A stretch of 42,517 nucleotides of DNA. Origin: Cloacibacillus sp. GTDB lineage: Bacteria > Synergistota > Synergistia > Synergistales > Synergistaceae. The notes beneath the pieces are model-generated. The model ran no database searches. It had not been told where the DNA came from and saw only the letters and a program-made list of their open reading frames with translations. The translations under genes were made by a program, and so were the position numbers. Below are positions 1 through 42,517 of this stretch, in pieces; the stretch's first letter is position 1; each line of letters starts with the position of its first letter. Location: the NCBI GenBank assembly GCA_036655895.1, contig JAVVPF010000015.1:24001-66517 (forward strand), in the 5' to 3' direction.

Positions 1-1208
1 GAGAGGTTCGTCACGTCGTCGGTGATGCCTATCGTGAAATTGTTTTTAGGGTGCGGCTGCGCCAAGTTGTCAAAGACGGCCGCTATCTGCGCCGGGTCGG
101 TGTCCTTCGACGAAAGTCCGTAGCGCCCGCCGACTATCGCAACTCCGCGCCCTGAGCCTGCGAAGGCGGTGCAGAGGTCCTGATAGAGCGGCTCGCCGTT
201 TGAGCCCATCTCCTTGCAGCGGTCCAGTGCCGCTATTTTTTTGACCGTGGCGGGAATGGCCGCCATCAGGTGCTTCACGGAGAACGGACGGAAGAGGTGC
301 ACCTGCACGAAGCCAGTTTTGCGCCCCTGCGCGTTCATGTGGTCGACGGCCTCGCGCGCCGCGCCGGAGACGGAGCCCATCGCAACGATGACCTCCTCCG
401 CGTCAGGCGCGCCGTAGTAGTTGAAGAGGTGATACTCGCGCCCGGTTATGGCGCTTATTTTGCCCATGTAATCCTCGACTATTGCGGGAAGCTCGTCGTA
501 GGCGCCGTTGTTCGCCTCGCGTATCTGGAAATAGATGTCCGGGTTCTGCACCGTGCTGCGCATCATCGGGCGCTCCGGGTTCAGCGCTTCGGCGCGGAAT
601 TTTGCAAGCGCCTCTCGGTCGAGCAGAGAGGCAAGCGTCTCGTAGGAGATCTCCTCCACCTTGTTTATCTCGTGCGAGGTGCGGAAGCCGTCGAAGAAGT
701 GCATGAAGGGCACGCGGCCCTTTATCGCGGCAAGGTGCGCCACGCCCGCAAGGTCCATTATATCCTGCACGCCCGCCGTCGAAAGCATGGCAAGCCCGCA
801 CTGGCGGCAGTTCATTACGTCGGAGTGGTCGCCGAAGATGGAGAAGGCGTGAGTGCCCACCGTGCGCGAAGCTACGTGGAGCACTCCCGGGTGGCGCTGG
901 CCGGAGAGCCTGTGCAGCACGGGGATCATCAGCATCAGCCCCTGGGACGAGGTGAACGACGCGCCAAGCGCGCCGGTTTCAAGCGCGCCGTGGATGGCGG
1001 CGGAGGCTCCAGCCTCCGACTGCATCTCAATAAGCGTCACCTGCTGCCCGAAAATATTTTTCTTTCCGGCCGCCGCCCACGCGTCGGTCTTTTCCGCCAT
1101 CGGGGAGGATGGCGTGATGGGATATATGGCGGCGACCTCCGTAAAGGCGTAAGCCACATACGCGGCCGCTTCGTTGCCGTCCATTGTAACAAGACGTTTG
1201 TCTGTCAT
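1..1208 (-). CDS. nifJ: Pyruvate:ferredoxin (flavodoxin) oxidoreductase, N-terminal part (runs off the left edge)
   Basis: Oxidative decarboxylation of pyruvate (possibly other 2-oxoacids) to acetyl-CoA, CO2 and reduced ferredoxin in the cytoplasm. The frame reads from an ATG at 1208 leftward with no stop, giving about 402 residues of a protein that is normally about 1170. The start MTDKRLVTMDGNEAAAYVA and the following AIYPITPSSPMAE, EMQSEAGASAA, SIFGDHSDVM, HFFDGFRTSHEI, QNPDIYFQ and VGGRYGLSSKD are classic for the single-chain NifJ family (domain I and start of domain II). The thiamine-diphosphate and Fe-S domains lie outside the window. A purine-rich ribosome site (AAAGAGGTG) precedes the ATG by 7 bases. 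A strong hairpin at 1327-1360 separates it from the upstream minus-strand operon, so it is probably its own transcription unit. Family assignment is sure; exact substrate is inferred. Confidence 0.95.
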   Translation of the reverse strand, partial: MTDKRLVTMDGNEAAAYVAYAFTEVAAIYPITPSSPMAEKTDAWAAAGKKNIFGQQVTLIEMQSEAGASAAIHGALETGALGASFTSSQGLMLMIPVLHRLSGQRHPGVLHVASRTVGTHAFSIFGDHSDVMNCRQCGLAMLSTAGVQDIMDLAGVAHLAAIKGRVPFMHFFDGFRTSHEINKVEEISYETLASLLDREALAKFRAEALNPERPMMRSTVQNPDIYFQIREANNGAYDELPAIVEDYMGKISAITGREYHLFNYYGAPDAEEVIVAMGSVSGAAREAVDHMNAQGRKTGFVQVHLFRPFSVKHLMAAIPATVKKIAALDRCKEMGSNGEPLYQDLCTAFAGSGRGVAIVGGRYGLSSKDTDPAQIAAVFDNLAQPHPKNNFTIGITDDVTNL

Positions 1209-1326
1209 AGTCAAGCACCTCTTTGTCAAATTAAATTATTTAAACGACAGGCCGTTAGTTTGCCCGATAAATCATCTTTACGCTTTTTATTATAATACCT
1301 TTCGGCCGCCGTATCTTATAAAATTT

Positions 1327-1360
1327 CGCGCGCCGGCAAAAAGTCGAAAGCCGGCGCGCG
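1327..1360 (-). terminator. Rho-independent terminator after the LeuA-like/fusion operon
   Basis: Perfect 11-bp GC-rich stem (1327-1337 pairs with 1350-1360, 12-base loop), starting 17 bases beyond the stop of the fusion gene. On the minus strand the stem is followed by an A/T-rich GAAATTTTATAA. On the plus strand it is followed by CCTCTTTTTG, but no plus-strand gene ends here. Confidence 0.75.
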
Positions 1361-1376
1361 CCTCTTTTTGTCAGCG

Positions 1377-3908
1377 CTACGCAGTCTTTACCGAGGCCGC
1401 CTTTTGCAGGCCGAGCTTCGCCACGGCGTCGTCGCGCATCTTGTATTTCAATATCTTTCCCGCCGCGTTCATCGGGAAGTCGCGCACGAAATCTATATAC
1501 TTCGGGCATTTGTGGCGCGCCATCTGCGCTAAGAAAAATTCCTTTATCTCGCGCTCCGTTACGCTTTCGCCTTCCTTCAATACGATGCAGGCCATTATCT
1601 CCTCGCCCAGAGCCTCATCCGGCACTCCTATCACCTGCACGTCCTTCACCTTCGGGTGTGTATAGAGGAACTCCTCCAGCTCCTTCGGGTAGATGTTTTC
1701 GCCGCCGCGGATTATCATGTCCTTCAGACGTCCCGTTATCCTGTAATAGCCCTCGGGCGTGCGGCAGGCGAGGTCTCCGCTGTGCAGCCAGCCATCTTTG
1801 TCGATGGCCAATGCCGTAGCTTCGGGCATCTTGTAATATCCCTTCATTATATTGTAGCCTCGCGCCACGAACTCTCCGGTCGTTTCGTCCGGCAGCTCAA
1901 GGCCCGTCTCCGGGTCGATGATGCGGCATTCTATCTCTGGCAGCGCCTTGCCCACCGTGGCCACGCGCGCCTCAAGGCTGTCGTCCGTCCCGCTCATCGT
2001 GCAGCCGGGCGAGGCCTCCGTCTGGCCGTAGGTTATGACTATCTCCTTCATGTTCATCTTTTCTACGACGTCCTGCATCTTTGAGATGGGGCAGGGGCTT
2101 CCCGCCATGATGCCGGTGCGCATGTAAGAGAAATCAGTTTTTTCAAAGTCCTCGTGCTCCATCATCGCGATGAACATCGTGGGCACCCCGTGGAAGCAGG
2201 TGATGCGCTCCTGATTTATGCAGGCAAGAGAGGCCTTCGTGGAAAAATAGGGCATCGGGCAGAGCGTCGCTCCGTGCGTCATCGAGGCGGTCATAGCAAG
2301 CACCATGCCGAAGCAGTGGAACATCGGGACGTGGACCATCATGCGGTCGGCGGTCGAAAGGTCCATCCTGTCGCCGATGCACTTGCCGTTGTTCACTACG
2401 TTGTAATGCGTAAGCATGACGCCCTTTGGAAATCCCGTCGTGCCGCTTGTGTACTGCATGTTGCAGACGTCGTGGACGTCGACCGCAGCGGCCATCCGGC
2501 GCACCTCGTCGTGGGGCGTCATTTGAGCGCGAAGCAGCGCCTCCTCCCACGAGAGGCAGCCCTTCATCTTAAAATCGACTGTGATGATGTTGCGCAAGAA
2601 TGGCAGACGGCGGCAGGCGAGCGGTTTGCCCGGCGCGGACTCGGCAAGTTCGGGGCAAAGTTCGCGCATAATATTGTCGTAATGCGAATCTCGGTAGCCC
2701 TTTATCATAACGAGCGTGTGCGTATCCGACTGGCGCAGCAGATATTCAGCCTCGTGTATCTTATAGGCGGTGTTCACTGTGACGAGCACCGCGCCTATCT
2801 TCGTCGCGGCCCAGAAGGTTACGTACCACTGAGGCAGGTTCGTAGCCCAAATGGCAACGTGGCTGCCTGCCCGGACGCCCAGCGAGACCAGAGCGCGCGC
2901 GAACTCGTCAACGTCGTCCCTGAACTGCGAATAGGTGCGCGTGTAGTCCAGCGTCGTGTATTTAAAGGCGTACTGGTCGGGGAACTCCTCGACGATACGG
3001 TCCAGCACCTGCGGGAAGGTCTTTTCGATGAGCCTGTCCTTTTGCCACGGATAAAGCCCCGTGTGGCGCTTGTTGTCGTAGAGGCGCTTGCCGCGAAGCT
3101 GGCGCGCCGGGTTGTCAAAACGGCTCATTGTGTTTACGAAATGCAGCGAAATAAGCTCAAAGCAGTTTATCTCCGGCATCCACGCAGGGTCCCATTCCAT
3201 CGATATAAAGCCGTCGTAGTTCAGCGAATAGAGCGAGCGCATCATGGCGTCGATGGGCAGCGTCCCCTCGCAGACGAGGCGGTACTCAGTGCGCCCGTCC
3301 ACCACCTCGGAATCTTTCAAGTGTACGTGCTTTATATAGGAGCCCAGGTTCTTCACAGTCTTTTCGGGGCTTTCGCAGCCTTCGCGCACCGTGTGCTCCA
3401 TGTCCCAGAGCGCGGCCAAACTGTCGCAGGCGAAGGCGTCCAGCAGTCCGCAGAGCCTGTCCGTGTCGGAAAAAAGGCCGATAGTCTCAACCAGCAGCGT
3501 CACGTTGTTTTCGCGCGCCGCCGGTATCATGCGCGCAATCACCTCGCGCGCCGCGGAAAACTGTGCCTCCGCCGCAGCCGCGCCTCGCGCGCCAAGGCGA
3601 ACGTAGGGGATGCGGAGGTTCTTTGCCTTCTTTATATAGTCGCCTATCTCGGCGCAGCAAAGGTCGAGCAGTGAGGCGTCGCCTATGTTGCAGGAGGTGT
3701 CGATACAGGGGATGCAAAGCCCCTGCTCCGTCATCTCGCGGTGCGCCGCGTTTGCCATCGCCGGGTCGAAGATGCCGCTTTTCTCCGAAAAGGCCGGTTC
3801 ATTTATGCTGTGTACCTCTATGCCCGCGAAACCTCCGTCCTTCGCCGCCGCGCAGAGATCCTGCCATGAGTAGCCGCTCCATCCGAATGTCGAAAATGAG
3901 AACTTCAT
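1377..3908 (-). CDS. Fusion protein: xylose-isomerase-like TIM barrel + AMP-forming acyl-CoA synthetase
   Basis: One uninterrupted 843-residue frame with two enzyme families. Residues about 1-265 are a sugar-phosphate isomerase/epimerase (xylose-isomerase-like) TIM barrel. The usual metal ligands appear present: E141 in VETIG, D169 and H172 in LWDMEH, H194/H196 in HVHLKD, E238 in SMEWD. Residues about 280-843 are an ANL-superfamily acyl-CoA synthetase, with the P-loop-like YTSGTTGFPKG at 486-496, YGQTEASPG, WLHSGDLA, GRLKDMIIRGGENIYP, and the C-terminal catalytic Lys in NAAGK (about 818). Both halves therefore look active. The start follows the LeuA-like stop by one base, so the two genes are translationally coupled and share the leucine T-box at 5380-5681. 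Substrates are not known; the ligase resembles medium/long-chain FadD-type enzymes. I see no stop or frameshift at the domain junction (about 3110), so this is a real fusion in this sequence rather than two merged genes. Confidence 0.88.
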   Translation of the reverse strand: MKFSFSTFGWSGYSWQDLCAAAKDGGFAGIEVHSINEPAFSEKSGIFDPAMANAAHREMTEQGLCIPCIDTSCNIGDASLLDLCCAEIGDYIKKAKNLRIPYVRLGARGAAAAEAQFSAAREVIARMIPAARENNVTLLVETIGLFSDTDRLCGLLDAFACDSLAALWDMEHTVREGCESPEKTVKNLGSYIKHVHLKDSEVVDGRTEYRLVCEGTLPIDAMMRSLYSLNYDGFISMEWDPAWMPEINCFELISLHFVNTMSRFDNPARQLRGKRLYDNKRHTGLYPWQKDRLIEKTFPQVLDRIVEEFPDQYAFKYTTLDYTRTYSQFRDDVDEFARALVSLGVRAGSHVAIWATNLPQWYVTFWAATKIGAVLVTVNTAYKIHEAEYLLRQSDTHTLVMIKGYRDSHYDNIMRELCPELAESAPGKPLACRRLPFLRNIITVDFKMKGCLSWEEALLRAQMTPHDEVRRMAAAVDVHDVCNMQYTSGTTGFPKGVMLTHYNVVNNGKCIGDRMDLSTADRMMVHVPMFHCFGMVLAMTASMTHGATLCPMPYFSTKASLACINQERITCFHGVPTMFIAMMEHEDFEKTDFSYMRTGIMAGSPCPISKMQDVVEKMNMKEIVITYGQTEASPGCTMSGTDDSLEARVATVGKALPEIECRIIDPETGLELPDETTGEFVARGYNIMKGYYKMPEATALAIDKDGWLHSGDLACRTPEGYYRITGRLKDMIIRGGENIYPKELEEFLYTHPKVKDVQVIGVPDEALGEEIMACIVLKEGESVTEREIKEFFLAQMARHKCPKYIDFVRDFPMNAAGKILKYKMRDDAVAKLGLQKAASVKTA

Positions 3909-3909
3909 T

Positions 3910-5325
3910 TTAATGGTTCTCCTCGTAGGTTATTTTGTTCAGCGCGTTGACGTAGGCGCGGATGCTGGAGCCTATGATGTCCGTCGAGATGCCGTTTCCG
4001 GAATAGAGCTTGCCGTTTGAACGCAGCTTCACCAAAGTTGAGCCCATCGCCTCGCGTCCCTCGGTAACGGACTGTATCTGAAAATCGTCCAGCTCGTAAT
4101 GATGTCCCGTTATCTGCTCCACGGCGAGAAAGGCCGCGTCTATAGGCCCGTCGCCCTCGGCCAGGCCGAAGAGCTCCTCCCCATTACGGCGCACGTGGAT
4201 ATTCGCGGTGGCGTTTATGATGTTGCCGCTGTTTATGACGAAGCTCACCAGCTCATAGGTGGGCGGCGCCTGCAGCGCGCTTGTTGCGATTATCGCCTCC
4301 AGCTCCTTCGTGCCCACGGATTTTTTCGCGGCTACGTTGCGGAAGGTCTCGTAGACGTTCGCCACGTCCTCGTCCGAAAGGTCGTAGCCAAGACGCTGCG
4401 CCGCCTTTGCCACGGAGCCTGCGTCGTCGTTTGCGTCAAGCCGTACGTCATGTGCCTCCGTCGCGGCAAGCCCTGTGTCGAAGGCGGAGGTCTTGCTGCG
4501 TTCCGGCCTCGTTATCCAGTGCATCTGAGCCACGGAGCGGTGTATCTCGGTAAATTTAAGGCCGCAGCAGTAGCCGCAGTCGTCGCCGCGCGTGCGTATG
4601 ACGTGGGCCGCAGCCTCAAACTCCGGCGCGCAGCCGCCGCTTACGCAGACGTCCACCTCTGTCGCTCCCGCCTTAACGGCGGAGACGGCGCAGGCCGCCG
4701 CCATCGAAAGTTCGTCCGAACATTTCACCGCAAGCGCAACATCCTTCAGCTCCGGCACAGCCGCGTAAAGCGCCTTGACAAAGGCGGCAAATTCATAGGG
4801 CATCATAGTCCCCGCGGAGTCGCAAACTGTAATGGTCGAGGCGCCGGCCGTTATCGCGGCCGATATTACGGAATAAAGAAAATCCGGCTCGCTGCGCGTT
4901 GCGTCGACTGCGGCAAACTCAACGTCGGGGCAAAGCGCGCGCGCGCGTTCGACCAACTGGCGCGTCATATCGAGGATGCCGGCGGGCTTTTTGCCGCAGA
5001 CAAACTCCATCTGCACCGCCGAAAGCGGAGCCTCCACATAAAGGCGCGGATGCGCGGCCTCCGCCACGGCCGCCCACGCGCGGTCGACGCCCGCTTCGTC
5101 GAAGCCCACGGGGATGGAAAGCGCGCTGTTTTTCACAGCGGCCGCCACCGTGCGCACCAAAAGCGAATCTATCTTGTCGTGTACAATAGGCGCCATGCTT
5201 ATGACGTCGAGATTCAGCTTGTCCAGCGTCTTTGCCATCTCGATTATCTCTTTGAAAGAGAGCGCGCCCTCCGCTCCGCGCTGCGCCTCCCGCAGCGTAA
5301 TGTCCGTAAACTTGATTTGTTTCAT
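3910..5325 (-). CDS. LeuA-like (isopropylmalate/homocitrate synthase family) protein with degenerate metal site
   Basis: 471 residues from the ATG at 5325, preceded by AAAGGG at about 10 bases; the ATG at 5346, preceded by GAGGAA, is a possible alternative. An HMGL-like TIM barrel (about 1-340) is followed by a LeuA regulatory (allosteric) domain (about 350-471), recognisable by GDGPIDAAFLAVEQIT, DFQIQSVTEG, EAMGSTLVKL and STDIIGSSIRAYVNALNKI. The active site is unusual. The conserved DTTLRDGEQ is DITLREAQR. The metal-binding HxHDD is replaced by KCSDE (201-205). The Asn in the usual NGIGERAGN segment is replaced by Ser (229), and the catalytic HSSGIH segment is not seen. Ordinary isopropylmalate synthase activity is therefore doubtful. 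The gene follows a leucine-type T-box and is coupled to the TIM-barrel/acyl-CoA-ligase fusion. Role unknown: perhaps altered chemistry, a leucine sensor, or a partner of the fusion protein. Confidence 0.85.
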   Translation of the reverse strand: MKQIKFTDITLREAQRGAEGALSFKEIIEMAKTLDKLNLDVISMAPIVHDKIDSLLVRTVAAAVKNSALSIPVGFDEAGVDRAWAAVAEAAHPRLYVEAPLSAVQMEFVCGKKPAGILDMTRQLVERARALCPDVEFAAVDATRSEPDFLYSVISAAITAGASTITVCDSAGTMMPYEFAAFVKALYAAVPELKDVALAVKCSDELSMAAACAVSAVKAGATEVDVCVSGGCAPEFEAAAHVIRTRGDDCGYCCGLKFTEIHRSVAQMHWITRPERSKTSAFDTGLAATEAHDVRLDANDDAGSVAKAAQRLGYDLSDEDVANVYETFRNVAAKKSVGTKELEAIIATSALQAPPTYELVSFVINSGNIINATANIHVRRNGEELFGLAEGDGPIDAAFLAVEQITGHHYELDDFQIQSVTEGREAMGSTLVKLRSNGKLYSGNGISTDIIGSSIRAYVNALNKITYEENH

Positions 5326-5379
5326 CACAAAAACACCCTTTCTCATCCGATCTAGTTCCTCGCAGGCGTATAAAAACAT

Positions 5380-5681
5380 AAAAAAGCCCCCGAGGTATGT
5401 TCATACCTCAGGGGCGAATATTTAAAGTTCGCGGTACCACCCTGATTGCCGCAGATTTCGCGGCCGCTTCATTGGCGCCTGTAACGGGGCCAGCCGTAAT
5501 CCCTTAGCGGCAGACGCTTTAGGGGATTCCGCTCCGGAGCGAGGCCGATACGCCGCCATTCGGTTCCGGCTCTCACCTGCATGCCGGCTCTCTGTAAACC
5601 TATCTGCTGCGTTCGTAACTCCATCATTGCGTTTGTTCCGCATATTCAGTAAGCTTGATATTTCATAAATCCAAGCTGTAT
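5380..5681 (-). ncRNA. T-box leader, predicted tRNA-Leu (CUC specifier)
   Basis: Minus-strand 5' leader of the LeuA-like operon, with all the hallmarks of a T-box. The T-box sequence GGGTGGTACCGCG lies at 5442-5430. It is followed by a terminator hairpin with a U run (5381-5415). The Stem I upper part AGAGAGCCGG...GGTGAGAGCCGG lies around 5597-5561. A GATGGAG segment on the 5' side (about 5625) fits the Stem I kink-turn region. By comparison with the classic tyrS leader, where the codon precedes ACTCC.GAGT, the specifier is CTC at 5543-5541, just before GCTCCGGAGC. This predicts that uncharged tRNA-Leu turns the operon on. The assignment as a T-box is very firm; the specifier reading is inference by motif alignment. 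Confidence 0.93.
5381..5415 (-). terminator. Regulated terminator of the T-box leader
   Basis: Stem 5386-5399 paired with 5402-5415 (one mismatch), immediately downstream of the T-box motif, then a U run (A's at 5381-5385 on the plus strand). The competing antiterminator would use the T-box bases at 5430-5442. Confidence 0.88.
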
Positions 5682-5687
5682 TTGTTA

Positions 5688-5717
5688 ATAATATTCTCAA
5701 AAGCCCGAAGTTGTCAA
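5688..5717 (-). promoter_or_regulatory. Sigma-70 promoter of the T-box operon
   Basis: Minus strand: TTGACA (5717-5712), 18-base spacer, TATTAT (5693-5688). The predicted start of transcription near 5681 leaves room for a complete Stem I of the T-box. Confidence 0.75.
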
Positions 5718-5776
5718 GCGCGAAATTTTAAAAAATATCGGGCGCAAAACCGGACGAAGAAATCCGCCACGCCCAC

Positions 5777-5868
5777 TTATAACTGAAAGCGCGCCCAAAA
5801 ATATGACGTTTATCAGTTATAACTGATAAAATAGGTAAAAACGCTTCGTTTGTCAGGTATAACTGTGA
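5777..5868. repeat. Three phased TATAACTG motifs, the central one a perfect 20-bp palindrome
   Basis: TATAACTG occurs at 5778-5785, 5818-5825 and 5858-5865, exactly 40 bp apart each time. The middle copy is part of the perfect palindrome TTATCAGTTATAACTGATAA (5810-5829). The third is an imperfect version (CAGGTATAACTG). They lie just upstream of, and overlap the -10 region of, the DUF4143 ATPase gene. They look like operator or protein-binding iterons. No further function can be read from sequence. Confidence 0.8.
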
Positions 5869-5872
5869 TAAT
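5864..5872 (+). promoter_or_regulatory. Probable extended -10 promoter of the ATPase gene
   Basis: TG-T-GATAAT (extended -10, TGnGATAAT) about 34 bases before the ATG at 5906, without a good -35. It overlaps the end of the third TATAACTG motif, so a protein binding there should block transcription. Confidence 0.45.
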
Positions 5873-5905
5873 ATTACAGCGGCAACAGAAGGGGGCCGAG
5901 CTGCT

Positions 5906-7120
5906 ATGATAAAACGAGAACTATATATGAAACGCATCCGCCCGTTCATGGGACAGGAGATAATCAAAGTGCTGACCGGCATCCGCCGCAGCGGCAAGTC
6001 CGTTATGCTTGGGCTGATCCAGCAGGAGCTCATCGCAGCTGGCGCGGCGCCGGAGCAGTTTATATCAATAAATTTTGAGAATATGAGCAACGCGCCTCTT
6101 TGTACGGCAGAGGCGCTCCATGACGAAATAGCCGCGCGCGCGGCGAAAGTGCCCGGCAAAGCCTACCTCTTTTTTGACGAGATACAGGCGGTAGACGGCT
6201 GGGAGAGGTGCGTCAACTCCTTCCGTGTAGAATTTGACTGTGAGATATACATCACAGGCTCCAACGCTAAACTTCTTTCGGGAGAGCTTGCCACCTATCT
6301 TGCGGGAAGGTATGTGGAGTTCGTCGTCTACCCGTTTTCTTTCGCGGAGTTCATTGAGCTTTACAATACAGTCTATCCGGGGACCGCGCAGGGAGAAGCG
6401 TTTAAAGCGTATCTGACATCGGGAGGGATGCCGTACCTCAGCAATCTGCGCTATGAAGCCGAGCCGAGCCGTCAGTACCTCCAGGATCTCTATAATTCCG
6501 TCTTGCTCAAGGACATCGTCAAACGCAAGAACATCCGCGACGTAGACCTGCTTGAGAGGATCATCGGCTATCTGACCGCGAATGTCGGTACGACCTTTTC
6601 CGCGTCGTCCGTTTCAAAATATTTGAAAAGCGAGGGCCGCGCTGTAGCCGTGGAGACGATATTGAACTATATCCGATGCTGCGAGGAGGCGTTTTTGTTC
6701 TATCGCGTGCGAAGAGAGGAGCTGCGCGGAAAAAAGCTGCTCAGCAGCAATGAAAAGTATTACATAGCCGACCACGGCATACGCGAGGCGGTCTTTGGCG
6801 GAAATATGAAGGACATCAACCTTGTCCTTGAAAATATCGTATTCATGGAACTTATCCGGCGCGGATACAGGGTCACGGTGGGCAAATTGGAAGAGCGCGA
6901 GATAGACTTTATCTGTGAAAAACGCGGTCAAAAAATTTACATACAGGTATCCTATCTGCTTGCCTCAGAGGAGACGATAGAGCGCGAATTTGGCGCCTTC
7001 GACGGCGTCCGCGACAATTACCCGAAGTACGTCGTCTCACTCGACGAGTTCGAAAGAAGCCGCGACGGCATCCGTCATATAAACCTTCGGGATTTCCTGC
7101 TTGCTGAAAAGTGGGATTAA
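5906..7120 (+). CDS. AAA-family ATPase with DUF4143 domain
   Basis: 404 residues. The N-terminal ATPase domain (AAA_14 type) has Walker A GIRRSGKS (about 25-32), Walker B YLFFDEIQ (about 88-95) and the sensor-like ITGSNAKLLSGELATYLAGR. The C-terminal half is the DUF4143 region, ending in a nuclease-like fold segment (EREIDFICEKRGQKIYIQVSY). Such proteins are common in gut anaerobes, often in many copies, and their role is not established. The gene stands alone; a G-rich ribosome site (GAAGGGGG) lies 12 bases before the ATG. Its upstream region carries the 40-bp-phased palindromic motif, which suggests self-regulation or a specific DNA target. Family call is firm; function unknown. Confidence 0.88.
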   Translation: MIKRELYMKRIRPFMGQEIIKVLTGIRRSGKSVMLGLIQQELIAAGAAPEQFISINFENMSNAPLCTAEALHDEIAARAAKVPGKAYLFFDEIQAVDGWERCVNSFRVEFDCEIYITGSNAKLLSGELATYLAGRYVEFVVYPFSFAEFIELYNTVYPGTAQGEAFKAYLTSGGMPYLSNLRYEAEPSRQYLQDLYNSVLLKDIVKRKNIRDVDLLERIIGYLTANVGTTFSASSVSKYLKSEGRAVAVETILNYIRCCEEAFLFYRVRREELRGKKLLSSNEKYYIADHGIREAVFGGNMKDINLVLENIVFMELIRRGYRVTVGKLEEREIDFICEKRGQKIYIQVSYLLASEETIEREFGAFDGVRDNYPKYVVSLDEFERSRDGIRHINLRDFLLAEKWD

Positions 7121-7202
7121 AATCACCGGCTGTTGCATCCCGCAGCCGCGGTTTGTATATTGTGCGGCAATTCTGTATCTTTGCTCTTGGAGGCCGCAAT
7201 CC

Positions 7203-7231
7203 TTGACATTATCGGGCGGCGGGGCTATAAA
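7203..7231 (+). promoter_or_regulatory. Sigma-70 promoter of the iorAB-paaK operon
   Basis: TTGACA (7203-7208), 17-base spacer, TATAAA (7226-7231): close to consensus. It predicts transcription from about 7238 and a 180-base leader before iorA. Confidence 0.75.
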
Positions 7232-7237
7232 TATCAG

Positions 7238-7416
7238 CAGAAGAAGAGGGAGAGCCCTTTTCGGTTTAGAAAAGACAAGACCAGATTAGCGAAGGCAAGT
7301 TGAGTGACTGTGAATATTTCAGGGCTCTGCCGCCGTATTTGTCGCGCAGGGCTCTTTTCTTTAGAGTTTTTTAGAAAAGCTTTTAACATAACCTGTTTGA
7401 TTTTGGAGGAATATAA
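7238..7416 (+). ncRNA. Putative structured leader/attenuator of iorA
   Basis: The leader carries AGAGCCCT at 7251-7258 and two exact complements AGGGCTCT at 7321-7328 and 7348-7355. The second complement is followed by TTTTCTTT and, after a short CTCT/AGAG hairpin, by TTTTTT (7367-7372). The 5' arm can pair with only one of the two, so pairing with the second would make a terminator and pairing with the first would not. A small internal hairpin TTTTC/GAAAA (7258-7273) lies inside. It resembles a riboswitch or attenuator layout, but I do not recognise a known class. Confidence 0.45.
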
Positions 7417-9219
7417 ATGAGCCGCAGGGTCTGCATGGGAAACGAAGCTATAGCGCTGGGCGCGCTTGCCGCCGGAGTATCGGTGGCGGCGGGCTACCCC
7501 GGAACGCCGTCCACAGAGATAATAGAGACGCTCGCCGCCGTGAAGCAGCCGGGCGTGAAAGTCCAGTGGTCCGACAACGAGAAGGTGGCGCTTGAGGTGG
7601 CGGCTGGAGCCGCCTACGCCGGCGCGCGTTCGCTCGTCACCATGAAGCAGGTGGGGCTCAACGTAGCCTCCGATCCGCTGATGAGCCTTGCCTACATCGG
7701 AGTGAAGGGCGGCATGGTGCTCGCAGTGGCTGACGACCCGGGGCCGTGGTCTTCGCAGACGGAGCAGGACACGCGTGGCTTTGCAAAGCACGCGAACCTT
7801 CCGGTCTTCGACCCCTCCTCGCCGGAGGAGGCCTACGAAATGGTGCAGAGCGCCTTCGACCTCTCCGAGGCATTTCTTCTTCCCGTATTCCTGCGCCCGA
7901 CGACGCGCGTCTGCCACGCAAGCGCGGAGACGGAGGTGGCGGAGAGTTTTTCACCGCGCGCCGCCACGGGCTTTGAAAAACGTCCTGAGTGGTGCATATT
8001 CCCGGCGCTCTCCTACAGACGCCACGGCGAGCTTGAAGAAAAACAGCACGAGCTTGCGCGCGCCTTCGACGAGCTTCCCTACAACCGCATCGAGCGCGGC
8101 GCGCGTCCCTCTCGCATGGGCGTCGCCGTCTCCGGCATCTCCTATCTATACGCGAAAGAGGTGATAGAGGAGCTTGCCCTCGACGTTGTATTATATAAAA
8201 TTGGCACTCCGTACCCGCTGCCGGAACGGATGACGCGCGATTTTCTTTCTGCGGTCGATTCAGTTCTCGTCATAGAGGAGCTGGACCCTGTCGTTGAGGA
8301 GCAGCTTCTTATTGAGGCGCGCGGCGGCGTCCCTGTCTTTGGTAAACGCTCCGGCCACATGCCGTGGAACGGAGAATATTCTTACGAACTTATAAAAAAG
8401 GCGCTGCTTGCCTATCTCGGCCTGCCGGCGGACGAGGAGGCTGCCCCCGCTCTTCCGCAGCTTCCGGTGCGCCCGCCCGTGCTTTGCGCGGGATGCCCGC
8501 ACCGCGCTTCGTTCTACGCGGCGAAGGTGGCCGCACGCGACGCAAAGAAGGCCGTTTTCTGCGGCGACATCGGCTGCTACACTCTAGGCAACGCGGCGCC
8601 CCTTAACATGGTAGACACCTGCCTCTGCATGGGCGCCGGCATCACTCTCGCGCAGGGTATAGCGCTTGCGGAGCCGGAGACAAAGTGCATGGCCTTCGTT
8701 GGAGATTCAACCTTTTTCCATACCGGGATACCGGGCGTCATAAACGCGGTCTATCAGGGAACGGACATAACGCTCGTGGTGCTTGACAACCGCACGACGG
8801 CGATGACGGGACACCAGCCGCACCCTGGAACGGGACGGCGCGCGCTCGGCGAAGAGGCGGTGGCGCTTGACATAGAGACCATCCTCCGCGCCTGCGGCGT
8901 ATCGCACGTCGCCTCCGTCGATCCGTTTGACTTCAACGGGACCGTTTCCTCTATGAAGGAGGCGCTTGCCTTTGACGGGCCCTCCGCCGTAATAACGAAG
9001 GCCCCCTGTATAGCGCAGATGAAAAAGCCAAAAACCGTGCACTTTGTAGACGATAAATGTATCAAATGCGGCAGATGCGTCCGCGAGATCGGATGTCCCG
9101 CAATCACGCCGGACGCGGAGGGACGCGCCGTTATAAGCGCGCCGCTTTGCACCGACTGCGGCCTCTGCGCATACCTCTGCCCCGTAAAGGCGATAAAGAG
9201 CGGTGACAACAATGACTAA
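7417..9219 (+). CDS. iorA: Indolepyruvate:ferredoxin oxidoreductase, alpha subunit
   Basis: 600 residues. With IorB it oxidatively decarboxylates aryl-pyruvates (from Trp, Phe, Tyr) to arylacetyl-CoA, reducing ferredoxin in the cytoplasm. The N-terminal domain has AAGYPGTPSTEI. The thiamine-diphosphate domain has CAGCPHRASF, GDIGCYTLG and FVGDSTFFHTGIPGVINAVYQ...DNRTTAMTGHQPHPG. The C-terminus holds two 4Fe-4S motifs, CIKCGRCVREIGCP (from about 548) and CTDCGLCAYLCP (from about 578). Length matches the family. Ribosome site GGAGGA lies 6 bases before the ATG. It overlaps iorB by 8 bases and heads an operon with paaK, a standard grouping for aromatic amino acid fermentation. Confidence 0.96.
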   Translation: MSRRVCMGNEAIALGALAAGVSVAAGYPGTPSTEIIETLAAVKQPGVKVQWSDNEKVALEVAAGAAYAGARSLVTMKQVGLNVASDPLMSLAYIGVKGGMVLAVADDPGPWSSQTEQDTRGFAKHANLPVFDPSSPEEAYEMVQSAFDLSEAFLLPVFLRPTTRVCHASAETEVAESFSPRAATGFEKRPEWCIFPALSYRRHGELEEKQHELARAFDELPYNRIERGARPSRMGVAVSGISYLYAKEVIEELALDVVLYKIGTPYPLPERMTRDFLSAVDSVLVIEELDPVVEEQLLIEARGGVPVFGKRSGHMPWNGEYSYELIKKALLAYLGLPADEEAAPALPQLPVRPPVLCAGCPHRASFYAAKVAARDAKKAVFCGDIGCYTLGNAAPLNMVDTCLCMGAGITLAQGIALAEPETKCMAFVGDSTFFHTGIPGVINAVYQGTDITLVVLDNRTTAMTGHQPHPGTGRRALGEEAVALDIETILRACGVSHVASVDPFDFNGTVSSMKEALAFDGPSAVITKAPCIAQMKKPKTVHFVDDKCIKCGRCVREIGCPAITPDAEGRAVISAPLCTDCGLCAYLCPVKAIKSGDNND

Positions 9220-9820
9220 GAGCATAGTGATAGCGGGCGTGGGCGGACAGGGAACGCTGCTTGCCTCAAAGATACTGGCGACTGCGGCCGGCGCGCGCGG
9301 GCTTTTTGTGCGCACCTCTGAGACCATCGGCATGGCGCAGCGCGGCGGCTCCGTGTCGAGCCATCTGCGCATAGACTCGCGCGGGCTTTCCCCTATCATC
9401 CCCTCCGCGCACGGCGACATCCTGCTTTCCTTCGAGCTTGCGGAGGCCGTCCGCATGATTCCCAAGATGCGCGCGGAGGCCGCCTGCGTCGTAAACACAG
9501 ATCAGATGATTCCGACAAACGTGGCTCTCGGCCGCGGCGTCTATCTTGCCGACGAATACATGGCGGCGCTCAAGAGCCGTTTTCCGAAGGCCGTATTCAT
9601 CGAGGGCGCGGCGCTTGCACTTGAAGCGGGCGACATCCGCACGCTGAACATAGTGCTGCTCGGCGCGGCCTCCGCCGCCGGCCTGCTTCCCTTCGGCGAA
9701 GACGAACTGCGCGCGGCGCTTGCGCTCTGCGTGAAGCCGAAACTTCTTGCCATGAACGAAAAAGCCTTTGAACTTGGGCGCGCCGCGGCCGAGCGATGGC
9801 GTGACGACTCTGTTAAATAG
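9212..9820 (+). CDS. iorB: Indolepyruvate:ferredoxin oxidoreductase, beta subunit
   Basis: 202 residues from the ATG at 9212; a GTG at 9203 in the same frame is an alternative. Begins with the family signature IVIAGVGGQGTLLASKIL, then SETIGMAQRGGSVSSHLRI, typical of the gamma/beta 2-oxoacid:acceptor oxidoreductase domain. Partner of IorA. The overlap with the iorA stop (ATGACTAA) indicates translational coupling. Confidence 0.95.
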   Translation: MTKSIVIAGVGGQGTLLASKILATAAGARGLFVRTSETIGMAQRGGSVSSHLRIDSRGLSPIIPSAHGDILLSFELAEAVRMIPKMRAEAACVVNTDQMIPTNVALGRGVYLADEYMAALKSRFPKAVFIEGAALALEAGDIRTLNIVLLGAASAAGLLPFGEDELRAALALCVKPKLLAMNEKAFELGRAAAERWRDDSVK

Positions 9821-9866
9821 CGAAAGCGCGCGTTCGGACGGCAAACAGACGAGACAGGTCAGGCAA

Positions 9867-9892
9867 CAAGACAAGAGAGCAAGACAAGAGAG
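9867..9892 (+). repeat. 13-bp perfect tandem duplication before paaK
   Basis: CAAGACAAGAGAG occurs twice head to tail (9867-9879, 9880-9892). The second copy supplies the AGAGAGGA ribosome site of paaK, so the duplication lengthens the iorB-paaK gap. Confidence 0.85.
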
Positions 9893-9902
9893 GATTTTTA
9901 TA

Positions 9903-11132
9903 GTGAACGAACTTACAATAATGAGCCAGTGCTTTGCGCAGGTACGCCGCGTGGCGAAGGCAAGTCCCATGTATAAAGAAAAATTCGCGGGCCTTCCCGT
10001 GGATACGATGATGACGCGCGAGCAGTTTGAAGCTCTTCCCTTCACGACGAAGCAGGACCTCCGCGACGCGTACCCGATGGGGATGCAGTGCGTGCCGAAC
10101 GATAAAATCGTTCGCGTCCACTCGTCGTCGGGCACGACGGGCGTGCCGGTCATCATGCCCTATTCGGCGCAGGACCTCGAGGACTGGGCCGTCATGATGG
10201 AACGCTGTTACCAGCTTGCCGGAGTCACTCCAGAAGACCGCGTGCAGATAACGCCGGGATTCGGCCTGTGGACGGCGGGGCTCGGCTTTCAGGCTGGCGC
10301 AGAAAAAATGGGCGCGATGGTCATCCCGACTGGCGCGGGCAACACAGACCGCCAGCTCCAGCTGCTTCGCGACCTTCAGGCGAGCGTGCTCATAGGCACA
10401 TCGTCCTACGCGCTGGTCATCGCCGAAGAGGTGGACAAGCGCGGCCTCCGCGACGAGATACATCTAAAGCGCGGCATCTTCGGCTCTGAGCGCTGGGGCG
10501 ACAAGATACGCGACCGCATCTACGAGTCGCTCGGCATAGAGTTCTTCGACATCTACGGCCTCACCGAGATATACGGCCCCGGCATCGCGATAGACTGCCA
10601 CGAGCACGCGGGGATGCACTATTTCAGCGATTACATCTACTGCGAGATAATAGACCCGGCGACGGGCCGCGTGCTGCCGGACGGAGAGCAGGGCGAGATA
10701 GTTATCACCACCTTCCGCAAAGAGGCGGCGCCGCTTATCCGCTACCGCACGCGCGACATCTCGCGCATCATTCCCGGCGAATGTCCCTGCGGCTCGCCGT
10801 TCCCGCGCCTCGACCGCATCGTAGGCAGAAGCGACGACATGATAAAGGTCAAGGGCACGAACATCTACCCGGCGCAGGTGGAAGTGATACTGAAAAATAT
10901 CGAAGGCTTCTCCAGCGAATACCGCATCGTCCTTGAGAACGAAGATCTGCGCGACCGCATGATAGTGCAGGCTGAGGCCCATCCCGGAACGAACGCGGAG
11001 GCGCTAGCCGACGAGCTGGTGCGCGAGTGCAAGTCGGGGCTTGGCATACGCGTCATTCCCGAGGTGGTTGAGATAGGCGCCCTCCCAAGAAGCGAAAAAA
11101 AGACGCAGCGCGTCATAGACAAACGGGATTAG
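9903..11132 (+). CDS. paaK: Phenylacetate-CoA ligase (AMP-forming)
   Basis: 409 residues from the GTG at 9903, chosen because AGAGAGGA lies just upstream; an ATG at 9921 is the alternative. ANL-family ligase with SSSGTTGVP (about 74-82), FDIYGLTEIYGPG, YRTRDIS and VGRSDDMIKVKGTNIYP, all typical of PaaK rather than FadD. It interconverts arylacetate, CoA and ATP with arylacetyl-CoA, AMP and PPi. Next to iorAB it may recycle free acids or act on IorAB products. It is slightly shorter at the N-terminus than typical PaaK (about 430). Confidence 0.93.
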   Translation: MNELTIMSQCFAQVRRVAKASPMYKEKFAGLPVDTMMTREQFEALPFTTKQDLRDAYPMGMQCVPNDKIVRVHSSSGTTGVPVIMPYSAQDLEDWAVMMERCYQLAGVTPEDRVQITPGFGLWTAGLGFQAGAEKMGAMVIPTGAGNTDRQLQLLRDLQASVLIGTSSYALVIAEEVDKRGLRDEIHLKRGIFGSERWGDKIRDRIYESLGIEFFDIYGLTEIYGPGIAIDCHEHAGMHYFSDYIYCEIIDPATGRVLPDGEQGEIVITTFRKEAAPLIRYRTRDISRIIPGECPCGSPFPRLDRIVGRSDDMIKVKGTNIYPAQVEVILKNIEGFSSEYRIVLENEDLRDRMIVQAEAHPGTNAEALADELVRECKSGLGIRVIPEVVEIGALPRSEKKTQRVIDKRD

Positions 11133-11153
11133 GCGCGGCGCTAAACTAACGGC

Positions 11154-11184
11154 AAAGGGACGGCGCGCGCCGTCCCTTTTTATT
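11154..11184 (+). terminator. Rho-independent terminator of iorAB-paaK
   Basis: AAAGGGACGGCG pairs with CGCCGTCCCTTT in a compact GC-rich hairpin followed by a T-rich tail, 22 bases after the paaK stop. Confidence 0.9.
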
Positions 11185-11267
11185 TCGCTCATACCTTTAC
11201 TTTTATAAAATATGTAAAGTAATAAATTTTATAAAAATAATTTCACAAAACTCACACATCCTCGTTG

Positions 11268-11273
11268 TATAAT
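11268..11273 (+). promoter_or_regulatory. Probable -10 of the RND efflux operon
   Basis: Consensus TATAAT about 55 bases before the start, in a very AT-rich stretch (11201-11300). No convincing -35 at 16-18 bases. Confidence 0.4.
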
Positions 11274-11328
11274 GTAGCCTTGGAATTATTAATAAAATTT
11301 GCCAACGGCAAAAGGATGTCTTCAATCG

Positions 11329-14300
11329 ATGAAAATTACTGAAAGTTCTCTGCGGCGTCCGGTAACGGTATTGATACTGACCATCGCGGTCGTCATATTC
11401 GGCATCTATTCCTACTCCAACATGGGCGTTGAACGAATGCCGAACGTCGAGTTCCCGATAGTCGTCGTCCGCACGACGATGGAGGGCGCAAGCCCGGCAA
11501 TCATGGACAACGACGTGACGGACGTGCTTGAGGCGCGCATCAACACCATCGAGGGCATCAAGAACATGACCTCAAGCAGCTACGAGGGACGCTCTGTAAT
11601 CGTCGTAGAGTTCGAGCTTGACCGCAACGTCGACTTCGCTGCGGCGGACGTCCGGGGCAAGGTGAGCATGGCCGCGGGCAAGCTGCCCGACGACTGCGAC
11701 GACCCGCAGGTGGACAAGTATGACCCGTCCGACAGGCCGATAATGAACATCGCCGTCAAAAACGACGGCAGAACCGACATGCGCACTCTTTCGCGCTACG
11801 TCGACAAGATTGTGACGGAGCGCCTGCAAACGGTAAAGGGCGTGGGCGGCGTGCAGCTTGCGGGCTTTCGCGACAGGGAGATGCGCATCTGGCTCAACCC
11901 GCAGTCGCTTGAATCCTACGGCATAACCACAAAAGAGATCAAAAACGCAATATACGACAAGCACGTCGAGCTTCCGGCGGGACGCGTCGAGACTGGCGCA
12001 AAGGAGTACGGCATCCGCATAGAGGGCGAATACTCGTCGGCTGCGGAGCTTGCCTACCTTCCCATCACGGTGAGAAACGGCGCCGTCATCCGCCTGCGCG
12101 ATCTGGCGCGCGTTGAGGACGGCTTTGAGGACCAGCGCAGCAGCTCGCTCTATGAGGGCAAGCCAACCATCATGGTCATGGTGCGCAAGCAGAAGGGCGC
12201 AAACGAAGTGCTGCTTTCGCGGCTGGTCCAGCAGCGCATAGCCGAGCTCAATAAAAACGCTCCGGCCGGAACGAGCCTCGTCGTCGTCTCCGACAACGCG
12301 AAATTTATACTTAGGTCGATGAACGGCGTCTTCTGGGACATCGTCACCTCCGTCATACTCACCTCGCTTATAATGTTCTTCTTCCTGCGGACTCTGCGCG
12401 CGACCTTCATCGCCGTCATCACGATACCGGTCTGTCTTCTGGGCAGCCTCTCCGTGCTCTACTGGATGGGCATTTCGATAAACAACATGTCGATGATGGG
12501 GCTGTCGCTTGCGGTAGGAATGGTGGTAGACGCCACCACCGTCGTCATGGAAAATATATCGCGTCACAAAGAATACGGCAAAAGCGCCTTCCGCGCCTCC
12601 GAGGACGGCACCGGCGAGGTGGCCTTCGCGGTGCTCGCGGGCGCTGCCACCACTCTTGCCGTCTTTGTGCCGGTCGCCTTCATGGGCGGCATGATGGGGC
12701 GCTTCTTCAACGCCTTCGGCGTCACAGTAGCCATGACGATCTCAATATCGCTCATAATATCGCTCACGCTTACGCCCTTTCTCTGCTCGCGGCTTCTGGG
12801 CCGCTCAAAGCCGCCTACGCGCGCGCAGATATTGATGGAACGCCCCTTCATCTGGCTTGAAAAAAAATACGCGGGAGCGCTCTTCTTTTCCGTCAGCCAC
12901 AGAAAACTTATCCTTGCCTCCGCCCTTGGGCTCTTTGCGGTAGGCATCTTCTTCGCCTCGATACTGGGCACCGAGTTCTTCCCAAGCGAGGACCAGGGCC
13001 GTCTGCGCGTCGTGGCGGAGCTTCCCGCCGACTCGTCGCTTGAGGTGACGGACGCCGTCACGAAGCAGATGGTGGAGGTCATAAAGCAGGACGAGGCCGT
13101 CGCCTACACCTACGGCGTCGTTGGCAGCGGCTCCGGCGAGGAGGTCTACAAATCGAACATAAATATCGAACTTGTTGACGCCTCGCTGCGCCCGAAGGCC
13201 GCCGTCGTCATGAAGAGGCTGCGCGAAAAGCTTTCGCGCTTCCGCGACGTAGACCTGCTGATGGGCACGTGGGGCGCGTCTGACATCACGCTCGTCCTTC
13301 AGGGGCCGACCAGCGAAGGGCTCGCCATCCTGGGCGACCGGATAAAAAAGGACCTTGACGAGCACGCGCGCGGACTGGTGGACATCACCACCGACCTGCG
13401 CATGAACAAGCCCCGCATCAACCTTGCGCTCAACCGCGGCCTTGCGGACGACCTGAACATAAGCATACGTGACCTTTCCGACGAGATGCTGACGTGGTTC
13501 GGCGGAGACAACAGCGGCACCTTCAGCGAAGGCGGCTACCGCTACGACATCCGGCTGCGCTCCGAAAGCGGCTCGCGCGACGATCCGACGAAGGTGCTAA
13601 AGACGCTAATCACCACAAAAAGCGGAGCCACCATCCCGGCCGAGGGCGTAGTCACAAGCTCCATCGGCATGGCGCCGAACGTCATAAAACGCTACAACCG
13701 CCAGCGCTCGCTTGAAATAGGCGCAAACGTCGAGGGCATCGCGCCCGGCGACGGCATAAAGGCGATGGAAGAGGTCTTCAAAAAATACGCGCCGCAGGAC
13801 GGGACCTACAGCATGGTGCCGTCTGGAGACACGGAGAACATGAAAGAGAGCTTCGGCTACATGTCCATCGCGCTCATCTTTGCGATACTGCTCGTCTACA
13901 TCGTCATGGCGATACAGTTTGAATCCTTCGTCCACCCGTTCACGGTAATGTTCTCGCTGCCTCTTATGACCGCAGGCTCCTTCGGACTGCTCGCCCTAAT
14001 GGGGCTGAGGCTTTCCGTCATGAGCTTCATGGGAGTCATACTGCTGGTCGGCGTCGTCGTCAACAACGCGATACTGCTTGTCGACTTCATAAACCAGCTG
14101 CGAGCGTCGGGCTGCGACAAGGTAACGGCCGTGCTCAAAGCGGGGCCGCTGCGCCTCCGCGCCATACTGATGACCACAGTCTCCACGATGGTAGGTTCGC
14201 TGCCCGTGGCGCTTGCGCTCTCACAGGGCGGCGAGACGCGCCAGCCGATGTCCGTCGCGGTCATCGGAGGCCTTTTCACCTCGACGCTGCTTACTCTGCT

Positions 14301-14415
14301 CGTCATACCGGTCATCTACCTCATGATGGACGACCTGATGGACAGGGCGCGCGCCAGGTTCAGAAGATACCAGGCGTTCAGACGCTACAAAGAAAAAGAA
14401 AGAGGACGGTGCTGA
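11329..14415 (+). CDS. RND efflux transporter (AcrB/HAE1 family)
   Basis: 1028 residues from the ATG at 11329, with AAAGGAT about 12 bases upstream; the start MKITESSLRRPVTVLILTI matches the family. Inner-membrane proton-driven exporter with 12 predicted membrane helices and two large periplasmic loops. Seen: GVERMPNVEFPIVVV, motif segments GLSLAVGMVVDATTVVMENI (the helix-4 Asp pair region) and GVILLVGVVVNNAILLVDFIN, and repeat symmetry between the halves. Overlaps the next gene by one base (TGATG), so the pump, channel and adaptor genes form one operon. Substrate unknown; drugs, bile acids or metabolites are all possible. There is no adjacent regulator. Confidence 0.94.
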   Translation: MKITESSLRRPVTVLILTIAVVIFGIYSYSNMGVERMPNVEFPIVVVRTTMEGASPAIMDNDVTDVLEARINTIEGIKNMTSSSYEGRSVIVVEFELDRNVDFAAADVRGKVSMAAGKLPDDCDDPQVDKYDPSDRPIMNIAVKNDGRTDMRTLSRYVDKIVTERLQTVKGVGGVQLAGFRDREMRIWLNPQSLESYGITTKEIKNAIYDKHVELPAGRVETGAKEYGIRIEGEYSSAAELAYLPITVRNGAVIRLRDLARVEDGFEDQRSSSLYEGKPTIMVMVRKQKGANEVLLSRLVQQRIAELNKNAPAGTSLVVVSDNAKFILRSMNGVFWDIVTSVILTSLIMFFFLRTLRATFIAVITIPVCLLGSLSVLYWMGISINNMSMMGLSLAVGMVVDATTVVMENISRHKEYGKSAFRASEDGTGEVAFAVLAGAATTLAVFVPVAFMGGMMGRFFNAFGVTVAMTISISLIISLTLTPFLCSRLLGRSKPPTRAQILMERPFIWLEKKYAGALFFSVSHRKLILASALGLFAVGIFFASILGTEFFPSEDQGRLRVVAELPADSSLEVTDAVTKQMVEVIKQDEAVAYTYGVVGSGSGEEVYKSNINIELVDASLRPKAAVVMKRLREKLSRFRDVDLLMGTWGASDITLVLQGPTSEGLAILGDRIKKDLDEHARGLVDITTDLRMNKPRINLALNRGLADDLNISIRDLSDEMLTWFGGDNSGTFSEGGYRYDIRLRSESGSRDDPTKVLKTLITTKSGATIPAEGVVTSSIGMAPNVIKRYNRQRSLEIGANVEGIAPGDGIKAMEEVFKKYAPQDGTYSMVPSGDTENMKESFGYMSIALIFAILLVYIVMAIQFESFVHPFTVMFSLPLMTAGSFGLLALMGLRLSVMSFMGVILLVGVVVNNAILLVDFINQLRASGCDKVTAVLKAGPLRLRAILMTTVSTMVGSLPVALALSQGGETRQPMSVAVIGGLFTSTLLTLLVIPVIYLMMDDLMDRARARFRRYQAFRRYKEKERGRC

Positions 14416-15710
14416 TGAAAAACTTTGCAAAAGGCGCGGCGGCCGCGCTGCTCGTCTTGCTGCTCGCATCCGGCGCGCGCGCTGCGGCCCCCATCGACAT
14501 AAACGAGGCGGTGACGCTCGCGCTCAAAAACAACGCGCAGCTTCGCCAGCTCCGTCAGGAGCTGATAAAGGCGGACGCCTTCAAGCTCGCGGCAGACGGC
14601 ACGCTGCTGCCCTCCGTATCGGCCTCAGCCGCCGCGGACAAACAGCGCGAGCCGCAGACGACGGACGGCTCGGACAGAAGCGACAACAGAAACGTCAAAG
14701 CGATGCTTGAACAGGTCATCTACTCCGGCGGCAAAAACAGCGCCATCCGCGCGCAGGCGCCGCAGGTAAAAAGCATCGCGCGCCTCGCTCTTGCGGACGG
14801 CGAAAACCTCACGGCGGGCGAGCTCTACGCGCGCTTCTACGACGTGCTGCTCAAAAAAAAGCAGATAGAGGCCGAGGAGTCCGCGGTCTCAACCTCAGAG
14901 ATGCACCTAAAGCAGGTGAGGAAGATGGCGGAGCTGGGCCTCGCAAACCGTCTTGACGTCATACGCGCCGGCCAGCAGCTTGCCACCAACACGGCGGCGC
15001 TTGCAATGGCGCGAGGCATGTTTGAGACCTCGCAGATATCGCTGATGAACTACATGGCGATAGCGCCCGAAGAGCGCCGCGAAGTGGCGGGCGCTCTGTA
15101 CACGCCGGCCGTATCGGGCGACCAGAGCCTCTCGCTTGCTGCGGCGCAGCAATACCGCGCCGACCGCATGGGCCTCGAAGAACAGCTCAAATACCAGGCA
15201 AACCAGATAAAGATAGAAAAGAGCGGACTTCTGCCCAAGGTGACGGCGGGGCTTTCCTCCGGCTGGGCAAACCCCTATCAGCGCAGCGACCAAAGCGGAG
15301 ACACGTGGCGCGCGGAGATAACGCTCGCCGTCCCCATCTTTGACAGAAACGTCACGCAGAGCGCCGTCATCACCGCAAAAGCGGTGCGCGAGCAGAACGC
15401 CATCGCGCTTTCTCAAAAAAACATAGATATAAAATCCGAGGTGGCCTCCGCGTGGGCGGACATCGAAACGAGCCGCAAGAGCCTGGCCGCCTCCGAAAAG
15501 GCGCTTGAACTGGCAAAGGAGACGCTGCGCCTCGCGCAGGCCGGCTTCCGCGAAGGCGTCACGCCGCAGCTCGACCTGCTCGACGCGCAGTCGTCGCTCA
15601 CGGCGACCCAGCTTGAATACAACCGCGCGCAATACAACTGCCTCATCGCCGCAGTCGCCCTCAGGGTGACGGAGGGCACGGCCGCCGAATGGAATGGAGA
15701 TAAAAATTAG
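14415..15710 (+). CDS. TolC-family outer membrane efflux protein
   Basis: 431 residues. Signal peptide at the N-terminus (KNFAKGAAAALLVLLLASGARAAA), then two OEP repeats with long coiled coils (DINEAVTLALKNNAQLRQLRQELIKA; IDIKSEVASAWADIETSRKSLAASEKALELAKETLRLAQAGFREG). Forms the outer-membrane exit duct for the RND pump encoded just upstream. Starts within the stop of the pump gene and ends one base before the adaptor start. Its presence shows a diderm cell envelope. Confidence 0.92.
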   Translation: MKNFAKGAAAALLVLLLASGARAAAPIDINEAVTLALKNNAQLRQLRQELIKADAFKLAADGTLLPSVSASAAADKQREPQTTDGSDRSDNRNVKAMLEQVIYSGGKNSAIRAQAPQVKSIARLALADGENLTAGELYARFYDVLLKKKQIEAEESAVSTSEMHLKQVRKMAELGLANRLDVIRAGQQLATNTAALAMARGMFETSQISLMNYMAIAPEERREVAGALYTPAVSGDQSLSLAAAQQYRADRMGLEEQLKYQANQIKIEKSGLLPKVTAGLSSGWANPYQRSDQSGDTWRAEITLAVPIFDRNVTQSAVITAKAVREQNAIALSQKNIDIKSEVASAWADIETSRKSLAASEKALELAKETLRLAQAGFREGVTPQLDLLDAQSSLTATQLEYNRAQYNCLIAAVALRVTEGTAAEWNGDKN

Positions 15711-16880
15711 ATGAGCAAAATAAAACTTCCCGACAAAAGCACAGCCATAGTCATTCTCGTATTTATCGCGGTAATCGCGGCGATAGGCCTCTTCAGCCAT
15801 CGCGACAAGATATTCACCGGCAGGGACAAAAAGGCCGCGGAGAGCTCCGCCATCGTCCAGACGGAACGTGCGGGCGCAGACTCCACCGTCGCCGACAAAA
15901 TAGTCCAGAACATGTCCGTCGAGGCGCGCCGCCGCGTGCAGCTTCTGCCGCGCGTCACAGGCAGGCTCATGGAGCTTCGCGTAAAACAGGGCAGCATCGT
16001 CCGCGCGGGCGACGTCGTGGCGACGCTTGAGCACGACCAGCAGAACGCGCTCGTCTACTCCGCCGCGGCCCAGCTTGCCGCAGCACGCGCGGAGACTGCG
16101 AAGGCGAAGGCCGAGATGCTCAACGCAAAGACAAACGTAGACCGCTACCGCCGCCTCTATAAAGAGGGCTTCTCAACGCAGCAGCAGCTTGACGCGATAG
16201 AGACGGAGCACACCGGAGCCGTAGCCGCGCTTGAAGCGGCTCGCGCGAAGGAGCGCCAGTACTCCGCGGAGTCCACGCGCGCCGCCTCCACAAAAGAGGA
16301 CTATATCATCCGCGCGCCGATGGACGGCATCGTGCTCAACGACTACACGCTGACAAAGGGCGCTATGATCTCCCCGTCGTCGCCGGTGCTAGACATAGCC
16401 GACCCGCGCAGGCTCAAAGCGACGCTCAAAATACCGGAACTCAAAATATTCGCCGTAAAAATCGGTATGCCGGTGCTGCTTGCCTTTGACGCTCTGCCCG
16501 GCGAAAAATTCACAGGCTCCGTTACGCGCATCGACCAATACGTAGACCCAGCCACGCGCACAAGCAGCGTAGAGATAGAGCTCGACAACGACAAGCAGGC
16601 GGGCGGACGGCTGCGCCCCGGAATGTTCGGAACGGCCTCCATCGTCGAAAAAGAATATAAAAACGCGATAACGGTGGCAGACGGCGCGCTTCACGCAAGC
16701 GAAGAGGGCTACTACGCCTTCATAGTGCGCAACGGCAAAGCGATAATGCGTCAGGTGAAGACCGGCATAAAAGAAAACGGCCGCACGCAGATAACGGACG
16801 GCCTGAACGCAGGCGACGAAGTGATAACCTTCGGAGGCGCGAACCTAAAAAGCGGAGAGGCCGTCAGCGTAGAAAACTAA
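15711..16880 (+). CDS. Efflux adaptor (membrane fusion protein, HlyD/AcrA family)
   Basis: 389 residues. One N-terminal membrane anchor (IVILVFIAVIAAIGLF, about 12-27) and no lipobox. Lipoyl-type half motifs (LPRVTGRLMELRVKQGSIVRAGDVVATLE and YIIRAPMDGIVLNDYTLTKGAMISP) flank a coiled-coil hairpin rich in Ala/Glu/Lys. A beta-barrel region follows (AFDALPGEKFTGSVTRID). Bridges the RND pump and the TolC channel in the periplasm. It directly follows the channel gene; the pump-channel-adaptor order differs from the usual adaptor-pump(-channel). Confidence 0.93.
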   Translation: MSKIKLPDKSTAIVILVFIAVIAAIGLFSHRDKIFTGRDKKAAESSAIVQTERAGADSTVADKIVQNMSVEARRRVQLLPRVTGRLMELRVKQGSIVRAGDVVATLEHDQQNALVYSAAAQLAAARAETAKAKAEMLNAKTNVDRYRRLYKEGFSTQQQLDAIETEHTGAVAALEAARAKERQYSAESTRAASTKEDYIIRAPMDGIVLNDYTLTKGAMISPSSPVLDIADPRRLKATLKIPELKIFAVKIGMPVLLAFDALPGEKFTGSVTRIDQYVDPATRTSSVEIELDNDKQAGGRLRPGMFGTASIVEKEYKNAITVADGALHASEEGYYAFIVRNGKAIMRQVKTGIKENGRTQITDGLNAGDEVITFGGANLKSGEAVSVEN

Positions 16881-16896
16881 AAACGAACTATGACAC

Positions 16897-16938
16897 GACG
16901 TCAAAAGGCCCGGGGTGCATACCGGGCCTTTTGACGTC
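16897..16938. terminator. Bidirectional terminator between convergent genes
   Basis: Perfect 17-bp stem (16897-16913 with 16922-16938, 8-base loop). The internal AAAA/TTTT gives a U-rich flank on either strand. It serves the efflux operon (+) and the alcohol dehydrogenase gene (-). Confidence 0.88.
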
Positions 16939-16982
16939 TTGAACTTTACCTGTATCCTGTTGGGAGGAGGAAGGTGTCTTTT

Positions 16983-18188
16983 TTATGCCGCCCGCGCCGC
17001 CTTGAGCGTTTCCTTGTCGAAGTAGCAGCTCTTAAGAAGTTCGGCCATCTGAGCGGGCGTTATAGCGCGAGGGTTCGAGCCTGTGCAGGCGTCTCCCACG
17101 GCAAGCTCCGCGACCTTCGGCAGCTTCTCCATGAATTCCTTTTCACAGATGACGCCGCCCTCGTAATCCTTGATGCGCGAGGGGATGTCAAGCGCCGCGT
17201 TCATTGTGTTGATGTGATCCACAAGCGCCTCCACAAGCTCCGCGGTGTTCTTGCCGCAGAGGCCCAGGAACTGTGCTATCTCGGCGTATCTTGCCGCCGC
17301 CGCCGGCTCCTCTGCGTTGAAGCGGATCACCTTAGGCAGATACATCGCGTTTGCGCAGCCGTGGACGATGTGCGCGCCGGAGTATGCGGCGCCCGTCTTG
17401 TGCGCCATTGAATGCACGATGCCAAGTAGCGCGTTTGAGAAGGCCATACCGGCCAGGCACTGCGCGTTGTGCATCGTGGCGCGCGCCTCCATGTCGCCGT
17501 TGTAGGAATCTATCAGGTTCTCGCTGACCAGCTTTATCGCGTGCAGCGCAAGCGGGTCTGTGTAGTCGCTGTGCAGCGTCGAGACGTAGGCTTCGACCGC
17601 GTGCGTCATCGCGTCCATGCCCGTGTGCGCCGTCAGCTTCTTAGGCATCGTCTCCGCGAGGTCGGGGTCTACTATCGCCACGTCCGGCGTGATGTTGAAG
17701 TCGGCGAGCGGGTATTTGATGCCCTTCTGATAGTCTGTGATGACTGAGAAGGCCGTCACCTCGGTGGCCGTGCCTGACGTTGACGGAATGGCGCAGAACT
17801 TTGCCTTCTGGCGCAGCTCGGGGAAGTTGAAGGGAATGCAGAGCGCCTCAAAGGTGGTCTCTGGGTACTCGTAGAAGGCCCACATAGCCTTGGCCGCGTC
17901 GATGGGCGAACCGCCGCCTATTGAGATTATCCAGTCCGGCTCAAAGCTTCTCATCTCGGACGCGCCCTTCATGACCGTCTCAACGGAAGGATCCGGCTCT
18001 ACGCCCTCAAAGAGACGCACCTCAAAACCGGCCTCTTTAAGATAAGCTTCAACTTTATCGAGGAAGCCGAAGCGTTTCATGCTTCCGCCGCCAACCACGA
18101 CAAAGGCCTTTTTGCCTTTGAGCGTCTTAAGAGCCTCCAGCGAACCCTTTCCATGATAGAGATCGCGCGGTAATGTAAATCTTGCCAT
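16983..18188 (-). CDS. Iron-containing alcohol dehydrogenase
   Basis: 401 residues from the ATG at 18188, preceded by GGAGGA at 7 bases. Group III (Fe-dependent) NAD(P)H dehydrogenase reducing aldehydes or ketones to alcohols. Seen: VVVGGGSMKRFGFLDKV, SIGGGSPIDAAKAMW (nucleotide site), AIPSTSGTATEVTAFSVIT, HTGMDAMTHAVEAY and GIVHSMAHKTGAAYSGAHIVHGCANA (Asp/His metal ligands). Resembles butanol-dehydrogenase-type members of the family. Single gene with its own upstream region. A plausible role is disposal of reducing equivalents during fermentation; substrate is not predictable. Confidence 0.94.
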   Translation of the reverse strand: MARFTLPRDLYHGKGSLEALKTLKGKKAFVVVGGGSMKRFGFLDKVEAYLKEAGFEVRLFEGVEPDPSVETVMKGASEMRSFEPDWIISIGGGSPIDAAKAMWAFYEYPETTFEALCIPFNFPELRQKAKFCAIPSTSGTATEVTAFSVITDYQKGIKYPLADFNITPDVAIVDPDLAETMPKKLTAHTGMDAMTHAVEAYVSTLHSDYTDPLALHAIKLVSENLIDSYNGDMEARATMHNAQCLAGMAFSNALLGIVHSMAHKTGAAYSGAHIVHGCANAMYLPKVIRFNAEEPAAAARYAEIAQFLGLCGKNTAELVEALVDHINTMNAALDIPSRIKDYEGGVICEKEFMEKLPKVAELAVGDACTGSNPRAITPAQMAELLKSCYFDKETLKAARAA

Positions 18189-18296
18189 GATCAATTCCTC
18201 CTGTAAATAAATTTTATATTTTTGTGGTCCATCGTATCTCGTTCACTGATGGCATTATATATCGCTCCCACATTACTGAATAGGCATAAAAACGGC

Positions 18297-18320
18297 ATAT
18301 CGCTATACATATACCGATAT
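18297..18320. promoter_or_regulatory. Imperfect operator-like inverted repeat
   Basis: ATATCG (18297-18302) and CGATAT (18315-18320) separated by 12 bases, in the AT-rich divergent region between the alcohol dehydrogenase and the zinc-finger gene. Possibly a regulator site; weak on its own. A TATAAT on the minus strand (18259-18254) could be the dehydrogenase -10. Confidence 0.25.
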
Positions 18321-18372
18321 AACATTATCTAATGTGCAGGCGACACAGAGCGCGCCGAACGTGAAAAGGAAC

Positions 18373-18401
18373 TTGAATTAAAGAGAGCGAGAGAATAGAA
18401 T
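18373..18401 (+). promoter_or_regulatory. Promoter of the YgiT-type zinc-finger gene
   Basis: TTGAAT (18373-18378), 17-base spacer, TAGAAT (18396-18401), 45 bases before the ATG. Confidence 0.5.
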
Positions 18402-18446
18402 GAAAGCATAAAATGATCACAACGCTGGCGAAGGGAGCGGTGACGG

Positions 18447-18674
18447 ATGAGGTGTTTTATGTGCAAGGGAAATATGGAAGATAAAGAGACGACCTTCATG
18501 ACTGAAATAGAGGGTACGATCATCATCGTCAAAAATGTTCCGTCGCAGGTCTGCGTTCAGTGCGGAGAAATCTCCTACTCTGACGCGGTCGCCTCGGAGC
18601 TTGAAAAAATCGTTTCCAGCCTCAGAAACGGGATGACGGAAATAACCGTCGTCAATTTCAAAGACGCGGCCTGA
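18447..18674 (+). CDS. YgiT/MqsA-type zinc-finger protein (orphan antitoxin-like)
   Basis: 75 residues. Two CxxC pairs (CFMC at 3-6 and CVQC around 36-39, followed by GE) form the zinc finger seen in the N-terminal half of MqsA-family antitoxins. The C-terminal DNA-binding helix-turn-helix of full MqsA is absent. Genes of this type usually follow a small DUF4258 or MqsR-type toxin. The 250 bases upstream contain no intact toxin frame, so it looks like an orphan. Ribosome site GGGAGCGGTG precedes the ATG. Confidence 0.75.
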   Translation: MRCFMCKGNMEDKETTFMTEIEGTIIIVKNVPSQVCVQCGEISYSDAVASELEKIVSSLRNGMTEITVVNFKDAA

Positions 18675-18682
18675 CCCTTAGC

Positions 18683-18711
18683 TTGACAAGCCTTCGTCTC
18701 TGGCTGACAAT
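18683..18711 (+). promoter_or_regulatory. Sigma-70 promoter of gpmA
   Basis: TTGACA (18683-18688), 17-base spacer, GACAAT (18706-18711), 41 bases before the gpmA ATG. Confidence 0.65.
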
Positions 18712-18752
18712 TAAACTTACGGATAAAAATAACTTTTTCTGGGGGATCAGTC

Positions 18753-19505
18753 ATGTATAAAATCGTGCTTATCAGACATGGAAAGAGCGCTTGGAACAAG
18801 GAGAACAGGTTCACGGGGTGGCAGGACGTGCCGCTTTCGGAGAAGGGGCTTGCCGAAGCCGCGGCTGCCGGCCGCCTGCTTAAAGGCGAGGGCTTCGTCT
18901 TTGACAAGGCCTACACCTCGGTGCTGCGCCGTGCGATAAAGACGCTCTGGTGCGTGCTGGAGGAGACGGACCTCATGTGGATACCGACGGTGAAGACGTG
19001 GCGTCTCAACGAACGTCATTACGGCGCGCTGCAGGGTCTGAACAAATCGGAGACGGCGGCGAAGTACGGAGACGAGCAGGTGAAGATATGGCGCCGCAGC
19101 TACGCGACGAGGCCGCCGCTTCTTGAGGCGGGCGACGAACGCTGGCCGGGCCGTGAGGCGCGCTACGCCGGCCTTACGCCGCAGGAGCTTCCGCTTGGCG
19201 AGTGCCTTGAAGACACGGTGGCGCGCGTCGTGCCCTATTGGGAAAAGGTCATAGCGCCGGACGTCCGCGCGGGCGTTCGCCTTATAATAGCGGCGCACGG
19301 CAACAGCCTCCGCGCGCTCGTCAAATATCTTGACGGCGTATCCGAGGAGGAGATAGTCGGGCTCAACATACCGACGGGCGTACCGCTCGTCTATGAGCTG
19401 GACGACGAATTAAAGCCCATCCGTCATTACTACCTTGGCGACGCCGAGGCGATAAAGGCGGCGCAGGAGGCGGTGGCAAAGCAGGGTTCAGCGAAGAAAG
19501 ATTAA
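18753..19505 (+). CDS. gpmA: 2,3-bisphosphoglycerate-dependent phosphoglycerate mutase
   Basis: 250 residues; interconverts 3- and 2-phosphoglycerate in glycolysis/gluconeogenesis. Seen: [18 protein letters not shown] (phospho-His region), [31 protein letters not shown] and [18 protein letters not shown], all matching the GpmA subfamily. The usual RHGES is RHGKS here, a Glu-to-Lys change beside the catalytic His. The rest of the site is intact, so activity is likely. Monocistronic between a good promoter and a terminator. Confidence 0.95.
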
Positions 19506-19534
19506 AGGCGCGGCAAATAATCAAATAAAAATAT

Positions 19535-19575
19535 CGGCCGTCTCATGTCGGATGAGGCGCCCGGTGTTTTTATTT
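19535..19575. terminator. Terminator between gpmA and the MATE operon
   Basis: Stem 19535-19546 with 19552-19563 (one mismatch, one G-U), 5-base loop, followed by GTGTTTTTATTTT on the plus strand; an A-rich run on the other side (19524-19531) allows use in both directions. Confidence 0.75.
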
Positions 19576-20991
19576 TGTTTTGAGCATTACGCCGCCCATG
19601 TCGCGTTCGAGTTTTTTCATCAGGTAGTGCGCGAAGAGCCAAGTGACCAGCGTGCCGCCCACGAATGAGATGGGCTGGAATAGCCATATCCACTGGATGG
19701 AGACGAGCCCGGCAAGCAGCCAGATGGCGGAGATGCGGAAGATGAGGCTGCGGCATATCTGCACGATGAGGCCGAAGGCGGAATAGCCGGTGGCCACGAA
19801 GAGCGCGTTGTAAAAAATATTGTAGATGACGAGCGGATAGGCCGCTATGGTTATGCGCAGCGACTGCACCGCGATGTCGGCGGTGTGCGCGGTGGGGCGA
19901 AAGAGCGCGACCGCGGGCCACGGCCATATCATGAGCGCAAGCCCAAGCGGGATGGTGATGCAGGCGCTTATCTTTACGGCGGCTATGATGCCCGCCTTCA
20001 TCCGCGATAGGTTCCGGCTGCCGTAGTTATAGGCGAGAAAGGGCACGAGCGCGTCGTTTATGCCCATCATCGAGTTGAACGAGATGTCTTCCACGCGCAG
20101 CTCTATCATCCAGCCGGCCACCGCCGCGTTGCCGTAGGTAGCAGAAAGTATCTTGTTGACAGTCCCCATGCCGCAGGCGACGCTTCCTGTGGCGAGCGTC
20201 ACTGGAAGCCCTATTTTCGTTATGCCCATCCAGTATCTCGCCATCCACAGACGCGGCGGCGCTATGACGGGCAGTTTGAGCGCGCTTGAATCACGCAGTT
20301 TTTTCATTATATAGAAAAGTCCCACGACGCGCCCGATGAATGTCGCGAAGGCGGCGCCCGTCATGCCCCAGCCGAAGGTGAAGATGAATATTGGGTCCAG
20401 CACTAGGTTCAGCCCGTTTGCTATGATGAAATATTTCAGCGGTATGATGGTGTTGCCCTGACAGCGGAAGAGCGAGTTGCCCATGTAGGTGTAGCTTATG
20501 GTGAGCAGCGTGGGCGGTATCCACAAATTATAGAGGTAGGCCTGATGCAGCGTCACGGGGTCGGTAGCGCCCAGCATCCTGAAGAAGGCGTTTGAAGCCG
20601 GCTCAAAGATAAAGGGCAGCCACAGCATGCAGAGAAGGTAGGAAAAAATAAGTCCCGACTCCGCAATGCGCTGCGCCTCTTTTTGGTTTCCCTCGCCGAG
20701 TTTGCGGCCCACGAGCGCCGTGACGCCGTTGCCGACGCCCTCGTAGACGGCCCAGACGCCTATCTGCACTGGGAAGGTGTACGAGATGGCGACCATGTAG
20801 CTTTCGCCGAGCCACGATATGAATACCGTGTCGACTAGATTGAAGAGCGTGTGAAAGAGCACCATCGCTATCGAGGGGACGGCAAGCCGCACCAGCGACG
20901 AGAGCACCGGCCCTTTTCCTAGATCCACCGCGCCGCGTTCGCGCGTCTGTTCCTTTATCTTTGTTACTGCCTCTTTTATAAAATTGATCAT
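19570..20991 (-). CDS. MATE-family efflux transporter
   Basis: 473 residues, 12 predicted membrane helices in two halves. MATE signatures: VRLAVPSIAMVLFHTLFNLVDTVFISWLG, GNGVTALVGRKLGEGNQKEA, YTYMGNSLFRCQGNT, GLNLVLDPIFIF and NDALVPFLAYNYGSRN. Cation-driven export of unknown organic compounds. Second gene of a minus-strand pair: its ATG lies 5 bases after the stop of the upstream MATE gene, with GGGAG 10 bases before. The C-terminus ends close to the shared terminator. Confidence 0.93.
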   Translation of the reverse strand: MINFIKEAVTKIKEQTRERGAVDLGKGPVLSSLVRLAVPSIAMVLFHTLFNLVDTVFISWLGESYMVAISYTFPVQIGVWAVYEGVGNGVTALVGRKLGEGNQKEAQRIAESGLIFSYLLCMLWLPFIFEPASNAFFRMLGATDPVTLHQAYLYNLWIPPTLLTISYTYMGNSLFRCQGNTIIPLKYFIIANGLNLVLDPIFIFTFGWGMTGAAFATFIGRVVGLFYIMKKLRDSSALKLPVIAPPRLWMARYWMGITKIGLPVTLATGSVACGMGTVNKILSATYGNAAVAGWMIELRVEDISFNSMMGINDALVPFLAYNYGSRNLSRMKAGIIAAVKISACITIPLGLALMIWPWPAVALFRPTAHTADIAVQSLRITIAAYPLVIYNIFYNALFVATGYSAFGLIVQICRSLIFRISAIWLLAGLVSIQWIWLFQPISFVGGTLVTWLFAHYLMKKLERDMGGVMLKTK

Positions 20992-20996
20992 GACTG

Positions 20997-22364
20997 CTAT
21001 GCTCCCGTCCTTTGTGCGAACATCAGTTTAAGCTCTCTGCGGCCACGCATGAAGATGGCCCATGAGATGATAAATGCGAAAATATCGGCTGCCGCAAACG
21101 ACGCCCACGCGCCGTCCACGCCCCAGATGGCGGAGAGCGCCAAAGCAAGCGGCGGATGCAAAAGAAGCGGCCGCAGCATCGAGAGAAAGAATGCCATCCG
21201 CGCGCTGCCCGTGCCCTGATAGTATGTGGAGACCATCACCTGCGCGCCCGCGAAGGGCAGTCCCAGCGCTATGCAGTAGATGCCGGCCGCGCCTGACGAA
21301 AGCAGCGCCTCGTCGTTTGAAAAGAGCGCCAGCACCGCGCGCGGGAAGATGAAAAGCAGCACGGCGCAGATGCAGCAGATTACCGTGGCTGCTATGTTGG
21401 AGAGCCTCATCGCGCGCAGCACGCGCCGGAAGTTGTTTGCTCCGTAGTTGTAGCCAACGAGCGGCAGCAGCCCGTGCCCCATGCCTATGACCGGCATTAT
21501 TATGAGCGAAAGTATCCGCTGCACCAGTCCGGAAGAGGCGACCGCGATTGAGCCGCCGGTGCTGGAAAATATTCTGTTCAGCACAGTCCACGAGATTGCG
21601 ATGCCCACCTGCCGAACAAAGGCCGACGCGCCCACCGTCAGCACCTGCCAAAGCAGCGGCAGAGAGGGCCGGCGCAGGTAGCGTCTGCCTACGGGCACGG
21701 CGCTTTTGCCGCTTGCGTAGTAATAGACGAGCCAGACGAGCGCGCAAATCTGCGACAGCACCGTGGCCCACGCCGCGCCCGCCACGCCCCAGTGAAAGAC
21801 GAAGATAAAGAGCGGGTCGAGCAGGATGTTGAGCACCGACGAGATCATCATGCTGTACATGCAAAGCCGCGTGTTGCCCTCGCCGCGCACGAGGTTGTTG
21901 AGCACCATCATCATAAAATAGACGGGCGTGCCGAGGAAGATGACGCCGCCGTAGACGAGCGAATACTCCATCATGTCCGACGCGGCGCCTAGCATTTCAA
22001 GCAGCCGCGGCAAAAATATCAAAAGCAGCGCCGTCATAAGAAGCGAACAGGCCGCTCCCGCGACGAAGATAGTTCCCAGCGTGCCGCCGGCGCGTTCTGT
22101 GTCGCCCGCGCCGAGCGCGCGCGCAATGACGGAGCCGCCGCCTACGCCGAAGGTCTGCGAGACGGCCATGACGACAAGAGTGGCGGGGAAGGAGATGAAG
22201 ACGGAGGCTATTCCGAGAGGGCCTACTCCGCGCCCGACGAAAAAGGCGTCCGCCACATTGTATAAAGAGATCATGAACATCCCGGCCATCGCGGGTATTG
22301 AAAGCTCTACCAAAAGCCGTCCGATAGGGGCGGTCCCGAGAGCCTTTGTATCGTTTGTTTTCAT
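20997..22364 (-). CDS. MATE-family efflux transporter
   Basis: 455 residues from the ATG at 22364 (AGGAG 7 bases upstream; another in-frame ATG at 22382 is less likely). Signatures: IPAMAGMFMISLYNVADAFFVGRGVG, GGGSVIARALGAGD, NNLVRGEGNTRLCMYSMM, NILLDPLFIFVF and GLLPLVGYNYGANN. Forms a two-gene operon with the next MATE gene. The two proteins are only distantly alike, so this is not a recent duplication; they might act as separate pumps or as a pair. Substrate unknown. Confidence 0.93.
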   Translation of the reverse strand: MKTNDTKALGTAPIGRLLVELSIPAMAGMFMISLYNVADAFFVGRGVGPLGIASVFISFPATLVVMAVSQTFGVGGGSVIARALGAGDTERAGGTLGTIFVAGAACSLLMTALLLIFLPRLLEMLGAASDMMEYSLVYGGVIFLGTPVYFMMMVLNNLVRGEGNTRLCMYSMMISSVLNILLDPLFIFVFHWGVAGAAWATVLSQICALVWLVYYYASGKSAVPVGRRYLRRPSLPLLWQVLTVGASAFVRQVGIAISWTVLNRIFSSTGGSIAVASSGLVQRILSLIIMPVIGMGHGLLPLVGYNYGANNFRRVLRAMRLSNIAATVICCICAVLLFIFPRAVLALFSNDEALLSSGAAGIYCIALGLPFAGAQVMVSTYYQGTGSARMAFFLSMLRPLLLHPPLALALSAIWGVDGAWASFAAADIFAFIISWAIFMRGRRELKLMFAQRTGA

Positions 22365-22450
22365 AAAAAAACTCCTATTCATCTTTCGCAGCGAAAATTG
22401 CGGGCGCCTTTAAAAAAATTTGAAAAAGGTGCGGGCGGCGCTCCCTAATT

Positions 22451-22479
22451 ATAGTATAATTTACCTAGACGCGTATCAA
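22451..22479 (-). promoter_or_regulatory. Promoter of the MATE operon
   Basis: Minus strand TTGATA (22479-22474), 17-base spacer, TACTAT (22456-22451). A plus-strand TATAAT at 22455-22460 overlaps it and could serve the divergent ptb gene, but lacks a -35. Confidence 0.55.
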
Positions 22480-22565
22480 GCAATATTCAGCGGTTTTCTC
22501 GTTTTCTTATTCGTAAAATGCCTCATATTATTGGATACAGAATGATGTTGACGGGAGGAAACTAA

Positions 22566-23477
22566 ATGTACAAAACTTTTGACGAAATGATAGATAATTG
22601 CGGATGCTTGACCGACAGCACCCTTGTCGCGGCTTCCGCCGACAAAGAGACGATAGAGGCCGTCAAGCTCGCCTTTGAGCACGGCCTCGGGCGCGCGGTG
22701 CTAGTGGGCGACGAACAGGTGATAGCGCCTGTGGTGGAGGAGCTGGGCATCGGCGACAAAATAGAGGTCGTACACGCGGACGACCCGGCAGACGCGGCGC
22801 GAAAGGCCGTGGCGCTGGTGCGCGACGGCACGGGCGACACTCTGATGAAGGGTCTCGTCAACAGCGCGGACTTTCTGCGCGCCGTGCTGGACCACGAAAA
22901 CGGCCTCCGCGCCGGACATACGTTGAGCCACCTGGCCGTGCTTGAGATACCGGGCGAGAACCATCTCTCCTTCTGCACAGACAGCGGCTTCAACGTCGCG
23001 CCCACGCTCGACCAGAAAAAACATATCCTGCGCAACGCTCTGCGCGCCATCCACGCGCTGGGCTACGAGCACGTCAACGTTGCCTGCATCGCGGCAAACG
23101 AAAGGGTAGACCCCAAGATACCCGCCTCTGTGGACGCGGCGGCTCTCGTCGAAGCGTGGCGGAACGGCGAGTTTGACGAGCTGCCCTGCACCTGCACCAT
23201 AGAGGGGCCGATCGCGATAGACGTCGTCGCCTCAAAGGAGGCCGCCGCGCACAAGGGGATAAACAGCGTCATCGCCGGCAAGGTCGACCTGACCCTGGTG
23301 CCCGACATCGAAAGCGGCAACATCCACACCAAAACTCTCGTACACTACTGCAAGGCGAAGTTCGCGGGAGTGGTGCTCGGCGCTAAGGTGCCGATAGTGC
23401 TCTGCTCGCGCACAGACGACGCGCAGACGAAATTTTACGGGATAGCCCTCTCCTGTCTAGTAGCGGGCGGCAGGTAG
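22566..23477 (+). CDS. ptb: Phosphate butyryltransferase
   Basis: 303 residues. Converts butyryl-CoA (or branched acyl-CoA) and phosphate to acyl-phosphate and CoA. PTA/PTB-family features: GRAVLVGDEQVI, VRDGTGDTLMKGLVNSADFLRAVL, TDSGFNVAPTLDQKKHILRNA, EGPIAIDVVASKEAA, DLTLVPDIESGNIHTKTLVHY and PIVLCSRTDDAQTKFYGIAL. Typical Ptb length. Strong ribosome site GGGAGGA. Followed 35 bases later by buk, completing the ATP-yielding route. Confidence 0.94.
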   Translation: MYKTFDEMIDNCGCLTDSTLVAASADKETIEAVKLAFEHGLGRAVLVGDEQVIAPVVEELGIGDKIEVVHADDPADAARKAVALVRDGTGDTLMKGLVNSADFLRAVLDHENGLRAGHTLSHLAVLEIPGENHLSFCTDSGFNVAPTLDQKKHILRNALRAIHALGYEHVNVACIAANERVDPKIPASVDAAALVEAWRNGEFDELPCTCTIEGPIAIDVVASKEAAAHKGINSVIAGKVDLTLVPDIESGNIHTKTLVHYCKAKFAGVVLGAKVPIVLCSRTDDAQTKFYGIALSCLVAGGR

Positions 23478-23512
23478 GCAATACAAATCAATACGAAGGA
23501 AGCGCTTCACAG

Positions 23513-24586
23513 ATGAAAATACTGGCGGTAAACCCCGGCTCCACCTCCACAAAGATAGCGGTCTTCGACGGGGGCCGCGCTCTCTTTGAGAAGAACATCC
23601 CTCTTTCGGACGCGGAGCGCGGGCGTTTTGACACGGTGCTCGGCCAGCTCGACGCAAGGTGCGCGGCGATAGAGGAAGCTCTTGCGGCGGCGGCTGCGGC
23701 GGAGCTTCGCTTTGACGCGGTGGTGGGGCGGGGCGGCCTGCTTGCGCCCATCCGCTCCGGTACATACGCTGTAAACGACGCGATGAAGGCGGATCTGCTT
23801 TCGCACGCGCGCGGAGAGCACGCCTCAAATCTTGGAGCCTTCATCGCCGAAAGATTCGCGCGCATTTCCGGCTGCCCAGCCTACATCGTAGACCCCGTCT
23901 CCGTCGATGAGCTTTCACCGGAGGCGCGCCTCTCGGGCGCGCCTGAGATAGAGCGCGACAGCCTCGTTCACGCGCTGAACCAAAAGGCGATGGCACGCAA
24001 GGCTGCCGCCGCGCTTGGCAAACGCTACGAAGAATGCCGCTTCGTTGTCGTGCATCTGGGTACCGGCATCACGATGGGCGCGCACAAAGATGGCCTCATA
24101 ACCGACGTCATCGGCGCGAAGGCCGACGGCCCGTTTTCCGCCGAACGCGCGGGGGAGCTGCCGGCCGACCAGCTTGTTGAGCTATGCTTCAGCGGCCGCT
24201 ACACGCTTTGCGAGCTGCGCAAAAAGCTGCTTTCTGGCTGGGGCCTTGTCGCCTATCTGGGCACGCGCGACATTCGTGAGGTCTTCAAAATGGCGGAGAC
24301 GGACGAACGCGCGAGGCTCGTGCTGGACGCCTACGTCTACCAGATAGCAAAGGGCGCGGGCGCGCTTGCCGCGGCGCTTGACGGCGAAATAGACGCAGTT
24401 ATTCTGACGGGCGGCATGGCGCATTCACGTCCGCTCGTTGAGCGCATAACCAAAAAAATAAAATTCCTGGGCCGCATAATGACGCTGCCCGGAGAAAACG
24501 AACTTGAATCGCTCGCAGCCGGCGCAACAAGAGTGCTTGACGGAAGCGAGCGCGCAAGAAACTATCCAGGCGGAGAATATATCTAA
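23513..24586 (+). CDS. buk: Butyrate kinase
   Basis: 357 residues, acetokinase/ASKHA family: VNPGSTSTKIAVFD (phosphate 1), GRGGLLAPIRSGTYAVND, VVVHLGTGITMGAHKDGLITDV, GWGLVAYLGTRDI and ILTGGMAHSRPLVERI. Transfers phosphate from butyryl-phosphate (or isobutyryl/isovaleryl-phosphate) to ADP. Paired with ptb, it gives substrate-level ATP from acyl-CoAs that can arise from amino acid fermentation. Terminator follows. Confidence 0.95.
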   Translation: MKILAVNPGSTSTKIAVFDGGRALFEKNIPLSDAERGRFDTVLGQLDARCAAIEEALAAAAAAELRFDAVVGRGGLLAPIRSGTYAVNDAMKADLLSHARGEHASNLGAFIAERFARISGCPAYIVDPVSVDELSPEARLSGAPEIERDSLVHALNQKAMARKAAAALGKRYEECRFVVVHLGTGITMGAHKDGLITDVIGAKADGPFSAERAGELPADQLVELCFSGRYTLCELRKKLLSGWGLVAYLGTRDIREVFKMAETDERARLVLDAYVYQIAKGAGALAAALDGEIDAVILTGGMAHSRPLVERITKKIKFLGRIMTLPGENELESLAAGATRVLDGSERARNYPGGEYI

Positions 24587-24591
24587 AATAT

Positions 24592-24651
24592 AAAAAGTCC
24601 ACGGTGCCGCGCGCGCAGACAACGCGCGCAGCGTCTCCTCAGACTTTTTTT
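24592..24651 (+). terminator. Terminator of ptb-buk
   Basis: AAAAAGTC (24592-24599) pairs with GACTTTTTT (24642-24650), with an inner GCGCGC/GCGCGC stem, ending in a T run just after buk. Confidence 0.7.
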
Positions 24652-24744
24652 CGACCGGCGCAAACTATTGCAAATCCTCCAAAATAAAGCCTATCCGCAC
24701 GGCAAAACAACTTAATACGGCACTATGACTGAAACTACCTATCA

Positions 24745-24771
24745 TTGATGCGGTAATACTGCTGTGATAAT
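24745..24771 (+). promoter_or_regulatory. Possible promoter of the HdeD-like gene
   Basis: TTGATG (24745-24750), 15-base spacer with extended TG, GATAAT (24766-24771). A second -10-like TATAAT lies at 24793-24798. The leader after it holds an AGCCG/CGGCT hairpin (24813-24817 with 24846-24850) with an inner GGGG/CCCC. Confidence 0.35.
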
Positions 24772-24923
24772 TTATATCGCCCGCAAATAAAATATAATCC
24801 GTCGAGGCAGAGAGCCGGGGTCGGCAAAAGCCCCCTTCGATGCTTCGGCTGTGGGACGCGCCGTCAGCATTAAAAGTTTTATGAAGTTGATAAGATATAA
24901 AAACCGAATGGAGGAGTTTCACA

Positions 24924-25487
24924 ATGTTGATCTCAGAAAAAATCACCAAGGAAGATCTGATCAAAAACAAAACAAGGTTCTACTGGACAGGCGCTCTTAT
25001 GCTTATCACGGGCTTTATAGCGCTGTGGATGCCGCTTGCGGCCTCGTTTGCCATCGAAATGGTGGTGGGCTGGCTGCTTATCATAGCGGGCGGCTCGCAG
25101 GCCTACGGCGCCTATAAAGGATTTAAGGACAAGACCGGAGGCTGGTGGGAAGTTTTCAGCTCCATCTGCTCGTTCGTCGCGGGCTTTCTTTTCATCGCCC
25201 GTCCCCTCGCGGGAGTGCTGACGCTCTCCATTTTGCTTTCGGCCTACTTCCTCGTTGACGGCGTTACAAAAATAGTCCAATACTGGAGCATCCGCCACAT
25301 GGACGGCGCCGTATGGACGCTCGTCTCCGGCATCTTGAGCCTCGTGCTCGCCTGGATGATGTGGCAGAACATGGTAACAGGAATGGCTATGATAGGCGTA
25401 GTGCTCGGCGTAGATTTCATATTCAGCGGGATGAGCCTCATCTTCCTCGGCAGGGGATGCGAAGCGGCGGCAAAGGCTGAGAAATAG
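24924..25487 (+). CDS. HdeD/DUF308-family membrane protein
   Basis: 187 residues with six predicted hydrophobic helices (for example WTGALMLITGFIALWMPLAASFAIEMVVGWLLIIAGG; FVAGFLFIARPLAGVLTLSILLSAYFLVDG). The repeated pattern of a helix pair with the G/A-rich turn and W at the membrane edge matches HdeD acid-resistance-type proteins. Function outside enterobacteria is unknown. Ribosome site GGAGGAG... lies before the ATG. Transcribed alone, ahead of a strong terminator. Confidence 0.85.
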   Translation: MLISEKITKEDLIKNKTRFYWTGALMLITGFIALWMPLAASFAIEMVVGWLLIIAGGSQAYGAYKGFKDKTGGWWEVFSSICSFVAGFLFIARPLAGVLTLSILLSAYFLVDGVTKIVQYWSIRHMDGAVWTLVSGILSLVLAWMMWQNMVTGMAMIGVVLGVDFIFSGMSLIFLGRGCEAAAKAEK

Positions 25488-25563
25488 CGCCAGGCGAAAA
25501 AAATAAAGGACGAAGACGATACCTCCCCTCTGTAACGCACGCAGATACCCACACATCAAACAG

Positions 25564-25592
25564 CCGCCCCCGGTTACGGGGGCGGTTTGTTT
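25564..25592 (+). terminator. Rho-independent terminator after the HdeD-like gene
   Basis: Perfect 9-bp stem CCGCCCCCG/CGGGGGCGG (25564-25572, 25577-25585), tetraloop GTTA, followed by TTTGTTTTTT. Confidence 0.93.
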
Positions 25593-25841
25593 TTTGCCGG
25601 CGCGCCGCGCGTTAGCCGCACGCAGCCTGTTGCGCTTATTTTTGCGCGGCCGGCGGCTTCAAATTTCGGTATTCCTGCGTTTTTGGGACTAGCGCCGTTC
25701 TCTTATTATTTATCACGTACAGATAGGCCTATCCAAAAATGTAAAGAGGCTTTGTAAATATGTATTTTAAAAAAATACAAATATAGTGTATAATGCAAGT
25801 CACGTAAAATCAACGAACCAACGAAGGGAAGATGTCTTCTG
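25593..25841 (+). promoter_or_regulatory. Intergenic region with the tlpA promoter
   Basis: No gene seen. A consensus TATAAT (25789-25794) lies 48 bases before the tlpA start, without an obvious -35. Just upstream, GTATTTT/AAAATAC arms (around 25762-25779) form an AT-rich inverted repeat that could be a regulator site. Confidence 0.4.
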
Positions 25842-26345
25842 ATGAAAAAGAAATTTATGGTAATAGCGCTCGCCGCGGCGATCACTGCGATATTCGCGGC
25901 TTCGGCCTTCGCCCTCTCAAACGGCGCGCAGGTGAAGAACTTCACGCTGAAGGACACGGAGGGACATAGCGTATCGCTTGAGCAGTTCCGCGGCAAGGTG
26001 GTCGTGCTGAACTTCTGGGCGACGTGGTGCCCGCCCTGCCGCAACGAGATGCCCGAGTTCAACGAGATGAACAAGGAATTTAAAAAAAGCGGACGTGCCG
26101 TGCTGCTTGCGATAAACATGACGGACGGCCAGCGCGACACGCCGGAGAAGGCCGCGAAGTTCATGAAGGACAACAAGTACACGATGACGACGCTGCTTGA
26201 CACGGAGCAGACGCTTGCCGATTATTTCAGCATCCGCTACATTCCGAGCACCTACGTTATCAACGCGCAGGGAAAACTTGTCGGACAAATTCAGGGCGGC
26301 ACGACGAAAGCGGCCGTCATGAAGCTGGTAGACGAGGCAAAATAA
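25842..26345 (+). CDS. TlpA/ResA-type thioredoxin-like protein, exported
   Basis: 167 residues. Signal peptide (MKKKFMVIALAAAITAIFAASAFA, cleaved around 24), then an AhpC/TSA-Redoxin fold with FTLKDTEGHSVSLEQFRGKVVVLNFWATWCPPCRNEMPEF (active CPPC) and the cis-Pro segment RYIPSTYVIN. A reductase acting in the periplasm on disulfides, perhaps cytochrome or other secreted-protein thiols. Its stop is one base before the CcdA start, so the membrane protein is its probable electron donor. Confidence 0.92.
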   Translation: MKKKFMVIALAAAITAIFAASAFALSNGAQVKNFTLKDTEGHSVSLEQFRGKVVVLNFWATWCPPCRNEMPEFNEMNKEFKKSGRAVLLAINMTDGQRDTPEKAAKFMKDNKYTMTTLLDTEQTLADYFSIRYIPSTYVINAQGKLVGQIQGGTTKAAVMKLVDEAK

Positions 26346-26346
26346 G

Positions 26347-27018
26347 ATGACCGCGGAACTGCCGCTCCTTTTTCTCGAAGGCTTTCTTGCCTTCATCTCG
26401 CCATGTATGCTGCCGATGCTGCCCGTCTATTTGATGTATCTTGCGGCTGAGACGGAAAACGGCAAACGCGCCAGCATCGTCAACACGCTTGGCTTTGTCG
26501 CCGGCTTCTCCGTCGTCTTCATGGCGATGGGAGCGACCGCCACCTCCATAGGCGCGCTGCTCAACGACCACCGCGCACTGCTGCAGCAGATAAGCGGCGT
26601 CGTGATAATGGTCTTCGGGCTGCATTTTCTCGGCGTCTTCAACATAGGCTTCCTCGACGTCGAAAAGAAGCTCGAGGTAAAAGTGGCCCGCCGCGGCTTC
26701 ATAGGCTCGCTGCTCTTCGGGGGCGCCTTCTCGCTCGGCTGGACGCCGTGCCTCGGGCCGTTTCTCGGCTCGGCGCTCATGATGGCCGGCAACGGAAAGA
26801 CTGTCGCGGAGGGGATATTTTATCTCTTCGTATTTTCGATGGGCCTTGGCATCCCGTATATATTGGCCGCGGTCTTTTTCACGCGGATAAAGGGAATATT
26901 CCAGTGGCTGAAGCGCCACGGCAAGACGATAAAACGCGTGTCCGGCGTCATTCTGCTTGCCGCGGGAGCTGCTATAGCGACCAACACCTTCGGCTACTGG
27001 GCCTCGCTTTTTGGGTAA
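26347..27018 (+). CDS. CcdA-type thiol-disulfide transmembrane electron carrier
   Basis: 223 residues, six predicted helices. Two cysteine motifs characteristic of CcdA/DsbD transmembrane domains: ISPCMLPMLPVYLMYL (helix 1) and LGWTPCLGPFLGSAL (helix 4). Passes reducing equivalents from cytoplasmic thioredoxin to an exported thioredoxin-like partner, here most likely the TlpA-like protein just upstream. Two-gene operon closed by a strong terminator. Confidence 0.92.
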   Translation: MTAELPLLFLEGFLAFISPCMLPMLPVYLMYLAAETENGKRASIVNTLGFVAGFSVVFMAMGATATSIGALLNDHRALLQQISGVVIMVFGLHFLGVFNIGFLDVEKKLEVKVARRGFIGSLLFGGAFSLGWTPCLGPFLGSALMMAGNGKTVAEGIFYLFVFSMGLGIPYILAAVFFTRIKGIFQWLKRHGKTIKRVSGVILLAAGAAIATNTFGYWASLFG

Positions 27019-27051
27019 CGGCGCGCGCAAGCGCTAGGGGCAACTAAAACA

Positions 27052-27097
27052 GTCACACCGCCTGACGCAAATGGACCGCAGGCGGTGTGACCTTTTT
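27052..27097 (+). terminator. Terminator of the tlpA-ccdA operon
   Basis: Perfect 13-bp stem GTCACACCGCCTG/CAGGCGGTGTGAC (27052-27064, 27079-27091), followed by CTTTTTATTT. Lies tail to tail with the toxin fragment on the minus strand. Confidence 0.92.
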
Positions 27098-27233
27098 ATT
27101 TCGTGTTGAAAGCGCAAATAAAATTTCTGCGCGCATATATTATCCTGTATATCGTTACTCGGTGTTTTTCTTCGTCAACGCTGTAGAAAAGAAAATAATT
27201 CTGCACTTTGACTCGTCGGTGCATAGAGCTCAT
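27096..27233 (-). pseudogene. Truncated RelE/ParE-type toxin (C-terminal fragment, 45 residues)
   Basis: The frame starts with an ATG that overlaps the antitoxin stop (ATGA), the usual coupling in these operons, and ends at 27096. Its product contains QNYFLFYSVDEEKHRVTIYR and then IIYARRNF, which is the characteristic last strands of RelE/ParE toxins (YxVxYxVDEE...VxIxRIxYxRR). Only 11 residues precede this segment, whereas a full toxin has about 55-65, so the N-terminal half is missing while start and overlap are kept. An internal deletion is the simplest reading. Likely inactive. Too short to be found by ordinary gene calling. Confidence 0.7.
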
Positions 27234-27505
27234 ACATTGCTGTCGTTTATGGCATCCTCCATCGCCATAAACGCCTCGTCTATGGAATATCGTTTGTCTG
27301 TGAGAGCCTCTTCCTTTTCCGCCTCTAGAAGTTTAAAGTATACTTCGCTTTCAAACTGGAGGTTTTCAAAGGACTCCACGCTGAGAACGACCATGTCGCC
27401 GTAACCGTTTTTTGTAAGAAATACGGGCTGTGAGGTCTCATGGACAGTGCGTGAGATGTCGGCAAAATTATTTCTCAGGTCCGATACAGGTCTAATATGA
27501 TTCAT
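27230..27505 (-). CDS. Phd/YefM-family antitoxin
   Basis: 91 residues from the ATG at 27505 (GGGGGTG 6 bases upstream). NHIRPVSDLRNNFADISRTVHETSQPVFLTKNGYGDMVVLSVESFENLQFE matches the Phd/YefM DNA-binding N-terminal domain. The C-terminal acidic tail would wrap a RelE-type toxin. It overlaps a toxin fragment rather than an intact toxin. A TGCTAAGAT extended -10 lies at 27533-27525 on the minus strand. Probably still a self-repressor. Confidence 0.88.
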   Translation of the reverse strand: MNHIRPVSDLRNNFADISRTVHETSQPVFLTKNGYGDMVVLSVESFENLQFESEVYFKLLEAEKEEALTDKRYSIDEAFMAMEDAINDSNV

Positions 27506-27571
27506 CACGGTCACCCCCGATAATATCTTAGCATAATTACGCGCGGTATGCTCTGTGGGTTTTGCGTGGAC

Positions 27572-28474
27572 TCAGTCGCCGTTTTTTTGCTTTTTCGGCT
27601 GTATTATCCCTTCAAGCTCCGTGATGAGCATACCGGCTATGATGAGCACGCCGCCAAGCGCGCCCTGAAGATGGAACGGGTCTTGGCCGCTTGCTACGGC
27701 CAGGATGTAGCCGAAAAGCCCTTCGAGCGAAAATATGACCGCGACGTGCGAGGCGTTTGTGACGCGCTGCGCCTTGAACTGGAGGATGAAGCAAAGCACC
27801 GTGTTGAGCAGCGCTACGCAAAGCAGCGAGCCCCATATCTTCATGCTGAACTGCGCCGGGTCGGGTATAGGTTCAAATATCAGAGCTATCACGGTCAGTA
27901 TGACGGCGAGCAGGATGATGTGCAACGCTACGAGGCGTATCGGCTCCACGCGCCGCGAGCAGTACTCCGCGCCAAGCACCTGTATCGCGTAGAATATCGC
28001 CATGATGAACGAAAGAAAGTCTCCGAAATTAAATTCCATGCCGGGCGTGAAGCCCATTATCAAAAGCCCAGCCGTGGTAACGGAGGCGCCTACGAATATC
28101 CAGCCCGAGGGGCGCACTTTGTAGAGCCCCCAGACCATGAGCGGCACCATTATGACGTTGAGGCCGCCTATGAAGGACTGTTTGCTGGCGGTGCTGTAGG
28201 TGAGGCCGAAGGTGAGCGATATGAAGACGCCGGTCAGTATGAGCGTCTGGATGAGCGATATCTTCCAGTCGCGCGCGGTCGCCGTAAGTATCTTTTTGGG
28301 AAACAGGATCATCAAAAAGACGGAGGCAAAAAGCATTCGCAGCGCCACGGCCCACAGCGGCGTGATGCCGCGCGCAAGCACCGCAGAAAGCGGTATCCCC
28401 GCGCCCCAGATAAAAGCCACCAGTACCAGTGTTATGTCCGCAATAAGAACTTTGCGGTAATTCGCCTCCGTCAT
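27572..28474 (-). CDS. EamA-family (DMT superfamily) transporter
   Basis: 300 residues, ten predicted helices in two EamA repeats (ADITLVLVAFIWGAGIPLSAVLARGITPLWAVALRMLFASVFL; SLLCVALLNTVLCFILQFKAQRVTNASHVAVIFSLEGLFGYILAV). Probable inner-membrane metabolite exporter. Third gene of a minus-strand operon; its ATG overlaps the stop of the MFS gene (TAATG). Confidence 0.9.
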   Translation of the reverse strand: MTEANYRKVLIADITLVLVAFIWGAGIPLSAVLARGITPLWAVALRMLFASVFLMILFPKKILTATARDWKISLIQTLILTGVFISLTFGLTYSTASKQSFIGGLNVIMVPLMVWGLYKVRPSGWIFVGASVTTAGLLIMGFTPGMEFNFGDFLSFIMAIFYAIQVLGAEYCSRRVEPIRLVALHIILLAVILTVIALIFEPIPDPAQFSMKIWGSLLCVALLNTVLCFILQFKAQRVTNASHVAVIFSLEGLFGYILAVASGQDPFHLQGALGGVLIIAGMLITELEGIIQPKKQKNGD

Positions 28475-29727
28475 TATAACGCCCCCTCGCGCTTCAGCGC
28501 GCCTAGAATTTCGTCGTTTACTTTATCTATTTTTTTCATATAGTACCAGGCCGCGCCGGCGGAGCAGACGCCGCATATAAACAGCGCCCAGGCCGTCCCC
28601 ACGATGTCGCCAAGTTTGCCGGACATGAGGCTGCCGAAGGGCGGTATGCCCACAATGGCAAGGGTGTAGAGCGCCATGATGCGGCTGCGCGAGGCATCCG
28701 AGCTCATCGTCTGAAGCAGCGTGTTGCAGGCTATTGTGGAAACGACCATGCAGAAGCCGACGGGCGCGGCAAGCGCAATGGCAAGCGGTATGCTGCGCGA
28801 GAGCGAAAAGAGCGTAACCGAGAGGCCGAAGCCAAGACAGGTGCGCGTGCACCACCACGAATAGGTGGCAGTAGTCTTTCGCGAGGCCATGAGAAGCGAG
28901 CCCGCAAGCGCGCCCACCGCAACTCCCATCAGCAGAAGCCCGAGCGTCTCTGAGTTGCCGTCAAGCACGCTCTTTGCCATTGCCGGCATGAGGATGATAG
29001 CGGGGAAGCAGAAAAATCCGGTGATCGTAAGAAGCGTCAGGAAATATCTGTAGGGCGCGAAGTCGCGCGCCGTCTTTATGCCCTCCCACGTATCGCGGAT
29101 GGGGTGGCTCTTGCCGCCGGTGCGTCCGATGGGCGGTTTTTTGAGCCGCATGCGTTTCAGCGCCCAGAGCGTGCTTGAATAGCAGAAGGCGTTGGAGAAG
29201 AAGCAGAAGCTTTCGCCGAACGCGTGGATGACGAAGCCGCCAAGCGTGGGGCCTATCATGCGCGCCGTGTTGAAGAGCGTCGAGTTCAGCGCCACGGCGT
29301 TTGCCACGTCGTCTTTGCTGTCGACCATGTAGTTGACGAGGGAGTAGCGCGTCGGCAGCTCAAAGGCGTCTATCGTGCCGCGTGCGATGACGAGGCAGAG
29401 TATTATCGGGAAGGTTATAAGCTCCGTAAAGGTGAAAAAGGCAAGAGTCAGCGCTATCGCCATACATCCGGCCTGCATATAGAAAAGCGCCTTTCGCAGG
29501 TCGAGCCGTTCGATGATGGCGCCCGCAAGCGGCGTCAAAAGGCATATCGGAAGCGAGGCGGTGAAGTCCATCAGCCCGAGCGCGGCGTTTGAGCCGGTCA
29601 GCTCAAAGACGAGCCAGCCGATGGCGATGCGGTGCATCCAAAGCCCCGTCATCGAGATCGTCTGCGCCGTGAAAAAGAGCCTGTAGTTGCGGCTGTTGAG
29701 CGCCCGCAGCGCTTCAGGAAAACGCAA
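28474..29727 (-). CDS. MFS transporter (MFS_3/EntS-like)
   Basis: 417 residues, 12 predicted helices. Start RFPEALRALNSRNYRLFFTAQTISMTGLWMHRIAIGWLVFELTGS is typical of the enterobactin-exporter-like MFS_3 group; later GPTLGGFVIHAFGESFCFFSNAFCY. The start codon would be TTG at 29727, three bases after the upstream EamA stop; no better ATG lies nearby. Substrate unknown. Confidence 0.88.
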   Translation of the reverse strand: MRFPEALRALNSRNYRLFFTAQTISMTGLWMHRIAIGWLVFELTGSNAALGLMDFTASLPICLLTPLAGAIIERLDLRKALFYMQAGCMAIALTLAFFTFTELITFPIILCLVIARGTIDAFELPTRYSLVNYMVDSKDDVANAVALNSTLFNTARMIGPTLGGFVIHAFGESFCFFSNAFCYSSTLWALKRMRLKKPPIGRTGGKSHPIRDTWEGIKTARDFAPYRYFLTLLTITGFFCFPAIILMPAMAKSVLDGNSETLGLLLMGVAVGALAGSLLMASRKTTATYSWWCTRTCLGFGLSVTLFSLSRSIPLAIALAAPVGFCMVVSTIACNTLLQTMSSDASRSRIMALYTLAIVGIPPFGSLMSGKLGDIVGTAWALFICGVCSAGAAWYYMKKIDKVNDEILGALKREGAL

Positions 29728-29730
29728 CGC

Positions 29731-30663
29731 CTAAAGCCCCACGATGACGGAGCCCACGATGGTCATCGCGATGCCAGTCCACTGAAGCCGCGTCAGCATG
29801 ACGCGCTTGAAAATACGTTCGTAGAGCGCCGCTATGAACGGGCTTGTGGCGGTGATGGCCGTCACTATGGCCACGGGCATGACCGCGAGGCACTGAGCGT
29901 AGATGATGGAGCCGGCGCAAAGTCCAATGACGGAGGCGCCCGCAAAATAGAGCGCGGCGCGCAGCGGTATCTCGCGCAGCGGCATCGGCCTCTGGTTTGG
30001 CATGTACCTGCGCTGCGCCGCGCGCACCGCGATAGTTATTATAAGGAAGGCGACGGAACGGTAGAAGGTGATGTTTACGGCAGAGGCTCCGCTCGTCAGT
30101 ATGGCGAGCTTCGTAAGCGGCGAGGAGAGCGCCCACATGAGCCCAGCTGCGATGGCCAGCGAAAAGCCCTTCATCAGCCGCCGCTTGTTGTGAAGCGCGC
30201 GCCTTATATCCTCGGTCTTTTCGTCTTTGCCGCCAAAGCGCAGCAGCATAAGCCCGGCCACGACTATCACGATGCCCCAGAGCAGTTTTTGCGTCGGCTC
30301 CTCGCCCAGGATGAACCACGAGGTGAACGCCACGAGGATAGGATAACCGTTTGCCACCGGCACCGCGAGGCTCACGCCGATCTCGCGGATGGCTATGAAA
30401 TAAAGGATGTCTCCAAGCGTGTAGCTTATAAAGACGCTTACAAAAATATAAAACCACGCTGCGGCCGACGTCATCACAGGGATGTGGCCGCCAGTTGCGA
30501 TATAGGCCGTAGCAAACGCCGAGATAAAAAAGACGGCGGAGCGCACCGGGTTTATGTCGCTTGTAGAACAGCGCGAAGCGGACAGGCCGTGATTGACCAT
30601 AATCGGTGACGCCGCCCAAAGCGCGGCTGCTACAAATGACAAAAGAAAACCCCATAACGGCAT
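29731..30663 (-). CDS. EamA-family (DMT superfamily) transporter
   Basis: 310 residues from the ATG at 30663, preceded by AGGAGG at 7 bases. Ten helices in two EamA repeats (FLLSFVAAALWAASPIMVNHGLS; SLAIAAGLMWALSSPLTKLAILTSGASAVNITFYRSVAFLIITI), ending ARLQ-type WTGIAMTIVGSVIVGL. First gene of the EamA-MFS-EamA operon: three exporters with no enzyme or regulator. Confidence 0.9.
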   Translation of the reverse strand: MPLWGFLLSFVAAALWAASPIMVNHGLSASRCSTSDINPVRSAVFFISAFATAYIATGGHIPVMTSAAAWFYIFVSVFISYTLGDILYFIAIREIGVSLAVPVANGYPILVAFTSWFILGEEPTQKLLWGIVIVVAGLMLLRFGGKDEKTEDIRRALHNKRRLMKGFSLAIAAGLMWALSSPLTKLAILTSGASAVNITFYRSVAFLIITIAVRAAQRRYMPNQRPMPLREIPLRAALYFAGASVIGLCAGSIIYAQCLAVMPVAIVTAITATSPFIAALYERIFKRVMLTRLQWTGIAMTIVGSVIVGL

Positions 30664-30904
30664 GACCCGACCTCCTTGTATACTTGGGATATTGTACATG
30701 ATTATAGTCAGGAACGGAACAGGCCGCAAATCACGCGCGCAAGCGCCAAAATCTTTGCTGTATATAGTTAAAAACACTGATTTTTTATTAAAAACTCCGC
30801 GACACGCGCTCTAGAATGAGAGCGGATACTCAAAAAAACGGCGTTTTGTGTTATAGTGTGCCTACATAAAGCACCAGTAAAAAATAAGGAGAAGTGACTG
30901 TAGA

Positions 30905-32032
30905 ATGGAGTTTTTCGTCCATACCTTTCAAGCCGTAACGTGGCAGAGCCTTGTGATGATGGCCGTAGGCGGCCTTTTGATGTACCTTGCGATAAAGAAG
31001 GGCTTCGAACCCAACCTGCTGCTGCCGATGGGGTTCGGCACTATACTCGTCAACCTGCCTCTTTCGTCCGCTCTTGACCAGGTGGCCGGCGGCAAAGTGA
31101 TAGAGGGCGCTCTTTCTATGTTCTTCAAGCTCGGCATAGCCACCGAGATAATGCCGCTGCTCATACTGATCGCGGTAGGCGCCATGTGCGACTTCACGCC
31201 GCTGCTTTCCAACCCGAAAATGTTCCTCTTCGGCCTCACCGCGCAGGCCGGCATATTTTTGACGATGGGTCTTGCGCTCTTCTTCGGCTACAACGTCTAC
31301 GAAGCGGCCTCCATAGGCATAATAGGCGCGGCGGACGGCCCCACCTCCATCTACGTCGCGACGCGCTTTGCGCCGCACCTGCTGGGGCCGATATCGGTCG
31401 CGGCCTACACCTACATGGCGCTCGTGCCGCTCATCCAGCCGCCCGTCATCAAGGCGCTCACCACGCTCAAAGAACGCCGCATGAAGATGCCCTACGCAGA
31501 CCGCCCCGTCTCGCGCCGCGCGCTGATATTCTTTCCCATAATCATAACGATACTTGGCGGCATAATAGCGCCAGCCTCCGTCGCGCTGCTTGGCTTCGTC
31601 ATGTTCGGCAACATGCTCCGCGTGAGCGGCGTCACGGAACGCCTCTCAAACGCCGCGCAGAACGAGCTTGCCAACATAGTGACGATACTGCTTGGCTTCT
31701 CCATAGCGGCCACGATGACCGGCGAGAAATTCGTCAACGTAAGCACCGCCGTCATCATAGCGATGGGCCTAGTCGCCTTCGTGCTTGATACCGCGACAGG
31801 GGTGCTCACGGCAAAGGCGCTCAACCTCTTTCTGCCCAAAGCCAAACGCATCAACCCGATGATAGGTGCGGCCGGCATCTCCGCCTTCCCGATGTCCGCC
31901 CGCACCATCCAAAGAATGGGTCAGCAGGCCGACCCGAGCAACCACCTCCTCATGCACGCGGTGGGAGCAAACGTAGCCGGACAAATAGGCTCCGTACTGG
32001 CCGGAGGGATACTGCTGGCGTATCTGGGGTAG
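30905..32032 (+). CDS. Sodium ion-translocating decarboxylase, beta subunit
   Basis: 375 residues, about nine to eleven membrane helices. Family signatures: GIIGAADGPTSIYVATRFAP (sodium-coupling Asp segment), PPVIKALTTLKERRMKM, GVTERLSNAAQNELANIVTILLG, and the C-terminal INPMIGAAGISAFPMSARTIQRMGQQADPSNHLLMHAVGANVAGQIGSVLAGG. The family (OadB/MmdB/GcdB) decarboxylates biotin-bound carboxylate and pumps Na+ out. No carboxyltransferase, biotin carrier or gamma subunit is adjacent, so the partners must be elsewhere. GGAGAAG lies about 12 bases before the ATG. Confidence 0.93.
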   Translation: MEFFVHTFQAVTWQSLVMMAVGGLLMYLAIKKGFEPNLLLPMGFGTILVNLPLSSALDQVAGGKVIEGALSMFFKLGIATEIMPLLILIAVGAMCDFTPLLSNPKMFLFGLTAQAGIFLTMGLALFFGYNVYEAASIGIIGAADGPTSIYVATRFAPHLLGPISVAAYTYMALVPLIQPPVIKALTTLKERRMKMPYADRPVSRRALIFFPIIITILGGIIAPASVALLGFVMFGNMLRVSGVTERLSNAAQNELANIVTILLGFSIAATMTGEKFVNVSTAVIIAMGLVAFVLDTATGVLTAKALNLFLPKAKRINPMIGAAGISAFPMSARTIQRMGQQADPSNHLLMHAVGANVAGQIGSVLAGGILLAYLG

Positions 32033-32061
32033 CGCGATTTTGTGATTTATACGGCGCACTC

Positions 32062-32097
32062 GCCGCCCGGGCGCAGCCCATCCCGCGCCCGGGCGGC
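32062..32097 (+). terminator. Hairpin after the decarboxylase beta gene
   Basis: Perfect 13-bp GC-rich stem (32062-32074 with 32085-32097, 10-base loop). The tail GTTGTTACG is poor in T, so termination may be incomplete. Confidence 0.55.
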
Positions 32098-32118
32098 GTT
32101 GTTACGTCCGCGTCGCAT

Positions 32119-32146
32119 TTTACAAAGAAAAAAATTATGGTATTAT
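32119..32146 (+). promoter_or_regulatory. Promoter of the polysaccharide locus
   Basis: TTTACA (32119-32124), 16-base spacer, TATTAT (32141-32146), 47 bases before the wzz start. Confidence 0.55.
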
Positions 32147-32192
32147 ATGGTGCAGGCTTATTTTTTATAAATTATTAACCGGGGGAACAAAA

Positions 32193-33089
32193 ATGGACGA
32201 AAAACAATTCCAGCCGCCTTACTATTACAATGAGGAAGATGACGGCATCTCAATGCTCGACATCCTGATAATCTTGGCTGAGCGCAAGAAGATGATCATC
32301 GCTGTAACGCTTATTTTCCTGCTTGGCGGCCTCGCCTACGGCTTTTTCTTCACAAAGGCCAAATATATGGGAGAAGTTCAGGTGATGCCCGTCTCTTCCG
32401 CCATTGTCAATAAAGGTACCTACAATGTTTACGTATCGGGGAACATAATAAGCGGAATAGCCACCAGCAACGCGGCATTGGACGCCGTCATAGACAAGTT
32501 CGGGCTGCTGAAGCGCGACGACAAAAACGTCACCAGAAAACAGGCGCGCGCAAAGCTTAAAAAAGACGTCAAGGTCAAGTACGACGATAAAACCGGCGTA
32601 ATATCTATCACCGCCGACGCGGACTCCCCGCAGCAGGCAGCCGACATGGCAAACTATGTTTATGACATAACAGAGAAGTCCCTCAAGGAGCTTGCGATGG
32701 TTGCCGTTGTTGACAATAATACGGCCTTGCTTGGAGAAGAACTTAGCAAAATAAAAGCCCAGGGGGGCTTTGCAGGGCTGGACACTAAAACTGACGATGG
32801 AATGGCGAGGATAGTCGAACTCTATTCGACGCTCACTCAGTACGACGACAGCAAACAGCTCAAAAACAAAACGCCGGTAGTTCTTCAGCTCATAGCGCCA
32901 GCCTCCGTTCCCGATGAAAAAGAGGCTCAGGGCAGAGGCAAGATAGCCGTTCTTTCTGCCATACTTGGGCTCTTTGTCGGCATAACGCTCGCCTTTGTCT
33001 GCAATTTCTGGCAGACCGCTGAAGACGACCCTGAAACAAAAGAGAAAAAGGCCCACCTCCGCGCGCTGCTGGGACGCAAGAGCGCTTAG
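32193..33089 (+). CDS. Wzz/chain-length determinant protein
   Basis: 298 residues. Membrane helices near both ends (IIAVTLIFLLGGLAYGFFF about 35-53; KIAVLSAILGLFVGITLAFVCNFW about 250-273) enclose a periplasmic domain, and the proline-rich segment APASVPDE precedes the second helix, the classic polysaccharide co-polymerase layout. Sets chain length of O-antigen or capsule. No kinase domain is fused. Preceded by GGGGGAAC and the promoter at 32119. First gene of the locus; wbpM-like gene starts 19 bases after it. Confidence 0.9.
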   Translation: MDEKQFQPPYYYNEEDDGISMLDILIILAERKKMIIAVTLIFLLGGLAYGFFFTKAKYMGEVQVMPVSSAIVNKGTYNVYVSGNIISGIATSNAALDAVIDKFGLLKRDDKNVTRKQARAKLKKDVKVKYDDKTGVISITADADSPQQAADMANYVYDITEKSLKELAMVAVVDNNTALLGEELSKIKAQGGFAGLDTKTDDGMARIVELYSTLTQYDDSKQLKNKTPVVLQLIAPASVPDEKEAQGRGKIAVLSAILGLFVGITLAFVCNFWQTAEDDPETKEKKAHLRALLGRKSA

Positions 33090-33107
33090 CGGCCTCTGCC
33101 TGGGATA

Positions 33108-34970
<1,863 letters not shown>

Positions 34971-35403
34971 CGAACCAGGCATAGAAACGTAAAACTCTTG
35001 GGTTTAAAAAACATGACGGAGATAAAAAGAGACTGTAGTCTCTACCTGCGTAATACTGAATAAACACGGAACCGGAGAATTATTTTTTTTCGCAAGAGGG
35101 CGGCGGATTGTGCGGAAAAGCATGACAACCGTATGCATACGACGGCGCATGATTGTCCGGTTATACCTGAAGGCGGCGAAAAGCAGGCATTCACAATAAC
35201 GAAAATAACGGAGCCGCTGACATACACTGTGACGAATAGCGAAATGATAAAGATAAACTTGCTTGCGCGTTGCTTGATGGATAAGAGCGAGAAAAATGAT
35301 CAGCAATAAAATAGTCTGAATCAGACGGGGTTTGTTTTACAGAATTTGCTTGCGCGTTGTTTGATGGGGTATACTTATTACATAATTGGAGGAGGTGACA
35401 GCA
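34971..35403 (+). other. Gene-poor region between wbpM-like gene and the AlbA_2 ATPase
   Basis: No credible coding frame. Contains a small palindrome AGAGACTGTAGTCTCT (35026-35041 area), which may end wbpM transcription, and the left direct repeat (35256-35367). A possible promoter for the ATPase (TTGCTT at 35346-35351, 18-base spacer, TATACT at 35370-35375) uses repeat sequence as its -35. The stretch looks like decayed or imported DNA. Confidence 0.5.
35256..35367. repeat. Left ~112-bp direct repeat flanking the AlbA_2 ATPase gene
   Basis: Begins and ends with a 25-bp unit containing TTGCTTGCGCGTTG and ending TGATGG (35256-35280 and 35343-35367). Between them is a terminator-like AGTCTG/CAGAC hairpin with GTTTGTTTT. 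A near-identical element lies at 36880-36992 in the same orientation; most positions match by eye. Confidence 0.9.
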
Positions 35404-36870
35404 GTGAAGGTTTCTTATCAAGATGAGCATTTAGAAAGTCTCGTAAAAGAGCTGTGTCATCTTACGACAGAAATAGAATGCGTGGAATTTAAGCTCAACA
35501 ATGCCAAACCTGATGAAATAGGAGAGTATATATCAGCTTTATCAAATACAGCCGCCATTACGGGGCAACCATATTCGTACCTTATTTGGGGAGTCGATGA
35601 CGAAAGCCACGAAATTGTAGGCACAACATTCACTCCAGCCAGAGAAAAATGCGGTAATGAGGACTTAATCAATTGGCTATCATGTCTGCTTGCGCCTAAA
35701 ATCAGATTCCAATTCTTAACCGTCAATATCGATACTAAAGAAGTTGTCGTTTTGGAGATATCAGCAGCAACACATACGCCGGTAAGTTTCAGGGGAACAG
35801 AGTATATTCGTATAGGCTCCTATAAAAAGAAACTTAAAGATCACCCCGAGATGGAGCGTGCGTTATGGGCCGCTTTTGAAAAACGACGCTTTGAGCAGGA
35901 AATTGCTGCGGAAAAATTAAGTGCGGATCAAGTATTGGAATATATATTTTATCCGGCGTATTTTGATTTGCTTAAAAAAAACTTGCCTGGCAGCAAGAAT
36001 GCTATTCTGAAGGAACTAAATTCAGAAGAAATAATACAGCCAGACTCTCATGGGAAATGGAACGCTACTAATATGGGAGCGATCCTTTTTGCGAAAGATA
36101 TCACGAAATTTAAAGGATTGCGCCGCAAGGCTGTACGTGTAGTATTTTATAAAGGCAGTAGCCGTATAGAAACAGAAAGGGAAGTTGAGTTTACAGGAGG
36201 CTACGCTTTTTCCTATGAAGAAATAGTGAGTTATGTTACAGAATTGTCACCGAAGAAAGAGATAATAGAAAAAGGCATCCGTAAATCTATCTCACTATTT
36301 CCGGAACTGGCGGTACGTGAATTGATCGCGAATGCGCTTATACATCAAGATTTTTATATCAGCGGGACCTCGCCAATGATTGAGATCTTTAGTGATAGGA
36401 TAGAAATAACAAATCCTGGCCTCCCTTTGATCGCCGTTGAAAGGTTTTTGGACACCCCACCTAAATCTAGAAACGAGCACATCACGTCGTTGCTTAGACG
36501 AATAGGCGTATGTGAGGAACGAGGAAGTGGAATAGATAAAGTTGTTGCTATGACTGAATTCTATCAGCTGCCTGCTCCGATATTTGAAACTATGCCAGAG
36601 CATACGCGCGTTGTCCTTTTTGCTCACAGATGTTTTAAAGAAATAGATAAGAGCGAACGTATAAGGGCGACATACCTCCATGCTTCATTAAAATACGTAG
36701 AGAGAAAAAGCATGACAAATAAGACATTGCGGGAACGATTTGAACTAGACGTAAAGAACAGCGCCACAATTTCACGAATAATAAGAGATACCATTGAAAT
36801 TGGATTAATAAAATGCCAAGACGATACGGTAGGAACTAAGGCAAAAAAATATCTTCCCTATTGGGCATAA
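35404..36870 (+). CDS. AlbA_2 (Schlafen-type) domain ATP-binding protein
   Basis: 488 residues from a GTG at 35404, chosen because GGAGGAGG lies 8-10 bases upstream. The N-terminal AlbA_2/Schlafen domain has VEFKLNNAKPDEIGEYISALSNTAAITGQPYSYLIWGVDDESHEIVG and YIRIGSYKKKLKDHPE. The middle/C-terminal GHKL-like ATPase region has FPELAVRELIANALIHQDF, IEIFSDRIEITNPG and RRIGVCEERGSGIDKV. A winged-helix-like tail follows. Often annotated as RecG-like or DNA-binding regulator; true role unknown. Much more AT-rich than its surroundings (36241-36300 has 20 G/C of 60), bounded by direct repeats, and inserted between polysaccharide genes: strong signs of acquisition. Confidence 0.85.
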   Translation: MKVSYQDEHLESLVKELCHLTTEIECVEFKLNNAKPDEIGEYISALSNTAAITGQPYSYLIWGVDDESHEIVGTTFTPAREKCGNEDLINWLSCLLAPKIRFQFLTVNIDTKEVVVLEISAATHTPVSFRGTEYIRIGSYKKKLKDHPEMERALWAAFEKRRFEQEIAAEKLSADQVLEYIFYPAYFDLLKKNLPGSKNAILKELNSEEIIQPDSHGKWNATNMGAILFAKDITKFKGLRRKAVRVVFYKGSSRIETEREVEFTGGYAFSYEEIVSYVTELSPKKEIIEKGIRKSISLFPELAVRELIANALIHQDFYISGTSPMIEIFSDRIEITNPGLPLIAVERFLDTPPKSRNEHITSLLRRIGVCEERGSGIDKVVAMTEFYQLPAPIFETMPEHTRVVLFAHRCFKEIDKSERIRATYLHASLKYVERKSMTNKTLRERFELDVKNSATISRIIRDTIEIGLIKCQDDTVGTKAKKYLPYWA

Positions 36871-36879
36871 AACCGTTGG

Positions 36880-36992
36880 AATTTGCTTGCGTGTTGCTTG
36901 ATGGATAAGAGCGAAAAAAATGACCAGCAATAAAAAAAGCCTGTATCAGACTGGGTTTGTTTCATAGAATTTGCTTGCGCGTTGTTTGATGG
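36880..36992. repeat. Right ~112-bp direct repeat flanking the AlbA_2 ATPase gene
   Basis: Same layout as 35256-35367: 25-bp units at 36880-36904 and 36968-36992 around a hairpin/T-tract. Copies at 35343-35367 and 36968-36992 are identical. Its hairpin lies 60-90 bases beyond the ATPase stop and may act as that gene's terminator. Confidence 0.9.
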
Positions 36993-37190
36993 AAAATGAA
37001 TGAATATCGTTGATTATATTTCACAGCCAAAGCAACATAGACAGGCTTCTATTGCAGAAGTTTGTTTGCAGCGATTGTGCTATTTGGGGTAGGCGTTATC
37101 ACACATAAACTCCGTGATAGCCTCTTTTTTATACGATTCACAATTTTTTGCAGCAATAGCTGCAACAAGGTTAAGATTACCGAGAGGGAC

Positions 37191-37217
37191 GAAGTGGGTA
37201 GCGCCACTACCCACTTC
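37191..37217. repeat. Perfect inverted repeat in gene-poor DNA
   Basis: GAAGTGGGTAG, 5-base loop, CTACCCACTTC: 11-bp perfect stem with no T run, so not an ordinary terminator. Role unknown. Confidence 0.8.
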
Positions 37218-37552
37218 AAGGACGGTATCCAATATTACTTAAGGGGTTCCAGCTCCTCCCCTTTCACCTGGATAAAAGTAAGCGTTGTCCCCTCCACCGA
37301 TACCGGAAAAACGCCGCGTCAAAAGACTTGAACAAAGCAAATTGGTATTGGAACAGCTAATTGGCATAGGCAGGTGATATTTGACGCTTGTGGATAGTCT
37401 TTAAAGAACCGGCATTCTAATAAAATCACTTCTCCTATGCAAGACTAGTAATAGGGTAGCAAATAAAAGTTAGAAACTGATGCCGCCAAAGCTTTACTAT
37501 AAATTAACGGCTATGAGCATTTCATTGATTTTCTGGCCCCGATGATTTCTCC

Positions 37553-37669
37553 ATGTTTGTGAATGTGACCAAGACACACTTAAAAACGGTCTTGTTATAT
37601 ATCGTATCAGCCATGTTGTTTAGCTTTCTATTGATTGCTCTGATTTTTATGGAGCAAATGAGGAGTTAA
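37553..37669 (+). CDS. Possible small hydrophobic protein (38 residues)
   Basis: ATG at 37553, stop at 37669. The middle (VLLYIVSAMLFSFLLIALIF) would be one membrane helix with charged ends. There is no good ribosome site and no homologue is recognised, so it may equally be a chance frame or a remnant. Confidence 0.15.
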   Translation: MFVNVTKTHLKTVLLYIVSAMLFSFLLIALIFMEQMRS

Positions 37670-37878
37670 ATAAGTGGTAAGCTAAACGTCATACATAATT
37701 TAATAGTTGCAGATGGTATCATAGTGGTGCTAATATATAAATGTTAATGCCAATATCTAGGCAAACACAGGATAGTTTTCAAGGTGCTCTGATGTGGGTA
37801 GCATTAAATAATGTTTCTGGAATTTTGGGAAATATAAATAAAACTGAAATAGAATATAAGCGCTAAGGTGCGATGCAT

Positions 37879-38397
37879 ATGTATTGTAACGACAAACATA
37901 TATACACGATGATAAAACGTGCGGCGGATATTATTCTGTCGTCAGTTGGCTTGGTGTTGCTTTCTCCCCTATTGCTTGCTATTGCCCTGTTAATAAAGCT
38001 CGATACGCCTGGCCCGATATTCTTTAAACAAAAAAGAATAGGCAGGCATAAAACGTACTTTTATATCTATAAATTCCGCACAATGAGAATAGATACGCCA
38101 AAAGATATGCCTACGCACTTGTTGGCAGATCCTGACGCTTATATTACAAAACTAGGAAAATTTATGCGTAAAACGAGTTTAGACGAATTACCACAAATAA
38201 TAAATATACTAGTCGGTCAAATGTCTATCATCGGCCCGCGTCCCGCGCTGTGGAACCAGTACGACCTCATCGCGGAGCGCGACAAATACGGCGCCAACGA
38301 CATCCGCCCCGGCCTCACCGGCTGGGCGCAGATAAACGGATACCTAGGAACTGTGATTATCAATAAACTAAGTTTGACAGTAGGTGAAACGGCATGA
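37879..38397 (+). CDS. Undecaprenyl-phosphate sugar phosphotransferase, C-terminally truncated and mosaic
   Basis: 172 residues from the ATG at 37879 (AAGGTG 8 bases upstream; ATGs at 37873 and 37909 also possible). Bacterial sugar transferase (PglC/WcaJ catalytic domain): membrane segment IILSSVGLVLLSPLLLAIALLI, then PGPIFFKQKRIGR, YKFRTMR, SLDELPQIINIL, GQMSIIGPRPA and RPGLTGWAQINGY. After GWAQING the normal last 30 or so residues (LDGEYV...SF..D) are replaced by an unrelated short tail. Composition jumps inside the gene: 38041-38100 has 22 G/C of 60, 38221-38340 has 78 of 120, 38341-38400 has 22 of 60. It looks like a recombinant, possibly non-functional copy. The stop overlaps the next ATG (ATGA). 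Confidence 0.8.
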   Translation: MYCNDKHIYTMIKRAADIILSSVGLVLLSPLLLAIALLIKLDTPGPIFFKQKRIGRHKTYFYIYKFRTMRIDTPKDMPTHLLADPDAYITKLGKFMRKTSLDELPQIINILVGQMSIIGPRPALWNQYDLIAERDKYGANDIRPGLTGWAQINGYLGTVIINKLSLTVGETA

Positions 38398-39590
38398 AGA
38401 AAATCCCCTTCAGCCCCCCGGACATAACGTCAGCGGAGATCAACGAAGTCGTTGCGGCGCTGAAATCCGGCTGGATTACCACCGGTCCTAGGACAAAAGA
38501 GCTGGAACGCATCACCGCGACGCGCTGCCATACCGCGAAAGCGGTCTGCCTGAACTCCAACACCGCCTGTGCCGAGATGACCCTGCGCCTTCTGGGCGTC
38601 GGCCCCGGAGACGAAGTCATCGTTCCCGCTTATACCTATACGGCGACGGCGAGCGTAATTGAGCATGTCGGCGCTAAAATCGTCATGATCGACTGTGAAC
38701 CCGGTAAATTCACAATAGACTATGACAAGCTGGAAGCCGCTATTACAGAAAAGACCAAGGTCATCATACCGGTGGACCTCTTTGGCATCCCCGCCGATTA
38801 TGAGCGTATCATTGACATCGCCGAAAAGAAACGCCCGCTCTTCTCTCCTTCCGACAACCACATACAGCGGGCTATCGGCAGAGCCATAATCATGGGCGAC
38901 GCAGCGCATTCCTTCGGCGCCTCCTATAAAGGAATACCCATCGGCTCCGTCGCCGACTTTACGAACTTCTCCTTTCACGCCGTCAAAAACCTTACCACCG
39001 CCGAAGGCGGCGCGGCGACTTGGAGAGATATCGAGGGCGTGGACAATGAACAGCTCTACCGCCGTTACATGCTGCTGAGCCTCCACGGACAGAGCAAAGA
39101 TGCCCTCGCGAAAACCAAACTCGGCACCTGGGAATACGACATTGCGGGACTCTGGTACAAATGCAATATGACCGACCTCCACGCCGCGGTCGGGCTTGCC
39201 CAGATAAAAAGATACGACGCCCTTTTGGCGCGCCGGAGAAAGATCATCGAAAGATTGGATGCCGCGCTTGCCAGCCTGCCCGTAGAGACGCTGAGGCACT
39301 ATACAAAAGAATATAGCTCCTCCGGCCACCTTTATATCATGCGGCTAAAGGGCAGGGACGACAAAGAAAGAGACGGCTTCATCACCAAAATGGCCGAACT
39401 GGGGGTGGCGACAAACGTCCACTACAAACCGCTGCCGCTGCACACCGGTTATCGGAAACTGGGCTTTGACATCGCCGACTACCCCTACGCCTATGAACAA
39501 TTCCGCAACGAAGTCACGCTGCCCCTGCATACGTCACTGACCGATGAAGATGTGGACTATGTAATTGAGTGCGTAAGGAAATGCCTGTAA
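38394..39590 (+). CDS. DegT/DnrJ/EryC1/StrS-family sugar aminotransferase
   Basis: 398 residues, PLP-dependent. Seen: PFSPPDITSAEINEVVAALKSGWITTGPRTKELE, NSNTACAEMTLRLLGVGPGDEVIVPAYTYTATA, GDAAHSFGASYKG (PLP-stacking/Asp region) and FSFHAVKNLTTAEGG with the Schiff-base Lys at about 198. Transfers an amino group to a keto-sugar nucleotide, plausibly the 4-keto product of the WbpM/PglF-like dehydratase (PglE-like step). No matching acetyltransferase is in the window. Overlaps the truncated sugar transferase by 4 bases; three bases before the next sugar transferase. Confidence 0.93.
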   Translation: MKKIPFSPPDITSAEINEVVAALKSGWITTGPRTKELERITATRCHTAKAVCLNSNTACAEMTLRLLGVGPGDEVIVPAYTYTATASVIEHVGAKIVMIDCEPGKFTIDYDKLEAAITEKTKVIIPVDLFGIPADYERIIDIAEKKRPLFSPSDNHIQRAIGRAIIMGDAAHSFGASYKGIPIGSVADFTNFSFHAVKNLTTAEGGAATWRDIEGVDNEQLYRRYMLLSLHGQSKDALAKTKLGTWEYDIAGLWYKCNMTDLHAAVGLAQIKRYDALLARRRKIIERLDAALASLPVETLRHYTKEYSSSGHLYIMRLKGRDDKERDGFITKMAELGVATNVHYKPLPLHTGYRKLGFDIADYPYAYEQFRNEVTLPLHTSLTDEDVDYVIECVRKCL

Positions 39591-39593
39591 AAA

Positions 39594-40277
39594 ATGCTGA
39601 AAGAGTGGGAAGAATTGCCTGACTGCATGAGAACGGAAGCCGTTCGCCCCTATTACGAGACGCTCAAAAAGAAAAGAGCGGCCTTGCTGTTGAAGCGTGT
39701 CTTCGACGTCGTGACGGCAATCTTGATGCTGGCAGTCCTCTCGCCGCTGCTTCTCGCAATATCGCTTGCGATAATCCTTGACAGCAACGGCGGCGTCTTC
39801 TTCCGTCAGGAACGTATTACGCAATATGGGGAAAAATTCAAGATATTTAAATTCAGAACGATGATCGCGAACGCGGACAAGCTTGGCGCGCAGGTAACGG
39901 TGAAAGATGACGCGCGCGTCACAAAAATCGGCAGAACGCTAAGAAAATACCGGCTGGACGAACTTCCCCAACTGCTAAACATCATCGCCGGAGACATGAG
40001 CTTCGTGGGAACGAGGCCGGAAGTAGAGAAATACGTCAGGCAATACAACGACGAAATGTACGCGACGCTGCTTTTGCCGGCGGGCGTCACCTCGGAGACG
40101 AGCATTATGTACAAAGACGAAGAAAAACTGCTGGCCAGGGCGGAGTCAGCCGACGAGGCCTACATAAGCAAGGTCCTGCCGGAAAAGATGGAATACAACT
40201 TGAAGAGCCTGCGGAACTTCAGCTTGCAGTCGGAGATATCGACGATGGCTAAGACTGTGCTGGCGGTAGTGGATTGA
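39594..40277 (+). CDS. Undecaprenyl-phosphate sugar phosphotransferase (second, complete copy)
   Basis: 227 residues. Short N-terminal extension, then one membrane hairpin (RVFDVVTAILMLAVLSPLLLAISLAIIL), FFRQERITQYGEKFKIFKFRTM, RKYRLDELPQLLNIIAGDMSFVGTRPEVEKYV and a complete C-terminal region. Starts lipid-linked repeat-unit synthesis by moving sugar-1-phosphate to undecaprenyl phosphate. It could substitute for the truncated copy upstream. Confidence 0.9.
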   Translation: MLKEWEELPDCMRTEAVRPYYETLKKKRAALLLKRVFDVVTAILMLAVLSPLLLAISLAIILDSNGGVFFRQERITQYGEKFKIFKFRTMIANADKLGAQVTVKDDARVTKIGRTLRKYRLDELPQLLNIIAGDMSFVGTRPEVEKYVRQYNDEMYATLLLPAGVTSETSIMYKDEEKLLARAESADEAYISKVLPEKMEYNLKSLRNFSLQSEISTMAKTVLAVVD

Positions 40278-40338
40278 TGAAGACTAAATTCAGTGTTTTG
40301 AATAATTTTACGCCACCTGCGACAAAGGATACGGTCAT

Positions 40339-41562
40339 ATGAAGATATTGCTCATAAACCACTACGCAGGTTCAATATATCACGGCATGGAATTTCGTCC
40401 CTACTACCTGTCAAAAGAATGGGTAAAGATGGGGCATGAAATTATAATTGTCGCTGCCTCCTTCTCGCACCTTCGACAGAAGGATATCGAAATGACCGCC
40501 GATGCTATGGAAGAAAACATTGATGGTATTCGCTATATATGGCTGCGGACGCCGAAATACAGCGGGAATGGGCTTGGCCGCATACGTAATATGCTGTCTT
40601 TCCTCCGCAAACTTTATACCTACCTTCCAAAAATTACAGCGAATTTTGCCCCCGACGCTGTTATCGCGTCATCGACCTATCCGCTCGATTCGTACCCCGC
40701 AAGATGGATTGCCAAGAAGCATGGCGCAAAATTTGTCTTCGAGCTCCATGACCTTTGGCCGCAGGTATTGGGAAAAATGTCCAAATGGCATCCGTTCATC
40801 ATGATAATGCAGATGGCGGAGGACTATTGGTGCAAAAACGCCGACGTCGTGATTTCTCTTCTGCCGAACGCTTATAAGCATCTGGTCACACGTGGAATGA
40901 AAATGGAAAAGTATCATGTAATCCCTAATGGCATAAGTGTTGATGAATGGCAGGCTAAATCCAGTGGCGGAGAGCTCCCAGAATTACACAAAGAATCGCT
41001 ATCTACACTAAAGAAATCAGGAAAGACGATTGTAGGATATGTAGGAGGCCATGGCGTTAGCAATGGCTTGGATATGTTGGTTGATGCCGCAGCTCGCACT
41101 TCTGGTTTTTCAAAAATTCAATTTGTTTTAGTTGGAAAAGGCCCAGAAAAAGCCAAACTGGAAGAAAAGACCAAAGGGTTAAACCTGCCTAACATCACCT
41201 TTTTGCCCCCAGTTTTGAAAAAAGCAGTTCCGGTTTTGTTGAAGCAAATGGATATATTGGTGTGTAACGTCAATGAAACTCCTTTATGTCAGTATGGAAT
41301 GTCATTAAATAAGATTTTCGATTATATGATGGCAGAAAAACCGGTTTTATGGAGCTCTAACGTCAGCAACGATTTCGTTGCTGAATCGCATTGTGGTTTT
41401 ACAGTCCCTAGCGGTGACCTTATCTCCTTTTGTGACAAATTATATGAAATGTCAGACATGAAAAAAGAGTTCTTGGATGCCATGGGCGTTCGGGGAAAGG
41501 AATATATATTAAAACAATACACATATCCCAAGCTGGCAAGGAAATTTATCGACGCGCTATAA
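40339..41562 (+). CDS. Glycosyltransferase family 4 protein
   Basis: 407 residues. Two Rossmann domains of GT-B fold: start ILLINHYAGSIYHGMEFRPYYLSKEWVKMGHEI, ELHDLWPQVLGKMS, VIPNGISVDEW, then VGYVGGHGVSNGLDMLVDAA, LVGKGPEKAKLEE and the shortened acceptor/donor segment CQYGMSLNKIFDYMMAEKPVLWSS. Resembles WbuB-type enzymes that add amino sugars to the lipid-linked repeat. The second half is more AT-rich (41221-41280: 22 G/C of 60) than the first (40681-40740: 31 of 60). Confidence 0.9.
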   Translation: MKILLINHYAGSIYHGMEFRPYYLSKEWVKMGHEIIIVAASFSHLRQKDIEMTADAMEENIDGIRYIWLRTPKYSGNGLGRIRNMLSFLRKLYTYLPKITANFAPDAVIASSTYPLDSYPARWIAKKHGAKFVFELHDLWPQVLGKMSKWHPFIMIMQMAEDYWCKNADVVISLLPNAYKHLVTRGMKMEKYHVIPNGISVDEWQAKSSGGELPELHKESLSTLKKSGKTIVGYVGGHGVSNGLDMLVDAAARTSGFSKIQFVLVGKGPEKAKLEEKTKGLNLPNITFLPPVLKKAVPVLLKQMDILVCNVNETPLCQYGMSLNKIFDYMMAEKPVLWSSNVSNDFVAESHCGFTVPSGDLISFCDKLYEMSDMKKEFLDAMGVRGKEYILKQYTYPKLARKFIDAL

Positions 41563-41588
41563 AAAGCATTCAGAGGGGAAATAGAGAC

Positions 41589-42517
41589 ATGACGTTATTA
41601 AATAAGGTACAGAATAAGACCGCCCAAATCGGCGTAATCGGCCTCGGCTACGTCGGCCTGCCGCTGGCGGTGGAAAAAGCCAAAGCCGGCTACAAAGTGC
41701 TGGGATTCGACATACAGCAATCCAAAGTGGAGATGGTAAACCGCGGCGAAAACTACATCGGCGACATCATCCCGCAGGACCTCAAGGACCTGACGGCGAA
41801 CGGTCGCCTCTCCGCCACGACAGACTTTGACCGCCTTGCGGAGTGCGACGTCGTCGCTATCTGCGTCCCCACGCCGCTCGACAAATTCAAACAGCCCGAC
41901 CTCTCGTACATCGTAAACTCCGCCAAAGAGATATCAAAGCGCCTGCACGAAAACATGCTCGTCGTCCTTGAATCAACCACCTACCCGGGAACGACCGAAG
42001 AGGTAGTCAAACCCATTCTTGAAGAAAGCGGTCTTAAAGTCGGCAAAGACTTCCACCTGGCCTTCAGCCCTGAACGCGTCGACCCCGGCAACGCCAGATA
42101 CAAGACCCACAACACCCCGAAAGTCGTCGGCGGCTGTACGCCTGAATGCACCGAGATCGCGAAAACTCTTTACAGCATCGTCTTAGGCGCGGAAGTCTTT
42201 ACCGTATCTTCCCCTAAAGAGGCAGAGGCGACAAAAATCCTGGAAAACACCTTCCGCATCGTCAACTGCGCCCTCGCCAACGAAATGGCCATCGTCTACA
42301 ACAAAATGGGCATCAACATCTGGGAGGTAATCGCCGCCGCTTCGACAAAGCCCTTCGGCTACGTTCCCTTCTACCCGGGCCCCGGCGTCGGCGGTCACTG
42401 TATTCCGCTCGATCCCTTTTACCTCACATACAAAGCGAGGGAATACGACTACCATACCCGCCTCATAGAGCTGTCCGGCGAAATAAACGACAACATGCCT
42501 GAATACGTCGTCGAGCG
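41589..42517 (+). CDS. UDP-N-acetyl-hexosamine 6-dehydrogenase (WbpA/WecC family), runs off the right edge
   Basis: About 309 residues present of some 430. NAD site IGVIGLGYVGLPLAVEKAKAGY, CVPTPLDKFKQPDLSYI, ESTTYPGTTEEV, SPERVDPGNARY, EATKILENTFRIVNCALANEMA and the catalytic-Cys segment GVGGHCIPLDPFYL. Oxidises UDP-GlcNAc or UDP-ManNAc/GalNAc to the uronic acid with two NAD+. The nucleotide sugar is a precursor for the polysaccharide made by this locus. GAGGGG lies about 12 bases before the ATG. Confidence 0.94.
   Translation, partial: MTLLNKVQNKTAQIGVIGLGYVGLPLAVEKAKAGYKVLGFDIQQSKVEMVNRGENYIGDIIPQDLKDLTANGRLSATTDFDRLAECDVVAICVPTPLDKFKQPDLSYIVNSAKEISKRLHENMLVVLESTTYPGTTEEVVKPILEESGLKVGKDFHLAFSPERVDPGNARYKTHNTPKVVGGCTPECTEIAKTLYSIVLGAEVFTVSSPKEAEATKILENTFRIVNCALANEMAIVYNKMGINIWEVIAAASTKPFGYVPFYPGPGVGGHCIPLDPFYLTYKAREYDYHTRLIELSGEINDNMPEYVVE

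Follow-up and report, generated by a model that had tools for sequence, protein, structure and literature searches.

A paired DNA element, made of two like sites a whole number of helical turns apart, accompanies a family of Schlafen-type defence genes and is also found alone in phages. One member of this gene family lies in the window, by which is meant the whole 42,517-nucleotide stretch of a Cloacibacillus sp. genome that was analysed. No description of the paired element was found in the literature searched, and a search of the literature with the unit sequence returned titles that seem to reflect unrelated primer matches. In animals, proteins of the Schlafen type act against viruses. Bacterial proteins of this type have been reported to be linked to defence, and the element provides a concrete handle on their restraint and triggering. 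Its helically quantised spacing and its place beside the gene open it to simple assays of binding, of shifts in phase by 5 or 10 bp, of relocation and of deletion, and its presence in many phages that lack the gene raises a direct question as to its role there.

The window gene (35404..36870, + strand) encodes a protein of 488 amino acids with the domain order Schlafen/AlbA_2, HATPase_c_4, winged helix. Alignment with homologs indicates that the GTG at 35404, which follows AGGAGGTGA (ribosome-binding site 35390-35398), is the likely start rather than the TTG at 35386. The SLFN_AlbA_2 domain (35473..35835, + strand) scores 65.5 bits against PF04326, for which the cut-off is 25.3, and the GHKL-type HATPase_c_4 domain (36364..36618, + strand), with NALIHQD and ERGSG motifs, scores 78.4 bits against PF13749, which is also over the cut-off. 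The sequence-only reading had named the gene an AlbA_2/Schlafen-type ATPase that is more AT-rich than its flanks, and both claims hold: its GC content is 40.1% against 55.4% for the window, the 10th lowest among 411 stretches of the same size. The acidic triad E23, E28 and D66 of the first domain has a spacing (E-5-E-38-D) identical to that of E205, E210 and D248 in the RNase rat SLFN13, by which the N-terminal domain would be Schlafen RNase-like. A structure model with a mean pLDDT of 87 adds a C-terminal winged helix (residues 416-485; 36649..36858, + strand), the modelled helices and strands agreeing with such a fold at high confidence. In a Foldseek search the best whole-chain structural match was DIP2311 (3lmm; E 2.5e-20), which is also the sole PDB sequence match of the protein, while human Schlafens match the N-terminal domain. 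No NCBIfam model was found for the protein and PADLOC gave weak partial matches only. The same genome carries a second AlbA_2/ATPase gene (L001, 1468-2895) that belongs to a different subfamily and is without the paired element.

Two composite repeats in the same orientation bound the window gene, at 35256..35367 (112 bp, + strand) and 36880..36992 (113 bp, + strand). Their identity is about 90%, with a single indel between them, and a 25-bp unit stands at either end of each; the unit consists of two heptads (TTGCTTG-N4-TTGCTTG) that are 11 bp apart. In the upstream composite a 62-bp spacer separates unit 1 (AACTTGCTTGCGCGTTGCTTGATGG, 35256..35280, + strand), with its two half-sites at the 11-bp step, from unit 2 (AATTTGCTTGCGCGTTGTTTGATGG, 35343..35367, + strand), which ends 2 bp 5' of a -10-like TATACT (35370-35375); a promoter, lacking a good -35, is presumed at this site. 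The downstream composite, identified by comparison with homologs as the conserved 3' element of the gene family, begins with unit 3 (AATTTGCTTGCGTGTTGCTTGATGG, 36880..36904, + strand), 9 bp 3' of the stop codon, and ends with unit 4 (AATTTGCTTGCGCGTTGTTTGATGG, 36968..36992, + strand), 88 bp (8 x 11) past unit 3. A consensus scan identified a hairpin in each spacer, that in the upstream one (GTCTGAATCAGAC, 35314..35326) being small and terminator-like on both strands and that in the downstream one (36938..36952) terminator-like on the - strand. The direct repeats of about 112 bp that the sequence-only reading had described are thus present with 25-bp units at both ends; a hairpin does lie between the units as it had claimed, but measures just 5-6 bp, has an ordinary RNA folding energy and does not represent a conserved RNA structure. 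Like that reading, the present analysis saw no transposase or inverted ends around the gene.

On both sides of the gene the direct-repeat pair exceeds what is seen in dinucleotide shuffles (p=0.005, the floor with 200 shuffles). A search of the whole 2.9-Mb genome allowing up to 3 mismatches found the unit at four places only, all of them in the window, as against one match for the control. The repeats are therefore not general intergenic elements in this genome, yet in phages similar paired sites do occur apart from this gene. Viral contigs contained no match to the exact 25-bp window unit and genome contigs a single one, at an IS30 end, which is near the chance expectation; a reading of the units as an IS30 end was rejected because no transposase is nearby and all four units of the window lie between genes. 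The downstream repeat is separated from the transferase gene by about 860 bp of DNA (36993-37850) with 38% GC and no clear gene, for which no long DNA match was found among 60 relatives.

Homologs of the gene were taken from its own phylum, from plasmids and phages, from E. coli and from viral contigs, and are mostly 40-55% identical. In nearly all of them two like units occur within a few bases 3' of the stop codon. Paired or iterated 3' units were seen beside homologs from the gene's own phylum, Proteobacteria, Campylobacterota, Thermodesulfobacteriota and Cyanobacteriota, whereas in Firmicute satellites and Hymenobacter the element is 5' of the gene instead (pair against shuffles, p<=0.015). 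The 3' pair exceeds shuffles in 16 loci (p=0.005, the floor), and two homologs (L015, L044) have no recognisable pair. The general form of the unit is TTGAYSG-N4-TTGA with half-sites 11 bp apart, and in the 3' regions the core TTG[AC]YSG-N4-TTG[AC] was found 84 times in the sense direction (13.9 expected) and 17 times, which is background, in the antisense direction; whether 3' or 5', the element always has the orientation of the gene. The sequence of the unit varies by locus (TTGCTTGAT.., ATTTGAT.., TTTTGATC.., TATGTGAC.., AACTTGC.. and GTGTTTTAACGCAAA) while the copies within a locus are alike, and even divergent families with divergent units (L021, L043, L045, L012, L024) still have their two copies alike and separated by multiples of 11 bp. 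Within the phylum the gene is sporadic (6 of 188 genomes) and the paired pattern was found nowhere else in these 188 genomes. Only the window, one of 24 loci, has a copy on both sides; the other 23 have it on one side, nearly always 3'. The window is thus a variant with an extra upstream copy next to the presumed promoter, and its two-sided layout is a local peculiarity.

The distances from unit to unit fall at 54-55, 65-67, 75-78, 87-90, 97-100, 108-110 and 120 bp; these distances, like the class labels of the units, are partly hand-curated, and in Cupriavidus, Burkholderia and some other loci, where the first unit is degenerate, they are measured between one good and one weak unit. A period scan of the spacings (n=27) gave a best period of 10.9 bp with R=0.87, a value reached by none of 2000 random sets subjected to the full scan. 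The pairs at Schlafen loci are therefore two like sites at whole helical turns, as looping operator pairs require. The consensus for IHF is WATCAANNNNTTR, and this was observed 5 times in 25 spacers between units as against an expectation of 0.20. RNA folding z-scores of the elements scatter around zero and are not below those of shuffles, and hairpins in the Schlafen-locus spacers are at chance (2 of 25, 1.6 expected). Since helical quantisation and IHF sites are signatures of DNA and the RNA folding is ordinary, the element appears to act as DNA rather than RNA. When protein domains were compared with unit sequence by partial Mantel test, corrected for the rest of the protein, the winged helix co-varied with the unit (r=0.24, p=0.002) and the other domains were not significant. 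This effect is small, and for a putative recognition helix of 24 residues taken alone it was not significant (p=0.099).

The sequence-only reading had also raised a role in defence, and the surroundings of the homologs lend support to this. Homologs occur within type I restriction-modification (RM) operons, in the gap between hsdM and hsdS, in that between hsdS and hsdR, or, on a Providencia plasmid, directly 5' of hsdR. One lies between genes for a DUF1156 protein and a phospholipase D-like (PLD) anti-phage protein, and others are in satellites or beside a retron. In E. coli, a homolog with the element, present in 4 of 5426 genomes, adjoins retron St85 and satellite-like genes (L025, 3655-8813). 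Where E. coli operons have hsdR DNA 96% or 73% identical to that of Providencia, the slot is filled by two DUF262 genes or by DarTG and no unit is present. Because the unit is absent where DUF262 or DarTG fills the slot, the element is part of the Schlafen module and not of hsdR. Across related type I RM loci (L016, L048, L049) the hsdR-proximal slot holds the Schlafen gene, two DUF262 genes or DarTG, and by these comparisons the Schlafen module appears as one of several exchangeable modules in type I RM operons. The genomic context of its homologs makes the window gene a candidate for an anti-phage role.

Viral contigs carry the element as well. The exact class-A unit occurs in 56 viral stretches as against none for the reversed control, mostly in coding sequence and often in linkers. 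Both strands and all three frames are represented, and it is therefore DNA and not peptide that is conserved. A viral search by motif alone for two cores 54-84 bp apart found 66 stretches, 54 of them distinct, with peaks at 54-56, 65-67 and 75-78 bp; for the 54 a period of 11.15 bp was obtained, with an R of 0.58 that none of 1000 null scans reached. Most motif copies in viral contigs are not beside a Schlafen gene, and the records with lone pairs mostly lack one, some of these records perhaps being fragments. One stretch matched by motif only (L305) has the C-terminus of a Schlafen homolog, then the pair and then an apparent hsdR start. Pairs of the form TTGAYSG-N4-TTGA, 54-84 bp apart at 11-bp multiples, lie in both intergenic and coding DNA of phage contigs that lack the Schlafen gene (L147, L188, L343, L318, L345-L399 and others); in some of them (L343, L347, L387) the DNA that separates the units has a hairpin resembling a terminator. 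In a further four contigs (L051, L053, L067, L101) two to four tandem 11-mers (TTGCTTGATGG) occupy the linker of apparent phage replication-initiation genes, with AT-rich DNA adjacent, and could be origin iterons. Different short phage genes in L052, L061, L066, L074, L082 and similar contigs share a common tail (SSNDQAISDCSVSNLCQNDTQNSLPIKQ) of which the DNA begins at the unit, as if the ends of these genes had been joined there.

Since pairs of units lie at whole helix turns beside the gene, DNA looping by the Schlafen protein is suggested, and the reading that we favour, with somewhat better than even confidence, takes the element as a looping pair of sites bound by this protein, the loop controlling expression and/or keeping the protein quiet. 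A defence-type gene would thus travel with its own paired DNA-binding element. The winged helix would sit head-to-tail on the two 11-bp-spaced half-sites of a unit, in the manner of OmpR/PhoB proteins on direct repeats of 7+4 bp, and the protein would bridge two units on the same face of the DNA, looping out the 54-120 bp between them, sometimes with the aid of IHF. The complex beside the gene might then regulate it and/or hold the ATPase-RNase quiet until infection disturbs the complex. Comparison of sequences provides the link between element and gene in many phyla, the 11-bp step, the quantised spacing, the enrichment of IHF sites and the co-variation of the winged helix; that the Schlafen protein is the binder, that the DNA is looped and that this serves regulation is what we infer. 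An autoregulatory operator would not normally lie 3' of its gene, and several loci have no other gene close behind; both points count against the proposal. Another factor may be the real binder, because most viral copies of the motif lie away from a Schlafen gene. A more speculative extension, which we regard as quite improbable, is that the Schlafen protein acts as a sensor of the lone phage pairs, being kept in a quiet looped state by its own element until the paired sites of an infecting phage draw it off and activate it.

The sequence-only reading had envisaged a cassette that moves or is lost by recombination between its flanking repeats, and turnover at the locus is indeed apparent. In two relatives, G020 and G015, capD and the transferase gene are adjacent without the Schlafen gene, the neighbouring proteins being 77-78% and 81% identical; these loci are candidate empty sites, the total absence of which would have told against that reading. 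The locus of G015 has one unit (AATTTGTTTGCGTTTTGTTTGAT), about 27 bp past the end of the capD match, and that of G020 has none. Among 53 genomes of the family TTTGYTTGCGNNTTGYTTGAT was found without mismatch only at the G015 locus and at the window's own sites, of which one unit differs from it by a single mismatch. The single unit may be the scar of a loss or the site of a gain and in either case supports turnover, whatever the mechanism. A cassette defined by two flanking composites does not carry over to the family, since the other 23 homologs are one-sided. The element might still be an att-like recombination or insertion site, the gene with its 3' element forming a mobile cassette for which existing units are the points of entry and exit. 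This would fit the window gene between direct composites, the single unit left in G015, the sporadic distribution of the gene, the lone elements in phages and the abutment of the element on the stop codon in fixed orientation, much as attC abuts an integron gene. We nevertheless consider it unlikely: no recombinase linked to the element was found, window ORFs included, nor any tandem array in which a series of different genes carries it; the upstream copy is missing from 23 of 24 tested loci, the window composites differ by about 10%, and the gene-less locus of G020 has no unit. Deletion between direct repeats, moreover, would leave a whole composite and not the one unit of G015.

The abundance of the motif in viruses allows a reading in which it is a general site of phages and mobile elements for some other host or phage factor, in replication or nucleoid function for example, and Schlafen genes merely ride on the same elements. 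The class-A units on both strands and in all frames of viral coding sequence, the 66 stretches with paired units and the lone-pair records that showed no Schlafen gene (although these may be fragments) agree with this. It is made rather improbable by the fixed sense position directly past the stop codon of one gene family across phyla, by the divergent families of which the divergent units still form two like copies at 11-bp multiples, by the co-variation of the winged helix with the unit and by the lack of pairs elsewhere in the 188 genomes of the phylum. That the repeats act as RNA, a repeat-hairpin-repeat transcript being bound or cleaved by the Schlafen RNase after the fashion of a type III antitoxin, might be suggested by the Schlafen fold, the spacing of the RNase triad and the constant sense orientation of the element on either side of the gene. 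The ordinary folding scores, the chance level of spacer hairpins and the helical quantisation and IHF sites, which point to DNA, leave this very improbable. A segmental duplication without function, in the intergenic DNA on either side of a horizontally acquired gene, would account for a composite that occurs just twice in the genome and for an AT-rich, acquired gene; it is already contradicted by the counterparts of the downstream copy beside homologs in many phyla and is given hardly any credence.

Several known systems share features with the looping pair of sites that is favoured here. Integron cassettes likewise have a gene followed immediately by a short site in fixed orientation (attC). 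attC is an inverted-repeat structure and needs an integrase; neither was seen at the window locus. Type III toxin-antitoxin systems use a structured repeat RNA, whereas the folding here is not below that of shuffles and hairpins are at chance. RptR, a regulator of type I RM islands whose operons include accessory modules (DarTG, for example), binds to direct repeats (PMC12255303), but is a small separate repressor acting on 9-bp repeats with TAGCTA at the operon promoter; as a different protein with a different site it was rejected as the binder of the element. The OmpR-type winged helix protein PhoP recognises 7-bp direct repeats with 4-bp spacers (PMC4832192), and this 7+4 bp geometry of PhoB/PhoP boxes is the same as that of the half-sites in the family's unit. 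Looping operators of the lac type show effects of spacing at about 11 bp per turn in vivo, as do the unit pairs here, the fitted helical repeat being 10.95-11.6 bp/turn (PMC1762422). What sets the family apart from both PhoB/PhoP and lac is the usual location of the pair, 3' of the gene, and a presumed binder in which ATPase and RNase are fused. The uncharacterised DIP2311 of Corynebacterium diphtheriae (3lmm) has a whole-chain fold like that of the window protein at 17% identity. Proteins in which a Schlafen RNase is followed by a minimal histidine-kinase ATPase and a wHTH, with links to BREX and related systems and present in at least 1017 taxa, are described in part of a report (PMC12839542) that in turn cites work on bacterial Schlafens in defence (bioRxiv 10.1101/2025.07.24.666596). 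As far as that part goes, these proteins have the same domain order as the window protein and are likewise found inside or beside defence operons; it makes no mention of a paired repeat element, whereas the family of the window gene has one.
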